Below the pieces are notes generated by a model, which did not search any database, had not been told where the DNA came from, and was given only the letters and a program-made list of their open reading frames with translations. Shown piece by piece: positions 1 through 64,000 of a DNA stretch of 64,000 bases. Source of the stretch: Pseudodesulfovibrio tunisiensis (lineage in GTDB: Bacteria; Desulfobacterota; Desulfovibrionia; Desulfovibrionales; Desulfovibrionaceae); assembly GCF_022809775.1 (NCBI RefSeq), contig NZ_CP094380.1, forward strand, positions 1,537,001 to 1,601,000, in the 5' to 3' direction. The translations under genes were made by a program, and so were the position numbers. Positions within the stretch are counted from its first letter, which is position 1, and each line of letters begins with the position of its first letter.

Positions 1-202
1 GCACCTGTCCGGCAAAGGACAGGAATTCCCCGGAGTCCTGATAGAAGACCCATTGCATGAACTTGAGCAGAAACTTGAAGAGAATGGCTCCATAACCGGC
101 TCCCACCCCGATGAGGATGGCGAGCATGAGGTGCAGCGCCCTGCGGGCCGCGAACGGCTTTTTCAGACGATGCATGAATGGCGGGACCTGTGCTTGCGGC
201 AT
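1..202 (-). CDS. ClC-type chloride channel, N-terminus (partial)
   Basis: Only the first 67 codons lie in the window; the gene runs off the left edge on the minus strand. The visible protein begins with a short polar, basic stretch (residues 1-25, with HRLKKPF and AARR). A long hydrophobic helix containing ILIGVGAGYGAILFKFLL follows at about residues 26-47. This pattern of basic N-terminus and glycine-rich first membrane helix is what voltage-gated chloride channel (ClC) family proteins look like, and such a protein would move chloride, or exchange chloride for protons, across the inner membrane. The filter motifs GSGIP and GKxGP are not in view, so the assignment rests on the first helix only. 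It is divergent to the gene at 523. Confidence 0.55.
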   Translation of the reverse strand, partial: MPQAQVPPFMHRLKKPFAARRALHLMLAILIGVGAGYGAILFKFLLKFMQWVFYQDSGEFLSFAGQV

Positions 203-522
203 GAACCCTCCGTCCTGATTATCCTGCGGCGACACGCGCCGGACATTCCCGGTACTTTTCTTGTACCGTGCATCCGCAGAGCGTGCAACGACCCGCCCTC
301 GAAAACTTGTGCAGCCCGAGGAAAACAGGTAATCAAAGCTTCCCGAACATACGGCGCATGATTGCGCCGGACAGCCCGATGCAACCAAACAATGACTGAC
401 AGCCCGAAGAAAAACGGAACAGGGGCGACCACAGGCCGAAACCGACGCGAACCGATCGTACGCGCGGTTCCGGCTTTTTTTTGCACCAATCTTCTGCGGA
501 CAGTCGAATAAAGGAGACAACC
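203..522. other. Divergent intergenic region without recognised gene
   Basis: This 320-base gap separates the ClC-like gene (minus) from the plus-strand gene at 523. No reading frame in it has a convincing ribosome binding site. The only clear structure is a terminator-like hairpin at 449-482. I see no riboswitch that I can name. A weak promoter-like pair for the gene at 523 (TTGCAC at 481 and TCGAAT about 17 bases on) is possible but poor. Confidence 0.5.
449..482 (+). terminator. Terminator-like hairpin upstream of the cysteine desulfidase operon
   Basis: The arms GAACCG (449-454) and CGGTTC (465-470) enclose a loop containing the palindrome CGTACG, and CGGC plus eight T residues follow. 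No plus-strand gene precedes it in the window. It would therefore end a short unannotated transcript, act as a leader attenuator for the gene at 523, or terminate antisense transcription. Confidence 0.4.
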
Positions 523-1041
523 ATGGCCAAATACAGCATAAAGGAACTGACTCCCATGCCCGCCTTCGACATGATGTATTTCATGGAGATCGCCCAGGAA
601 ACCCGGCTCGATCAGGACCTGATGGAAGAATTCGAGCCTCGCTGGGACAAATGGCTGAACCATTGCAGGGCGTATCACCTCGAAAACACCCAAGGCGAAG
701 GCAGCTTTGCCCTGCTCTTTCTGGAAGAGGAAGTGGAGGACGAGATCGAGGGCATCTGGCAGGACAGCCCGACCCACGGTCTGCTTTTTCACAGTCTGGC
801 CATCACCATGGTCATGACCGCGGCCCAGGACCTGATCCCCGAACTGGCCAGCGGCCATTGCGCCCCGCTGCCGCGCCCGGGCAAGGGAATTCTGGACGCA
901 TTCGCGGAACTGGGGCTGACGTGGAACGACGAAGGCACGGTGAACCGCAAGTACGCGGTGCTCACCCCCTACCCCTACAATGGCGGCTGCGAAATCTGCT
1001 ACATGAGTGAAACCTGTCCCAAAAGCACAGTCAGGAGCTGA
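523..1041 (+). CDS. Conserved hypothetical protein next to cysteine desulfidase
   Basis: The 172-residue protein begins at the ATG of MAKYSIKELT, preceded by AAGGAG at 511-516; an upstream in-frame start lacks such a site. The sequence is acidic and probably helical, with no signal peptide or membrane segment. Its C-terminus carries three cysteines in GGCEICYMSETC (C156, C159, C165), which could bind a metal or Fe-S centre. I do not recognise a named family. The stop lies three bases before the ATG of the cysteine desulfidase gene at 1045, so the two are almost certainly cotranscribed and translationally linked. A role in cysteine or sulfide handling is inferred from this position only. Confidence 0.75.
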   Translation: MAKYSIKELTPMPAFDMMYFMEIAQETRLDQDLMEEFEPRWDKWLNHCRAYHLENTQGEGSFALLFLEEEVEDEIEGIWQDSPTHGLLFHSLAITMVMTAAQDLIPELASGHCAPLPRPGKGILDAFAELGLTWNDEGTVNRKYAVLTPYPYNGGCEICYMSETCPKSTVRS

Positions 1042-1044
1042 CGC

Positions 1045-2364
1045 ATGACGTACACGGTCAAGGACGTTCTGAACGCACAGGTGGCCCCGGCTCTGGGATG
1101 CACCGAACCCGTTGCCATCGCCCTGTGCGCGGCTGCGGCCCGGTCCCTGATTCCCGGCGAGGATTTCGATTCCGCGGAGGTTTGGCTGGACCCCAATGTG
1201 TACAAGAACGGACTGGCCGTGACCATACCCGGCACCGGCGGACTGTCCGGACTGGACATGGCCGCCGCGCTCGGCGCATACGGAGGCGATCCCTCCCTGC
1301 GTCTGGAGGTCCTGCGCACCATCGATGAAAAGGTTGTTGAAAAGGCCCGGGCCGCGCTGAAACAGGACCGAATCAAGGTCAACCTGCTCAAGGACAAGCG
1401 CGGCCTGTTCGTTCGCTGCGAGGTCTCGGGCAACGGGCACAGGGCCGAGGCCATCATCGAAGGCCTGCACGACAACATTTCCTTCATGGCGCTGGACGGC
1501 GAACTGGTGGAAAGCCCGCTTGTCCGTCCGCGTACCGCCGAAGGCAAAAGCCCGGTTTCCGCCATGGAACTGTGGCTCAAATCCCTGACCCTGAACGATC
1601 TCATCGCCCTGACCGACCAGTTGAACGACGAGGACGTCGCGTTTCTCCGGGAAGGCGTGGACGTGAACATGCGTCTGGCCGAACAGGGACTCAAGTTCGG
1701 CATGGGGCTGGGCGTGGGCAAGACGCTGGAACGACTGGCCAGACAGGGCCTGATGCGCCGGGACATGCTTCTGGCCGCCCGCATTCTCACATCCAGTGCG
1801 GCCGACGCGCGCATGGCCGGGGCCTCCCTGCCCGCCATGAGTTCCGCCGGGTCCGGCAACCACGGCCTGACCGCCATTCTGCCCATCTGGGCGGTCAAGG
1901 ACTATGTGGACAACGTGGACGAAAGGCAGGTGCTCGAAGCCATCGCCCTGAGCCACATGATCACGGCCTATGTCAAGGCGCACACCGGAAGGCTTTCCGC
2001 CATCTGCGGCTGCTCCGTGGCCGCCGGGGCCGGGGCCACCGCAGGCGTGACCTATCTGCTGGGCGGGGATGCCCGGCACATTGCCGGAGCCATCAAGAAT
2101 CTCATGGAAGATCTGGCCGGAGTGATCTGCGACGGAGCCAAGGCAGGCTGTGCGCTCAAGCTCTCCACCGCGGCAGGCAATGCGGTTCAGGCCGCCCTGT
2201 TCTCGCTTCAGGGCGTGAACGTGCACCATACGGACGGCATCATCGGCCTTTCCCCGGAGGACACCATGCGCAACGTGGGCACGCTGGCCACTGACGGCAT
2301 GGTGGAAACCGACCGCACCATACTGGACATCATGCTGAGCAAACGGTTCAGCGACGTGCAGTAG
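1045..2364 (+). CDS. cyuA: L-cysteine desulfidase, CyuA/UPF0597 family
   Basis: The 439-residue protein matches the serine dehydratase alpha-like/UPF0597 family (YhaM/CyuA). These are Fe-S enzymes that break L-cysteine into pyruvate, ammonia and sulfide in the cytoplasm. Family landmarks are ALGCTEPVAIAL near the N-terminus (C19), SAICGCSVAAGAGAT (C321, C323) and GVICDGAKAGCALK (C362, C369); the last cysteines are the likely cluster ligands. The length is normal for the family. The gene follows the small cysteine-bearing gene at 523 with a three-base gap and is ended by a strong terminator at 2380-2426. In a sulfate reducer this enzyme probably scavenges or detoxifies cysteine rather than being the main sulfide source. 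Some relatives are annotated as serine dehydratases, so the substrate is inferred. Confidence 0.9.
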   Translation: MTYTVKDVLNAQVAPALGCTEPVAIALCAAAARSLIPGEDFDSAEVWLDPNVYKNGLAVTIPGTGGLSGLDMAAALGAYGGDPSLRLEVLRTIDEKVVEKARAALKQDRIKVNLLKDKRGLFVRCEVSGNGHRAEAIIEGLHDNISFMALDGELVESPLVRPRTAEGKSPVSAMELWLKSLTLNDLIALTDQLNDEDVAFLREGVDVNMRLAEQGLKFGMGLGVGKTLERLARQGLMRRDMLLAARILTSSAADARMAGASLPAMSSAGSGNHGLTAILPIWAVKDYVDNVDERQVLEAIALSHMITAYVKAHTGRLSAICGCSVAAGAGATAGVTYLLGGDARHIAGAIKNLMEDLAGVICDGAKAGCALKLSTAAGNAVQAALFSLQGVNVHHTDGIIGLSPEDTMRNVGTLATDGMVETDRTILDIMLSKRFSDVQ

Positions 2365-2379
2365 ACTTCCCGACAACCA

Positions 2380-2426
2380 AACGACAAGGCCCGGAACCGC
2401 AATGCACGGTTCCGGGCCTTGTCGTT
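2380..2426 (+). terminator. Strong hairpin terminator after cyuA
   Basis: A perfect 20-bp stem (2380-2399 with 2407-2426) closes a seven-base loop. The arms start AACGAC and end GTCGTT. Because the arms carry AAC/GTT at their tips, it could act in both directions and also end the minus-strand gene at 2443. Confidence 0.85.
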
Positions 2427-2442
2427 TTCCCAAAGGACGGGA

Positions 2443-2910
2443 TCAGAAATACACGAGCTTCTGGGGAGGCGTCTTGTCCGCAAAAAAGGCTTCAACCGCA
2501 GGACGATCCGCGGAACTGATCTTCAGGTCCGAGACATTGAGCACCGAAGGCAGCCCACCATAGGTCTTGAGTGCACGATCCATGAAATCCGCATCCACGA
2601 ACGCGGCCTTGATCTCGTAGACCCTGCCCCCCCATCCCACATGCAACCGCAGCAGCGGATCGCGCTCCGGGGCACGGGTTATGAGATTGCCGGTCCGCAC
2701 CAGAGTCTCCACGGCCTGCTCCGGAAACATCCCGGCCCAACGGCCCAGACTCTCCCCAAAGGCCGGCATCACCGCAAGATAATAGAGATGATCGATCTTG
2801 CAGGCCACGGACCTGCCGGGCACGTTGAGCAGCCATGGTTCATCGGCAAAGGCCCGCCCCAGCCCCTTTTGCAGCCTGTCGAGATTGGCAGTGTAGTCCT
2901 TGAGCGGCAT
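2443..2910 (-). CDS. Hypothetical protein
   Basis: The 155-residue protein starts at the ATG of MPLKDYTANL, preceded by a clear GGAGG; the open frame extends further upstream but without a ribosome site. It looks like a soluble cytoplasmic protein with no signal peptide, membrane helix or metal motif. The C-terminal half contains VGWGGRVYEIKAAFVDADFM. I do not recognise the family. It lies downstream of the lipoprotein gene at 2998 but is separated from it by a terminator, so it may have its own promoter. Confidence 0.7.
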   Translation of the reverse strand: MPLKDYTANLDRLQKGLGRAFADEPWLLNVPGRSVACKIDHLYYLAVMPAFGESLGRWAGMFPEQAVETLVRTGNLITRAPERDPLLRLHVGWGGRVYEIKAAFVDADFMDRALKTYGGLPSVLNVSDLKISSADRPAVEAFFADKTPPQKLVYF

Positions 2911-2962
2911 GTTTCCGCCTCCGGGCAGAAGTCCGGCGCATCCCGTTCGGGAAACGCAACAG

Positions 2963-2989
2963 AAAAAAACGCCCCGCAAAGCGGGGCGT
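2963..2989 (-). terminator. Intrinsic terminator of the lipoprotein gene
   Basis: ACGCCCCGC and GCGGGGCGT pair around a short loop. On the minus strand a run of seven T residues follows, directly after the lipoprotein gene stop at 2998. Confidence 0.9.
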
Positions 2990-2997
2990 CGGAACAG

Positions 2998-3462
2998 CTA
3001 CTTCCTGAAAAACGTATCCATGTATTTCCGGTACAGGGCGTCATCCACTTCCTTGCGAATCGCCGCGGCCTTTTCCTTGCCCACCGAAGGCTCAAGAGCC
3101 TTGAGACGTTCCGGAATGATGACCTGACAATATTCCGACCGGGCAATGGCATTGTTCGACGACCTTGCATCATTGTGGACGATCTGCCAGCAGATCACCT
3201 CACGGGCCGTGAAAAAGCTGCGGTACGCGCCGACATGATCGCCGCTCTCCTCCAGACATTGCGCCTTGAGATACTCGGCATAGGCAAGATCGAGCGCAAC
3301 CTTGGTATTGGCAATCGTTGCATCGAAATATTCCATGGCCCCGGCACAATCCCCCTGCTTGCGCAGTTTCGCGCCCCGGTCCAGATCCGTGATGTGGGTA
3401 CCGCACCCGAGCAGCCCCATGGTCAGCACTGTGCATACAGCAAGCATCAATATCCGTTTCAT
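2998..3462 (-). CDS. Small lipoprotein with TPR-like helices
   Basis: The 154-residue product begins MKRILMLAVC and has a hydrophobic signal ending in a lipobox, LLGC, with C20 as the lipidation site. The start is placed at this methionine because GGAG lies just upstream and the signal peptide begins there. The mature part is alpha-helical with a TPR-like stretch (GAKLRKQGDCAGAMEYFDA, then a second helix pair with AEYLKAQCLEESGDHVGAYR). It is probably anchored to the periplasmic face of a membrane. No named family is recognised; a scaffold or assembly role is a guess from the helical repeats. Confidence 0.75.
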   Translation of the reverse strand: MKRILMLAVCTVLTMGLLGCGTHITDLDRGAKLRKQGDCAGAMEYFDATIANTKVALDLAYAEYLKAQCLEESGDHVGAYRSFFTAREVICWQIVHNDARSSNNAIARSEYCQVIIPERLKALEPSVGKEKAAAIRKEVDDALYRKYMDTFFRK

Positions 3463-3569
3463 CACCATCTCCGTTTGGTCTTGTTCACAGAACGCACGTA
3501 GCAACGCTCACGATTTCTTACCGCATGCACAGGATGAAGTCCACAGGCTGGACGAAGTTCCCGACAGGA

Positions 3570-5219
3570 TCAGATATAGATGACCAGCGGGACCACCACG
3601 GGATCACGCTCCAGCACCTTGCGGAAGAAGCGGCGCAATGCGGACCGGATGCGCTCCTTGAGCTTTTCCGTGTCTCCGGGCGCAATGTTCTCGTGCACGT
3701 CCAGCACGATGCACTTGGCATCGTCCAGCACATGCATGTACTGCTGCTCGAACACGAACCCCTTGGACACGATGTCCGGGCCGACCGAGATTTCCCCGGT
3801 ATCCTCGTCCACCACGAGCAGCACGATGACCATGCCTTCCCCGGCCAGCAGCATGCGCTCCTTGAGCACGGTCTGCCCAACGTCGCCCACGCCCTTGCCA
3901 TCCACCAGAATCCGGGCAGCAGGGACCTCGTCCTCGAAACGGATGCCGTCCTCGTGAAAGGTCACGGGCTGGCCGTTCTCGATGACCAGAGCCCGTTCCG
4001 GGGCAACGCCGGACTCCACGGCCAGTCGCTGGTGCTTGACCAAATGCCGATATTCGCCGTGCACCGGAATGAAATACTTCGGCTTGACCGTTTCCAGCAT
4101 GAGCCGCAGCTCCTCGCTGTGCGCATGACCGGAGGCGTGAATGCCCTGCACCCGTTCGTAGAGCACTTCCGCGCCCAGCCGGTACAGATTGTTGATGACC
4201 TTGGTGATGGCCTTGACATTGCCCGGAATGAAACGCGAGGACAGGATCACCAGATCGCCGGGCCGAACCGCGAGCTGGCGGTGTTCGCCCTCGGAAATCC
4301 GGGACAGCGCAGCAAGGGGTTCGCCCTGTGACCCGGTCACCAGCAGCACTATCTGATTCTCGGCATAGCTCCCGGTCTGTTCCACCTCGATGAAGGTATC
4401 CGCAGGCACGCGCAGATGCCCCTGTTCCCGGGCCAACTCGATGTTCCGCATCAGGCTGCGGCCGGAGATGGCAACCTTGCGACCTTCGGCCTCGGCCAGA
4501 TCGAACACTTCCTGAATGCGCTGGATGTGACTGGAAAACAGGGAAACCAGAATGCGGCCCTTGGCCGTGCTGAAAATCTCGCGCAGGCTGGATTTGATCT
4601 CCCGTTCGGTCAGGGCAAAGCCGTCGCGCTCCACATTGGTGGAATCCGACAGCAGCAGGGTTGCCCCGGGTTCCGCAAAGCTCTTGAACGCCTGCATGTC
4701 CGTGGCATGACCGTCCAGCGGATTGCGGTCGATCTTGAAATCCCCGGTATGCACCACCCGCCCGGCCGGGGTTTCGATGCCCAGACCGTAGCCGTCAATG
4801 ATGGAATGACAGACCGGGATGAAGTTGAAGGCCATGTCGCCCAGTTCGATCCGTTCTCCGGGCTTGACCACGCGCAGATCGGCCCAGCGGTCCAGATCAC
4901 GTTCCTTCAGCTTGCTTTCCACAAGGCCGAGAGTGAATTTCGACCCGTACACGGGCACGTCCACGCTCTTGAGCAGCCACGGCAGCGCGCCGATATGATC
5001 CTCATGCCCGTGGGTCAGAACAATGCCCTTGAGCTTGTCCCGATTGTCCATCACCATGTCGAAACACGGGATCACCACGTCCACCCCGAACAAATAATCC
5101 TCGGGAAACATCAGGCCGCAGTCCACCATCACCATGGAGGTTTCCGTGGCGTAAAGCATACAGTTCATGCCGATTTCACCGAGTCCGCCCAGCGGATACA
5201 GCGTCAGTGGGGAAGCCAT
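3570..5219 (-). CDS. rnj: Ribonuclease J
   Basis: The 549-residue protein is a metallo-beta-lactamase/beta-CASP RNase J, which has 5'-3' exonuclease and endonuclease activity in mRNA decay and rRNA maturation. The N-terminus YPLGGLGEIGMN is typical of the family. The zinc motif THGHEDH places H70, H72, D74 and H75. The beta-CASP part contains GSQGEPLAALSRI, followed by the HASGHAHSEEL motif and the family C-terminal domain. Its length is the usual one. It starts at the base immediately after the plsC stop (5220), so the two genes form a tight unit. Zinc ligands and the signature motifs are all present. Confidence 0.93.
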   Translation of the reverse strand: MASPLTLYPLGGLGEIGMNCMLYATETSMVMVDCGLMFPEDYLFGVDVVIPCFDMVMDNRDKLKGIVLTHGHEDHIGALPWLLKSVDVPVYGSKFTLGLVESKLKERDLDRWADLRVVKPGERIELGDMAFNFIPVCHSIIDGYGLGIETPAGRVVHTGDFKIDRNPLDGHATDMQAFKSFAEPGATLLLSDSTNVERDGFALTEREIKSSLREIFSTAKGRILVSLFSSHIQRIQEVFDLAEAEGRKVAISGRSLMRNIELAREQGHLRVPADTFIEVEQTGSYAENQIVLLVTGSQGEPLAALSRISEGEHRQLAVRPGDLVILSSRFIPGNVKAITKVINNLYRLGAEVLYERVQGIHASGHAHSEELRLMLETVKPKYFIPVHGEYRHLVKHQRLAVESGVAPERALVIENGQPVTFHEDGIRFEDEVPAARILVDGKGVGDVGQTVLKERMLLAGEGMVIVLLVVDEDTGEISVGPDIVSKGFVFEQQYMHVLDDAKCIVLDVHENIAPGDTEKLKERIRSALRRFFRKVLERDPVVVPLVIYI

Positions 5220-5951
5220 CTATTTCTCCTCGTTCCTCATTTCCCGGTAGGCGGTCATCATCATTTCCCGAAGGTCGTCCTTGAATTTGTCACGTTCCTT
5301 CAGAGTATATGCGGAAGAATCTATCACGGGAAGCGTTTTGATGCGAATGGTATGTCTGTTGTCCAGAAATCGTCCGCCCTTGGGCATGACCCTGCCGGTG
5401 TTGACCATGACGAACGGCACCACGGGCAGGCCGGACTTGAGCGCGAGGATCACCCCGCCGGACTTGAATTCCAGAAATTCATCAAGGTTGGTGTTGCGCG
5501 TGCCCTCGGGAAAGATCACCGGGCTGATGCCGCCCTTGATCTGATCCACGGCTGCGGCAAGACTCTTCATGGCCGCCCTTCTGTTGCCCCTGTCGATGGA
5601 AATGTGCCCGGCACGGGCCATGGCCTTGCCGAACAGGGGGATGTCGAACAGGGACTGCTTGGCCACGAACCGGATATGCACATCCTTTTCCAGAAACACC
5701 GCGTCCAGAATGGGAATGTCCAGATTGCTCTGATGATTGCCGATGAGTACGTAATGCCCGCCCGGTTCAATGGAACTGAGGTCCGCGTCGATCCTGAGAC
5801 CGCCGAGGCGAATGAGCTGTCTTCCCCATTGCAGGGCCGGAGCGTCCTCCTGCTCCTGAGTGGACCGGGCCGAATCCACAAGCAGCATCTTGATACTGTA
5901 GTAAATGGTTACCGGAATCAGCAGCAGCGAAAACAGAATTCTGTGAAGCAT
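5220..5951 (-). CDS. plsC: 1-acyl-sn-glycerol-3-phosphate acyltransferase
   Basis: The 243-residue protein is a PlsC-type acyltransferase that converts lysophosphatidic acid to phosphatidic acid at the inner membrane. It begins MLHRILFSLLLIPVTIYY, a membrane-anchoring helix. The catalytic NHxxxxD motif is GNHQSNLD (H73, D78) and the acceptor-binding motif FPEGTR is at about 147-152. The start at 5951 is chosen because AGGAA sits five bases upstream; ATG at 5957 is the alternative. The gene is directly followed by rnj with no gap. Substrate preference cannot be read from the sequence. Confidence 0.88.
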   Translation of the reverse strand: MLHRILFSLLLIPVTIYYSIKMLLVDSARSTQEQEDAPALQWGRQLIRLGGLRIDADLSSIEPGGHYVLIGNHQSNLDIPILDAVFLEKDVHIRFVAKQSLFDIPLFGKAMARAGHISIDRGNRRAAMKSLAAAVDQIKGGISPVIFPEGTRNTNLDEFLEFKSGGVILALKSGLPVVPFVMVNTGRVMPKGGRFLDNRHTIRIKTLPVIDSSAYTLKERDKFKDDLREMMMTAYREMRNEEK

Positions 5952-6045
5952 TGGCATTCCTGATTGTTTTTGTTTGAAATTGAGTAAACCAATTCCGGTC
6001 GTGAAACAAGGGGACGAATTTGGCCCCCGAGCTGCGGACCCCAAC

Positions 6046-6075
6046 AAAAAAAGGGAGCCTCGGACCGAGGCTCCC
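6046..6075 (-). terminator. Intrinsic terminator after pheT
   Basis: GGGAGCCTCGG and CCGAGGCTCCC form an 11-bp stem. On the minus strand a run of seven T residues follows. It closes the thrS-to-pheT operon. Confidence 0.9.
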
Positions 6076-6099
6076 TTGTCATTCCTTGGAAATCGGGCG

Positions 6100-8499
6100 C
6101 TAGAAACGGACCGGCAGCTTGCTGGAAAGTTCGTTGAGAACGCGCTTGTGCTGCTTGTCCACTTCCTTGTCCTTGAGCGTCTTGGCCGGGTGACGGTAGG
6201 TCAGGCGGAAAGAGAGATTGCGCTCTTCCTCCTGCCCCTCGGGAATGTATTCGGCCACCAGCTCCACGGATTCGAGAATCTTGATGTTCATGTCCCGAAT
6301 GGCGGCAACCACGGCTCCGGCCTGCAACGTCATGGAACCGATCACGGTCACGTCGCGACGGGACGGCGGAAACACGGGCAGATTCGCAAACTGGATACTG
6401 TGTTCGCGGGTCAGGTCGCGGAGCATTTCCACGTCCAGATCAGCGACCCACACGTCCTTTCTGGCGTGATAGTAGTCCGCCATCTCCGGCCGGACCATGC
6501 CCATGAAACCGACAGGCTTGCCATACACGCTCACGGACACGCAGGGTTCAAGATAGGCGTGATCGGCAACCAGCGCGAATTCCGCTTCCTCCAGCTTGAG
6601 GGAATCGGACAGCAGGTGCTCCACATGGCCCTTGATGTCAAGGTAATCGGCATCGGCATGCGGCCACGGCCACTCCTGAGCGTGACGGGAGCCATAGAGC
6701 AGAATGCCCAGTCGGGTATGCTCGCGGGTCTCGGTCTCGGACTCGGCATCGGCCACGAACCGCTTGGCGACCTCGAACACACGCACATGGTTGTTGCCCT
6801 GAGCCAGATTGTGCTTCAGGGTATTGAGCAGACCCGGAGTCAAATCCGTGCGCATGACATTCTGCTCTTCGGACAGGGGATTGGCAATGATCACGCGGCC
6901 TTCGGGAGCCATGTTCAGGCGGTCCAGATCATCCGTGCCCACAAAGCTGTAGTTCACGGCTTCGGACAGGCCCGCGCCAGCGCCCCAGAGCTTGATCCGG
7001 CGGATGAAGCCGTAGGGGGTGTCGGATGTGACCTCGCCGTCCATGTTCTTCTTGACCCGGGGCAGTACCGCCGGGATGCGATCCAGACCATAGACACGGC
7101 CCACTTCCTCGTACAGGTCCACCTCGCGCTCCAGATCAAGGCGATGGGACGGGGAGGAAACCTTCCAGTTGTCAGGATCGGAATCATCCACCTGACACCC
7201 TTCAAGAGTAAAAACCTTCTTGGCGAATCCGGGCTCCAGATCAAGACCGAGCAGCCGCATGCAGCGATCGTGACGATAGCCGTGCACGCGGTCCTGCCAC
7301 GGAGTCGGCTCGTTCACGGCCACGCCGGAAACCACGGAGCCGCCCGCGATCTCGGACATGAGCTGGGCAGCGCGATCCAGACAGAAACGATTCAGCACCT
7401 GATCCACGCCGCGCTCGAAACGATAGGACGCATCACTGGGCAGAGCCAGCCTGCGAGCGGTCTTGCGGATGGTGCCGGGCCGGAATACCGCGGACTCCAG
7501 AAGCACGTTGCGGCTATCTCCGGTCATCTCGGAATTCAGGCCGCCCATGACGCCGGCAAGGGCAACGGGCTTGACGCCGTCCCAGATCAGCAGATCGGCC
7601 GGGGTCAGGGTGCGCTCCACCTCGTCAAGGGTGGTGAACTTCATGCCGTCTTCGGCCGGAGCAACACGAATGGTGGCCTTTTCGATGCGATCCATGTCGA
7701 ACGCATGCAGGGGCTGGCCCAGTTCGAACATGATGTAGTTGGTCACGTCCACGATATTGCTGATGGGACGCTGACCAACCGCGAGAAGGCGCATGCGCAT
7801 CCATTCCGGAGAAGCCTTCTGCTGCACGTCACGGATGATGCGCGCGCTGTACAGCGGGCACAGGGCCGGATCGTCGATGACCACCTTGATCTCGCCAGCC
7901 GCATCCCCGCCGGATTCGGTCAGGGCCAGCTTGGGCATGGTCAGGGGCAGATCAAAGGCCAGCGCAGCTTCACGGGCAAAACCCAGATGGGAAAGACAAT
8001 CCGCGCGGTTCGGAGTGATGTCGAAATCCAGAACCGTGCGTTCGAGCTTGAGCGCGTCCACCAGTTTTTCGCCGGGCTTCAGGTCCTCGGGCAGGACCCA
8101 GATTCCGTCGTGATTATCGGAAAACTCCAATTCGCGCTCGGAGCAGATCATGCCGTGGGAAGGCAGACCACGCAGCTTGGCCTTCTTGATCTTGAGGCCG
8201 CCGGGCATGACCGTGCCAACCTTGGCCACGGGCACCTTCTGGCCCTGACCAACGTTGGGCGCGCCGCAGACGATGTCCAGAACCTCGTCTCCAACGTCCA
8301 CCTTGCACACGGACAGTTTTTCCGCTTCGGGGTGGCGGCCGCATTCCACGACGTGGCCGACCACGATATCCTTGACCTTTTCAAAGGGGTCCTCGATGGA
8401 GTCCAGTTCCAGGCCGAGCATGGTCAGCCTGTCGCCCAACTCCTGAGCCTCGCCTTCGAAAGGAACGAATTCACGCAACCAATCGAAACTGATGAGCAT
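6100..8499 (-). CDS. pheT: Phenylalanyl-tRNA synthetase beta subunit
   Basis: The 799-residue protein is the beta chain of the alpha2-beta2 enzyme that charges tRNA-Phe. From N to C it shows the tRNA-binding EMAP-like domain (DIVVGHVVECGRHPEAEKL, about 45-65), the B3/B4 editing domain with ERTVLDFDITPNRADCLSH, the B5 domain, the catalytic-like core and a C-terminal ferredoxin-fold anticodon-binding domain (FPPSRRDVTVI onward). The length is standard. It is the last gene of thrS-infC-rpmI-rplT-pheS-pheT and is followed by a terminator. A second terminator-like hairpin lies between it and pheS, so its expression may be uncoupled from the upstream genes. Confidence 0.95.
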   Translation of the reverse strand: MLISFDWLREFVPFEGEAQELGDRLTMLGLELDSIEDPFEKVKDIVVGHVVECGRHPEAEKLSVCKVDVGDEVLDIVCGAPNVGQGQKVPVAKVGTVMPGGLKIKKAKLRGLPSHGMICSERELEFSDNHDGIWVLPEDLKPGEKLVDALKLERTVLDFDITPNRADCLSHLGFAREAALAFDLPLTMPKLALTESGGDAAGEIKVVIDDPALCPLYSARIIRDVQQKASPEWMRMRLLAVGQRPISNIVDVTNYIMFELGQPLHAFDMDRIEKATIRVAPAEDGMKFTTLDEVERTLTPADLLIWDGVKPVALAGVMGGLNSEMTGDSRNVLLESAVFRPGTIRKTARRLALPSDASYRFERGVDQVLNRFCLDRAAQLMSEIAGGSVVSGVAVNEPTPWQDRVHGYRHDRCMRLLGLDLEPGFAKKVFTLEGCQVDDSDPDNWKVSSPSHRLDLEREVDLYEEVGRVYGLDRIPAVLPRVKKNMDGEVTSDTPYGFIRRIKLWGAGAGLSEAVNYSFVGTDDLDRLNMAPEGRVIIANPLSEEQNVMRTDLTPGLLNTLKHNLAQGNNHVRVFEVAKRFVADAESETETREHTRLGILLYGSRHAQEWPWPHADADYLDIKGHVEHLLSDSLKLEEAEFALVADHAYLEPCVSVSVYGKPVGFMGMVRPEMADYYHARKDVWVADLDVEMLRDLTREHSIQFANLPVFPPSRRDVTVIGSMTLQAGAVVAAIRDMNIKILESVELVAEYIPEGQEEERNLSFRLTYRHPAKTLKDKEVDKQHKRVLNELSSKLPVRF

Positions 8500-8525
8500 C
8501 GCACTACCGCTAAGTCAAAAGTTGC

Positions 8526-8564
8526 AAAAAGGCGCGGAACGCCCCTGTTCGGGACGTTCCGGCC
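8526..8564 (-). terminator. Terminator-like hairpin between pheS and pheT
   Basis: Read on the minus strand, CGGAACGTCCC pairs with GGGGCGTTCCG (one G-U pair) around a short loop. GCGCC and five T residues follow. It sits inside an operon where readthrough into pheT is required, so partial termination or mRNA processing is more likely than complete termination. Confidence 0.6.
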
Positions 8565-8577
8565 GTAAAATCTCCGT

Positions 8578-9627
8578 CTAGGCGAACTGTTCCAGAAAAC
8601 GGACGTCGTTTTCGAAGAACATGCGCAGGTCGCCGATGCCGTACTTGAGCATGGCCACGCGCTCCACGCCGAGACCGAACGCGAAGCCGGTGTACAGCTC
8701 CGAATCATAGCCCACGGACTTGAACACGTTCGGATCGATCATCCCGCAGCCGAGAATCTCGACCCAGCCGGTGCCCTTGCAGACACGGCAGGTCTCGCCG
8801 TGAATCTCGCCCTTGCCGCCGCACATCACGCAGGAGATGTCCACTTCGGCGCTGGGCTCGGTGAACGGAAAGAAACTGGGGCGGAACCGAACTTCGGTGC
8901 CCTGACCGAACAACTGGCGCACGAACACGGTCAACGTGCCGCGCAGGTCGGCCATGGACACGTTGGTGTCCACGAGCAGTCCCTCGATCTGGTGAAACAT
9001 GGGGGTGTGGGTCAGGTCGGAATCCCGGCGGTAGACCTTGCCCGGGGCGATGATGGCCAGGGGCGGCTTGCGGCCGAGCATGCTTCTGATCTGCATGCCC
9101 GAAGTATGGGTCCGCAGCACGATCTTGTCCGAGACGTAGAGGGTGTCCTGCATGTCCCGAGCCGGGTGCTCGGGGGGAATGTTGAGGGCCTCGAAATTGT
9201 GCCAGTCGTTTTCCACTTCCGGACCTGCGGCGTGCTCGAAACCGAGGCCGGTCAGCACTTCGCAAATCTCGTCCATGACCAGAGTCACGGGGTGAAGGGA
9301 ACCGGCCCAGGGTTTGCGGCCCGGCATGGTGGGATCGAAGCGTTCCAGAGTCTGGCTCTTTTCCGCAGCCAGAAGACCGGCCTGCCACTTGTCCAGCAGG
9401 TCGGTAATGAACGTCTTTACCTCGTTGGCCTTCTTCCCGGCAGCAGGCTTGTCCGAATTGTCCAGCTTGCCGAGAAGGCTCATGGACTGGGCCAGCTTGC
9501 CCTTTCGCCCGAGGAATTCGATCCGGATCTCATCCAGTTCCTTTAACGAACAAGCCTGGCCGCGACCTTCACAGTCGCGGACCAGGCTGTCCAGCCCTTC
9601 CATGAAGGACTTGAGTTCATTGTTCAC
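8578..9627 (-). CDS. pheS: Phenylalanyl-tRNA synthetase alpha subunit
   Basis: The 349-residue protein has the N-terminal coiled-coil (residues 1-90) and the class II catalytic core of PheS. Visible landmarks include [23 protein letters not shown], the phenylalanine pocket region [15 protein letters not shown], and motif 3 in [16 protein letters not shown]. It carries a CxxC pair set in the core ([18 protein letters not shown]), a putative zinc ribbon. It lies two bases downstream of the rplT stop, in the conserved translation operon. Together with PheT it forms the cytoplasmic synthetase. Confidence 0.95.
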
Positions 9628-9629
9628 AG

Positions 9630-9983
9630 CTACTTAACCTTGGCTTTTGCGGCCTCGGCGATCTTGGCGAACACTTCCTTGTCGCGGACCGCCATGTCGG
9701 CCAGGACTTTCCTGTTCAGCTCGATGCCGGCCTTCTTCAGACCACTCATGAATCGGCTGTAGGACAGGCCGTGCACACGGGCAGCAGCGTTGATGCGCAT
9801 GATCCAGAGCTTCCTGAACTCGCGCTTCTTGCGCTTGCGATCACGGTAGGCCTTTGCAAGGGCCTTTTCAACACGCTCGCGAGCGGTGCGGTACAGGCGG
9901 CTGCCGGCGCCACGGTAGCCTTTGGCCAGCTTCAGATACTTGTTGTGGCGCCTCTTGGCGGCCACTCCACGCTTGACTCTCAT
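9630..9983 (-). CDS. rplT: 50S ribosomal protein L20
   Basis: The 117-residue basic protein begins [20 protein letters not shown] and contains the L20 signature ([20 protein letters not shown]). L20 binds 23S rRNA early in large-subunit assembly. In many bacteria it also represses the infC-rpmI-rplT transcript by binding a leader that mimics its rRNA site; no such leader can be asserted here. The position between rpmI and pheS is the conserved one. Confidence 0.97.
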
Positions 9984-10074
9984 GTCAAACCTCCATCTCT
10001 TACTACCCCCCGGGCCGGACGGACTCCCCCGGCGGGGCGGATCAGGTTAATGGTTGCTTTCTTGATGACCGCTG

Positions 10075-10272
10075 CTAGCCGTTGGGCAGCATGCGGCGGA
10101 CGGCCTTCTTGTTGGCACCGTCCACGGTAGTGGTCTGACCCAGACGACGCCTTCTCTTGGCGTTCTTCTTGGTCAGGATGTGCCTGAGGTTCTTCCTGCG
10201 GCGTTTGAATTCGCCGCTGCCGGTCCGGCTGAAGCGCTTGGCAGCAGCCCTTCTGGTCTTGATCTTCGGCAT
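10075..10272 (-). CDS. rpmI: 50S ribosomal protein L35
   Basis: The 65-residue protein starts at [20 protein letters not shown], the classic L35 N-terminus; an upstream in-frame start adds eight residues and is rejected. AGGAGG-like sequence precedes the start. The C-terminus RRMLPNG fits the family. It lies between infC and rplT in the usual order and is part of the large ribosomal subunit. Confidence 0.96.
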
Positions 10273-10313
10273 ATTATCCTCCTTGACGGGGCACATGGCC
10301 CCTGGGATGTCGC

Positions 10314-10865
10314 TTATTTTTTAAACGGGGAAAGCAGCATGGTCATGGTCCGTCCTTCCGATGCCGGCTTGCTTTCCACCTTTGCGATCTCCTGAGTGTC
10401 CTCGACAACACGGTCCAGGACCATCAGGCCGCGGTCCTTGTGGACGATTTCGCGGCCCCTGAAAAAGATGGTGACCTTGCAGCGATCACCGCCCTCAAGA
10501 AACGTGAGAATCTTCTTGAGCTTGGTCTGGTAATCGTGCTCGTCGGTCTTGGGGCGAAATTTGACTTCCTTGATCTTGATTACGGTCTGCTTCTTCTTGG
10601 CTTCCTGCTGACGCTTCTGCTGTTCATACTTGAACTTGCCGTAATCCATGATCTTGCAGACCGGCGGGTCGGCATTGGGCGCGACCTCGACAAGATCGTA
10701 CCCCCGTTCCCGGGCAATCTGCAGGGCCTCGCGGGTGGCAATCACCCCGAGCTGTTCCCCCTGTTCATCCACAACCCGCACCTTGGGGATGCGGATTCTC
10801 TCGTTACGCCTTACCGGATCTTCCTTGCGGCCCCCCCGGTTAGAGGCTCTGCGCTTAAAAGCTAT
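10314..10865 (-). CDS. infC: Translation initiation factor IF-3, apparent ATA start
   Basis: IF-3 prevents premature subunit joining and rejects non-standard start codons. The conserved part runs from [20 protein letters not shown] to the C-terminal [10 protein letters not shown]. The frame is open upstream only as far as a TGA just before 10868. No ATG, GTG or TTG lies between that stop and the GTG at 10781, and starting at 10781 would cut off the conserved RRNERIRIP segment. The codon ATA at 10863-10865 is followed by AFKRRASN and is preceded by GGAGG about eight bases away. The predicted protein is 183 residues, the normal IF-3 length. The start lies inside the last codons of thrS (stop at 10855). 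Non-standard AUU/AUC/AUA starts on infC are known to allow autoregulation by IF-3. The ATA start is inferred from frame and spacing. Confidence 0.88.
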
Positions 10866-12792
10866 AGCTCATTCCTCCACGTTTGAACGGCGCCTGCGCG
10901 TCGTCAAGGATCAACTGCACAGCGTCTTCCAAAGACTGCATCCCGGGATCATCACCGTCGCGGGAGCGGACGTTGACCGACCCGGCCTCAACCTCTTTAT
11001 CACCGACCACCAACATGTACGGGATCTTTTCGACCTGGGCCTCCCGTACCTTGTAGCCCAACTTCTCGTTTCGAAGGTCTGCCTCGACGCGAATACCCTT
11101 ATCTCGCAGCAATTGCAAGACTTGGCGGGCAAACTCGTTCTGGGCGTCGGTCACGGTCAGGATTCTGGCCTGCACCGGGGCGAACCAAGTGGGGAACGCG
11201 CCCGCGTAGTGCTCGATGAGAATGCCGAGAAAACGCTCGACAGACCCCATGATGGCACGGTGAACCATGACCGGGCGATGGCGGTTACCATCCTCACCGA
11301 TGTAACTCAAGTCAAAACGTTCAGGCAAGGTAAAATCGACCTGCACGGTGGAGCACTGCCATTCGCGACCCAGGCAGTCCCGCACCTTGACGTCGATCTT
11401 GGGGCCGTAGAACGCCCCGTCGCCTTCATTGACATCGTAGGGCAGATCAAGGGATTTCATGGCCTCTTCCAGGGAAGTGGTAGCCAGTTCCCACGCCTCG
11501 TCCGAGCCGATGGACTTTTCCGGACGGGTGCTGAGCTCCATGCTGCATTCCAGATCGAACAGGCCCATGAGGTCCTGCACCCATTTGATCACGCCCTTGA
11601 TCTCGTCCTGAAGCTGGTCCGGACGACAGATGATGTGCGCGTCGTCCTGAGTGAAGCACCGCACACGCATCAGGCCGTGCAGCACGCCCGATTTTTCGTG
11701 CCGATGCACCACGCCCAGCTCGAAATACCGTTGGGGAAGTTCCCGGTAGCTCATGAGCTTCCGGTTGTAGATGAGCATGTGGGCCAGGCAGTTCATGGGC
11801 TTCACGCCGTAGGCCTGCTCATCAATCTCCGTGAAATACATGTTTTCACGGTAATTTTCGTAATGGCCCGAGGTTTCCCAGAGTTCGCGTTTCAGAATCT
11901 GGGGACCGCGCACAAGTTCGTAGCCGCGCTTGAGCTGCTCCTTGGTGACGAAATCCTCGAGAATGGTGCGAACCAGAGCGCCCTTGGGGTGCCAGTAGGC
12001 CATGCCCGCGCCGCCAGCTTCCTGAAAGCTGAACAGATCAAGCAGGGTACCGAGCTTGCGATGGTCGCGCTTCTTGGCTTCCTCAAGCTGATGCAGATGC
12101 TTCTTGAGCGCCTTGGGATCGGCCCAGGCAGTGCCGTAGATGCGCTGAAGCTGCTTGTTCTTCTCGTCGCCGCGCCAGTACGCGCCGGCAACCTTGAGCA
12201 ACTTGAAGGCGTTGAGCACGCCGGTCCGGGGCACGTGAGGTCCGCGGCACAGGTCCGCGAAGTCGCCGTGCTGATAAATGGAATACGTCTCCTCGCCCAG
12301 ATCGTCGATGAGCTCCAGCTTGTAGTCCTCGCCCAGATCGGCAAAGAACTTGCGGGCCTCGTCTGCCGAGACCTCGCGGCGCGAAAATTCCCTGTTCGCG
12401 CCCACGGAGCGGTTCATCTCCACCTCGATGGCCTCGAGATCCTCGGGAGTGAAGGGACGTTCGAAATCGAAATCGTAATAGAACCCGTTTTCAACGGCGG
12501 GACCGATGGTCACCTTGGCCGAAGGATACAGGTGTTTGACGGCTTCCGCCATCAGATGGGCCGTGGAGTGACGAATGATTTCCAGCCCATCCTCGGAATC
12601 TCCGAAGACAGGCTCGAGAGTTGTGCATCCGGGAGAGACAGGAGTGCTCAGATCAAGCAGGGTCTCGCCGCAGCGGGCGGCCACGACCTTCTTGAACTGT
12701 TTTTTGGAAAGCCCCTGTTGCAGGGCCTCGGCGCAGGATGCACCGTCAGCGATTTCCATCTCCTCTCCAGAAACGTGGATGCGCACTTTCAT
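10855..12792 (-). CDS. thrS: Threonyl-tRNA synthetase
   Basis: The 645-residue protein charges tRNA-Thr. It has an N-terminal TGS domain (1-60), the editing/SAD domain with [11 protein letters not shown] and [12 protein letters not shown], the class II catalytic core ([27 protein letters not shown], and motif 3 around [13 protein letters not shown]), and a C-terminal anticodon-binding domain. The start at MKVRIHVSG follows GAAGGAG with good spacing; the long upstream open frame crosses a terminator and the tRNA gene and is rejected. It is the first gene of the operon through pheT, and its 3' end overlaps the infC start. Confidence 0.96.
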
Positions 12793-12833
12793 TAACTCCT
12801 TCGCCGGAAGCGTCCCCGGCGCCAGTTCAATAC

Positions 12834-12865
12834 AAAAAAAGAAGGGAGGCACAGGGCCTCCCTTC
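12834..12865 (-). terminator. Terminator of tRNA-Val
   Basis: GAAGGGAGGC and the complementary GCCTCCCTTC form the stem, and on the minus strand a long T run follows. It separates the tRNA transcript from thrS. Confidence 0.88.
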
Positions 12866-12875
12866 AGGGGATTTC

Positions 12876-12950
12876 TGGTAGGCGCGAGGAGATTTGAACT
12901 CCTGACCCCTTGCGCGTCAAGCAAGTGCTCTCCCCCTGAGCTACGCGCCT
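12876..12950 (-). tRNA. tRNA-Val (anticodon GAC)
   Basis: The minus strand folds as a full cloverleaf: acceptor AGGCGCG with CGCGCCT, a D arm GCTC/GAGC, anticodon arm CTTGC/GCAAG with loop TTGACGC (anticodon GAC), and T arm AGGAG/CTCCT with TTCAAAT. The discriminator A is followed by an encoded CCA. It has its own promoter at 12971-12999 and a terminator directly downstream, so it is a single-gene transcript. Anticodon GAC reads GUC and GUU valine codons. Confidence 0.95.
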
Positions 12951-12970
12951 TTGCTGTCGAAGCGAGGTGG

Positions 12971-13027
12971 AAACTAAACGTGAGCCGCCTGGTTGTCAAG
13001 CAGGTTTTTCACTTTTTTTTTCTTTTC
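12971..13027 (-). promoter_or_regulatory. tRNA-Val promoter with A-rich UP-like element
   Basis: On the minus strand TTGACA (12994-12999) and TAGTTT (12971-12976) are separated by exactly 17 bases, and the tRNA begins about 20 bases further on. An A-rich tract (AAAAGAAAAAAAAA with GAAAAA) lies just upstream of the -35 box at 13003-13027, where UP elements of stable-RNA promoters sit. Confidence 0.75.
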
Positions 13028-13160
13028 CCACCAGCCCGGTTTGGCCGATCATGACAAAACCGTCCGGGAAGCCACGCCACACCTCGCTTTTCAAAACAAC
13101 GATACCGAACCGACTACAATACTTGTTCTTTCATTCCCTATCAGAAAACGCTTCTCCAAA

Positions 13161-14870
13161 TCAGGTCAACCAGTCCCGAATCCGCAAATCAATGCTGGGA
13201 ATGCCATTGTACCGATCGATTTTCGGGGTGAATGCAAACCGCATGGTCTCGCCCAGAACATCCGAAGGCAATTCCCCGGCCATGCGCCAGAGCTTGGCCG
13301 GAAGCCGTGCCCCGGTCTCCGCATCCGCAAGCACCAGCTTGAGGTGTTCCCGCTCCCTGCCGAAGACCCGGTACTCGGCCACCTTGACCGGAGCCGAGGC
13401 AAACACGGGCTCGGGATTGCCCATGCCGAACGGCTGAAGCAGTTCCAGTTCCCTGAGCAGGGTGTTGTCGATCAGGGAGAACGGCAGTTCCCGGTCCAGT
13501 TTCAGGGTAGGCGTCAGGGGATGCGGCCCGATCTCGTCGGTCACGGCCTTGTCAAAGGCGTCCCGCAATGCCTCCAGATTGTCCGGCTCCATGGAAAGCC
13601 CTGCCGCAAGCTTGTGCCCGCCGAATCCGGCCAGCAGATCGGATACGGCATTCAATCCGCCGAACAGGTCGAACTCGCTGATGCTCCGGCCCGACCCCTT
13701 GATCAGGCCGTTGCCGTTTTCCGGAGCGCAGAGCATGAGCGTGGGCTTGTAGTGCTTTTCCACCACACGGGAGGCCACGATGCCGATGATGCCGGGATGC
13801 CAGTGCTCCGCAAACAGGACCAGCCCGGCCCTGTCGCGCATTTTTTTGGCCTGTCCCAGCGCCTCGGTCGTGATGACCTGCTCCTGCAACCGCCGCTCGG
13901 CATTGACCCGGTTCAGTTCCTCGGCAATGGGCATGGCGGTCTCCATGTCCTCGGCAAGAAGCAGGTCCAGCGCCTTGCCCGGGTCGCCCATGCGCCCCGC
14001 CGCATTGATGCGCGGAGCCAGATTGAAGCCGATCTGCCCTGCCCCGAGTTCGGCATGCCGGTCATAGTCGCTGACCAGCTTGAGTGCGGCAATGCCGGGC
14101 CGTTTGGCCTCCTTGATGAGCAGCAGCCCGTTCTTGACCAGAATGCGATTCTGATTCGTGAGCCGGACCACGTCCGCAATGGTGCCGAGCGCCACGAAAT
14201 CCAGCAGGCAACGAATATCGATGCGGTCGCCCGGCAGACGCGAATTCAGGGCCGCGGCCAGCATGAAGGCCACGCCGACCCCGGCAAGGTCTGCGCACGG
14301 GGAATCGTCCGGTCCGAGTCTGGGGTCGCAGACGGCATGTGCGTCCGGCAGGGTCTCGCCGGGCAGATGATGGTCCGTGACCACCACGGTCATGCCCAGT
14401 TCCCGGGCGCGCGCCACAGGCGCGATATCGGAAATGCCGCAGTCCACGGTCAGAAGAATGTCGGCCCCCTGCTCGCGCAGGGCTCCCACGCCCTCCACGT
14501 TCATGCCGTAGCCCTCCTCAAGCCGGTTGGGCAGGTGATAGAGGATATCCATGCCCCGACGCGCGAAGAAATCCTTGAGCAAAGCCGTGGAGGTGATGCC
14601 ATCCACGTCGTAGTCGCCCCACACGGCAATCCTGCCACCATCGGCAACAGCCTTGGCAATCACGTCCGCAGCCTCGATCAGGCCCGGAATGCAGTCCGGC
14701 GGAGCCATGTGCCGCAGCATGGGGGACAGGAAACGATCCATTTCCTCGGCATTGCGCAGACCGCGCGTCCAGAGAATTTCAGCTACGAGTGGAGATATGG
14801 ACAGATCTTCGGCAACAGTGGCGATCGACGCAGGCGGCTTTTCGCCGCGAGGTTTCCAGATACAGGGCAA
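13161..14870 (-). CDS. recJ: Single-stranded-DNA exonuclease RecJ
   Basis: The 569-residue protein is a DHH-family 5'-3' ssDNA exonuclease used in recombination and mismatch repair. Core motifs are AVWGDYDVDGITSTALL, LTVDCGISD and the DHH motif in VVVTDHHLPG, followed by the DHHA1 domain with GFGGHKLAAGLS and a C-terminal OB-like domain. The apparent start is TTG, chosen because GGAGG lies seven bases upstream and no closer ATG gives the full N-terminus. The length is typical for the shorter RecJ forms. Metal-binding motifs are intact. Confidence 0.92.
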   Translation of the reverse strand: MPCIWKPRGEKPPASIATVAEDLSISPLVAEILWTRGLRNAEEMDRFLSPMLRHMAPPDCIPGLIEAADVIAKAVADGGRIAVWGDYDVDGITSTALLKDFFARRGMDILYHLPNRLEEGYGMNVEGVGALREQGADILLTVDCGISDIAPVARARELGMTVVVTDHHLPGETLPDAHAVCDPRLGPDDSPCADLAGVGVAFMLAAALNSRLPGDRIDIRCLLDFVALGTIADVVRLTNQNRILVKNGLLLIKEAKRPGIAALKLVSDYDRHAELGAGQIGFNLAPRINAAGRMGDPGKALDLLLAEDMETAMPIAEELNRVNAERRLQEQVITTEALGQAKKMRDRAGLVLFAEHWHPGIIGIVASRVVEKHYKPTLMLCAPENGNGLIKGSGRSISEFDLFGGLNAVSDLLAGFGGHKLAAGLSMEPDNLEALRDAFDKAVTDEIGPHPLTPTLKLDRELPFSLIDNTLLRELELLQPFGMGNPEPVFASAPVKVAEYRVFGREREHLKLVLADAETGARLPAKLWRMAGELPSDVLGETMRFAFTPKIDRYNGIPSIDLRIRDWLT

Positions 14871-15184
14871 AAGCCGCCTCCAATTATTCGATTTTGATGG
14901 TGGGCACGCAAACAGTCATTCACGGAAACAGGGGATGATTCAAAAGGAAAAACCCGCTAGGCGCAAGAAAATTCCAAGACCGTCCTGCACAATCAGCACA
15001 CAACACATTGAAATTATTGCAACACCAAATCAAGCTGCCGTTTCCCCCCCCTCCCATTCCCGGGCTGTTCAGGAATGGTGAGATGCAAGGCGCAAGGAAA
15101 TGCCAAGGCCGACGCGTATACGTAATACGCGAGGGGGTGGCATTTGCGAAGCAACGCAGCAGATCGCCGTTTCTGGACAGCCTG
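14871..15184. other. Intergenic region with a dispersed palindromic repeat
   Basis: This 314-base gap between recJ and the HDOD gene (both minus) holds no supported gene. It contains an imperfect long palindrome at 15086-15165 and a degenerate partial copy near 14959-14985, described separately. C-rich and A-rich stretches (15040-15062) lie between them. Confidence 0.6.
15086..15165. repeat. REP-like long imperfect palindrome
   Basis: The arms centre on AAATGCCA (left) and TGGCATTT (right). Outer parts AAGGCGCAAGG and GAAGCAACGC are only partly complementary. The centre has GCGTA and TACGC arms around TACGTAA. This architecture resembles dispersed extragenic palindromes found in many proteobacteria. 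A degenerate left half recurs upstream (AGGCGCAAGAAAATTCCAAG at 14960), about 130 bases away. The family and copy number in the genome cannot be seen from this window. Confidence 0.55.
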
Positions 15185-16045
15185 TCATGCGAGAAGGGAT
15201 GCGAACTGCTCTATATCCTCGGAATCCAGCAGGTCCTCGGCCAGTTCCGCAATTTCCTGCGGTTCCACGCCGACATCCGGACACAGGCTCTCCATGCGCA
15301 CCGCATACGGGCTTTCCGGGTCGGCCGCGGCATGGGCAGCGCAATCGGCCAGACACAACAGGCCGGATTCGGAGGAGTGTGCCGGAGACAAATCCGGGGC
15401 ATGATGCCAGTTCACGGGCTCCACGAGATCGGGCGGCAGGTCCCATGTCCTGAGCACGAGCGCGCCGATCACGGCATGATCCATTCCCCAGTGCTCGTCT
15501 TCGGCCTCGGCATCGGTCAGTTCCTGTTCCTCGGTCAGGCTCTGTATCACTGACCAGTCCCCGGGCCGCTTCATGGCGATGATGAGCTTGCCGATGTCAT
15601 GCAGCATGCCTGCGGTGAAAAGGTTGTCGGGAACACCGACATCGATGAGCCGGGACAGTTCGCGGCAGACCATGGCCACGAAGAACTGATGCGTCCAGTA
15701 GGCCTGAAGATCGAATTCCTCGGGCAGGCCATGCTTTCCGGTCAATTCCCGTACGCCCAGAGCAAGCACGATGTTCCGAATTTCCTTCATGCCCAGCACG
15801 GCTGCGGCCCGGTTCACGGACGTGACCTCGGCCTGAAGCCCGTAATACGCGGAATTGGCCATGCTCAGGATGCGGGTGGTCAGGCCCTGATCCCGGCTCA
15901 GGGTGGACCCGACTTCCTCTAGGGAGGCCATGGAATTTCCGCCGGTCTGTTCGAAAAGCCGCTTCAGCATTTCCGGAGAAAACGGAAGGTCCTCGCGCAT
16001 TCTGGGAATCTCGCGCAACAACGCCTGTACACTTTCCTGATTCAT
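15185..16045 (-). CDS. HDOD-domain protein
   Basis: The 286-residue cytoplasmic protein is a stand-alone HDOD domain. Seen features are the N-terminal LPFSPEMLKRLFEQ region, LSRDQGLTTRILSMANSAYY (about 48-68) and an HD-like TAGMLHDIGKLIIA. HDOD proteins are related to HD phosphohydrolases but usually lack full catalytic sets, and act as regulators in signalling, motility or stress. The start has GGAGG about eight bases upstream. The downstream neighbour on the same strand is recJ, 314 bases away; the upstream gene is the TPR protein. The specific pathway is unknown. Confidence 0.85.
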   Translation of the reverse strand: MNQESVQALLREIPRMREDLPFSPEMLKRLFEQTGGNSMASLEEVGSTLSRDQGLTTRILSMANSAYYGLQAEVTSVNRAAAVLGMKEIRNIVLALGVRELTGKHGLPEEFDLQAYWTHQFFVAMVCRELSRLIDVGVPDNLFTAGMLHDIGKLIIAMKRPGDWSVIQSLTEEQELTDAEAEDEHWGMDHAVIGALVLRTWDLPPDLVEPVNWHHAPDLSPAHSSESGLLCLADCAAHAAADPESPYAVRMESLCPDVGVEPQEIAELAEDLLDSEDIEQFASLLA

Positions 16046-16099
16046 GCAGTGCCCCTCCGCCGGACGGGCGGCCTTGCAAGGGCCGATCGCGCCGGAAGT

Positions 16100-16915
16100 C
16101 TAATCAAGGTTCAGCGAACCGTTTTCGGCTCCATTCGGACCAAGATGCCCCTGTTTGCGGAGATACTCCAGAAACAGTTTGCTCTCTTTCAGTTCCGGAT
16201 TCACTTCAAGACTCTTTTTCAGGTACTTCCTGCAATTCGCGATATCGCCCTTTTCAAAGTAGCACCGGGCGATGTTATGGAAAAGATGCTCGTCATTCTG
16301 GACCAGTTCCTCGGCCCGAAGGTAATACTTGAGCGCCTGATCATACATCCTGTTCTTGCGCATGTTGATGCCGAAATCGTTGAACAGATGCTTGTGCTCG
16401 CTTTGGAATGCGGCCTCAAGGGTCACGAGCCGCTCGAAGATGTCATTGGCCTTCACCTGATCCCCGCGATCCAGATAGGTCAGGCCAAGGCCGAAGTTGG
16501 CGCGCACGTTTTCCTCGTCGATCGAGGTGGCGCGCTTGAATTCGAACTCCGCGGAATACGCGGCTCCGCGTTCGCGGTTCTTCTCCCCGCGCACCACGGC
16601 ATCGTCCATCTCGCGGATGGCCGGAAACACCGTGGTCATGTAGAATTCGGGTTCGGGATTGAACTTGGACAGAAACTCGTCCTTGGGGATGTCGCGCCTG
16701 GGGCCGGAAGGGACATAATTGCGATTCAGGGGTTGCACCGACACCTTGTCGCCCGGAAGCTCTTCCACGCTCCAGTAGGTCTTCTGGATCGTGCGACGTT
16801 GCGTGGTGCCCGTGCCTACCTTGGCAACGGACTGGGTGGAAAACACGCCCTTGATCTTTTCCCGACCGAGACCGACGACCTCGTGTCCGGGAGTCTGGGC
16901 ATCGCCTTCAGCCAT
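16100..16915 (-). CDS. TPR-repeat protein
   Basis: The 271-residue soluble protein starts at MAEGDAQTPG behind an AGGGGG site. The first 100 residues are a conserved-looking region of unknown fold (STQSVAKVGTGTTQRRTIQK, NYVPSGPRRDIPKDEFLSKF). The C-terminal half is a TPR array: ANFGLGLTYLDRGDQVKAND, FNDFGINMRKNRMYDQALKY, FHNIARCYFEKGDIANCRKY. Such proteins act as protein-binding scaffolds. It begins 11 bases after pyrF ends, so it is probably the last gene of the yicC-remA-gmk-pyrF transcript. Confidence 0.8.
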   Translation of the reverse strand: MAEGDAQTPGHEVVGLGREKIKGVFSTQSVAKVGTGTTQRRTIQKTYWSVEELPGDKVSVQPLNRNYVPSGPRRDIPKDEFLSKFNPEPEFYMTTVFPAIREMDDAVVRGEKNRERGAAYSAEFEFKRATSIDEENVRANFGLGLTYLDRGDQVKANDIFERLVTLEAAFQSEHKHLFNDFGINMRKNRMYDQALKYYLRAEELVQNDEHLFHNIARCYFEKGDIANCRKYLKKSLEVNPELKESKLFLEYLRKQGHLGPNGAENGSLNLD

Positions 16916-16926
16916 TGGCCGCCCCC

Positions 16927-17628
16927 TTACGCCGACTGCATTTCCTCCAATATGGCCCGGGCCGCCACCTCCGGCGACTCGGCACCGGTCACGGGCCGTC
17001 CGACAACCAGAAAATCCGATCCCAGCCGAATCGCTTCCGCAGGCGTGACAACGCGCCGCTGATCTCCGCGATCGTGCCCGGCAGGCCGGATGCCCGGGGT
17101 CAGGCAGATGAAGCCCGGACCACAGGATGCCTTGATCTTCCGAGCCTCCAGCCCGGAACAAACCACCCCATTCAAGCCATATTGCTTGGCTTTCACAGCC
17201 AGGTCAAGCACCATCTCCCCGGGAGCAGGGGCATGGCGCACGGGCAGGTCGCCCTCTTCCATGCTGGTGAGCATGGTCACGCCCAGCACCAGAGGAGGTT
17301 CGGCCCCGACAGGAGTACCTTCCAGACAGCCCTGCATGGCAGCCTCGGCCATGCGCCTGCCGCCCAGAATGTGGATGTTGACCATGTCCACGCCCAAGGC
17401 GACGGAAGAACGGATCGCGCCCTGCACGGTATTGGGAATGTCGAAGAACTTGAGGTCCAGAAAAACCTTGAAGCCCATGCCCTTGAGTCCGGCCACCACG
17501 GACGGTCCCTCGGCCGAGAACAACTCCATGCCCACCTTCATCCACGAGGCGGTTCCCCGAAGCCGACCGGCCATGTCCAGTGCGGACTTCGCATCCTTGA
17601 AATCAAGCGCAACGACAAGTTCAGCCAC
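16927..17628 (-). CDS. pyrF: Orotidine-5'-phosphate decarboxylase
   Basis: The 233-residue protein catalyses the last step of UMP synthesis. The active-site pattern DLKFFDIPNTV holds the catalytic Asp-Lys-Asp set, and VVTPAEAIRLGSDFLVVGRPV is the phosphate-binding C-terminal motif. The start is a GTG preceded by GGGAGGAAGATC, and it lies eight bases inside the end of gmk, so translation is likely coupled. The length is normal. Grouping with guanylate kinase joins pyrimidine and purine nucleotide supply in one operon. Confidence 0.93.
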   Translation of the reverse strand: MAELVVALDFKDAKSALDMAGRLRGTASWMKVGMELFSAEGPSVVAGLKGMGFKVFLDLKFFDIPNTVQGAIRSSVALGVDMVNIHILGGRRMAEAAMQGCLEGTPVGAEPPLVLGVTMLTSMEEGDLPVRHAPAPGEMVLDLAVKAKQYGLNGVVCSGLEARKIKASCGPGFICLTPGIRPAGHDRGDQRRVVTPAEAIRLGSDFLVVGRPVTGAESPEVAARAILEEMQSA

Positions 17629-18265
17629 GATCTTCCTCCCAGGTGTCGAGAACGGATTCCAGCAGGCCGGGCCGCAACGCAGGCAAAGTGAGACCGGCAA
17701 GATACACGGCCCGCAGTTCGCGGTATGCCTCGTCCAGATCATCGTTGACGACCCAGTAGTCGAACCAGTGCGCCTCGCGCAGCTCGCCCTCGGCATTCTT
17801 CATGCGCCGGGCAATGGAGTCCTCGGAATCCGTACCACGCCCGGAAAGGCGGCTGAGCAGCTCCTCGCGGGAAGGTGGCAGCAGAAACACGAACACGCCT
17901 TCGGGAAAGACCTTCCTGAGCTGACTCGCACCCTGTACGTCGATGTCGAACAGCACGTCCTGTCCGGCGTCCAGCATCTTTCGGACCGGAGTCGTGGCCG
18001 TGCCGTAGAAGTTGCCGTGCACCTCGGCCCATTCGCAGAATTCGCCCTTGGAACGCATGGCCACGAACCTGTCACGGGACACGAAATTGTAGTGCACCCC
18101 GTCCTCTTCCCCTTCACGGGGATCACGGGTGGTATAGGAAACCGAAAATCCGAAATCCGGGAATTCCTGCCTCAGCTTGGATATGAGAGTGCTCTTTCCG
18201 GTGCCGCTCGGTGCGCAGATGACCAGCATCAGCCCCTTGCGGGCCGGACCGCCCTGGTTTCCCAC
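17621..18265 (-). CDS. gmk: Guanylate kinase
   Basis: The 214-residue protein phosphorylates GMP to GDP. The P-loop is CAPSGTGKSTL (about 18-28), followed by SYTTRDPREGEEDGVHYNFV, the GMP-binding motif, and the lid region with LSGRGTDSEDSIARRM. The start is GTG in the overlap TAGTG with the remA stop, with GGAGG seven bases upstream. It overlaps pyrF by eight bases. Order yicC-remA-gmk is conserved across many bacteria. Confidence 0.95.
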   Translation of the reverse strand: MGNQGGPARKGLMLVICAPSGTGKSTLISKLRQEFPDFGFSVSYTTRDPREGEEDGVHYNFVSRDRFVAMRSKGEFCEWAEVHGNFYGTATTPVRKMLDAGQDVLFDIDVQGASQLRKVFPEGVFVFLLPPSREELLSRLSGRGTDSEDSIARRMKNAEGELREAHWFDYWVVNDDLDEAYRELRAVYLAGLTLPALRPGLLESVLDTWEEDRG

Positions 18266-18531
18266 TACTCGCCCTCCTCGGCGGTGAAACGTTGGCCTAT
18301 GGTCTCGGCCTGAATGGCCGAAAGAATGACATGATTGGAATCCGTGATGATGATGGCGCGGGTCTTGCGGCCCTGAGTCGCATCGACGAGTCGGCCTTCC
18401 TGACGTGCATCCTCGCGCAGGCGGCGCATGGGCGCGGAGGTGGGATTCACGATGCCCACCACCCGGTTCGTGACCACGAAATTGCCGAATCCCACGTTCA
18501 ACAGCTTCTGCTTGTGATTCTGATTCTGCAT
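18265..18531 (-). CDS. remA: RemA/DUF370 family protein
   Basis: The 88-residue protein matches the RemA (YlzA, DUF370) family: [20 protein letters not shown], then [17 protein letters not shown] and [18 protein letters not shown]. In Bacillus RemA is a DNA-binding regulator of extracellular-matrix genes; the role here is not established. The start at MQNQNHKQ is chosen because the family begins there. The gene sits between yicC and gmk, and its TAG stop shares a base with the gmk GTG. Confidence 0.9.
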
Positions 18532-18589
18532 GACGGTTTCCCTGCCGGACCGGGCGAACCGCAAGGACTCGCCCGGACGCGGCTGCGGA

Positions 18590-19471
18590 TTATTCGATGT
18601 TCTGCACCTGTTCGCGGCACTTTTCCAGTTCCGCCTTGAAATCCACGACAAGTCGGCTGACCTCGGTGTCCTGAGCCTTGTTGCCGCAGGTATTGATTTC
18701 CCGAAAGGTTTCCTGAATCAGGAAATCGAGCTTCTTGCCCACTTCCTTGTCGGACAGGACGACCTCGTCCAGCCGATCCAGATGCGCGGCCAGTCGCGTC
18801 AACTCTTCGGACACGTCCAGCTTGTCGGTCAGGTAGGCGACTTCCTGAAGCATGCGGTCCTCGTTCAGATCGGCTCCGACCTTGTCCAGCATCTCGCGGA
18901 TGCGCTGTTCCAGTCCGGCCTTCTTTTCCTCCAGAACCACAGGCACGCGTTCCCCGATCTTCTGCGCAACGTCGCGCAGGAACACGAGGCGTTCCTTGAT
19001 GTCCCGAGCCATGATCTCGCCTTCGCCGCGCCGTGCACCGATCCAGTCGCGCAATGCGCCTTCCAGCCCTTCGGACAGGCTTCTGGCCAGTCCTTCGTCA
19101 GGCTCGCTGTTGTTGTCGCGCCACAGGGAGGACATGCCGAAGATCTTGTTCAGGTCCGGCTCGAAGGACGCGCCGCGCTTTTCGGCAAGCCCCTGAAGCT
19201 GGTCGATCATGGCTTCGGCCAAGGGCTTGTTCAGGGTCACGTCCAGCAGGTCGGCCCTGAGCAGCTCCATGTTCAGAAAGATATCCACGCGGCCGCGGGA
19301 CGCATGCTTGCGCACCTGCTTTTCCCACCCGGCCTCAAGGCTGCGCAGGGAATTGGGAATCCGCCACTTCACGTCCAGAAATCTGCCGTTCACGCTGCGG
19401 ATTTCCCACACGTGGGACCAGTTGTCTTCTCGCGTTTCGCATCGGCCGTAGCCGGTCATGCTTGCTGGCAT
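18590..19471 (-). CDS. yicC: YicC/YloC-family endoribonuclease
   Basis: The 293-residue protein begins [12 protein letters not shown] and carries the family pattern [28 protein letters not shown] and the C-terminal [18 protein letters not shown]. YicC of E. coli is an endoribonuclease acting on small RNA and mRNA. The length is standard. It starts three bases after the DUF4416 gene ends and is followed by remA after a 58-base gap that contains a GC-rich hairpin (CCGGGCGA with TCGCCCGG, 18548-18577). Confidence 0.92.
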
Positions 19472-19474
19472 ATG

Positions 19475-20011
19475 TCAATCCTCGATTTTCTTGAGCTTGC
19501 TCTTATACGACTGGCGCAATTTTGTCAGCCGCGATTTCATTTCCTCGCCTGCGTAATCCGGGAACGTCCACGGAAACACCTGCCACTGCCGCTTCTGCCA
19601 CATCAGGGTCAGGTCGGCCCAGATGCCGCTGCCCAGATAGATGCGGTGCGAGTAGTTCTTGCCCGTGGCCAGCACCAGACGCTCCAGGGTCACGAACCCG
19701 GGGTCCAGATTGAAAATACGTTTTCCGTCACGGGAACGGGCCTGCTCCACGCTGTTGGTGAACAGCTTGATTCCGGCCAGTTCATCAAGGGGCCGCAACT
19801 CCTCGAAGGCCAGCAGCCTGCGGGAGATGGGCGTGCCCAGTTCCGCGTCGTAATACTCGGTCTGGTCAAAGGGAATTTCCTCGGACACGTGTTCGGCGCA
19901 TCCGAACTTCCCTTCCAGTTCATGCAGCAACCCGGGCCAGCACTCGTCCCATTTGGCGCTGAGCACGGAAATGATCAGCAGGCCCGGGGCCGGAATGATC
20001 GGCGTGCTCAC
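19475..20011 (-). CDS. DUF4416-family protein
   Basis: The 178-residue protein has no signal peptide and resembles the DUF4416 family of uncharacterised proteins (PAPGLLIISVLSAKWDE near the N-terminus, then FNLDPGFVTLERLVLATGKN and RIYLGSGIWADLTLMW). The start is GTG with GGGAGGAACAGCC upstream, in the GTGA overlap with the mtaB stop, so translation is coupled to mtaB. A C-terminal basic tail (SYKSKLKKIED) closes it. The function is unknown; its place between a tRNA-modification enzyme and an RNase suggests an RNA-related role, but this is inference. Confidence 0.8.
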   Translation of the reverse strand: MSTPIIPAPGLLIISVLSAKWDECWPGLLHELEGKFGCAEHVSEEIPFDQTEYYDAELGTPISRRLLAFEELRPLDELAGIKLFTNSVEQARSRDGKRIFNLDPGFVTLERLVLATGKNYSHRIYLGSGIWADLTLMWQKRQWQVFPWTFPDYAGEEMKSRLTKLRQSYKSKLKKIED

Positions 20012-21309
20012 GGCTGTTCCTCCCGACTCAGGGGTTCGCACAGAATCACGGTCCGGTCCAGTCCGACCGGACGCACACGCACCAGATCGCGCGGTCTGGC
20101 CCAGTCCGGCACCTCGGTCAATCGGCAGGCCGCATAGAATTCACTCACGCCCTGTCCCTCGTTGTCCTGCATCAGCACGTCCAGATGCGGCAAATCCAGA
20201 AGCCGTTTGATGAACCGCTTCTTCTTTTCCCGCACCAGAGCGCGAAGCCGCGCGGCACGTTCCTTTTTCACGGCCTTTTCAAGCTGGCCGTCCATGCGGG
20301 CGGCAGCCGTGCCCGGCCTGATGGAATAGGGAAAGACATGCCCGTAGGTCAGAGGCAGCTCCCTGCAGAACTGCATGGTGTTCTCGAACTCCTGATCGGT
20401 CTCGCCCGGGAATCCCACCAGCAGGTCGGCCCCGAGTCCGAGCACGGGCCATGCCTCGGACAGTTTTTTCAGAAAATCCAGAGCCTGAGCCGGATCATAA
20501 TGCCCCCTGCCCATGCGTCTGAGCACGGCCCGATCCCCGCTCTGAAGGGAAATGTGCAATTGCGGAGCAACCATGCGCGATGCAGACAGCACGTCAAGCG
20601 CCTTGTCCGTGAGCTGCCCCGGCTCCACCGAGGAAATGCGCAGCCGCGCCCTGCCCCCGTATTCCGGGGAAAATTCGTTTTCCAGCCGCGCCACCAGATC
20701 CCAGAAATCCGGCTTGCCATCCAGATCGCGACCGAAATGGCGCAGGTTCACGCCGCTGAGGATCAGTTCCCGAAACCCGGTCGAAAACAATCGCCTTGCC
20801 TCCGCGACAATCTCGTCGACGGGTCGGCTCACGGAAGGTCCGCGCGTGATGGGCACGATGCAGTAGGTGCAGCGGTGCGAACACCCGTCCTGCACCTTGA
20901 CCACGGCTCGCGCCCGGCTGTATCCGCTGATGGAAAACGGCGCAAATCCGGGCTTGACCGGCTCAAGCGGCGCATCCGGCCCGGCCAGCAGTCCGCCCTT
21001 TTCCTCCTGCTTCACCACCCGGACCACGCCGGGCAGGTCGGCCAGCTCTTCGGGCAACACCTGAGCCGCGCACCCCGTGACCACGATGCGCGCCCCGGGA
21101 TTGTCCCGATGCAGCCGCCGCACGGTCTGTCGCAGGTCGCTGACCGCATTGGCCGTGACCGCACAGGAATTGACCAGAATCACGTCCGCGCTCAGGGCGT
21201 CCTCGGTCTCCACGGCATCCACGCCCGGTCCGGCCCAGGCCTCGGCAATGGAGCGGGTCTCGTACTGGTTGATCTTGCACCCGAGGGTGGCGGTGTAGAA
21301 TGTAATCAT
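20008..21309 (-). CDS. mtaB: tRNA t6A37 methylthiotransferase MtaB
   Basis: The 433-residue radical-SAM enzyme adds a methylthio group to t6A at position 37 of tRNA. The N-terminal domain has TLGCKINQYETR, with the three cysteines for the auxiliary Fe-S cluster at C10, in VNSCAVTANA and in VTGCAAQVLP. The radical-SAM CxxxCxxC motif is CSHRCTYC, and a TRAM-like RNA-binding segment ends the protein. MtaB rather than MiaB is chosen because of the LGCKINQYE signature. It overlaps the DUF4416 start by four bases. Confidence 0.93.
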   Translation of the reverse strand: MITFYTATLGCKINQYETRSIAEAWAGPGVDAVETEDALSADVILVNSCAVTANAVSDLRQTVRRLHRDNPGARIVVTGCAAQVLPEELADLPGVVRVVKQEEKGGLLAGPDAPLEPVKPGFAPFSISGYSRARAVVKVQDGCSHRCTYCIVPITRGPSVSRPVDEIVAEARRLFSTGFRELILSGVNLRHFGRDLDGKPDFWDLVARLENEFSPEYGGRARLRISSVEPGQLTDKALDVLSASRMVAPQLHISLQSGDRAVLRRMGRGHYDPAQALDFLKKLSEAWPVLGLGADLLVGFPGETDQEFENTMQFCRELPLTYGHVFPYSIRPGTAAARMDGQLEKAVKKERAARLRALVREKKKRFIKRLLDLPHLDVLMQDNEGQGVSEFYAACRLTEVPDWARPRDLVRVRPVGLDRTVILCEPLSREEQP

Positions 21310-21367
21310 ATATACTCGCAGTCGCGGCTATGCCATGAGTTCTCAACCCGTAACAGATTCGGTCGCC

Positions 21368-21871
21368 ATGAGAAAACCGCTTGTTATCCTTTTCTGCCTT
21401 GCCCTGCTCACCACACTCGCGGCCTGCAATGCGCCCAAGCGATACGAGGGCAACTACGCCATGACCCTTGGCAACTACCGGGATGCCGTTGCCGCCTATC
21501 AGGCGGAACTGCGCGAAAACCCGGATTCCGTCAACGTGCTTGTCCGACTGGGACAGGCCCATTACCGGCTCGAAGAGTACACCGAAGCCCTGAGTGCATT
21601 CCAGCATGTGCTGGACGTACAGCCAGGGTATCCGCAGGCCGAATTCTACATCGGCGTCATTCAGATCGCCCGGGGACAGCGTCAGGCCGGGCTCGCCCGT
21701 CTCGCGGAATTCCGCTACCCGGGCAAGGTCTATCTGACCGGGGAAATCCGGGAAACCGCCGTCACCATGCAGGGCTGGCCGGATGAGTCCGACGACGCGA
21801 TCACGGCCGCCATGTTCCGCGCCTGGGACGAAGGTCTGGAGCAGGAAAACGCGTGGCGATACCGGAAATAG
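21368..21871 (+). CDS. TPR lipoprotein (first of a tandem pair)
   Basis: The 167-residue protein starts at MRKPLVILFC, with a lipobox LAAC (C20). TPR-like helices follow: YAMTLGNYRDAVAAYQAELR, VLVRLGQAHYRLEEYTEALS, QAEFYIGVIQIARGQ. The C-terminal third (from FYIGVIQIAR to EGLEQENAW) is clearly related to the next gene's protein, so the two are paralogs. The ribosome site is weak, and an upstream ATG at 21335 remains possible. It is divergent from mtaB. It is probably membrane-anchored in the periplasm; its partner is unknown. Confidence 0.82.
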   Translation: MRKPLVILFCLALLTTLAACNAPKRYEGNYAMTLGNYRDAVAAYQAELRENPDSVNVLVRLGQAHYRLEEYTEALSAFQHVLDVQPGYPQAEFYIGVIQIARGQRQAGLARLAEFRYPGKVYLTGEIRETAVTMQGWPDESDDAITAAMFRAWDEGLEQENAWRYRK

Positions 21872-21925
21872 TCGGGTCGGCACGGGCGCCCTTGGCCTAA
21901 TCCAAAACACACCGGGGGTCAACGC

Positions 21926-22447
21926 ATGAAACCGGGATTCACCCTTTCGGGCATGACCATTGTCGCCCTGATTCTGGCCGCATTCTGCGCTGGCTGCCAG
22001 ACATGGAGCGTGGGGGCCTCATCGGGCGGCATGGGCATGCGCGTCAGCGGATACGGCGACTTTCTGTACAGCGGGCCGTCCGATGCCTATTCCACCAATC
22101 GCGAAGCCATGCAATTCTTTCTGGAACTCGACTGGGACACCGCGGAAAAGCTCTTCCGCCGCACGCTGGAACGCCATCCCGGCAACCCGGATGCCACCTT
22201 CTATCTCGGCCTGACACTCATAGCCCGGGAAAGACGCGAGGCAGGCTATGCCATGCTCGACCTGTTTCGCGATCCCTTCAAGGTTCGCGTGACGCAGGAA
22301 GTGCGCTGGTGGGCCGACTATTGCCGCAGAAAGCCGCAGATGACCCCGGACGAAATCATCAACACCATGCGCAAGGCGCGCGGCGAAGGCTTCGAACGCG
22401 ACAGGCAGGAGGAGCAGGAGCGGCGGCGGTTGTTTCCGGAAGGGTAG
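21926..22447 (+). CDS. TPR-like lipoprotein (second of a tandem pair)
   Basis: The 173-residue protein has an N-terminal signal ending CAGC (C24 lipidation site), then a glycine-rich segment and a helical domain: AMQFFLELDWDTAEKLFRRT, DATFYLGLTLIARERREAGY. From FYLG to the C-terminus it aligns with the upstream protein (IAR..R.AG...L..FR.P.KV..T.E, then M..A..EG.E). It begins 54 bases after the first gene's stop, so they probably share a transcript, which ends at the hairpin 22465-22490. The function is not recognised. Confidence 0.82.
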   Translation: MKPGFTLSGMTIVALILAAFCAGCQTWSVGASSGGMGMRVSGYGDFLYSGPSDAYSTNREAMQFFLELDWDTAEKLFRRTLERHPGNPDATFYLGLTLIARERREAGYAMLDLFRDPFKVRVTQEVRWWADYCRRKPQMTPDEIINTMRKARGEGFERDRQEEQERRRLFPEG

Positions 22448-22464
22448 GAAGAGGCCTCCGGCGG

Positions 22465-22490
22465 CTCAAACCCTTTGAAAAGGGTTTGAG
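22465..22490 (+). terminator. Terminator after the lipoprotein pair
   Basis: CTCAAACCCTTT pairs with AAAGGGTTTGAG around a two-base loop, and a T-rich run follows after AATCCTAAAC. The GCCTCCGGCGGCTC stretch just before it is a lead-in that I associate with Desulfovibrio terminators. The position fits the end of the 21368-22447 transcript, and it faces mnmA convergently. Confidence 0.7.
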
Positions 22491-22580
22491 AATCCTAAAC
22501 TTTTTATATCTGCGCCGCCTGCAGGGAAAAGGGAGCTTGTCGGGATGGTTTGACGGCGCAGGGAAGAGACAATTTTCAAC

Positions 22581-23612
22581 CTATTGGATGATGCCGCCTG
22601 CCAGAACTGCGCCGTCTTCGGTGTAGAGTGCAGCCACCTGTCCGGGCGTGGGCCGGGTATGCGGCTCGATGAAATCCAGAACCAGAGCATCCCCTTCGAA
22701 ATGGTAGCGACTCGGCTTGGCCTGCTGGCGGTAGCGGGTCTGAACCAGCACGGTTTCCGGCCAGTTTTCCGACGAAGTCAGCAGATTCACGTCCCGGACA
22801 CGACAGCCCGGCGCGGCCAATGCGATCTTGGGTCCAACAATCAGGGCATTGCGTTTCACGTCCTTGTCCAGCACGTACAGCGGCTCCTTCCACGCAATGC
22901 CCAGCCCGCGCCGCTGGCCCTGCGTATGCCGCCACAGGCCCTGATGCCGCCCCACTTCGGTGCCATCCTCCAGCACGATGGGACCGCCGCCCGGCAGCCT
23001 GCCCCTTTCCATGAGAAACGCCTGATAGTCGTCCCCGGGCACAAAACAGATTTCCTGACTCTCGGACGGCAGAGGCGGTTCAAGGCCGTGTCTGGCAAGG
23101 GTCTCCATGGTATCACGCTTGAACTTGTCGGCCAGTGGAAAATGCGCACGCCTGAGCCGCTCGATGGGAACCAGCGAAAGAAAATAGCTCTGATCCTTGG
23201 ACAGATCAGCGCCCCGAACCAGCATCCGGCCAAGGCCGGGCCGTTCCTCGATGCGCACATAATGACCGGTGGCCAGACTGTCCGCGCCCAGAGCCTCGGC
23301 CCGTTCGAACAGCACGCCGAATTTCATGGACGGATTGCACGCAGCGCACGGATTCGGGGTCAGCCCCCGGGCATAGGCGGACACGAACGGCGCAATCACG
23401 CGGTCATGAAACTCCCGATGCAGGTCCAGCGCATGAAACGGCACGCCCAGTCTGGCGCACGCCTCGCCCATCCCCTGCGTCACCCGTTCCCAGTCCGGAC
23501 CGGGCGGCAGAAAATGGCCGTGCACCGCAAAAACGTCCAGTCCCTGCTCCTTGAGCAGGACAAGGGAAAGCAGACTGTCCATGCCGCCGCTCACGGCAAC
23601 CGCTATGCTCAT
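22581..23612 (-). CDS. mnmA: tRNA 2-thiouridine synthase MnmA
   Basis: The 343-residue enzyme makes s2U34 in Lys, Glu and Gln tRNAs. The PP-loop is VAVSGGMDSLLSL (about 5-17). The catalytic cysteines lie in TPNPCAACNPSMKF and in SQEICFVPGDDY. ATGHYVRIE and KDQSYFLSLV are further family motifs. The length is slightly shorter than E. coli MnmA. The start at MSIAVAVSGG is chosen because the PP-loop needs only a few preceding residues. It is convergent with the lipoprotein pair and divergent from the C69 gene. The sulfur donor partner (IscS/TusE type) is not in the window. Confidence 0.92.
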   Translation of the reverse strand: MSIAVAVSGGMDSLLSLVLLKEQGLDVFAVHGHFLPPGPDWERVTQGMGEACARLGVPFHALDLHREFHDRVIAPFVSAYARGLTPNPCAACNPSMKFGVLFERAEALGADSLATGHYVRIEERPGLGRMLVRGADLSKDQSYFLSLVPIERLRRAHFPLADKFKRDTMETLARHGLEPPLPSESQEICFVPGDDYQAFLMERGRLPGGGPIVLEDGTEVGRHQGLWRHTQGQRRGLGIAWKEPLYVLDKDVKRNALIVGPKIALAAPGCRVRDVNLLTSSENWPETVLVQTRYRQQAKPSRYHFEGDALVLDFIEPHTRPTPGQVAALYTEDGAVLAGGIIQ

Positions 23613-23758
23613 GTATCCGTCTCCATACAAATTCGAAATTCAGACTCTCGGTCGCCCACGGCATACCCTATCCGCGGTGGTAGGGAAAGTGAAGTTTCCC
23701 AAGCCATCCCGGACGTGATGTGCTACGGGATATGAAAAGCCCCATAAAGGAGAGCACC

Positions 23759-25546
23759 ATGAAACGCACCTGCATCATAGCCACGGCAATCGGCCTGCTC
23801 ATGCTCGCGGCTGCGGCCTCGGCATGGGCCTGTACCACAATGATCGTCACCAGGGGAGCCAGCGCGGACGGCTCCATGATGGTGGCCCATTCGGACGACG
23901 ACGAGCTCGGAGACCAGCGGCTCATTCTCGTCCCCGGCAGAAAACAGGAAGGCAAACGGAAAATCTTCCATGAAAAGTACCGCTACCCCCGCTTTGTGAC
24001 CGATGATCGCGGGCCGGCCTACAACACGCCCGGCTTTGCCCCCACGGTCCCGGTGTACGAACTCCCCTACAAGGCCATCTGGAAAATCCTCGGTCATGAA
24101 GTGCCGCAGTCCTATGCCTATTACGACGGCAACTACGGCATCATGAACGAGCACAACCTGATGATGGGCGAGTGCACCAACGGCGCAAAGTACGAACCGA
24201 AATCCAACCCGAAGAAAAACGGCAATAATCCGCGCCGCATCTTCTACAGCTCGGAGCTTTCCCGCATCGCACTGGAAAACTGCAAAACCGCACGCGAAGC
24301 TGTCACGCTCATGGGCGGCCTGCTCGACGAGTACGGCTACTATTCCACGGGCGAGACCCTGCTTGTGGCGGATCAGGACGAGGCATGGGTGTTCGAGATG
24401 TGCGCCCTGCCCGATGCCACGCACCATTCCGCATGGGTTGCCAAGCGCGTTCCGGACGGCCATTTCTTCGTGGCTGCCAACGAATTCCGCATTCGCACGG
24501 TCATCAGGGACGATCCCGACAACTTCCTCTACTCCGAGCACCTGATCCCCGGCCTGAAGAAACTGGGCTGGTGGAACGAAAAAAAGGACGGCCCCATCGA
24601 CTGGTTGCGCGCGGTCAGCCCGGGCGAATACAATCACCCCTACTATTCCCTGCGCCGCGTATGGCGCGTGCTGGATCGGGTCAATCCCGATCTGGGCCTT
24701 TCCCCATGGGTCGAGGACGACTTCACCAAAGCCTACCCCTTTGCCGTCCGGCCCAAGGCCAAACTGACCCCGCACGATGTATTCGGCCTGTACCGCGACC
24801 ATTACGAAGGCACGCAGTTCGACATGACCAAGGGCGTTGCCGCCGGTCCCTATGGTGATCCGCACCGTTTTGTCGGTCCCTACGACGGCAATCAGAACGA
24901 CGTGACCGAGGACAAGAAGTATTACGGCGCATGGGAACGGGCCATCTCGGTCTTTTATCAGGGGTACACCTTCGTGTGCCAGACCCGTCCCAAGGCTCCC
25001 GAGTTCACGCGCGGACTGGTCTGGTTCGGCCCGGACGTGTCCTACACCACCTGCTTCACGCCGTTCTTTGCCAAGGCCTCGGCTCTGGCCGGAGCCTATC
25101 AGACAGGCTCGCCCCAGAAATACGACCCGGCCGCAGCGTGGTGGCGATTCAACCTGCTCGCCAACTGGTCGCGCCTCAACTTCGAGCGCATGACCAGAGT
25201 GGACATCCAGCCCGTGCAGCAGAAGCTTGAGCGCAAGGCCGAAGCCGAAATCCAGAAGCTGGACAAGCTGGTCGAAAACCAGTCCCCGGCCAACGCCCGC
25301 ACCCTGATCACGGAATTCGGCGCCAGCAACGCCATGCAGGTGCTGGCCCGCTGGCAGGACCTGACCTACACGCTGTTCGCCAAGTATTCGGACGGCTACA
25401 TCAACCTGCCCGACCTGCCCGACGGCCGGACCTACGCCACCCCGCCCCTTTCCGAAGGCGAAAAGGTCCGCATGATCGGCTACCCCTCCACATGGCTGGA
25501 CAAGACCGATTATCGAAACGGTCCAACAAGTTACGACATGAAGTAG
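23759..25546 (+). CDS. Exported C69-family dipeptidase (Ntn hydrolase)
   Basis: The 595-residue protein has a signal peptide (MKRTCIIATAIGLLMLAAAA) ending ASAWA, directly followed by C25 in CTTMIVTRG. In C69 peptidases a cysteine exposed by cleavage is the N-terminal nucleophile, which fits an autoprocessed, exported Ntn hydrolase. Other landmarks are VAHSDDDELGDQ, NEHNLMMGECTNGA and VVRP-like loops, typical of the dipeptidase A family. The start has AAAGGAGA upstream at 23746. Divergent mnmA lies about 150 bases upstream, and a perfect terminator follows at 25555. It probably acts on short peptides in the periplasm; the substrate is unknown. Confidence 0.88.
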   Translation: MKRTCIIATAIGLLMLAAAASAWACTTMIVTRGASADGSMMVAHSDDDELGDQRLILVPGRKQEGKRKIFHEKYRYPRFVTDDRGPAYNTPGFAPTVPVYELPYKAIWKILGHEVPQSYAYYDGNYGIMNEHNLMMGECTNGAKYEPKSNPKKNGNNPRRIFYSSELSRIALENCKTAREAVTLMGGLLDEYGYYSTGETLLVADQDEAWVFEMCALPDATHHSAWVAKRVPDGHFFVAANEFRIRTVIRDDPDNFLYSEHLIPGLKKLGWWNEKKDGPIDWLRAVSPGEYNHPYYSLRRVWRVLDRVNPDLGLSPWVEDDFTKAYPFAVRPKAKLTPHDVFGLYRDHYEGTQFDMTKGVAAGPYGDPHRFVGPYDGNQNDVTEDKKYYGAWERAISVFYQGYTFVCQTRPKAPEFTRGLVWFGPDVSYTTCFTPFFAKASALAGAYQTGSPQKYDPAAAWWRFNLLANWSRLNFERMTRVDIQPVQQKLERKAEAEIQKLDKLVENQSPANARTLITEFGASNAMQVLARWQDLTYTLFAKYSDGYINLPDLPDGRTYATPPLSEGEKVRMIGYPSTWLDKTDYRNGPTSYDMK

Positions 25547-25554
25547 CAGCAATG

Positions 25555-25582
25555 AAGGCCCGGAGCGATCCGGGCCTTTTTC
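25555..25582 (+). terminator. Terminator of the C69 dipeptidase gene
   Basis: AAGGCCCGGA and TCCGGGCCTT form a 10-bp stem around GCGA, followed by TTTTTC. It lies just before repeat array A. Confidence 0.9.
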
Positions 25583-25607
25583 TTCGAGAAAAAGGGAAAA
25601 AAGAAGG

Positions 25608-26149
25608 ACAGCCCCACTTCTTCAGGGCGCGTAGCCGCGCCGTTTTCGCCACAACATCCTGCTAGGGGAGGGTTTCGCCCTTCCCGGGCGAGTTCATTTT
25701 TTTGTTGGGGCAAAAAAATAAACGAAAAAAAGCCCCTTTGCACTGTGCTCCCGACTCCCTCGGGCAGGAACCAGTAACGCCCTCCCGCCGGGCGATTGCG
25801 ACGTTTCCTCCGGAAACCGCATCGCCCCGGCTTCGGTCGCTTCGACTGGTTCCAAGCCCTCGCGAGCCGAAATTCGATCACAGTAAGAGACAGTGTTCCG
25901 GGCGTGACGAGCTCCCCCGGCCTTGCCAACCTCCCACCGTTTCCCTTTGATCAAGGCATCCGTCCCAGTAGCGAACGCACGACAGAACAGCCTTGATCAA
26001 GTAGGAAACGCGCACGGCTGTGGCGGTCCCAAAAGGCGGCTTTTGATTACTTTTATCCGCCTTGGAATAAAAGTAATTCGCCCGGGAAGGGCGAAATCCC
26101 CACCAAACAAGATGGTAAAGCGCATACGGCGAATTGCTTCGCCCGGCAC
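25608..26149. repeat. Array A, unit 1
   Basis: The head has GGGGC/GCCCC stems around the A-rich loop, which carries one A fewer in its second run than other copies (AAACG then seven A). The tail hairpin is ATTACTTTTAT with ATAAAAGTAAT. Confidence 0.8.
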
Positions 26150-26709
26150 AGCCCCACCTCTTCAAGGCGCGTAGCCGCGCCGCCTTTGCCGTGCCATCCT
26201 GCAAGGTAAGGATTTCGCCCTTCCCGGGCGAGTTCATTTTTTTGTTGAGGCAAAAAAATAAACGAAAAAAAAGCCTCTACGCACTGTGCTCCCGACTCCC
26301 TCGGGCAGGAACCAGTAACGCCCTCCCGCCGGGCGATTGCGACGTTTCCTCCGGAAACCGCATCGCCCCGGCTTCGGTCGCTTCGACTGGTTCCAAGCCC
26401 TCGCGAGCCGAAATCCGATCTGAGTAAGGAATACTGTTCCGAGCGTGAGAGGTCGCCTCATCCCTACCAGGCTCCCTCGGCCCAACCAACCTTCCACCGT
26501 TTCCCTTTGATCAAGGCACCCGTTCCTGCGGCGGACGCACGGCAGACCAGCCTTGATCAAGTAGGAAACGCGCACGGCTGTGGCGGTCCCAAAAGGCGGC
26601 TTTTGCCAACTTTTACCCGCCTTGGCGTAAAAGTTGGTCGCCCGGGAAGGGCGAAATCCCCACCAAACAAGATGGTAAAGCGCATACGGCGAATTGCTTC
26701 GCCCGGCAC
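26150..26709. repeat. Array A, unit 2
   Basis: The head stem is GAGGC/GCCTC. The tail hairpin is CCAACTTTTAC with GTAAAAGTTGG. It is nearly identical to unit 3 over about 560 bp, indicating recent tandem duplication. Confidence 0.85.
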
Positions 26710-27270
26710 AGCCCCACCTCTTCAAGGCGCGTAGCCGCGCCGCCTTTGCCGTGCCATCCTGCAAGGTAAGGATTTCGCCCTTCTCCGGGCGAGTTCATTT
26801 TTTTGTTGAGGCAAAAAAATAAACGAAAAAAAAGCCTCTACGCACTGTGCTCCCGACTCCCTCGGGCAGGAACCAGTAACGCCCTCCCGCCGGGCGATTG
26901 CGACGTTTCCTCCGGAAACCGCATCGCCCCGGCTTCGGTCGCTTCGACTGGTTCCAAGCCCTCGCGAGCCGAAATCCGATCTGAGTAAGGAATACTGTTC
27001 CGAGCGTGAGAGGTCGCCTCATCCCTACCAGGCTCCCTCGGCCCAACCAACCTTCCACCGTTTCCCTTTGATCAAGGCACCCGTTCCTGCGGCGGACGCA
27101 CGGCAGACCAGCCTTGATCAAGTAGGAAACGCGCACGGCTGTGGCGGTCCCAAAAGGCGGCTTTTGCCAACTTTTACCCGCCTTGGCGTAAAAGTTGGTC
27201 GCCCGGGAAGGGCGAAATCTTCCCTCAAAAAGCTGGCGCGCAGTTGACGGCGAATTGCTTCGCCCGGCAC
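26710..27270. repeat. Array A, unit 3
   Basis: This is a copy of unit 2, with a one-base insertion near 26783 (TTCTCC for TTCCC). It diverges from unit 2 in the last 60 bases, after GAAGGGCGAAAT, where it resembles unit 4 instead. Confidence 0.85.
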
Positions 27271-27847
27271 AGCCCCCAAGCTGGCACAGCCCCACCTCTT
27301 CAAGGCGCGTAGCCGCGCCGCCTTTGCCGTGCCATCCTGCAAGGTAAGGATTTCGCCCTTCCCGGGCGAGTTCATTTTTTTGTTGAGGCAAAAAAATAAA
27401 CGAAAAAAAAGCCTCTACGCACTGTGCTCCCGACTCCCTCGGGCAGGAACCAGTAACGCCCTCCCGCCGGGCGATTGCGACGTTTCCTCCGGAAACCGCA
27501 TCGCCCCGGCTTCGGTCGCTTCGACTGGTTCCAAGCCCTCGCGAGCCGAAATTCGGTCACAGTAAGAGACAGTGTTCCAGATGTGAAAAGTCGCCTCGGC
27601 CCTACCGAACTCCCCCGGCCCAACCAACTCCCCACCGTTTCCCTTTGATCAAGGCTTCCGTCCCAGTAGCGAACGCACGACAGAACAGCCTTGATCAAGT
27701 AGGAAACGCGCACGGCTGTGGCGGTCCCAAAAGGCGGCTTTTGCCAACTTTTACCCGCCTTGGCGTAAAAGTTGGTCGCCCGGGAAGGGCGAAATCTTCC
27801 CTCAAAAAGCTGGCGCGCAGTCTACGGCGAATTGCTTCGCCCGGCAC
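27271..27847. repeat. Array A, unit 4
   Basis: The start has an extra AGCCCCCAAGCTGGC segment. The tail hairpin is the CCAACTTTTAC version. The unit runs out into the gatA terminator at 27875. Confidence 0.8.
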
Positions 27848-27874
27848 GGGTAACCAAGCTGGTGCAACTCCAAC

Positions 27875-27904
27875 AAAAAAGCCCTTTCCCGCAAGGGAAA
27901 GGGC
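27875..27904 (-). terminator. Terminator of gatC-gatA
   Basis: GCCCTTTCCC and GGGAAAGGGC pair around GCAA, with a T run on the minus strand. The same hairpin core recurs as the hisA terminator at 53585, at the same edge of the other array. Confidence 0.92.
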
Positions 27905-27933
27905 CGCTTCAAAACAATGCAAATATTGCGAAA

Positions 27934-29391
27934 CTACATTTCCGGAACCGGCATGGCTTCAAGGTTCCGTTCCAGACACTCGCCAACACCAAGCATGAGT
28001 TCCTCGCTGAAGGCGCGGCCCATGAACTGGAGGCCGACAGGCATCTTCGAATCCGCGCCGAGTCCCACGGGCAGACTCATGCCGGGCAGACCGGCAAGAT
28101 TGGCGGAAATGGTGAAGATGTCCATCAGATACATCTGGAGCGGATCGGCCTTGTCACCGGCCTTGAAGGCCACGGTGGGACAGACCGGCCCGGCGATCAG
28201 GTCGCACTGCTCGAACGCCTTGTCGAAATCCCGGCGCAGCAGACGACGCACCTGCGCGGCCTTGCGGTAGTAGGCATCGTAGTAGCCCGAGGACAGCACG
28301 TATGCGCCCATGATGATGCGGCGCTGCACCTCGTCGCCAAACCCTTCGGTGCGCGAACGGGTGTACATGTCGATGAGTTCCTCGGCATCCCTGTTCCGAT
28401 GGCCGTAACGTACGCCATCGAACCGGGACAGGTTGGAGGACGCCTCGGCCATGGCAATGATGTAATAGGTGGCGATGGCGTAGTCCGTGAGCTTCAGGGA
28501 CACCGGAACGGTCTTTGCGCCCAGCTCCTCGGCCTTGGCAATGGCGGCGCGGCATGCGTTCTCCACTTCGGGATCAAGCCCTTCGCCCCAGTATTCCTCG
28601 GGCAGGCCGATGGTCACGCCGTCCAGATTCCCGCGTCCGAGCGCGGCCAGATAATCCGGCACCGGACAATCCACGGACGTGGAATCCTTGGGATCATGCC
28701 CGGCAATGACCTGAAGCACGCGAGCCGCGTCCTCCACGCTGCGAGTCATGGGACCGATCTGGTCAAGGGAGGAGCCGTAGGCCACCATGCCGAACCGGGA
28801 AACCCGGCCATAGGTCGGCTTGAGGCCCACGATGCCGCAGAAGGACGCAGGCAGACGAATGGACCCGCCCGTGTCCGTGCCCAGTGCGGCAGGCACCTGA
28901 CAGGCAGCCACGGTCGCACCGGAACCGCCCGAGGAACCGCCGGGCACGCGATCCGTGTCCCATGGGTTCAGGGTGGTGTGAAACGCGGAATTCTCCGTGG
29001 AAGACCCCATGGCGAACTCGTCCATGTTTGCCTTGGCAATGCACACGGCCCCGGCCTCGCGCAATCTGGCGACCGAGGTGGCGTCATAGAACGGAACGAA
29101 ATTTTCCAGGATTTTCGAAGCGCAGGTCGTGGTCACGCCCTTGGTGGCAAGCAAATCCTTGAGCACCATGGGCACGCCCCAGAGCGGCTTGTCCGGATCG
29201 GGTCCGGCAGCGTCCATTTCGCGCGCCTGTTTCAGGGCCTCCTCGGCCTGCACGCTGATCAGCGCATGCACCTCGGGCTCAGTCGCCTCGATACGGTCCA
29301 GGCAGGCCCGGACAACCTGTTCCACAGTGACTTCGCGGGCAAGCAGGGCCTCGCGCAGCTCGGAAAGCGTCTTGGTATGAAGATCGGACAT
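27934..29391 (-). CDS. gatA: Glu-tRNA(Gln)/Asp-tRNA(Asn) amidotransferase subunit A
   Basis: The 485-residue protein is an amidase-signature enzyme that releases ammonia from glutamine for transamidation of mischarged tRNA. The Ser-cisSer-Lys triad lies in [10 protein letters not shown] (Lys), GSSTENSAF and [15 protein letters not shown]. The length and end ([15 protein letters not shown]) are typical. It lies 21 bases downstream of gatC. gatB is not adjacent and must be elsewhere. The gene faces array A. Confidence 0.95.
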
Positions 29392-29412
29392 GATGATTTC
29401 GTTGGGTTGCGA

Positions 29413-29697
29413 TTAGACGATTCTGGGCACGACAAAGAACTGGCCGTCCTGCTCGGGCGCGTTGGAAAGCACGTCCTCGCGGGAATATTCCTTTTTCACC
29501 TCGTCCTTGCGAAGCACGGTGGTATGCTCCACCGGGCTGTACATGGGGTCCACGTCCGAGGTGTCCAGCTCGCCGAGCTTGTCCATGTAGTCGAGGATGT
29601 CGCCGAGCTGCCCGGCGAACAGCTCCACTTTTTCCCGAGGCAGGTCGAGCCGCGCCAGACGGGCGACCTTGTCCACTTCTTCCGGGCTGATCTTCAT
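29413..29697 (-). CDS. gatC: Glu-tRNA(Gln)/Asp-tRNA(Asn) amidotransferase subunit C
   Basis: The 94-residue protein has the GatC pattern: [20 protein letters not shown] at the start, [19 protein letters not shown] in the middle and [16 protein letters not shown] at the end. GatC stabilises the GatA-GatB complex. It precedes gatA by 21 bases in one transcript. Confidence 0.94.
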
Positions 29698-29724
29698 GCT
29701 GAAACTCCTATGCTTTCGACCGGG

Positions 29725-31770
29725 CTAAAGGCCCGGAGCAAATACGCTCTGTTCCTGTTTGGCCTTTTCTTCCTCAAGGCGCTGCTCATAGGCTTCCACG
29801 CGCCTGGCGCGGCGTTCCTTGGCCCGCTCGATGCGCGCCGTGAGCCTTTCCACGTTCACCAGCTCCTTGCCGTTACGGTTGGGGCTGAAGAGAAAAAGTT
29901 CCTGACTGGCCACGCCCTGTTCGTCCCAGGTCATGGGAGCCATGCTGAAATCCATGTTCTGGGCCGAGGCGATGCGATTGTTCACATCCTCGGGCGACCA
30001 TGAGGCGGGCACCGTGCCGAATCTGCCCGCAAAGCGGATGAAGTCGTAGCCGAGGGCCACCCAGAAATCGGCATGTCCCAGCCCTTCCTCGGTCAATGCG
30101 CGTTGCAGGCTGCGCCCGCCCTCGCTGTCCGGCCACCACGCGCCCGGGCACACGGCCAGACGGTAGTAGTGTTCCTCGATGCCCTTGGCCCGGTCAAGCG
30201 CACGGCTCCACAGGCTCGGGCCGAGGAACAGAAGCTGGTCCCCTTCATAGAAAAAGAAGTTGGGCAGCAGATTCTGGGCCTGATTCCAGCCGTCCGGGAT
30301 GAACACGGCCCCGAAATCCGGCATGGGCAATGGCGCATCCTTGTTGTCGGAAAAATCGTCGGGCACGTCCAGAAGCCGGGCAATGCTCCGGCCCCATGCC
30401 GGGAGATCACGGGAGGGATAGGCTTCCATGCCCCGAATGCGTCCGCCGAGCGGCAGGGCCTCGCGGTAGAAGGTCTGGGCCATGGTGCGGCCGAACTTCT
30501 CCTTGGGATAGAACACGGCAAGGTCCTTGATGCCGAGCTGGTCCACGGCCAGATGCACCAGACTGCGCACCTCGTCGTTCCGGCTGGAAAAGAACCGCCA
30601 TGCATCCCTGCCCTCCTGAAGTTCGCCGAGGGACGGCAGGAAGGTGAAGAACACACGCTGGCCCACAACGCTGTGTCCAGTCGCGCCCAGCAGCCCCTTG
30701 AACGCGTCAATGCGCAGGGGACCGCCCACCACGGCGTACTGGGACGGCATTTCGGACAGCCGCTTTTCCCAGCCCGGAGCCATGGTGTTGATCACCTTGA
30801 CGTCGAGGTCGATGCCCTCCTGAGCCATGGTCCACTGGGCCAGTCCCGCGCCGCGAAGAATCTCGGCGCCGACCTTGCCATAGGGGCCGGTCAGGGGCAA
30901 TGCCAGCGCAAGGCCCACCCGGGGGGTGCCATGGCGGCTCTCAAGGGTCTGCAACGCGGATTCAAGGGCGGTCCGGTCAGCGAGTTGGGCATGGGCCGCA
31001 ATATTGCGCAGCCTGCGCCACGCACGGGGCCAGAGGTCACTGTCCACGGCCTGACGTGCGGCCTTGTCGAACGCGACCAGCGCATAGGGAAACCGCCACT
31101 GGTTTTCCGCGGTCACGGCCTTGGCGAGATTCTCGACATCGTTGTCGCCGTACTCACGCAGCATCTTGGAAAAGGTCTGTTCAAACGCGCCGCAATCCGC
31201 ACGATCCGGGGCCTGACGATAAAAGCCTTCCAGCACGCCGAGAGCGAGTTCATAGTCCTCGCGTTCCAGATAATAGCCGGAAAACCACAGGGCCACATCC
31301 CGACGGGTCTGCCACGGCAGGTTGGTGCTGCGCAGCATCCATTCCAGATGGTTGTGCAGCCGTTGATCCTTGCCAAGCCCTTTGAGCGTATCCAGATAGG
31401 TGCGTTCCCAGTCCCACTTCCCCAAAGCTTTTGCGTCGAGATTCGCCCATTTTTCCAAGGCGATGCGTGCCTGCTGAAAATGTCCCGAGGCATAGGCGCT
31501 CTGCGCCAGCCGGGAATAGACGAGGGAAAGGCGGTTCGCGGCGAGATCCGCGCGTTCCAGAGCCTTGCTGTAATAGAGCTCCGAAGCCGCAAACTCCCGA
31601 GCGCGCCAGGCGGCGTCCGCTTCCTGAAGCAGGTTGGGCGTGGAGAGCAGTTCCACGCTCTTTACCTGCTTGGGCGCGGCGCACCCCCAGGCAAAAACCG
31701 CGAAAAGCGCGAGCAGGGCCAGAAGAGCGGCAAACCTGCCCGCTCGGGTCGATATGTGTCGTGCGTGCAT
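29725..31770 (-). CDS. LpoA/LppC-like lipoprotein (penicillin-binding protein activator type)
   Basis: The 681-residue protein has a signal (RFAALLALLALFAVFAWGC, C30) followed by an N-terminal helical TPR-like region (residues 60-270). A periplasmic-binding-like domain comes next (RVGLALALPLTGPYGKVGAE onward, about 290-590), and a charged C-terminal coiled region ends it. This domain order fits the LppC/LpoA lipoproteins that activate peptidoglycan synthases from the outer membrane, though Desulfovibrio members are poorly studied. The start at MHARH is chosen because the longer start would overlap the dnaK terminator. It lies between dnaK and gatC on the same strand. Confidence 0.75.
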   Translation of the reverse strand: MHARHISTRAGRFAALLALLALFAVFAWGCAAPKQVKSVELLSTPNLLQEADAAWRAREFAASELYYSKALERADLAANRLSLVYSRLAQSAYASGHFQQARIALEKWANLDAKALGKWDWERTYLDTLKGLGKDQRLHNHLEWMLRSTNLPWQTRRDVALWFSGYYLEREDYELALGVLEGFYRQAPDRADCGAFEQTFSKMLREYGDNDVENLAKAVTAENQWRFPYALVAFDKAARQAVDSDLWPRAWRRLRNIAAHAQLADRTALESALQTLESRHGTPRVGLALALPLTGPYGKVGAEILRGAGLAQWTMAQEGIDLDVKVINTMAPGWEKRLSEMPSQYAVVGGPLRIDAFKGLLGATGHSVVGQRVFFTFLPSLGELQEGRDAWRFFSSRNDEVRSLVHLAVDQLGIKDLAVFYPKEKFGRTMAQTFYREALPLGGRIRGMEAYPSRDLPAWGRSIARLLDVPDDFSDNKDAPLPMPDFGAVFIPDGWNQAQNLLPNFFFYEGDQLLFLGPSLWSRALDRAKGIEEHYYRLAVCPGAWWPDSEGGRSLQRALTEEGLGHADFWVALGYDFIRFAGRFGTVPASWSPEDVNNRIASAQNMDFSMAPMTWDEQGVASQELFLFSPNRNGKELVNVERLTARIERAKERRARRVEAYEQRLEEEKAKQEQSVFAPGL

Positions 31771-31801
31771 GGCGTTGTATCCGTCCGGATGGATTGGCAT
31801 G

Positions 31802-31833
31802 AAAAAACCCGGCCTGCGCTGCCGCAGACCGGG
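31802..31833 (-). terminator. Terminator after dnaK
   Basis: CCCGGCCTGCG and CGCAGACCGGG (one mismatch) form the stem. A run of six T residues follows on the minus strand. It lies 40 bases past the dnaK stop. Confidence 0.88.
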
Positions 31834-31872
31834 TAATGCTATACTTTGCTTACGCACTCAAGGCAAGTTGGT

Positions 31873-33783
31873 TTACTTGACCTCGGTGTAGTCGGCGTCG
31901 ACCACGTCGTCGTCATCCTTCTTGTCCGTGGCGGGACCAGCCTGCGGTCCGGCCTCGGGACCGGCTCCGGCCTGGCTCTGGCCCTGCTGGGCATAGAGCT
32001 GTTCAGCCAGCTTGTGGGAGGACTGGGACAGTTCCTCGGTGCCCTTCTTGATGGCATCGAGGTCGTCGGACTCCAGCGCCTTTTTCAGGGCCTCGACCTT
32101 GGTCTCGATGTCGCCCTTGAGCGTGGCGTCCACCTTGTCGCCCAGATCACGCAGGGACTTTTCCGTGGTGTAGACCAGAGTATCAGCCTGATTGCGGGCC
32201 TCGATCAGCTCCTGCTTCTTCTTGTCGTCTTCGGCGTGGGACTCGGCGTCCTTGACCATCTGATCGATCTCGTCGTCGCTCAGGCCGGAGGACGCGGTGA
32301 TCTGGATGGACTGTTCACGACCGGTACCCAGGTCCTTGGCGCTGACATGCACGATGCCGTTGGCGTCGATGTCGAAGGCGACCTCGACCTGCGGCACGCC
32401 GCGAGGCGCCGGCGGAATGCCGGAGAGCTCGAAATTGCCGAGCAGCTTGTTGTCTGCGGACATGGGGCGTTCGCCCTGAAACACGCGGATGGACACGGAC
32501 GGCTGATTGTCGGAAGCGGTGGTGAACACCTGCGACTTCTTGGTCGGGATGGTGGTGTTCCGCTCGATCAGCCGGGTCATGACGCCGCCCATGGTCTCGA
32601 TGCCGAGAGACAGAGGCGTTACGTCCAGCAGCAGCACGTCCTTGACGTCGCCAGCCAGAATGCCGCCCTGAATGGCCGCGCCCATGGACACGACTTCGTC
32701 CGGGTTCACGCTGCGGTTGGGTTCCTTGCCGAAGAACTGCTTCACCTTTTCCTGCACCAGAGGCATGCGGGTCATGCCGCCCACAAGGATGACCTCGTCA
32801 ATGTCACCAGCGGAAAGACCGGCGTCCTTGAGGGCCTTGCGGCAGGGTTCCACGGTACGATCGACCAGATCCTCGACCAGCTTTTCCAGCTTGCCGCGGC
32901 TGATCTTGACCATGAGGTGCTTGGGACCGTTCTGGTCGGCCGTGATGAACGGCAGGTTGACCTCGGTCTCCATGGAGCTGGACAGCTCGTGCTTGGCCTT
33001 TTCCGCAGCTTCCTTGAGGCGCTGGAGAGCCATGCGGTCCTGTCCGAGATCGATGCCGTTCTCCTTCTTGAACTCGTCCACCAGATAGGAAATGATGCGA
33101 TGGTCGAAGTCTTCGCCACCAAGGAAGGTGTCGCCATTGGTGGCGCGCACTTCCACGACGTTGTCGCCCACTTCCAGAATGGAAATGTCGAAGGTTCCGC
33201 CGCCGAGGTCGAAGACCGCGATCTTCTCGTTGGTCTTCCTGTCAAAGCCGTAGGCCAGGGAAGCGGCAGTGGGTTCGTTGATGATGCGCTTGACCTCAAG
33301 ACCGGCGATCTTGCCAGCGTCCTTGGTGGCCTGACGCTGGGAGTCGTTGAAGTAGGCCGGAACAGTGATGACGGCCTCGGTCACGGTCTCGCCCAGATAG
33401 TTCTCGGCATCCTTCTTCAGCTTCTGAAGGATCATGGCCGACACTTCGGGCGGGCTGTACTTCTTGCCCGCGATCTCGACCCAGGCATCATTGTTGTTGC
33501 CGGGAACGATATTGTAGGGGCAGTGTTCCTTCCACTTGTTGACCTGCGCGGAGTCCACCTTGCGGCCCATGAGGCGCTTGATGGCGAACACGGTCTTGTC
33601 CGGGTTGGTCACGGACTGACGCTTGGCGATTTCGCCGACCAGTCGCTCCTTGTCGGTGAAGGCGACAATGGACGGCGTGGTGCGGCCCCCTTCGGGGTTG
33701 GTCACGCATTTGGGGTCCTTGCCTTCCATCACATATACACAGGAGTTGGTGGTTCCGAGGTCGATCCCGATGATCTTGCCCAT
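31873..33783 (-). CDS. dnaK: Chaperone DnaK (Hsp70)
   Basis: The 636-residue protein starts [20 protein letters not shown]. It carries the Hsp70 phosphate motifs ([27 protein letters not shown]), the substrate-binding domain with [20 protein letters not shown], and the lid with an acidic end [13 protein letters not shown]. It folds nascent and stress-damaged proteins with GrpE and DnaJ in an ATP cycle. It lies 109 bases after grpE and is followed by a terminator. The long upstream in-frame extension (KKKRFATE) is rejected because the family begins at MGKIIGID. Confidence 0.97.
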
Positions 33784-33892
33784 AAAAAGTTCCTCCTCGA
33801 TTATCTCTGTAAAATCTTGTTTCGTTTCAGTAGCGAAGCGCTTTTTCTTCAATAAGCACCGGATTCGGGTTGTAAACCCCCGGGGCGATCCT

Positions 33893-34519
33893 TTACGATA
33901 ATTTGTTGACCATGACCTTGGCCGGACGAAGCAGTCTGCCCTTGAGCACGTAGCCCGCCTGCACCATCTGGGTCACGGTGTTGTCTGCCAGTTCCTGATC
34001 CTGGGCAGTGCCCACGGCATCATGGAACTCGGGGTTGAATTCGGTGCCGCGCGTGGTTTCCACCAGTTCCAGCCCGTGTCCCTTGAGGGTGTCCAGAAAA
34101 ATCTTCCGGGTCATGTCCACGCCCACGACGAAATTCTTGCAGGCGCCGTCCAGGGAACCGGTATGCGCCAGAGCGAGGTCGAGATTGTCGAGCACGGGCA
34201 GCAGGTCCGCCAGAACGGATTCCGCCGCGAACTTCTTCATTTCCTCGGTCTCGCGCATGAGCCGCTTGCGCAGATTCTCGGAGTCGGCCAGCACGCGCAG
34301 GCGCATCTGGGCTGCCTCCTGTTCCCGCTCACAGTTCGGGCACACGTTTTCCCGGCAAAGCACTTCCAGTTCTTCCTGGCTCAGGTCCATTTTCTGGGTT
34401 TCCCCGGCCTCGGCTTCCTCGACCGGAGCGTCGCCCTCCTGCCCGGCTTCGCCGCCGAACAGGGGCTCCTCGTCGATCCCGTTGATGGGCACTTCCGTGT
34501 CTTTGGTCTGTTTGGCCAT
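33893..34519 (-). CDS. grpE: Nucleotide exchange factor GrpE
   Basis: The 208-residue protein has an acidic N-terminal part (1-50), a long helix region and the GrpE core ([14 protein letters not shown], then [31 protein letters not shown]). It releases ADP from DnaK. An unusual cysteine cluster, CRENVCPNC (C55, C60, C63), lies at the start of the coiled coil and could bind zinc. A promoter (34583-34610) and hairpin (34552-34574) lie upstream. Confidence 0.95.
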
Positions 34520-34551
34520 CTATTACATTTCCTTCATTGGATTTTCGCATG

Positions 34552-34574
34552 AAAAACCCCGCCGAAGCGAGGCT
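34552..34574 (-). terminator. Terminator-like hairpin just upstream of grpE
   Basis: On the minus strand CCTCGC TTCG GCGGGG followed by TTTTT forms an intrinsic-terminator shape. It lies between the grpE promoter and start codon, only a few bases past the predicted transcription start. It may end the upstream M29 transcript, or act as an early attenuator of grpE-dnaK. Confidence 0.65.
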
Positions 34575-34582
34575 TATTCCGA

Positions 34583-34610
34583 AACATAAACACAGCGGAA
34601 AGGTTGTCAA
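34583..34610 (-). promoter_or_regulatory. Putative promoter of grpE-dnaK
   Basis: On the minus strand TTGACA (34605-34610) and TATGTT (34583-34588) are 16 bases apart. The sequence CCCCATTGACA overlaps the -35 box; CCCCAT also appears in heat-shock -10 boxes, so a sigma-32-type promoter is possible but its -35 partner is not seen. No CIRCE element is present. Confidence 0.5.
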
Positions 34611-34682
34611 TGGGGCCGGTGGGGAGAAATGTGCAATAATCGGCAGAAGATCGAGCAGCACACAGCCCTGCCGGGCATCAGG

Positions 34683-35888
34683 TTATAATCTGAACATCCC
34701 GTTTTCATAGATCAGTCGGGGACTGCCATCCGCAAGCCGGGCCGTGACACGCTTGCTTTCCGTGTTCACCAGGTCCCAGTGCAGGGACGAAGCATTGAAC
34801 CCGAGCAATGCTTCCATCTCCGGGGTGAGCAGTTCGCACGCGCCGGAAAAGCACTCCAGTACCGAACCGCCCAGCGCAATGTGGCAGTTGCCGAACTCGC
34901 CGCCGAGATTTTCGTCCAGCAGGGTGTGGGCCATGAATCGGTCCACGCGGGAAAACCGCTTGTCCGTGAGGGAGAACTCCCCGATGCGCCGCGCTCCGGC
35001 ATCGGAATGGAGCTGGTTCTGCAGAAACACTTCGCCGCGCTCGGCCGAGGTGCGCACGGCCACGCCCCCGGAAAACTCCAGCATGGCTCCGAGCACGAGG
35101 CGTCCGTAACGGATGGTGGGCTGATCCGCGAAATACACGCCGTCCACCTCGCGGCAGTCCGGGGCGATGTATATTTCGCTGCCCGGAACGTTCACTCCGT
35201 TCACGCCTTCGAAATGCCTGTTGTCCCCCAGTCCGATCCGCAGATCGATGTTTTCCGACTCCACCCGCAGGGACTGAATGGACAGGGAATCCAGCCAGTC
35301 GCATATCTCGCGGGATTCGCGGGCCAGCCGCCTCCACTCGGCCACGGGATCGGGCATGTTCAACCAGCAGGCACGGGCAAGAGCGTAGGCGTATTCCTCG
35401 AGCTTCATGCCCGAGGCAAGGGCAAGGGCTTCCGTGGGATAGATGCAGGTGGTCCACCCCAGCACCCCGGAATTCCTGCGCCGTCTGAGCACGGCCCGCC
35501 ACGGTTCCTCGGCCCGGCGCGCCTCGGCAATGGTACGCGGGTCCACGGTCTGAAGATGAGTCAGGTCTTCGGGCGCAAGAATGGAGATGCCTCCGGCTGC
35601 CCGGGAATACAGCTCCTCCAGCCCGGGCTGCTGAAACATGAGCTGGCCGTAGCTGGAATTCATGTACCGCTCCACTTCCATGTTCGGGGTGGGGCTCGCC
35701 ATGGGCACGGGCCGCAGATGCGCGTCCATGAGCCGGGAATACACGGCCTCGGCCAGAGCCAGCCCCGGGATGTCGTAGCGGATGACCACAATGTCGCCGT
35801 TTCGAAACGGCATGCCCCGCGTGCGCTCCATGGCCCGGACAAGAATTTCCGCATAGTTCCGGATATCGTCGAATTCATACAGAGACAC
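34683..35888 (-). CDS. M29-family aminopeptidase
   Basis: The 401-residue protein is an M29 metallo-aminopeptidase (AmpS/PepS type) that removes N-terminal residues in the cytoplasm. The family region GVNVPGSEIYIAPDCREVDG, then the metal-binding C-terminal part HTLLDENLGGEFGNCHIALG, are present. The start is a GTG preceded by AGAAGGA; the longer upstream frame has no ribosome site. It lies upstream of grpE-dnaK on the same strand, separated by 160 bases with a terminator-like hairpin. It diverges from the alpha/beta hydrolase gene at 36000. Confidence 0.88.
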   Translation of the reverse strand: MSLYEFDDIRNYAEILVRAMERTRGMPFRNGDIVVIRYDIPGLALAEAVYSRLMDAHLRPVPMASPTPNMEVERYMNSSYGQLMFQQPGLEELYSRAAGGISILAPEDLTHLQTVDPRTIAEARRAEEPWRAVLRRRRNSGVLGWTTCIYPTEALALASGMKLEEYAYALARACWLNMPDPVAEWRRLARESREICDWLDSLSIQSLRVESENIDLRIGLGDNRHFEGVNGVNVPGSEIYIAPDCREVDGVYFADQPTIRYGRLVLGAMLEFSGGVAVRTSAERGEVFLQNQLHSDAGARRIGEFSLTDKRFSRVDRFMAHTLLDENLGGEFGNCHIALGGSVLECFSGACELLTPEMEALLGFNASSLHWDLVNTESKRVTARLADGSPRLIYENGMFRL

Positions 35889-35999
35889 TGCAAATCCATC
35901 CTTCTGGTGTTTCTGCGGCAGGATAGACACTCTTCCCGACAGGTGGCAATGAATTTTCCGCCTTTGACATCCGAACCGCACCGCCGTACACACTCAGCC

Positions 36000-36977
36000 A
36001 TGCCCACACTGCCCACGCCCGATTATTCACCCCGCTTCCCGTTCACCAGCGGACATGTCCAGACCATGTATCCCACGCTGTTCCGGCCCGAGCCCGAGGC
36101 CGAACCGCGCAGGGAACGCATCGAAACTCCGGATCAGGACTTTCTGGACATCGACTGGCACGAATGTTCGTCCGGCAATGCGCACAGGCTGGCCGTGGTC
36201 AGCCACGGTCTGGAAGGAAATTCGCGCAAGAAGTATCCGCTGGGCATGGCCCGGGAACTGACCCGACGCGGCTGGGACGTGATCTGCCTGAACTTCCGGG
36301 GGTGCTCGGGGGAACCGAACCGACTGCCCCGCCTCTACCATTCGGGCGTGACCGACGACCTGCACACCGTGCTCTGCCATGGTCTCGCAACGGGCAGATA
36401 TGCCGAAGCCGCGCTTGTCGGGTTCAGCATGGGGGGCAACCAGACCCTGAAATATCTGGGGGAAAACCCGGACAAGGTGCCCAGTCAGGTCAAATGCGCG
36501 GCCGTATTCTCGGTGCCGTGCGATCTGGCCGGATCGTGTCGGGTCATGAGCCGGACCATAAACCGGGTCTACATGGAATATTTCATGAAGGGACTGCGCG
36601 AAAAGGTACGGATCAAGGCAAACATGTTCCCGGAACTGGTGAACACGGACGGGCTGGACCGCATCAAGGCGTTCGCCCCGTTCGACGACAGATACACAGC
36701 CCCGCTGCACGGCTTCCGGGATGCGACGGACTACTATGAAAAATGCTCGTCGCTTCGTGTTCTGGACAGCATCCGCATCCCCACCCTGCTGGTGCAGGCC
36801 AGAAACGATCCGTTCCTGTCCAGATCGTGCTATCCCGAGCAGCAGGCCGGAACCAGTCCGTTCCTGTTTCTGGAAATGCCCAAATACGGCGGGCACGTCG
36901 GCTTCATGCCGCTCGACCGGGGAGAAACCTACTGGTCCGAAGCACGGGCCGCGAATTTTCTGGAAAGCCGGAGCTGA
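36000..36977 (+). CDS. Alpha/beta hydrolase, YheT type
   Basis: The 325-residue protein has the HVQTMYPTLFR N-terminal motif of the YheT family. The catalytic nucleophile is in GFSMGGNQTLKYLGE (GxSxG), an HG oxyanion stretch is in VVSHGLEGNSRKKY, and the acid/His end is in QARNDPFL and GGHVGFM. The family members are probably esterases or lipases of unknown substrate. The ATG at 36000 has no strong ribosome site. It is convergent with the binding-protein gene at 36997 (19-base gap). Confidence 0.85.
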   Translation: MPTLPTPDYSPRFPFTSGHVQTMYPTLFRPEPEAEPRRERIETPDQDFLDIDWHECSSGNAHRLAVVSHGLEGNSRKKYPLGMARELTRRGWDVICLNFRGCSGEPNRLPRLYHSGVTDDLHTVLCHGLATGRYAEAALVGFSMGGNQTLKYLGENPDKVPSQVKCAAVFSVPCDLAGSCRVMSRTINRVYMEYFMKGLREKVRIKANMFPELVNTDGLDRIKAFAPFDDRYTAPLHGFRDATDYYEKCSSLRVLDSIRIPTLLVQARNDPFLSRSCYPEQQAGTSPFLFLEMPKYGGHVGFMPLDRGETYWSEARAANFLESRS

Positions 36978-36996
36978 AGCGGCTCCGAAACGGGAA

Positions 36997-37863
36997 TCAC
37001 AGACTCCGGCTGATGCAACGTCCGCCGGAAAGCAGACAGAGTACGACCCCCAGAAGCACAAGGGCCGCGATCACGATGGAAGGCACGAGCCACTTGGGCA
37101 TGCCTGGTTCCTCGGGAATCCACCGCCGCTTGATACGCTCCCTGTCCTTGGCGGGAATTTCCGCAAATCCCCGGTCGATCAGATCGAGCAACTCTCCATT
37201 GCCCTTGGACACTGCCGGATGGAGCGTCATTTCATACATGACTTGCACGGCAACGAAATCGTCATTTGCGGCCATGGCGCCGAGCTGATACTGAAGCGTG
37301 GGATATTCCGTAAGAAAGGCGTCCACCCGCCCTTCCACTGCCGCCCTGACCATGTCCTCGGACGAATCGAACGCCACGGTTATCATGCCGGGATAAAACT
37401 TGTTCATATGGTACTCGGAATAGCCTTCCCGCAGAATGGCGATCTTCCTGCCTGCGAGATCAGCCACGGACGAGGCACCAAGGGACTTGCGTGCAAACAG
37501 CTTGTCCAGCAATACGGCGTAGGGCTCGCCGTAATCGAGAAAGGACTCCCGTTCCCTGCTGAAATAAAGTCCGCTATGCACATCGGCCCTGCCGTCGCGT
37601 ACCATTGCCAATGATTCCGGCCATGTTCCCAGCACAAACCTTACCGGCACCCCGGTTCTGACCGACCATGCATGCCACAAATCCACGGCCAACCCCTTTG
37701 CCTCGCCGTTCAGTCCAAGGGAACATATCGGGGGCATGGAAGCCGAACCGCTTACCATGATGCCATTTGCATATTGTTCCGGAACCTGCATGGCCGCGCC
37801 GGGGGCCGCCGAAAACAGGAAAAGCATGGCAAAAGGCAACAGCCTGAAAAACATTCTCCGCAC
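36997..37863 (-). CDS. Orphan solute-binding protein, membrane-anchored
   Basis: The 288-residue protein begins MRRMFFRLLPFAMLFLFSAA, a signal peptide. A bacterial extracellular solute-binding family 3 domain follows (GLAVDLWHAWSVRTGVPVRF, GRADVHSGLYFSRERES, LAGRKIAILREGYSEY). A C-terminal membrane segment (WLVPSIVIAALVLLGVVLCL) ends it. The start is GTG six bases after AGGAGG. The C-terminal anchor and the lack of permease genes nearby argue for a sensory or scavenging role rather than a classic ABC binding protein. A similar but unanchored protein is at 50137. Confidence 0.8.
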   Translation of the reverse strand: MRRMFFRLLPFAMLFLFSAAPGAAMQVPEQYANGIMVSGSASMPPICSLGLNGEAKGLAVDLWHAWSVRTGVPVRFVLGTWPESLAMVRDGRADVHSGLYFSRERESFLDYGEPYAVLLDKLFARKSLGASSVADLAGRKIAILREGYSEYHMNKFYPGMITVAFDSSEDMVRAAVEGRVDAFLTEYPTLQYQLGAMAANDDFVAVQVMYEMTLHPAVSKGNGELLDLIDRGFAEIPAKDRERIKRRWIPEEPGMPKWLVPSIVIAALVLLGVVLCLLSGGRCISRSL

Positions 37864-37944
37864 AAACACCCTCCTTGGAGCCAAGGTCGTTATCCGGGGC
37901 TTGGCGTTGGGTCAATGATAATTCATACCACATACGTATAATAT

Positions 37945-37986
37945 AAAATCCGCCAGCTTCCCGGCAAGGGGACGCTGGCGGATTTT
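37945..37986 (-). terminator. Terminator of clpB
   Basis: AAAATCCGCCAGC and GCTGGCGGATTTT form a 13-bp stem around a 16-base loop. It lies just after the clpB stop at 38004 and can act in both directions. Confidence 0.85.
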
Positions 37987-38003
37987 TCATTTGTCTTCTT
38001 GAA

Positions 38004-40601
<2,598 letters not shown>

Positions 40602-40752
40602 ATGTGTTCCTCCTTGTATTCCGAAATGCAGCGACAGTTCACAAGACCGCAGTCACGGCCCGATGATCGGCCGCAAAAAAAGTCCAGAACCGAAAGCGGA
40701 AAATACGGCTGACGGGACTGAACCTTGTTTGCGGCCCTTCCGGGCCGGGCCG

Positions 40753-41088
40753 CTAAACCAGCCGTTTCAACGCCTTGATTTCCTTTTCCAGTTCCTCGAC
40801 CCGTTCCAGCAGGTCCACGATGATGGACCCGCTGTTCAGGGACACGTCCAGATCCTTGACCAGCCGCATCAGTCTGATGATGCGGTACACGTCCTTGAGA
40901 CGGAAAAGATATTCGTCCGCCCCGGTCTTGGCAGGCTCAATCCAGCCCAGTTCAAGCAATTCGGCAACATCCGCAGGCTGAATCTGGGTCAGCTCCACCA
41001 ATTGATTCCAAGCCACGCAATCGGACCGTTCGGGCAGGTTCGTGCCGGACATCCGAAGATCAAGCTCCCTGAATTTCTTGAACACCAT
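40753..41088 (-). CDS. cbpM: Chaperone modulator CbpM
   Basis: The 111-residue protein has a MerR-like region (CVAWNQLVELTQIQPADVAE, LLELGWIEPAKTGADEYLF, LKDVYRIIRLMRLVKDLDVS) and a C-terminal coiled coil (LLERVEELEKEIKALKRL). CbpM-type proteins inhibit the J-protein CbpA. It sits eight bases after cbpA with AGGAGCGGCC upstream. Its place between cbpA and clpB supports the assignment. Confidence 0.85.
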   Translation of the reverse strand: MVFKKFRELDLRMSGTNLPERSDCVAWNQLVELTQIQPADVAELLELGWIEPAKTGADEYLFRLKDVYRIIRLMRLVKDLDVSLNSGSIIVDLLERVEELEKEIKALKRLV

Positions 41089-41096
41089 GGCCGCTC

Positions 41097-42144
<1,048 letters not shown>

Positions 42145-42211
42145 GAAGGCGACTTGCATCTCATCGCATTTTTTCCACACCTTTTTCAACACCCAGCCGT
42201 TTGGAGGACGC

Positions 42212-42769
42212 ATGACACGACTCTCACACATCGCACTGTGCCTCACCGTCATCGGATTCGCCATGATAAACCTGGCATGGACTCCATGGGGAGCCATCTA
42301 CGATGCGGCGCGTGACGAGAGAGGTCTGGCCGATCAGGCCGCGGACAAGGAAATATCCCTGTCCATCAAGGCCAAGCTCGCCGACCGGGATGCGAAAAAG
42401 GCACTCGGTGTCAAGGTGTACTCTTTTCTGGGCAACGTCTACCTTGTCGGCGCTTTGGATGATCCCGGATTTCAGGTGTTCGCTCTGGAAACCGCCAAGT
42501 CGACCGATGGCGTGCGCAACGTGAAGCGCCATTTCGTGCGCAAAAGCGACACCATGGCAACGGATCTGGAGATAGCGGCCAAGGTCAGGACGCGGCTCGT
42601 GGCAGAAAAGGATTTCAGTTCCACGCAGGTGGAAACCGAGGTGTTCAACGGTGAGGTGATCATGCTGGGCATGGTGCGAAGCCGGAACGATGAAGCCACG
42701 GCCAAGCGCATTGCCCGGGATGTGGACGGCGTGCGCAAGGTCACGTCATTCCTGATCCCTTCGGAATAG
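42212..42769 (+). CDS. BON-domain protein
   Basis: The 185-residue protein has an N-terminal signal or anchor (HIALCLTVIGFAMINLAW) and two BON domains (DKEISLSIKAKLADRDAK with VKVYSFLGNVYLVGAL, then IAAKVRTRLVAEKDFSSTQV with VEVFNGEVIMLG-like). BON proteins are periplasmic, often osmotic or envelope-stress linked (OsmY/YraP type). GGAGGAC precedes the start. It is divergent from the chaperone operon and convergent with the PHP gene, a seven-base gap away. Confidence 0.88.
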   Translation: MTRLSHIALCLTVIGFAMINLAWTPWGAIYDAARDERGLADQAADKEISLSIKAKLADRDAKKALGVKVYSFLGNVYLVGALDDPGFQVFALETAKSTDGVRNVKRHFVRKSDTMATDLEIAAKVRTRLVAEKDFSSTQVETEVFNGEVIMLGMVRSRNDEATAKRIARDVDGVRKVTSFLIPSE

Positions 42770-42776
42770 ACGGCGA

Positions 42777-43380
42777 TCAGACGGCCTCGGCACGGGACAG
42801 GGCCGGTTCGCACGCGCCGCACCGCAGGGCGGACGTCAGGTCGGCCAGGCAGGTCACTGGCGAAAGGAAATGCGTGGGGTGCGTGCCCAGTTCGGACAGG
42901 GTGTGCGCATCCGATCCGGCGCACGCCGTCAGGCCGTGGCGACGGGCAAGGTCCACGGCAAGACGGTTTTCCGCAAGGGAATTGCGTCCGTTCTCCACTT
43001 CCACAACAGGCCGCGCACCGCGCAGCATGGCCTCGTCCGTCCACCGCCCCCCTTCCCCGAAAGGGATGCGCGAACACGGCTGCCCCGTTGTTTTCCAGCG
43101 CAAACCGAAACAGACCGGGCGCATCCAGCCCCACGGGCGGCTCGACAAAATCCCCGAACACCAGCACATCCCCCTGAGGGGTGTGGCATTCCACGCCGAT
43201 CAGCACGAGCAGGCCGTCATCCTGCAATCCCGGACGCACCATGCCGGCCGCGCGCATGGATTCGTGATCCGTGATGCACACTCCGTCCAGCCCCGCGCCA
43301 CGCGCATTGCCGAGAATTTCCCCGATATCCATGACGCTGCATTCCGACACTGTGGAATGGACATGCAGATCGATGATCAT
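42777..43380 (-). pseudogene. PHP-domain phosphoesterase, frameshifted
   Basis: The gene starts at MIIDLHVHSTVSECSVMD with GGGAGAAAA upstream. It shows PHP metal motifs (HVHS, DHES, VECHTP, AHPF). The reading frame breaks between 43045 and 43062, in the stretch with TTT, GGGG and GGGGGG runs. The second half (VVEVENGRNSLAENRLAV, ACAGSDAHTLSELG) continues in another frame to a stop at 42777. Removing one base gives exactly 200 residues, a normal small PHP protein with the SDAH motif. PHP proteins are phosphoesterases, often nucleotide or histidinol phosphatases. Whether it is broken or a sequencing error is not decidable here. Confidence 0.8.
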
Positions 43381-43504
43381 AAATTTTTCTCCCTGCAAGG
43401 TTCCTGGTTGCCCGAGGAGGCGCACCTTGCTAGCATCTGGATACACGACCCGAGTCAATTCGAAACATAGTTTCTTTCGATACAACCTTTCAAGGAGCAT
43501 ACCC

Positions 43505-44815
43505 TTGCCGGATAAATGCCTTCTCATACTGCTGGACGGTCTTGGAGACCGTTCCTATGCCAGCTACGACCATCAAACCCCGCTTCAGGCCGCGGAGACT
43601 CCGTGTCTGGACTCCCTTGCGGCCCGGGCAGGCACCGGGCTGTTCCATGCCTCGCGCTATGGCGAGGCCCTGCCCAGTGAAAACGCGCACTTTGCCCTTT
43701 TCGGTTACGAGATGACCGATTTCCCGGGACGCGGTCCTCTGGAGGCTCTGGGTTCGGACATCGACCTTGCGCCGAACGACGTGGCCATTCTCGCCCACTT
43801 CACCCACCTGCTCAAGGATCTGGACGGCAGACTCATCCTCAAATACGACCGAAGTTGCGCCACGATCGAAGAGGCCAACGAGCTTTACGAGGCCGTGGGC
43901 GAATACGAAACCCAGGGAGTGAAGATCAGATTCCAGAAAAGCAACCGGCTGTTCGGCGTGCTCACGCTTCAGGGCGACGTCTCCCCGTACGTCACGGATT
44001 CCAACCCCATGATCGACGGACGATTCATTTCCGAGATCGTGCCGCTGGAAGGCCATGAAAACGATCCCGCGACCATCCGCACGGCAGCAGCCCTGACCGA
44101 ATATCTGACCTGGGCGCACAAGGAACTGGAAAAGCATCCGCAGGCCGCCCTGCGCAAACGCCAGAAGCTGCCGCCCTTCAACGGCATCGTGACGCAGCGC
44201 GCAGGCAGGCTCAAGACCCCGCGCCAGTTCACGGACCGCTTCGGTCTGCACGGCGCGTCCATTTCCAATGGCGTCGTGTACAAGGGCATTGCCAAATATC
44301 TCGGTCTGGACGCGATCCATGCCGTCAACACCGGCGACCATGCGCGCGACATCAAGAAACGCATGCTGCTGGCGGAAGAAGCCCTGCAAACCCACGATTT
44401 CGTGCATCTGCACATGGATGCGCCGGACAAGGCGGCCCACACCAAGAACCCGGACTCCAAGCGCAAGGCCATCGCGGCCATTGACAAGGGGTTGGCCGAG
44501 ACCATCGAAAACTTCCTGACCGACGACATGCTCGTGGTGGTCACGGCGGACCACTCCACCCCCAGTCAGGGCTACATGGTCCACTCGGGCGAGCCCGTGC
44601 CGTGCATGTTCATCGGCGACGGCGTACGCCGGGACAACGTGACCGAATTCAACGAAGTTTCGGTCTGCTCCGGCTCCCTCGGCGGACTGCGCGGCACCGA
44701 GATCATGGGCATGATGCTCAACGGCCTTGACCGCGCGCGGCTTCAGGGCATCCGGGACTGCCCGCAGAATCAGGACAGCTGGCCCGGCGACTATCAACCC
44801 TTCGTCATCAAATGA
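43505..44815 (+). CDS. apgM: Phosphoglycerate mutase, archaeal (ApgM) type
   Basis: The 436-residue protein belongs to the alkaline-phosphatase superfamily, ApgM branch. Those are cofactor-independent, metal-dependent phosphoglycerate mutases. The metal Asp is in LLILLDGLGDRS; the catalytic Ser/metal motif is PSENAHFALFGYE; further metal ligands lie in HLHMDAPDKAAH and VVVTADHSTPS. The start is TTG behind AAGGAG; the upstream ATG frame lacks a site. The next gene is the NMNAT-like gene. Role in glycolysis/gluconeogenesis is inferred; some relatives have different phosphotransfer substrates. Confidence 0.8.
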   Translation: MPDKCLLILLDGLGDRSYASYDHQTPLQAAETPCLDSLAARAGTGLFHASRYGEALPSENAHFALFGYEMTDFPGRGPLEALGSDIDLAPNDVAILAHFTHLLKDLDGRLILKYDRSCATIEEANELYEAVGEYETQGVKIRFQKSNRLFGVLTLQGDVSPYVTDSNPMIDGRFISEIVPLEGHENDPATIRTAAALTEYLTWAHKELEKHPQAALRKRQKLPPFNGIVTQRAGRLKTPRQFTDRFGLHGASISNGVVYKGIAKYLGLDAIHAVNTGDHARDIKKRMLLAEEALQTHDFVHLHMDAPDKAAHTKNPDSKRKAIAAIDKGLAETIENFLTDDMLVVVTADHSTPSQGYMVHSGEPVPCMFIGDGVRRDNVTEFNEVSVCSGSLGGLRGTEIMGMMLNGLDRARLQGIRDCPQNQDSWPGDYQPFVIK

Positions 44816-44883
44816 CGACCCGCTAACCACGGTCGGTCGCGCCGGACCTTCGGCGCGGCCGACCGATTCTCCAAGGAGGCCGA

Positions 44884-45436
44884 ATGCACGAATTGGGCGT
44901 GATTCACGGACGATTCCAGATTCTGCACAACGACCACCTCACCTATCTCCTCGCCGGAAAGAAACGCTGCCGCCACCTCCTCGTGGGCGTGACCAATCCG
45001 GACCCGATTCTATCCGGAAACGAAACCACGGACCCGGCCCGGTCCGATCCCCTGAACAATCCCTGCACCTATTACGAACGCAGCCGCATGGTCCGGGCCG
45101 CTCTGGTCCGGGCCGGAATTCCGCTGACGGACTTCAGCGTCACTCCTCTGCCCATCTCCCGGCCCGATCTGCTGATCCACTATGCCCCGAAGGACGCGGT
45201 CTATTACCTCACCATATATGACGACTGGGGACGCGCAAAAAAAGGCCCGCCTTGAACGGCTGGGCCTGACCACCTGCATCTTGTGGAAAAAAGCTCCGCA
45301 CGAAAAGGGCATTTCGGGCCGCGCAATCCGGCAGGCCATCCGTCAAGGGAACGCATGGAAGGACAAGGTGCCGCCTCCGGTTGCCGAACTCGTGGAACAG
45401 CTCGGCATTGCAAGACGGCTCGGGCAGAATCACTGA
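44884..45436 (+). pseudogene. NMN adenylyltransferase-like protein, frameshifted
   Basis: The N-terminal half has the nucleotidyltransferase motif GVIHGRFQILHNDH (about 5-18), then GVTNPDPILSG. The frame is lost at a run of seven A residues (45237-45243) after DDWGRA. The other frame continues with ARLERLGLTTCILWKKAPHE and ISGRAIRQAIRQG, the C-terminal nucleotide-binding motif of this family, to a stop at 45436. Dropping one A gives 183 residues, the normal size. It resembles archaeal NadM-type enzymes making NAD from NMN. A7 runs can slip in transcription, so a functional product is possible. The end overlaps the convergent rhomboid gene by seven bases. Confidence 0.75.
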
Positions 45437-46161
45437 ACCGGGGAATCCTGATCGTAATCCCGGGAATCCGGATTGTAGCAGAAGTAGCAGTGCCCTCTGC
45501 GGCGAAATATCTGGATCAGCAGGATTCCGGCAACGAATCCGCCGATGTGCGCCCACCAGGCCACGCTTGCGGCACCGTCGCCATCGGGAAGCAGCCCGGA
45601 CACGATCTGGGTCAGGAACCACACGCCCAGAAACACCAGAGCCGGAATGCGCAGCAGCAGGGGCAGGAAGAACAGAGGCACCAGCGTCAGCACATTGCCA
45701 TGGGGATACAGCACCACATAGGCGCCCATGACTCCGGCCACGGCACCGGACGCGCCCACGATCGGAATGGCCGAACCGGTGTCGGACAGCATGTGCAAAG
45801 CCACGGCAGCCAGTCCGCACAGCAGATAGAAGACCACGAATCCGCCGTGACCGGTCACATCCTCGATATTGTCCCCGAAAATCCAGAGCATCCACATGTT
45901 CAGCAGCAGATGCAGCCAACCGCTGTGCAGAAACATGTAGGTGAACAGCGGCCAGCCAAGAGTGTGCGGATACCCGGCCCATGCCGCCCATTCCGGCTCG
46001 AAGAATCGGGCCGGAACAACGCCGAACAGATGAAAGAGTTGCACCACGGCGCGCGGGCCGAGGCTCTGCTCGTACAGAAAACCCAGAACATTGAGCGCGA
46101 TGATGCCGATGACCATGATCGGCATATGCACACGCGGCACATTGTCCCGGATCGGAATCAT
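45430..46161 (-). CDS. Rhomboid-family intramembrane serine protease
   Basis: The 243-residue membrane protein has about six hydrophobic segments. The catalytic serine lies in VGASGAVAGVMGA (about S135) and the histidine in WWAHIGGFVAG (about H201). A conserved loop is FTYMFLHSGWLHLLLNMW. The C-terminus after the last helix carries a CYFCYN motif of unclear role. The start at MIPIRDN is chosen because it overlaps the upstream fusion gene's stop as ATGA. It cleaves membrane proteins; the substrate is unknown. Confidence 0.92.
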   Translation of the reverse strand: MIPIRDNVPRVHMPIMVIGIIALNVLGFLYEQSLGPRAVVQLFHLFGVVPARFFEPEWAAWAGYPHTLGWPLFTYMFLHSGWLHLLLNMWMLWIFGDNIEDVTGHGGFVVFYLLCGLAAVALHMLSDTGSAIPIVGASGAVAGVMGAYVVLYPHGNVLTLVPLFFLPLLLRIPALVFLGVWFLTQIVSGLLPDGDGAASVAWWAHIGGFVAGILLIQIFRRRGHCYFCYNPDSRDYDQDSPVQ

Positions 46162-47834
46162 GCACTGTCCTCCATTTCCCGGATCTGCCGGGCCAACTCC
46201 GGCCACAACGCGGCCAGCCTGTCACGAAATCCGGCCTCGCGTTCCCGGATCAGTTCCCGGGCTCGGGTCACCAGTTGTTCGACTCCAACGCGCAATTCGT
46301 CCAGAGTTCCCCGGTTCGGCACGATCACGTCGCACGCTTCACGCTTCCGTTCCGCAGGCCATTGCCAGGAATCGAACGCGGCCAGCGTTTCCGGGGCAAG
46401 TCCGCGCGACTCGCGCATGATGGAATGCCGCCGCTCGTCAGGACAGTCCACATAGGCGCACAAATCCACCATGTCTTCCCGATGCCACCCGGCTTCCACC
46501 AGCAGAGGCACCTCCGCAACCGCCAATTTCCGATCCCGATTTTCTGCAAAGAACTCCATGCAGGCATGACGCACCATCGGATGAACCATGTCCATGATTT
46601 CCCGTCGAAAGGCATCGGATTCCAGCATGGTCTGAAACAGGGCCGGCTTGTCCACGCTCCCGTCATCCCGGGAAAAACGTCCTCCGAACCGCTGTTGCAC
46701 CATGACCGCGCCGTCGCAGCCCGCCTCGTACAATTCCCCCACGGCCGCATCCGCGCTGAACACGGGCAACCCCATGTCCCGCAGCATTCCCAGTACCGTG
46801 GACTTGCCGCATCCGGGCATTCCGGTCAGGCCGATGCGCAGGCACCCCGCATTCAAGCCGCGCAAAAGCGCCTGAAAGTCCTCGGGCGGCTCGCGCCAGA
46901 ATTCCAAAGGCTCGTTCGAAGCCGGATGGTTCAGGGCAAGGTAGAAGGCATGCAGCATCTGGCGCGGAGCCAGCCCAGCCAGTGCGCCACCACGAGCGAC
47001 CCACTCCTTGTGTTCGCGCGATCCATATAAGACATCACCCACCAGAGGATGCCCGATGTGGGCCATGTGCACGCGAATCTGATGGGTACGGCCCGTGAAG
47101 ATGCGTACCGCAACCAGACTTGCCCGGGAACGCGAATCCGTCCAGACCACACGATAGGCGCTGCGCGCGTCCCTGCCGCCCTTGGTCAGCACGGCCATGC
47201 AGGTCTTGCGGGACGGATGCCTGCCCAACGGAGCATCGATCAGGCCGGATTCCGATTCGGGAACGCCGTGCACAACGGCCAGATACACCTTGCACACCTC
47301 GCGCCGGGCAAAGGCCGAGGAAAGCGCCAGACGATCCGCCTCGGTCCGTGCCACGGCAATGAGGCCGGACGTATCCTTGTCCAATCGATGCACGATGCCG
47401 GGTCGCTGCTCCTCCATGCCGGACACGTGCCCGGCCATGTCGGGCCAGCGGTGCAGAAGCCGGTGAACCAGCGTCGATCCGGATTCGCTCGGCGCGGGAT
47501 GCGTGGTCACCCCGGCCGGTTTGTGCACCACGGCCATGTGTGCATCCTCGTGAATTACGTCGAGATCGACAGGATCGGGTACGGGCCCCCCCCCGGACGA
47601 CACGCCTTCAGGTCCGACCAGCCGGAGCTGCTCGCCGCCCTTGAGCTTGAGACTGGCCTTGGTCACGGCCCGGCCGTCCACAAGGACACATCCTTCCTCG
47701 ATCCAGCCCCTGACTCTGCCCCGGGAAATGCCTTCGCCCGCAAGCTCCCGTCCCCAGAACGCATCGAGCCGCATTCCCCGGTCCGAAGCCTGCGCAGTCC
47801 TTTCCCATGTCGTGGTTGCATTATCCTGATTCAT
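46158..47834 (-). CDS. RluA-type pseudouridine synthase fused to dephospho-CoA kinase
   Basis: The 558-residue protein joins two enzymes in one frame. Residues 1-335 have an S4 domain (MRLDAFWGRELAGEGISRGR) and an RluA catalytic domain with HRLDKDTSGLIAVAR (catalytic Asp in the RLD motif) and GRTHQIRVHMAHIGHPLVGD. Residues 340-558 are a CoaE-type kinase: LTGMPGCGKSTVLGML (P-loop), then VDCPDERRHSIM and a C-terminal helix tail. The join is at about residue 336. The first activity modifies 23S rRNA uridines, the second finishes coenzyme A. It overlaps the rhomboid start by four bases. No frameshift is needed. Confidence 0.92.
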   Translation of the reverse strand: MNQDNATTTWERTAQASDRGMRLDAFWGRELAGEGISRGRVRGWIEEGCVLVDGRAVTKASLKLKGGEQLRLVGPEGVSSGGGPVPDPVDLDVIHEDAHMAVVHKPAGVTTHPAPSESGSTLVHRLLHRWPDMAGHVSGMEEQRPGIVHRLDKDTSGLIAVARTEADRLALSSAFARREVCKVYLAVVHGVPESESGLIDAPLGRHPSRKTCMAVLTKGGRDARSAYRVVWTDSRSRASLVAVRIFTGRTHQIRVHMAHIGHPLVGDVLYGSREHKEWVARGGALAGLAPRQMLHAFYLALNHPASNEPLEFWREPPEDFQALLRGLNAGCLRIGLTGMPGCGKSTVLGMLRDMGLPVFSADAAVGELYEAGCDGAVMVQQRFGGRFSRDDGSVDKPALFQTMLESDAFRREIMDMVHPMVRHACMEFFAENRDRKLAVAEVPLLVEAGWHREDMVDLCAYVDCPDERRHSIMRESRGLAPETLAAFDSWQWPAERKREACDVIVPNRGTLDELRVGVEQLVTRARELIREREAGFRDRLAALWPELARQIREMEDSA

Positions 47835-47910
47835 GGCATGAGGATATACCTCGAATCATTGGAAAGTAAACGAGGATCGAAAAAGTTGTCGTCTTTTACA
47901 AAAATGTCTC

Positions 47911-47939
47911 TTGACCTGAAAATGGCTGAAGACTATAAG
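47911..47939 (+). promoter_or_regulatory. Promoter of upp-uraA
   Basis: TTGACC (47911-47916) and TATAAG (47934-47939) are exactly 17 bases apart, leaving a leader of about 65 bases before the upp GTG. Confidence 0.8.
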
Positions 47940-48011
47940 GACGAAGTTTTGCGCAATTGAAACTTTTCATGAAAACAATCCGGAAATCATAGCCAAGGAG
48001 GAGGAAAACCT

Positions 48012-48638
48012 GTGGCATTGCACGTGGTTGACCACCCGCTCATCCGACATAAGATCGGCATTTTAAGAAAGCATGACATCAGCACCAGCCGCTTTCGGCA
48101 GCTGGCCAATGAAATTACCCGCCTGCTCACCTACGAGGCGACCAAGGATTTCGAAACCGAAAAGGTCACCATCGAGGGTTGGGCCGGACCGGTGGAAGTG
48201 GACAACATCAAGGGCAAGAAAGTCACGGTGGTTCCCATTCTCCGCGCCGGTCTCGGCATGATCGACGGCGTATATGACATGATTCCCGGCGCCAAGGTGT
48301 CCGTCGTGGGCTTCTACCGCGATGAGGAAACCCTCCAGCCGGTGCAGTACTACGTCAAGCTCGCCAAGAACATCAACAAGCGCATGGCCATCATTCTGGA
48401 CCCGATGCTCGCCACCGGCGGCACTCTGGAAGCGACCATCCAGCTCCTCAAGGATGCTGGCTGCCAGTCCATTCGCGGCCTGTTTCTGGTTGCCGCGCCC
48501 GAGGGCGTGGAACGTATCCAGAAGGCCCACCCGGACGTGGACATATACTGTGCGGCAGTTGATGAACGTCTCAATGACGTCGGCTACATCATCCCCGGAC
48601 TCGGGGATGCCGGAGACAAGATTTTCGGCACCAAATAG
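48012..48638 (+). CDS. upp: Uracil phosphoribosyltransferase
   Basis: The 208-residue protein makes UMP from uracil and PRPP. The PRPP loop is [16 protein letters not shown] (about 133-148), and the uracil-binding end is [19 protein letters not shown]. The GTG start follows AAGGAGGAGG. It is the first gene of a uracil salvage pair with the permease uraA. A terminator at 48638-48668 lies in between and may reduce readthrough. Confidence 0.97.
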
Positions 48639-48668
48639 GGACAAGCTCAAGGGCTTGTCCCTTTTTTT
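48638..48668 (+). terminator. Terminator between upp and uraA
   Basis: GGGACAAGC and GCTTGTCCC pair around six bases, and seven T residues follow. It starts at the last base of the upp stop codon. Confidence 0.88.
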
Positions 48669-48715
48669 AGGTAGAGACCCATTTCATCATTTTCAGGAGA
48701 GGAGGACCCGACCCG

Positions 48716-50056
48716 ATGAACAAAATCGACCCGACCGTGTACAACTTCCGACTCAAGGACGGCCTGCTCGGCGCCCAGATGCTTTTCGTGGCGTTCGGCG
48801 CACTGGTGCTGGTGCCCCTGCTTACCGGCCTTGACCCGAACGTGGCCCTGTTCACTGCCGGAGCAGGCACGCTGCTGTTTCAGGTGGTAACCCGGGGACG
48901 CGTGCCCATCTTTCTGGCATCGTCCTTCGCCTTCATCGCGCCCATCATCCACGGCGTGCAGACCTGGGGCATCCCGGCCACCATGTGCGGTCTTGCCGCG
49001 GCTGGCGTCTTCTATGTCGTGCTGAGCTTTCTGATCCGCTTTTTCGGCGTGGACATCGTGCGCCGCATCCTGCCGCCCGTGGTGACCGGCCCGGTCATCA
49101 TGGTCATCGGCCTGATTCTGGCCCCCACCGCCGTGCACATGGCTCTGGGACGCACGGGTGACGGCAGCGCATGGCTCGTGCCCGAGACCCCGGCCCTGAT
49201 CGTGGCCTCGGTTTCCCTGATCACCACGATCATGGTTTCCCTGCTGGGCAAGGGATGGTTTCGTCTGGTGCCGATTCTCAGCGGCATCACTGCGGGCTAC
49301 CTGACCTCCCTCGGTCTGGACCTGACCGGGTACACCGCTGCGGCACAGGCCGCGTTCGATCCGGGCGCGCTCCAGAACTGGACCGCTCCCGCCCTTGTCA
49401 ACTTCCAGCCCGTGCGTGATGCCGCAGTGCTGGCCGTACCCAACTTCACCCTGCCCGAATGGAAATGGGAGGCCGTGGCCTTCATCGTTCCGGTCGCCAT
49501 TGCCCCGGCCATCGAGCACTTCGGCGACGTGCTTGCCATCAGCGGCATCACGGGCAAGGACTACCTCAAGGACCCGGGCATCAAAAACACCATGCTCGGC
49601 GACGGTCTTGCCACCACTCTGGCCTCCCTGCTCGGCGGCCCGCCGAACACCACCTATTCCGAAGTGTCCGGCGCCGTGGCCCTGACCCGCGTGTTCAACC
49701 CGGCCATCATGACCTGGGCAGCCATCGCCGCCATTGTTCTGGCCTTCGTGGGCAAACTCGGCGCCTTCCTGTCCACCATCCCGGTTCCGGTCATGGGCGG
49801 CATCATGGTGCTGCTCTTCGGCGCCATCACGGTCATCGGCATCAACACGCTGGTGCGTGCGGGCCACGACCTCATGCTGCCCCGCAACCTCGCCATCGTG
49901 GCCATCATCCTCGTGTTCGGCATCGGCGGCATGAGCTTCGAGATGGCTTCGGTCAAGCTCACGGGCATCGGCCTTGCCGGCGTGATCGGCGTTGTCCTGA
50001 ACCTGATCCTGCCCTGCAAGGACTGCAACGACGAAACGCCGCTGGACGACCTCTAG
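48716..50056 (+). CDS. uraA: Uracil/xanthine permease
   Basis: The 446-residue membrane protein belongs to the NCS2 nucleobase transporters. Family features are FLASSFAFIAPIIHGVQTWG near TM3, the FGDVLAISGITGKDYLK loop, and GPPNTTYSEVSGAVALTRVF (the QNxG/NTTY region of TM10). It imports uracil with protons for upp. GAGGAGG precedes the ATG. A strong terminator ends it. Confidence 0.93.
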   Translation: MNKIDPTVYNFRLKDGLLGAQMLFVAFGALVLVPLLTGLDPNVALFTAGAGTLLFQVVTRGRVPIFLASSFAFIAPIIHGVQTWGIPATMCGLAAAGVFYVVLSFLIRFFGVDIVRRILPPVVTGPVIMVIGLILAPTAVHMALGRTGDGSAWLVPETPALIVASVSLITTIMVSLLGKGWFRLVPILSGITAGYLTSLGLDLTGYTAAAQAAFDPGALQNWTAPALVNFQPVRDAAVLAVPNFTLPEWKWEAVAFIVPVAIAPAIEHFGDVLAISGITGKDYLKDPGIKNTMLGDGLATTLASLLGGPPNTTYSEVSGAVALTRVFNPAIMTWAAIAAIVLAFVGKLGAFLSTIPVPVMGGIMVLLFGAITVIGINTLVRAGHDLMLPRNLAIVAIILVFGIGGMSFEMASVKLTGIGLAGVIGVVLNLILPCKDCNDETPLDDL

Positions 50057-50082
50057 GCCGCTCCTCTTCCCCGATAGACGCA

Positions 50083-50115
50083 AACAGCCCCCGGCCCGAA
50101 AGCCGGGGGCTGTTC
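50083..50115 (+). terminator. Terminator after uraA (bidirectional)
   Basis: AACAGCCCCCGGC and GCCGGGGGCTGTT form a 13-bp stem; it faces the convergent binding-protein gene at 50137 and can serve both. Confidence 0.88.
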
Positions 50116-50136
50116 CTTTCGATCATCCCGCATCCC

Positions 50137-50805
50137 TTACAGCAATCCTTCCCGTTCCATGTCCCGAAGCACCCGGCCCAGCACGGGAACAAGGGCTTCA
50201 TGCTTCCTGTGCAGATAATGAAACAGGGGAATGGAAACCAAAGGCGGTTCATGAACCTGAAAACCGCGCTCCAGCCACGCAAGGCTGCGCACAAGGGAAC
50301 GCGGTGCAACGAGTACGTCGACGCGCCCCTCTTCAAGCATGGACGCTCCATGCTCATATCGTTCTATGACAACCTGTTCCACTGAAGCCGGAAGATTCCG
50401 CATGACCACCAGCACATTCCTTCGGGCCACACGCATTCCCTTCAGCGAATCCCAGTCCGAAATCCGAATCCCGCCCTTGACCGACACGGCGAGCATCTCC
50501 ACTCGATGCACTGGCACAGGCACGCAGACAAGCGTCGGGTATTGCTTTTCCAATCCTTCCATACGGCACAATTCCCCATCCACGAAGCCGGAACTGCTTT
50601 CCATGAGCGACCGCGCCAAAGGCATGTCCTCGAACCGGACATCCATGTTCAGACGGGCATAGGCCCGGCGCAGCACGTACTTCACCTCGCCACCGAACGG
50701 ATCTCCCTTGAGGGAGGCAATCACGAGCGGCCCACGTCCCGAAACGGGCTCCGCACTGCACACCATGATGCAGACGAAAAACAGAGCGAAGATTTTTCCG
50801 CGCAT
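50137..50805 (-). CDS. Orphan periplasmic solute-binding protein
   Basis: The 222-residue protein begins MRGKIFALFFVCIMVCSAEP, a signal peptide. A short family-3-like binding domain follows: GPLVIASLKGDPFGGEVKYV, FEDMPLARSLMESSSGFVDG, SDWDSLKGMRVARRNVLVVM. It lacks any membrane anchor at the C-terminus. No transporter genes are near. It resembles the protein at 36997 in fold only. It may be part of a sensor system or a scavenging module; the ligand is unknown. The upstream ATG frame (MAESFPL) is an alternative start. Confidence 0.75.
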   Translation of the reverse strand: MRGKIFALFFVCIMVCSAEPVSGRGPLVIASLKGDPFGGEVKYVLRRAYARLNMDVRFEDMPLARSLMESSSGFVDGELCRMEGLEKQYPTLVCVPVPVHRVEMLAVSVKGGIRISDWDSLKGMRVARRNVLVVMRNLPASVEQVVIERYEHGASMLEEGRVDVLVAPRSLVRSLAWLERGFQVHEPPLVSIPLFHYLHRKHEALVPVLGRVLRDMEREGLL

Positions 50806-50922
50806 ACCTTTTCCATATGTCAGCGGGAAGGATTCCGCCATCCCGTTATTATCGAGGCGCACCATACCCGTGGACCGCGAGGCCTGAAAACGCTAGGATG
50901 CGCCTCCGACAAGGGAGAACTC

Positions 50923-51684
50923 ATGACGAAAAAGACGACCGGACTGATTTTGACATACAACGGCGAACGCCTGCTGGAAAAATGCCTGCGTTCGCTGGAT
51001 TTCTGCGACGAACTGCTGGTGGTGGATTCCCAAAGCACGGACCGCACGCGGGAAATAGCCGAAGCCTGCGGCGCACGGGTAATCGTCAACCCGTGGGACG
51101 GCCCTCTCAAGCAATTCCGATTCGCCTTTTCCCACATCACCACGCCGTGGATCGTCTCGCTGGATCAGGACGAATGGCTTTCCCCGGAACTCAGGGCCGA
51201 TGTCATGGCCGCACTGGAAAAGGATGAACCGCTCGCCGGATACTGGGTCTCGCGCAGTTCCTGGTATCACGACAGATTCATGAAGCACAGCGGCTGGTAT
51301 CCGGACCGGCTCCTGCGCGTATTCCGACCCGACAGAATGGAACTTTCCGCCAACGGGCCACACTACCGCTTCACCCCGAAGGGCGAAACCCGGCTTCTGT
51401 CCGGGGACATCCTGCACCTGCCCTATGTCAGCTTCCACGACCACATGGCCCGCATCAACCGATACGCGCAGGTCGGTGCCGAAGACCTGCGCCGCAAGGG
51501 TCGCAAGGGCGGCCTGCTGCGTGCCCTGCTCCATGCCTCGGCCCGATTCGTCAAAACCTATCTGCTCAAACTCGGCCTCCTCGACGGCAAGGCCGGATTC
51601 ATCAACGCACTGGTCAGTTTCATCTACGTGTTTCAGAAATACATCCGCGTGGAGGAAAAAACTCCATGGGGCGAGGAAAGGTAG
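50923..51684 (+). CDS. Glycosyltransferase family 2
   Basis: The 253-residue cytoplasmic enzyme has the GT2 fold: LILTYNGERLLEKCLRSLDF, then VVDSQSTDRTREIAEACGA (metal and nucleotide contacts) and the acceptor motif VSLDQDEWLSPELRADVM (DQDE). It resembles the lipopolysaccharide core transferases of the WaaE/KdtX type. AAGGGAGAAC lies upstream of the ATG. Nothing else of an LPS cluster is adjacent. The sugar donor and acceptor are unknown. Array B follows immediately. Confidence 0.85.
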   Translation: MTKKTTGLILTYNGERLLEKCLRSLDFCDELLVVDSQSTDRTREIAEACGARVIVNPWDGPLKQFRFAFSHITTPWIVSLDQDEWLSPELRADVMAALEKDEPLAGYWVSRSSWYHDRFMKHSGWYPDRLLRVFRPDRMELSANGPHYRFTPKGETRLLSGDILHLPYVSFHDHMARINRYAQVGAEDLRRKGRKGGLLRALLHASARFVKTYLLKLGLLDGKAGFINALVSFIYVFQKYIRVEEKTPWGEER

Positions 51685-51700
51685 CCTTGATTCTTCAAGG

Positions 51701-51947
51701 CATGGCAAGTCCCCCCGGCCTACCCAACCTCCCACCGTTTCCCTTTGATCAAGGCATCCGTTCCTGCGGCAAACGCACGGCAGAATAGCCTTGATCAACT
51801 TGGAAACGCGCACGGCCGGGGCGATCCCCAAAGGCGGCTTTTGCATTCTTTTATCCACCTTGGAGTAAAAGGAGGTCGCCCGAGAAGGGCGAAATCTTCC
51901 CTTATCAAGTTGGTGCGCAGTATACGGCGAATTGCTTCGCCCGGCAC
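51701..51947. repeat. Array B, partial unit 0 (tail half)
   Basis: Only the tail half is present, beginning with CAAGTCCCCCCGGCC. Its tail hairpin (CATTCTTTTAT with GTAAAAGGAGG) pairs with one mismatch and two G-U pairs, the least perfect of all copies. Confidence 0.75.
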
Positions 51948-52525
51948 AGCCCGCCAAGTTGGCACAGCCCCACCTCTTCAGGGCGCGTAGCCGCGCCGTC
52001 TTTGCCGTGCCATCCGGCAAGGTGAGGGTTTCGCCCTTCCCGGGCGAGTTCATTTTTTTGTTGGGGCAAAAAAATAAACGAAAAAAAAGCCCCTTTGCAC
52101 TGTGCTCCCGACTCCCTCGGGCAGGAACCAGTAGCGCCCTTTCGCCGGGCGATTGCGACGTTTCCTCCGGAAACCGCATCGCCCCGGCTTCGGTCGCCTC
52201 GACTGGTTCCAAGCCCTCGCGAGCCGAAATCCGATCTGGGTAAGGAACAGTGTTCCTGATGTGAGAGGTCGCCCCGCCCCTACCAAGCTCCCCCGGCCCA
52301 ACCAACTTTCCACCGTTTCCCTTTGATCAAGACATCCGTTCCTGTGGCAAACGCACGGCAGAACAGCCTTGATCAAGTAGGAAACGCGCACGGCCGGGGC
52401 GATCCCAAAAGGCGGCTTTTGCATCCTTTTATCCGCCTTGGAATAAAAGGATGTCGCCCGAGAAGGGCGAAATCTTCACTGAACAAGCTGGCGCGCAGTA
52501 TACGGCGAATTGCTTCGCCCGGCAC
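51948..52525. repeat. Array B, unit 1
   Basis: The head stem is GGGGC/GCCCC, and the tail hairpin is CATCCTTTTAT/ATAAAAGGATG. The head is nearly identical to unit 2 over most of its length. Confidence 0.8.
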
Positions 52526-53102
52526 GGGTAACCAAGCTGGCACGGCCCCACCTCTTCAGGGCGCGTAGCCGCGCCGTCTTTGCCGTGCCATCCTGCAAGG
52601 TGAGGGTTTCGCCCTTCCCGGGCGAGTTCATTTTTTTGTTGGGGCAAAAAAATAAACGAAAAAAAAGCCCCTTTGCACTGTGCTCCCGACTCCCTCGGGC
52701 AGGAACCAGTAGCGCCCTTTCGCCGGGCGATTGCGACGTTTCCTCCGGAAACCGCATCGCCCCGGCTTCGGTCGCCTCGACTGGTTCCAAGCCCTCGCGA
52801 GCCGAAATCCGATCTGAGTAAGGAACAGTGTTCCTGATGTGAGAGGTCGCCCCGCCCCTACCAAGCTCCCCCGGCCCAACCAACCTTCCACCGTTTCCCT
52901 TTGATCAAGGCATCCGTCCCTGTGGCGGACGCACAGTAGACCAGCCTTGATCAAGTAGGAAACGCGCACGGCTGGGGCGGTCGATAAAAGGCGTTTTTTG
53001 CCTACTTTTGTTCGCCTTGAAACAAAAGTAGGTCGCCGGGGGAGGCGAAACATCCCCTTAAAAGCTGGTAAGGCGTGTCCGGCGAATTGCTTCGCCCGGC
53101 AC
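52526..53102. repeat. Array B, unit 2
   Basis: The tail hairpin is CCTACTTTTGTT with AACAAAAGTAGG, and the following stem is shortened to TCGCC/GGCGA. The last 120 bases thus differ in sequence but not in pairing from other units. Confidence 0.8.
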
Positions 53103-53559
53103 GGGTAACCAAGCTGGCACGGCCCCACCTCTTCAGGGCGCGTAGCCGCGCCGTCTTTGCCGTGCCATCCTGCTAGGGGAGGATTTCGCCCTTCCCGGGC
53201 GAGTTCATTTTTTTGTTGAGGCAAAAAAATAAACGAAAAAAAAGCCTCTTTGCACTGTGCTCCCGACTCCCTCGGGCAGGAATCCGATCTGTGTAAGGAA
53301 CACTGTTCCGGGCGTGACGAGCTCCCCCGGCCCAACCAACCTTCCACCGTTTCCCTTTGGTCAAGGCCTCCGTTCCTGCGGCAAACGCACGGCAGAATAG
53401 CCTTGATCAACTTGGAAACGCGCACGGCCGGGGCGATCCCAAAAGGCGGCTTTTGCATCCTTTTATCCGCCTTGGAATAAAAGGATGTCGCCCGAGAAGG
53501 GCGAAATCTTCACTGAACAAGCTGGCGCGCAGTATACGGCGAATTGCTTCGCCCGGCAC
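53103..53559. repeat. Array B, unit 3 (central domain deleted)
   Basis: The unit is about 120 bases short. After GGGCAGGAA it jumps to TCCGATCTGTG, losing the closed domain. Head and tail hairpins remain (GAGGC/GCCTC and CATCCTTTTAT/ATAAAAGGATG). Confidence 0.8.
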
Positions 53560-53584
53560 GGGTGGCCAAACTGCCCCACCCCCA

Positions 53585-53616
53585 ACAAAAAAAACCCTTT
53601 CCCGCAAGGGAAAGGG
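53585..53616 (-). terminator. Terminator of hisA
   Basis: CCCTTTCCC and GGGAAAGGG pair around GCAA, with a long T run on the minus strand. The core is identical to the gatA terminator. Confidence 0.9.
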
Positions 53617-53645
53617 CTTCCTTCAAATCGAAAAAACAAAAACAG

Positions 53646-54377
53646 CTACGCTTGCCCGTCAATCCACTCGTTGGCTTCGCGCACATCCAGCGTGCCGACA
53701 TAAATGGCCCGCCCGGAAATCGCGCCTTCAAGGCCCTTGGCACAAAGCGGATGGAGATTCCTGATGTCATCCAGCGTATGCACGCCACCAGCAGCAATGA
53801 CCGGGATGGACGTCAGGGAACAGAGCCGCTCAAGAGCCTCCAAATTCACGCCGGTCTGCATCCCGTCCCGGGAAATGTCCGTGTACACGATGAACCGGAC
53901 ATCATCCTTTTCCAGCCGGGGCAACACGTCATCGATCATCTGCCCGGAATCCTCGACCCAGCCCTTGGTCTTGAGTCTGCCGTCCACTGCGTCCAGAGAT
54001 ACGCCAATCCTGCCGGGCAAGGCGCGGCACAATTCGGAAAACAGTTCGGGTTGTTCCAAGGCCATGGTGCCGATGATCAGCCGTTCCACGCCAGCCTTGA
54101 CATAGTTGCGCGCGGTCTCGATGTCACGAATGCCGCCACCAAGCTGCACCGGAATGTCGATCTCGGCACAAATGCGACGAATCAGCTCGAAATTTCGGGG
54201 CAACCCGGAAAACGCGCCATCCAGATCGACCACATGCAGAAAACGAGCGCCCATGTCCGCCCATTTGCGGGCCTGTTCGACCGGGTTGGCGGCAAAGACC
54301 GTGACCTGATCCTCCCTGCCCTGAGCCAGACGCACGCATTGGCCGTCCTTGATATCTACAGCGGGAAAAAGAATCAT
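53646..54377 (-). CDS. hisA: ProFAR isomerase HisA
   Basis: The 243-residue (beta/alpha)8 enzyme isomerises ProFAR in histidine synthesis. The two catalytic aspartates lie in [15 protein letters not shown] and [13 protein letters not shown], and the phosphate loop is [12 protein letters not shown]. The start MILFPAVDI overlaps the lipoprotein stop by four bases (ATGA). The longer frame upstream lies inside that gene. Some relatives are dual HisA/TrpF, but the residues here fit HisA. Confidence 0.94.
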
Positions 54378-55024
54378 AATCCAAGTTCCATGAGCTTTTC
54401 CTCTATGCCATCCGAGGCAATGCGCATGGCAGTCACCCACTTGCCGCCGCGGTCAGCAAACTTGCGAGCGGAGAACAGGTTGTCCAGCAGAGCCTGCTGG
54501 GTTTCCTCGTACCGAACCCGCTGCATGCGCTCGTTCTTCACGTCGATGAGATAGAATTCCATGGTCACCGAGGCAGGGCGAACAACTCCGGCACCACTGC
54601 CTTCGCGCTCCACCCAATGGGTGACCTGAGGCACGAGCAGCACATCGCAGGGAATGCACTTGGCCACGCCGAGCCAGTATTTCCAGGCCGAAACCTTGGG
54701 CAGCCCGGCCTCCTCGAAAACAACCACGTCCTCGCACGGCTCGACAGCCGGGGGCGTGACGTAATCGAACACGCTGTGACGCTGAAGGGTTTCACGCAGG
54801 ACAATGTCCAGAGATTGCAGAACACCATCCGGAACCGGCTTGCCCTCCTCCTCGAGATACCCGGCAAGAAGCTGCCAGTTGTAAACCGGGTTGGAAAAGC
54901 CGACCACAGCCAGCTTGCCGTCCGGCCGAGGCACCGCAGCCTGCTGCTTGGGTGCACATCCGGCACCGAGGATCAGGAACAGGCCAAAGGCCGTGAGCAG
55001 AAAAACCGAAACGATTCGCTGCAT
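54374..55024 (-). CDS. Lipoprotein encoded between hisB and hisA
   Basis: The 216-residue protein has a signal ([17 protein letters not shown]23 lipidation) and a mature domain with [20 protein letters not shown] at its start and [20 protein letters not shown] later. No family is recognised, although the beta-rich pattern recalls envelope lipoproteins. Its stop overlaps hisA, and its ATG overlaps the hisB stop (TGATG), so it is translated from the histidine transcript though no role in histidine synthesis is evident. Confidence 0.78.
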
Positions 55025-55611
55025 CAGTCAAGACTCCCTTTTGTGCTTGAAACACCTTTGCGTCCAATGCGCACGGCCTGCCCAAGGGCAATGCCGAGCG
55101 CCTTGAAAGCGGCTTCCAGAAGGTGATGGCCGTTGCGGCCGTACTCGTATTTGATATGCAGATTCATGCCCGCTCGAAAAGCCACGGACTTGAAGAATTC
55201 GCGCCAGACGTCCTTTTCATCGCCCGCAATGATCGCAGGCAGGAGTTCGTCGTCATAGACCAGATACGGCCTGCCGGACAGGTCCACCACGACTTCGGCC
55301 AGCGCCTCGTCCATGGGCACCTTGGTGAACGCGGTGCGCACGATGCCCTTTCTGTCACCAAGAGCTTCGCTGAAAGCCTGCCCCAGACAGAGGCCGAGGT
55401 CTTCAAGGGTGTGATGGCTGTCGATTTCCAGATCGCCCCGGCATTCGACTTCCAGATCGAATCCGCCCCAGAAGGCCATGAGCGTCAGCATGTGGTCGGC
55501 AAACCCCACGCCTGTGGAGATGGTCGCACTGCCCTCGCCGTCCAGCGAAAGCCTGAGCCTGATGCTGGTTTCCTTGGTGGCGCGTTCCACCGCTGATGCA
55601 CGCTTGGTCAC
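55024..55611 (-). CDS. hisB: Imidazoleglycerol-phosphate dehydratase
   Basis: The 195-residue enzyme dehydrates IGP in histidine synthesis. Metal-binding histidine patterns are seen in [16 protein letters not shown] and [16 protein letters not shown], with [14 protein letters not shown] before them. The start is GTG preceded by AGGAGTGCGGCC. It is the monofunctional form, without a phosphatase domain. Downstream are the lipoprotein and hisA. Confidence 0.94.
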
Positions 55612-55655
55612 GGCCGCACTCCTTTTTTTCGGAGGACTGTATAGGAAAACTCTAG

Positions 55656-55694
55656 AAAAGAAAACCGGGCAAAGCGCGCTCGCGCCCTGCCCGG
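55656..55694 (-). terminator. Terminator of tatB-tatC
   Basis: CCGGGCA and TGCCCGG close a GC-rich hairpin, and TTTTCTTTT follows on the minus strand. It separates tat from his. Confidence 0.8.
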
Positions 55695-55704
55695 CCAATA
55701 TGCC

Positions 55705-56955
55705 CTATCGGGACTCGGAAGTCTCGGCTTCCCCGGAATCCTCGTCGGATTCCGATTCCTGCTCCGGTTCTTCCTTGATCTTCTTTTTCAATTTCCGATC
55801 TTCCTTCTTGCCGAAGAAATACGCTACCCACACGCCCAGTTCATACAGGATGATGAGCGGACCGGCCATGAGGGTCTGCGTGAACGGATCGGGCGGCGTC
55901 AGAATGGCCGACACGATGAAGGAAACGAGAATCGCGTACTTGCGCTTCTTGCGCAGTCCCTTGGAGGAAACGATTCCCAGCCGCGCCAGAAAAAAGATGA
56001 ACAACGGCAGTTCGAACACGACACCGAACGCGAAAAGCAGCTTGAGACAGAAACTCAGGTACTCGTTCAGCTTCGGCGTGAACGCGATTTCCGTGGTGGC
56101 GAAACTGGCAAAGAAATCGAAACCGAACGGAAACACGATGAAATAGCCGAACAGGGCTCCGGCCGTGAAGAACAGCGCGGAAACCATGGCCATGGGCACG
56201 ACCCATTTGCGCTCGTGATCGTACAATCCCGGAGCGATGAACCCCCATATCTGGGCGAACAGGTACGGGCTGACCAGAAACAGTCCGGCCACCACAGCAA
56301 CCTTGATGTGCGAAAAGAATGCCTCGGCCGGATAGGTGTACTGAAAATGGCCGCCCACCATGATGGTGGACATGGAATCCTGAAGCGCCTGAACAAACAG
56401 ATCGAGCTTGTCCGGGTACTTGAAATCCGTACCCTGAAGCACCATGCCCAAAGAGCGGCGAAGCTCGATGAAGAAATCCGCCGGAAACACGGTGTGCGAC
56501 TCGGCCACCTTGCGAAGCACGACCTTCATGGGCTCCATGAGCAGGTCGAACATCCTTTCGGCCAGCGGATAGCAGGCGAGCATGCCCAGTCCAACGGCAA
56601 TCACGCACCGGACCAGACGGGTACGCAGTTCGGAAAGATGCGCCAGAAGACTCATCTGCCCGCTCTCTTCCTCCTCGTCCTCCTGATCCTCGTCTTCAAG
56701 GTCGTCCTCTTCGCCGGAATCGTCGGAGTCGGAAACAGGAGAATCCCCGCCGGCCGCGGAATCTCCGTGGCCAGCGGGGTTTTCGTCGTCTTCCGAAGAG
56801 GAATCCGCGGATTTGGCGGGCGACAGAGTCAGCCCCCTGTTCGCGGAATCGCCGTCTTCGTTGTCGTCAAGAGAGGGATCATCAGCCGACAGTTCCGCCC
56901 CGGTTTCGTTTTCCGGGGTGTCCTCGGCCTTGATGCCGTCCTTGTCCAGGGTCAT
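55705..56955 (-). CDS. tatC: Twin-arginine translocase subunit TatC, with acidic N-terminal extension
   Basis: The 416-residue protein has the TatC core from about residue 98: [20 protein letters not shown], then six membrane segments with the family motif [20 protein letters not shown] and the late [20 protein letters not shown]. Before it is an acidic, serine-rich extension of about 97 residues ([16 protein letters not shown] near its end). Typical TatC is about 250 residues. A charged, acidic C-terminal tail also exists. It overlaps tatB by four bases (ATGA), as a Tat export unit. Confidence 0.92.
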
Positions 56956-57299
56956 GCGGACTCCTTGCCGTCTCCGGCCTTGTCCACGGTCGCCGCCGCC
57001 TTGGCCTTGTCCACTTCAGCCTGAGCCAGTTCGGCCTTGGCCTTTTCCATTTCGGCTTCGGCCTTGGCCTGCTCAGCCTTGCGGCGCGCCAGCTCGGCTT
57101 CGGCCTCACGCTTGCGGGCATCGTCTTCGGCCTGCTGGATTTCCACATCCAGCGTGCTCTTGACGTCGTTGCCCACGCGCTTGAATTCGGCAATGCCCTT
57201 GCCCAGCCCCTTCATCATTTCCGGCAATTTCTTGGGACCGATCACGATGAGGGCCACGACAACGATTATCAGCAGTTCCGGTCCGCCAATTCCAAACAT
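56952..57299 (-). CDS. tatB: Sec-independent translocase TatA/TatB subunit
   Basis: The 115-residue protein begins [20 protein letters not shown], one membrane helix with the GPE-type N-terminus seen in TatB, then [18 protein letters not shown] and a long charged, repetitive helix ([20 protein letters not shown]). It forms the Tat channel or receptor with TatC. TatA versus TatB is not certain; the GxPE start and length suggest TatB. It lies 27 bases after guaA. Confidence 0.88.
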
Positions 57300-57326
57300 A
57301 ATCTCACCTTCGGGGTTGGGTCTTGG

Positions 57327-58874
57327 TTACTCCCACTCAATCGTGCTCGGCGGCTTGGAGGAGATGTCGAGGACAACTCGGTTCACGCCCTTGACCTCAT
57401 TGATGATCCGGTTGGAAATCCGGGCCAGCAGTTCCGAGGGCAGGCGGCTCCAGTCCGCAGTCATGGCATCCAGCGAATCCACGATGCGCAGGGCAATGAC
57501 GTTTTCATAGGTACGATCGTCGCCCATCACGCCCACGGTCTTGAGGGGCAGCAGCACGGCAAATCCCTGCCAGACCTTGCGGTACCAGTCGGAAGCCATG
57601 AGCTCGTTCTGCACGACCTTGTCGGCCACGCGCAGGATGGACAGCCGTTCCTCGGTCACCTCGCCGATCACGCGGATCGAAAGGCCGGGGCCCGGGAAGG
57701 GATGCCGCCAGATGATGTGCTCGGGCAGGCCGAGTTCATAGGCGGCGCGGCGCACTTCGTCCTTGAACAGCTCGCGGAGCGGCTCCACCAGCTTCAGATT
57801 CATCTTCTCGGGCAGGCCGCCCACATTGTGGTGGCTCTTGATCACGGCCGAGGGGCCCTTGAAGGACTCGGACTCGATCACGTCCGGGTACAGGGTGCCC
57901 TGCCCCAGAAACTTCACGCCGTCGATGGCCTTGGCCTCGCGGTCGAACACCTCGATGAAGGTGTAGCCGATGATCTTGCGCTTCTTTTCGGGATCGGTCA
58001 CGCCTGCGAGCTTGCCGAGGAATTCCTCGGAAGCGTCCACGCACTTGACGTTGAGGTCGAAATGTTCCTCGAGAAAACCGATGACCTCGTCCCGTTCGCC
58101 AAGGCGAAGCAGGCCGTTGTCCACGAAGATGCAGTGCAGATTCTTGCCGATGGCCTTGTGCAGCAGCACGGCGGCCACGGTGGAATCGATGCCGCCGGAC
58201 AGGCCGAGCACGACCTTGGCGTCACCCACCTGCTTCTTCAGGTCCTCGATGCAATTGTCCACAAAGGACGCCATGGACCAGGAGGGCTTGAGCCCGGCCA
58301 CCTTGAACAGAAAATTCTGGATAATGACGTTGCCGTCCGTGGTGTGGGCCACTTCGGGATGGAATTGGAGCGCATAGATGTGGCGTTCCCGATCGCCCAT
58401 GGCCGCGAACTCGATGGAATCGGTCCTGCCCATGACCTCGAAGCCCTCGGGGATGGCCTGAACGCGATCGCCATGGGACATCCAGACGGTCAGGTCATCA
58501 GCTTCCTCGATGCCTTCGAACAACGGGCAGTCGTTCATGGCCGTGAACTGGGCGCGACCGTATTCGCGGTCCGCGGAAGCCACGACATTGCCGCCCAGAT
58601 TGTGGGCCAGAAGCTGCATGCCGTAGCAGATGCCGAGCACGGGCAGGCCCATTTCAAGGTAGACGGGGTTCAGCTTCGGGGAATCGGCATCCAGCACGCT
58701 GGAGGGACCGCCCGACAGGACCAGGGCCTGCGGGTTGAAAGCCTTGACCCGCTCGGGGTCCACGTTGCACGGATGGATTTCGCAGTAGATTCCGGCCTCG
58801 CGGATTCGCCGCGCAATGAGCTGGGTGAACTGTGAACCGAAATCCAGGATAAGAACCTTGTCGCTTGCTTGCAT
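57327..58874 (-). CDS. guaA: GMP synthase (glutamine-hydrolysing)
   Basis: The 515-residue enzyme makes GMP from XMP. The N-terminal class I amidotransferase has [15 protein letters not shown] (catalytic Cys) and [10 protein letters not shown] (His). The ATP pyrophosphatase domain has [16 protein letters not shown], and the C-terminal dimerisation domain ends [18 protein letters not shown]. The start is at [21 protein letters not shown] lies upstream. It follows guaB after a 180-base gap. Confidence 0.96.
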
Positions 58875-58962
58875 AAAACCTGTTTCCTGGTTGAGGGGCA
58901 ATCCCCTGCCGAGAAAGCGGCGCCGCATCTCTCGACGGATTCCCCTGGATAAAGCATGAATC

Positions 58963-58990
58963 GGGTCTGGTCCACACAGGAACCAGACCC
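58963..58990. repeat. Perfect inverted repeat in the guaB-guaA gap
   Basis: GGGTCTGGT and ACCAGACCC (nine bases each) flank a ten-base spacer. No T run follows in either direction, so it is not a terminator; it could be an mRNA processing stem or an operator. It lies about 90 bases upstream of the guaA start. Confidence 0.5.
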
Positions 58991-59055
58991 ACTACATATG
59001 TCACAACCGGGCAAATGAAAAGCGGAAACCCACGGCCCGGACCGGACGAAGAGGC

Positions 59056-60570
<1,515 letters not shown>

Positions 60571-61288
60571 CTATAGGCCCAGATAGGCCTTTTTGACCTG
60601 CTCGTTGGCGAGCAGCTTTCGACAGGTGTCGCTGAGCACGATCCTCCCGTTTTCCATGACATAGCCCCTGTCCCCGATCTTCAGGGCCAGGTTGGCGTTC
60701 TGTTCCACAAGGAAAATGGTCGTGTTGTGCTCTTGATTCACTTTCTGGATTATCTCGAATATCTGTTTGACCACCAACGGGGCCAGCCCCATTGAAGGCT
60801 CGTCCAGAAGCAGTAGGCGAGGCTTTGCCATAAGTGCCCGTGCAATGGCAAGCATTTGTTGCTCCCCCTCCGGACAGAGTTCCGCCCTGCTGCCTGCGTC
60901 TGCGGGCAAGAATGGGAAACAAATCAAAGCAATACTCGAAATCGCGTTTGATGTTTTCCTTGTCCTTCCGCATGAACGCGCCCATGTCCAGATTCTCCTG
61001 CACCGTGAGTTCCGGAAAGATGAGCCGCCCCTCCGGCACCTGACACACGCCCCTGGACACGATCCGATTCGGCGGCTGCCCCACCAGCGACTCGTCCTGA
61101 TAGACCACCTCGCCGGACCGGGCCTGCACCACGCCGCAGATGGTCATGAGCGTGGTGGACTTGCCTGCGCCGTTGGCACCGATCAGAGTGATGATCTCGC
61201 CGTGGTCGATGTGCAGGCTCACGTCGTACAGGGCCTGAATGTTGCCGTAGAAGCTGTTGACGTTTTTCAGTTCCAGCATCCTAGTCAT
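60571..61288 (-). pseudogene. livF: Branched-chain amino-acid ABC ATPase LivF, frameshifted
   Basis: The 5' part codes a normal LivF: ELKNVNSFYGNIQALYDVSL, Walker A GANGAGKSTT, then PEGRLIFPELTVQENLDMG and the start of the signature TLSGG. At a G5 run (60864-60868 on the plus strand as C5) the frame is lost. The other frame continues with EQQMLAIARALMAKPRLL, Walker B LLLLDEPSMGL, and ends KKAYLGL. Removing one G restores SGGEQQ and gives 238 residues, the usual size. The start overlaps livG by eight bases, with GGGGAGG upstream. It would energise amino-acid uptake with LivG. Confidence 0.85.
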
Positions 61289-62078
61289 CGTCGTCCTCCC
61301 CGAGATAAGCCTTGATGACGTCCGGGTTGGACCCCACTTCCGACGGCGTTCCGTCCGCGATCATCCGGCCGTAGTCCAGCACGTAGATGCGGTCGGACAT
61401 GCTCATGACCATCTTCATGTCGTGCTCGATGAGCAGAATGGAGATGTCGAACTTGTCCCGAATGCGGACAATGAGCCTTTCCAGATCAAGCGTTTCCTGC
61501 GGATTCATGCCTGCGGCGGGTTCGTCCAGAAGCAGCAGGAACGGGTCCGTGGCCAGAGCTCTGGCGATCTCCAGCCTGCGCTGCTTGCCGTAGGGAAGGT
61601 TGCTGGACAATTCGTTCACGTATTTGTCCAGCCCGACAAGCTCGAGCAGCTCATAGCTTCTGGCAACCACCGCCCTTTCCTCTTCGCGAGTGACCCTGTT
61701 GCGGGAAACCGCTCCCCAGACCGAACTCTTCGTCCGGCAATGGGTGCCGATCATGACATTCTCCAGCGCGGTCATGGACGGAAACAGTCGGATGTTCTGA
61801 AACGTGCGAGCCATGCCCAATTCCGTGACCTTGTTGGGCTTGATGCCATTGATGCGTTTGGGTTTCCCGGACGATCCGGCATTGACCACGACATCGCCGT
61901 GGGTGGGGGTGTAGATGCCGGTGATGCAGTTGAAGAAGGTGGTCTTGCCCGCACCGTTGGGCCCGATCAGGGCCACGATTTCTCCCTTGGCGATGTGGAA
62001 GTCCACTTCGTCAAGGGCGCGGATGCCCCCGAAGTCCATGCTCATGTCGCTGACTTTCAGGACGGAATTATTGCTCAT
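61281..62078 (-). CDS. livG: Branched-chain amino-acid ABC ATPase LivG
   Basis: The 265-residue ATPase has Walker A GPNGAGKTTFFN, the LivG stretch NVMIGTHC, signature LPYGKQRRLEIARALA, Walker B FLLLLDEPAAGMNP and the H-loop LLIEHDMKMVMSMSDRI. The start MSNNSVLKVSD overlaps the livM stop by 11 bases. The C-terminus is acidic (GEDDDD). It pairs with LivF on the LivH-LivM channel. Confidence 0.94.
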   Translation of the reverse strand: MSNNSVLKVSDMSMDFGGIRALDEVDFHIAKGEIVALIGPNGAGKTTFFNCITGIYTPTHGDVVVNAGSSGKPKRINGIKPNKVTELGMARTFQNIRLFPSMTALENVMIGTHCRTKSSVWGAVSRNRVTREEERAVVARSYELLELVGLDKYVNELSSNLPYGKQRRLEIARALATDPFLLLLDEPAAGMNPQETLDLERLIVRIRDKFDISILLIEHDMKMVMSMSDRIYVLDYGRMIADGTPSEVGSNPDVIKAYLGEDDDD

Positions 62079-63366
62079 TGCCTGCACTCGCAGTGTTCGC
62101 TGGTTCGTACTTGTAGACCTTGCGCTTGGCGCTGATGAGTCCCTGCGGACGGAAAACCATGACCAGCACCATGATGGAGCCGAACAGCAGCATGCGGAAC
62201 TCCGCAAAATCGCGCAGATACTCGGGCACCAGAATCAGGATGATGGCTCCGGCGATCACGCCCCGGATGGAGCCCATGCCGCCGATGACCACCACGGACA
62301 GGATGATGGCCGATTCCCAGAAGGTGAAGCTGGCCGGATTGATGAACGTGGTCTTGGCCGCGAACACGACCCCGGCCATGCCTGCCCATGTCGCGCCCAG
62401 TGCAAAGGCCATGAGCTTGGTCTTCGTCTTGTCGATGCCCATGGCCTGACAGGCTATCTCGTCCTCGCGCAGGGCCAGCCATGCCCTGCCGATGCGCGAA
62501 TTCTGGAGCCGGTTCACCGCAAAGATGGTCAGAACCACCAGCCCGGCCATGATGTAGTACATGTACATGGTGGAATCGATCACGCCCAGCTTCACGCCGA
62601 ACAGAGTGGGCCTGTCGATGCCGGAAATGCCGGACGGCCCCTGCGTTACGTCGCCCCAGTTCTCCAGCACGAGGCGAATGATTTCGCCGAATCCCAGAGT
62701 GACGATGGCCAGATAGTCGCCACGAAGACGAAGCACGGGAAAGCCGAGGATGATGCCGGTCACGGCTCCCAGAACCGCGCCCAGAGGCAGCACGGCCCAG
62801 AATCCGATGTCCCAGTGCATGTTCAGCAGGGCGTAGGCATATGCGCCCACCGCGTAGAAGGCCACGTAGCCCAGATCCAGCAGACCGGCCAGCCCGACCA
62901 CGATATTCAACCCCAACCCGAGCATGATGTAGGTCAGACAGGAAATCATGATGTTGGTCTGATACAGGTTGAAGACCATGGGAAAGGCCGCGACCATGCA
63001 GGCCATCACTGCCACGGCAATGAGCTTGAGCCGCTTGTCCGAGGCAATGCGCGTCATGAGCGCCTCGACCCGGTTTTCCTCTCTGGTCTCGTCCTTCTTC
63101 AACTCCTTGCGGGCCAACAGCCAGCGCCAGACAAAGGAACCGAAGAACACGGCCACGGCCACGTAGACCATGTTCATCCACCGCCAGTCCACGGTATCCT
63201 CGATGGTGTTCACGCGGATCACCATGATGGGAAAAGTCAGAAATACGAACCACACGGCCGCGATCAGCGACTTTTTCAGGGCCTCGGGAAAGCCGGAGCA
63301 CCCGGCAGTGAGGAAGAAGCCCGGAAAGCCGTTGTTTCGACCGTTGGCATTCATTGTGTTGCTCAC
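62068..63366 (-). CDS. livM: Branched-chain amino-acid ABC permease LivM
   Basis: The 432-residue membrane protein has an extended N-terminal part (about 110 residues, with two hydrophobic stretches near 30-90) before the family core: CLTYIMLGLGLNIVVGLAGL, GAYAYALLNMHWDIGFWAVL, RLRGDYLAIVTLGFGEIIRL and the EAA-like loop RAWLALREDEIACQAMGID. This matches LivM. It lies 56 bases after livH and overlaps livG. Confidence 0.93.
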   Translation of the reverse strand: MSNTMNANGRNNGFPGFFLTAGCSGFPEALKKSLIAAVWFVFLTFPIMVIRVNTIEDTVDWRWMNMVYVAVAVFFGSFVWRWLLARKELKKDETREENRVEALMTRIASDKRLKLIAVAVMACMVAAFPMVFNLYQTNIMISCLTYIMLGLGLNIVVGLAGLLDLGYVAFYAVGAYAYALLNMHWDIGFWAVLPLGAVLGAVTGIILGFPVLRLRGDYLAIVTLGFGEIIRLVLENWGDVTQGPSGISGIDRPTLFGVKLGVIDSTMYMYYIMAGLVVLTIFAVNRLQNSRIGRAWLALREDEIACQAMGIDKTKTKLMAFALGATWAGMAGVVFAAKTTFINPASFTFWESAIILSVVVIGGMGSIRGVIAGAIILILVPEYLRDFAEFRMLLFGSIMVLVMVFRPQGLISAKRKVYKYEPANTASAGNEQ

Positions 63367-63422
63367 GTCGACTTACCTTGTTGCGATTGCGCTCCCAAGA
63401 CGAAATCCGTCTTGCGGCCGGG

Positions 63423-64000
63423 TTACACCTTCTGCGTCTTTTCCTTGCCCATGAGGCCGGACGGACGAAAAATCAGAATCAGCACCAGCAGACAGAAGGC
63501 GAACACGTCCTCGTAGTCCGAGGACACATAGCCCGTGGCGAATGCCTCGGTCCATCCGAGAATCAGGCCGCCGAGCATGGCTCCGGGTATGGACCCGATG
63601 CCACCCAGCACGGCCGCGGTAAACGCCTTGATGCCGGCAATGAAGCCGATGAAGTAGTTGATCTGGCCGATGTGCGAGGCAATGAGCACCCCGCCCACGG
63701 CTGCCAGGCTGGAACCGATCACGAACGTGGCGGAAATGACCATGTCCACGTTGATGCCCACCAGCATGGCCATCTTCCGGTTCTGGGCCGTGGCGCGCAT
63801 GGCCTTGCCTATCTTGGTGTACTTGATGAACAGGGACAGTCCCACGCAGACCAGTGCGGTCATGGCGATGATGACCAGCTCGGACGAACCGAGCACGCCG
63901 GAGAACCTGTCCAGAAACGCAAACCTGGGCAGCAGTTCCGGAAAGGGCAGGAAATCCGAGGTCTGGGCGAGCATCACGTAGTTCTGAAGAAAAATGGACA
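63423..64000 (-). CDS. livH: Branched-chain amino-acid ABC permease LivH (partial)
   Basis: The right edge of the window cuts the 5' end. The 192 visible codons start in SIFLQNYVMLAQTSDFLPFP and cover the later membrane segments: IAMTALVCVGLSLFIKYT, the cytoplasmic loop GKAMRATAQNRKMAMLVGIN, and HIGQINYFIGFIAGIKAFTA to GGLILGWTEAFATGYVS. The end LILIFRPSGLMGKEKTQKV fits LivH. The binding protein gene (livJ/livK) is probably upstream, outside the window. Confidence 0.9.
   Translation of the reverse strand, partial: SIFLQNYVMLAQTSDFLPFPELLPRFAFLDRFSGVLGSSELVIIAMTALVCVGLSLFIKYTKIGKAMRATAQNRKMAMLVGINVDMVISATFVIGSSLAAVGGVLIASHIGQINYFIGFIAGIKAFTAAVLGGIGSIPGAMLGGLILGWTEAFATGYVSSDYEDVFAFCLLVLILIFRPSGLMGKEKTQKV

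What the first reader, a model, noticed from the sequence alone, without database searches (positions are those of the whole stretch)
25608..27847. Structured repeat family of unknown type, supported by compensatory changes
Seven units in two arrays share an 11-12 bp tail hairpin whose two arms change together. It is ATTACTTTTAT/ATAAAAGTAAT in A1, CCAACTTTTAC/GTAAAAGTTGG in A2-A4, CATCCTTTTAT/ATAAAAGGATG in B1 and B3, and CCTACTTTTGTT/AACAAAAGTAGG in B2. A second head stem is GGGGC/GCCCC in A1, B1 and B2 but GAGGC/GCCTC in A2-A4 and B3. Such paired change indicates selection for a fold. I know no named family with this unit; absence from my memory is not proof of novelty.
Basis: partly seen in the sequence, partly recalled or inferred. 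Interest (0 to 1): 0.9.

Follow-up and report, generated by a model that had tools for sequence, protein, structure and literature searches.

The report
Large folding DNA repeats between genes
These repeats belong to a family of large DNA elements, a few to dozens of copies per genome in one genus of sulfate-reducing bacteria, that can fold into knotted, probably three-stranded shapes; their folds look kept by selection, and I found no described family that fits them.

Summary
Window 25608-27843 holds four tandem units and 51712-53555 three more plus a truncated one; the genome has 15 arrays with 33 near-full units. Each unit is an inverted pair of modules. A module starts with a small GC hairpin, then a T/A hairpin whose loop pairs with sequence just downstream (a pseudoknot), bridged by an A-rich linker that mirrors the hairpin's purine strand, as an intrastrand purine triplex would need. 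A model of this end finds 4-58 copies in 33 of 36 same-genus genomes (Pseudodesulfovibrio, inferred). Helices covary across species. In orthologous loci of two species the elements diverge 7-8% against about 25% at four-fold sites, and paired positions change less than half as often as unpaired ones. Copies are mostly inherited in place, avoid divergent gaps, and lie mostly on the origin half of the chromosome (78 of 88 loci, seven genomes). I read them as folded DNA landmarks or insulators, akin to E. coli intrastrand-triplex (PIT/TM_ECO) and BIME repeats but larger, modular and pseudoknotted. Fold and genomics are shown; triplex and function are inferred; an RNA role is not excluded.

The parts
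25608..27843 (+). Array A: four tandem units (about 25608-26145, 26145-26705, 26705-27266, 27283-27843)
   Evidence: blastn of one unit
51712..53555 (+). Array B: truncated unit 51712-51943, full units 51961-52521 and 52539-53098, internally deleted unit 53116-53555
25692..25736 (+). Head pseudoknot of A1 (hairpin, A-rich linker, GCCCC partner of the loop)
26033..26077 (-). Tail pseudoknot of A1, inverted relative to the head (ATTA class)
26232..26277 (+). Head pseudoknot of A2 (GCCTC)
26593..26637 (-). Tail pseudoknot of A2 (CCAA class)
26793..26838 (+). Head pseudoknot of A3 (GCCTC)
27154..27198 (-). Tail pseudoknot of A3 (CCAA class)
27370..27415 (+). Head pseudoknot of A4 (GCCTC)
27731..27775 (-). 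Tail pseudoknot of A4 (CCAA class)
52048..52093 (+). Head pseudoknot of B1 (GCCCC)
52409..52453 (-). Tail pseudoknot of B1 (CATC class)
52626..52671 (+). Head pseudoknot of B2 (GCCCC)
52988..53032 (-). Tail pseudoknot of B2 (CCTA class)
53203..53248 (+). Head pseudoknot of B3 (GCCTC)
53443..53487 (-). Tail pseudoknot of B3 (CATC class)
25674..25692 (+). Small GC hairpin in front of the head pseudoknot of A1 (same at 26214, 26774, 27352); with the T tract it looks like an intrinsic terminator
   Evidence: the region's total of 8 such sites is not clearly above shuffles (mean 6.4, sd 2.9)
23720..25546 (+). Flanking gene, peptidase family C69, converging on array A
   Evidence: Pfam PF03577
27934..29391 (-). 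Flanking gene, amidase (GatA-like), converging on array A
   Evidence: Pfam PF01425

Best explanation
The repeats are members of a genus-wide family of large extragenic DNA elements of Pseudodesulfovibrio. The element is an inverted pair of related modules, X and Y, which multiply in tandem either as XY units (this genome) or separately as X...X Y...Y (other species). Each module carries, in order, a short GC hairpin, a pseudoknotted hairpin and a long rod hairpin. When the strands open (negative supercoiling, the lagging strand, passing polymerases) each end can fold into a hairpin whose A-rich linker lies antiparallel along the hairpin's purine strand as a third strand and is locked by the loop-to-downstream helix: a pseudoknot-locked intrastrand purine triplex. 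Shown: the fold by covariation, constraint between two species, mostly in-place inheritance there, avoidance of divergent gaps, preference for convergent gaps in the own genome, and origin-side distribution. Inferred: that the folded form is DNA, that a triplex forms, and that it works as a topological or transcriptional boundary, needed most where gene dosage is high near the origin.
For: 41 distinct 45-nt ends: 95.0% of cells paired against 40-59% when partners are slid; covariation score 0.553 against 0.173 (sd 0.012) in shuffles. Linker mirrors the stem: of 12 distinct ends with a G in the A tract of stem or linker, 9 have AAAAGAAA in the stem and its exact mirror AAAGAAAA in the linker, one has the symmetric AAAGAAA, two fit neither, and none has the direct copy; A-run lengths of stem and linker correlate, r = 0.73, n = 83. 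G051 against G024 orthologues: X 8.3%, Y 7.1% divergence against 9.4% for all other aligned (mostly coding) DNA (15 region pairs) and 24.8% at four-fold sites (14 pairs); paired positions 4.0%, unpaired 9.7%; 12 compensatory pairs against mean 2.9 and maximum 8 of 200 permutations. Wobble changes show no strand preference in the rods, 42 to 39, as DNA folding would give. 16 of 21 G051 regions have a G024 element at a collinear site and 3 more at a rearranged site. Own genome: 10 of 15 arrays between converging genes, an 11th with a CRISPR array in between, against 23 of 197 gaps of 40 bp or more in a 400-kb sample. Origin side: 78 of 88 loci in seven genomes, measured from the better-scoring dnaA, which coincides with the GC-skew switch in the three genomes checked (G000, G051, G024).
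Against: No measurement of structure, transcription or protein binding. The mirror AAAGAAAA differs from a direct copy only by a one-base shift, so a shifted Watson-Crick exchange is not excluded. In the pseudoknots wobble leans to the pseudoknot strand (13 G-T against 4 A-C, mostly one terminal pair), which would also suit RNA. In G051 only 9 of 22 elements are between converging genes and 12 lie in same-direction gaps, though one only is divergent, so a convergent-gene boundary is not a general rule. A cruder first measure, whole intergenic gaps that hold an element, gave 11.3% divergence, but it includes missed genes and one badly aligned locus. Two same-genus genomes, G012 and G044, show no copy in any of three searches, so the element is dispensable. 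For the own genome alone the origin bias is 10 of 14 (p 0.09) or 11 of 15 (p 0.06). A-rich triplets are the weaker kind of purine triplex (recalled), and own tail tracts have four only.
Confidence: 0.45

Rival explanations
1. RNA reading: each module works as transcribed RNA, for example as a two-way terminator or RNA-stabilising 3' structure. The GC hairpin and T tract stop transcription, and the H-type pseudoknot with A-rich loop 3 protects the RNA end.
For: Small GC hairpin followed by a T tract is scored terminator-like at 5 module starts in array A; H-type pseudoknots with A-rich loop 3 are a known RNA fold (recalled); many own arrays lie at gene 3' ends between converging genes; G-T exceeds A-C in the pseudoknot pairs, 13 to 4.
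Against: A terminator-like hairpin follows the right-hand gene of array A and one is readable after the left-hand gene, so the genes do not need the array for that; wobble symmetric in the rod hairpins, 42 to 39; in the 12 same-direction gaps of G051 the element's orientation is mixed relative to the genes; terminator-like count not clearly above shuffles (8 against mean 6.4); no promoter-like site, but chance expects 0.6.
Confidence: 0.25
2. Non-autonomous mobile element (MITE- or REPIN-like) that spreads with the help of a transposase supplied in trans; inverted ends are its recognition sites.
For: Inverted, hairpin-bearing ends; up to dozens of copies per genome with species-specific sequence; no pseudoknot hit beside gatA in 29 other same-genus loci, one of which (L151) ends 78 bp past the gene and says nothing.
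Against: 19 of 21 G051 regions share the element's site with G024 and no clear gain was seen; the one empty site (L224 against G024) is best read as a loss, because G050 carries a shorter element there. No Y1 transposase in the own genome, and 19 of the 33 model-positive genomes have none. No autonomous copy seen: two widely spaced end pairs enclosed a kinase/phosphatase-like pair and a dGTPase-like gene by eye. No hits in phages, plasmids or viral contigs with the queries used. Other transposase types were not profiled.
Confidence: 0.2
3. Selectively neutral, self-amplifying palindromes: tandem duplication and gene conversion keep arms complementary by template switching, without any host function.
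For: Tandem copy number differs between orthologous sites; arm classes in the own genome change as blocks; rearrangement breakpoints fall on elements.
Against: For the one G051 element used as query, the G024 orthologue is about 90% alike while G051 paralogue hits over 700 bp are 79-88% (shorter hits reach 93%), so conversion does not dominate; divergence is about a third of that at four-fold sites; the origin-side bias is hard to get from neutrality alone.
Confidence: 0.1

Closest known systems
Intrastrand triplex motifs of enterobacteria (PIT elements, TM_ECO; Holder et al. 2015, PMC4666352)
   Same: Y-loop-R-loop-R purine-motif order, intergenic, multicopy, inverted pairs of two types (five pairs in E. 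coli K-12), clustered on the origin side in K-12, linked to rearrangement (abstract, passages and sections 16 and 18 read)
   Different: TM_ECO is a 37-nt G/C-rich motif with 9-nt stems and short loops; the authors did not see its origin bias in other strains or bacteria. Here the tract is A-rich, the third strand is followed by a helix with the loop (the word pseudoknot does not occur in that paper's main text), and the motif is the end of 370-560-bp modules or units
REP/BIME repeats and their RAYT transposases
   Same: Extragenic palindromes in alternating orientation (abstracts in the listing); tandem arrays favoured at gene 3' ends (recalled)
   Different: REPs are 20-40 bp (abstract of PMC3733652, listing); here the unit is 370-560 bp, and no Y1/RAYT transposase is in the own genome
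Large structured bacterial RNAs (OLE, GOLLD, ROOL, HEARO; recalled)
   Same: Size and multi-branched fold
   Different: No Rfam 15 match; inverted symmetric ends and dispersed tandem copies
MITEs (recalled)
   Same: Inverted ends, many copies without genes
   Different: Copies mostly stay in place between G051 and G024; no recognised transposase; ends are pseudoknots rather than plain terminal repeats

Membership tests
Intrastrand triplex (PIT/TM_ECO) motifs | Y tract, loop, R tract, loop, mirror R tract in one strand, within the published finder's sizes | tested here: inconclusive
   Order and mirror are met (exact mirror in 9 of 12 G-interrupted ends, A-run r = 0.73); sizes are not fully: own tail tract has 4 triplets against a minimum of 6, and head loop 1 is longer than the 6-nt limit (limits)
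Intrastrand triplex (PIT/TM_ECO) motifs | TM_ECO consensus CCCTCNCCC...GGGNGAGGG...GGGNGAGGG | tested here: not met
   The ends listed are A/T-rich in the tract; none shows this consensus by eye
Intrastrand triplex (PIT/TM_ECO) motifs | Triplex formed in vitro | not testable with these tools
   No biophysics available
REP/BIME | 20-40 bp palindrome as repeat unit | tested here: not met
   Unit about 540-580 bp, tandem period about 360-380 bp for modules in other species
REP/BIME | Associated RAYT (Y1) transposase in the genome | tested here: not met
   0 Y1_Tnp hits in G000; 17 of 36 same-genus genomes have one, including the three that the end model does not hit
Known Rfam RNA family | Covariance-model match at gathering score | tested here: not met
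   Only a tRNA in the window; permissive scan of 25500-28000 gave 7 hits below gathering scores
Transcribed ncRNA | Strand-specific wobble tolerance in stems | tested here: inconclusive
   Rods 42 to 39; pseudoknots 13 to 4
MITE / non-autonomous transposon | Insertion polymorphism with target duplication | tested here: inconclusive
   One filled/empty difference among 21 G051 regions, best read as a loss; target duplications were not tested further
MITE / non-autonomous transposon | Autonomous partner or transposase with matching ends | tested here: inconclusive
   Only the Y1 family profiled; two long end pairs inspected

The most novel reading that the evidence does not exclude
A bacterial genus marks the origin side of its chromosome with tens of large DNA elements whose function depends on single-stranded DNA folding into a pseudoknot-locked triple helix, kept by selection for base pairing, as a chromosome-organising or insulating system. 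It would be a genus-wide DNA pseudoknot supported by covariation.
Probability: 0.25. Interest if true: 0.9.

Novelty: new variant of a known kind. Interest (0 to 1): 0.66.

Why it matters
Intrastrand triplex repeats in E. coli have no assigned function (PMC4666352, sections 16 and 18). Here is a family with similar logic but with covariation across many species, measurable constraint, positions shared between species and a strong chromosomal address, so the question whether bacteria select for folded DNA becomes testable. If the fold acts as RNA instead, it is a large unrecognised structured RNA module present many times per genome.

Tried and rejected
RAYT/Y1-driven REPIN: own genome has no Y1 transposase and presence does not track elements. 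Conserved cis element of gatA: 0 of 29 other gatA loci (L137-L165, of 35 other genomes with a match) have a pseudoknot hit in the fetched flank of up to 1.5 kb; L151 has only 78 bp there, and the finder sees one geometry only. Autonomous copy with a gene inside: L129 and L113 inspected, no transposase seen by eye in the translated frames. Replication-strand orientation: own arrays are on both strands, no pattern by eye. Viral, phage, plasmid origin: two exact patterns in viral contigs and distant blastn with one unit gave nothing; these queries would miss diverged copies. Literature: searches showed no paper that describes this element in the listings; only PMC4666352 (parts) and one 'find' in PMC12306157 were opened; subscription papers are not held. 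First G051 gene calls with the own codon table were unreliable and gave 7 convergent of 22, so the table was retrained, giving 9 of 22.

Limits of the counts. The pseudoknot finder demands an A-rich linker and a Watson-Crick loop partner, and A1 was picked for at least 9 of 11 and 5 of 7 pairs, so the 95% leans upward; the 33 own units and the orthologue test were not chosen by pairing, though one search counts only pairs predicted on both strands and Watson-Crick in G051. Four-fold divergence per locus ranges 0.13-0.37 and includes one badly aligned locus, L211. Copy numbers are lower bounds (150 candidates scored per genome; one end geometry): G011 has no model hit but 10 blastn matches. Positions for searches were copied by hand from lists cut off by E-value; a first set gave 132 of 147 loci in 12 genomes; in all but three genomes the origin is taken from dnaA without a skew check; related genomes share loci by descent, so pooled p-values overstate.

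Odds left as they were.

Full report
What is in the window. Array A (25608-27843) has four tandem units and array B (51712-53555) three, plus a 5'-truncated copy. The unit search of the whole genome (3.61 Mb, one contig) gives hits that I group into 15 arrays with 33 near-full units, 85-97% identical to the A2 unit. Both strands of one unit fold far better than shuffles. Rfam has no match.

Anatomy. Each unit has two ends in inverted orientation. Each end has a small GC hairpin, then a hairpin with a T-rich 5' arm and A-rich 3' arm, an A-rich linker, and a short stretch that pairs with the hairpin loop. That is an H-type pseudoknot: GAGGC or GGGGC with GCCTC or GCCCC at the head, AAGGCGG with CCGCCTT at the tail. 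The finder for this arrangement hits 14 places in the window, all in the arrays, and none in three shuffled windows. In other species the two halves, X and Y, repeat separately (for example four X then two Y in L166; the finder marks only one of the two Y ends), so the module, not the 560-bp unit, is the building block.

Covariation. Across 41 distinct 45-nt ends, seven of eleven stem pairs and five of seven loop-partner pairs change on both sides; the covariation score is 0.553 against 0.173 in shuffles, and sliding partners drops pairing from 95.0% to at most 59.1%. These ends were chosen for pairing, so I also tested orthologous loci of two other species that were chosen by sequence alone: 12 compensatory double changes in 1759 pairs against a permuted mean of 2.9 (maximum 8 of 200), and 4.0% substitutions at paired against 9.7% at unpaired positions.

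A third strand. Of 12 distinct ends with a G in the A tract, 9 have AAAAGAAA in the stem's purine strand and its exact mirror AAAGAAAA in the linker, one has the symmetric AAAGAAA, two fit neither, and none has the direct copy; the longest A runs of stem and linker correlate (r = 0.73, n = 83). A direct copy would suit strand exchange; a mirror copy is what an antiparallel purine third strand requires (established for purine-motif triplexes; here inferred from sequence only). Mirror and direct copy differ by a one-base shift, so the point needs biophysics.

Who has it. A covariance model of the 45-nt end finds 4-58 matches (E up to 0.01) in 33 of 36 same-genus genomes; the three without are G044, G012 and G011, but G011 has 10 blastn matches to another species' unit, so G044 and G012 alone are blank. 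Among 199 genomes sampled from the order, 24 have a hit at E up to 0.001: 22 of the 25 listed as same genus, and two single hits among the other 174. A narrow pattern scan of named genomes hit only Pseudodesulfovibrio MAGs (25 stretches from four isolates). G012 has the chromosome and plasmid lengths that the abstract of PMC5668535 gives for Desulfovibrio profundus 500-1 (abstract start; lengths), so the genus is Pseudodesulfovibrio by inference.

Mobility and constraint. No pseudoknot hit lies in the fetched flank of gatA in 29 other same-genus loci, 28 of them informative, so array A is probably not ancient. Yet between G051 and G024, 16 of 21 fetched regions have the element at a collinear site, 3 more have it at a site where flanks are rearranged, one is empty in G024 but filled by a shorter element in G050 (best read as a loss), and one is an apparent 44-49 kb deletion in G051 between two elements. 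One rearrangement joins sites about 730 kb on either side of the origin. The elements diverge 7.1% (Y) and 8.3% (X) against 9.4% for other aligned DNA and 24.8% at four-fold sites; a cruder measure over whole element-bearing gaps gave 11.3%. So copies are mostly inherited and constrained, not actively jumping in this clade.

Where they sit. In the own genome 10 of 15 arrays lie between converging genes, and an eleventh has a CRISPR array in between, against 23 of 197 sampled gaps. In G051 the preference is weaker, 9 of 22 against 18 of 116 other gaps, with one in a divergent gap against 34 of 116. GC skew switches from negative to positive at the better-scoring of two DnaA genes in the own genome, and samples of G051 and G024 agree, so I take this gene as the origin in all genomes. 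In seven genomes 78 of 88 loci lie in the origin-side half and none in the last fifth towards the terminus; a first set of 12 genomes gave 132 of 147. For the own genome alone the bias is suggestive only.

DNA or RNA. Single changes in rod pairs that give G-U on the module strand and those that give A-C are about equal, 42 to 39, which argues against strand-specific RNA selection there; in the pseudoknot pairs G-T leads 13 to 4, mostly at one terminal pair. The GC hairpin plus T tract is terminator-like, and a crude scan found no promoter-like site, where chance expects 0.6. In same-direction gaps of G051 orientation is mixed. I therefore prefer folded DNA, with RNA as the main rival.

Relation to known things. 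The nearest published kind is the intrastrand triplex motif of E. coli, intergenic, in inverted pairs of two types, and on the origin side in K-12 (PMC4666352; abstract, passages, sections 16 and 18 read). It shares the logic, not the sequence, size, modular build or pseudoknot. REP/BIME repeats share the inverted arrangement but fail on unit size and on the transposase.

Verdict. Observation confirmed; selection for a fold supported by independent data; type: a new, large, pseudoknotted variant of extragenic triplex-forming repeats. Mechanism remains inferred.

Noticed in passing
L044 (array 2927-3948) and L046 (array 2817-3608), own genome 3.20 and 3.50 Mb: Two of the 15 arrays follow CRISPR-like repeats (GTGTTCCCC...GGGGATGAACCG); type I-E is recalled, not tested.
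   Followed up: no
G000 2570355 and 206428; 13 same-genus genomes: Each of 13 genomes has two DnaA homologues, about 1.15-1.53 Mb apart; GC skew in the own genome puts the origin at the better-scoring one, while two records (G024, G045) start near the other.
   Followed up: partly
L214, L217 (G051) against L231, L248 (G024); L219 against L246, L242: Rearrangements between close species have their breakpoints on these elements; one pair of sites is symmetric about the origin.
   Followed up: partly
window 51712-51943: The truncated copy at the start of array B has lost part of the pairing in its tail hairpin and loop partner (by eye), as expected for a copy released from constraint.
   Followed up: no
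G172 and G058: Single model hits outside the genus (E about 1e-5 and 4e-5); could be chance or solitary relatives.
   Followed up: no
window 25674-25692 and equivalents: Module start (GC hairpin plus T tract) resembles an intrinsic terminator; in an XY pair this would stop transcription from both sides.
   Followed up: partly
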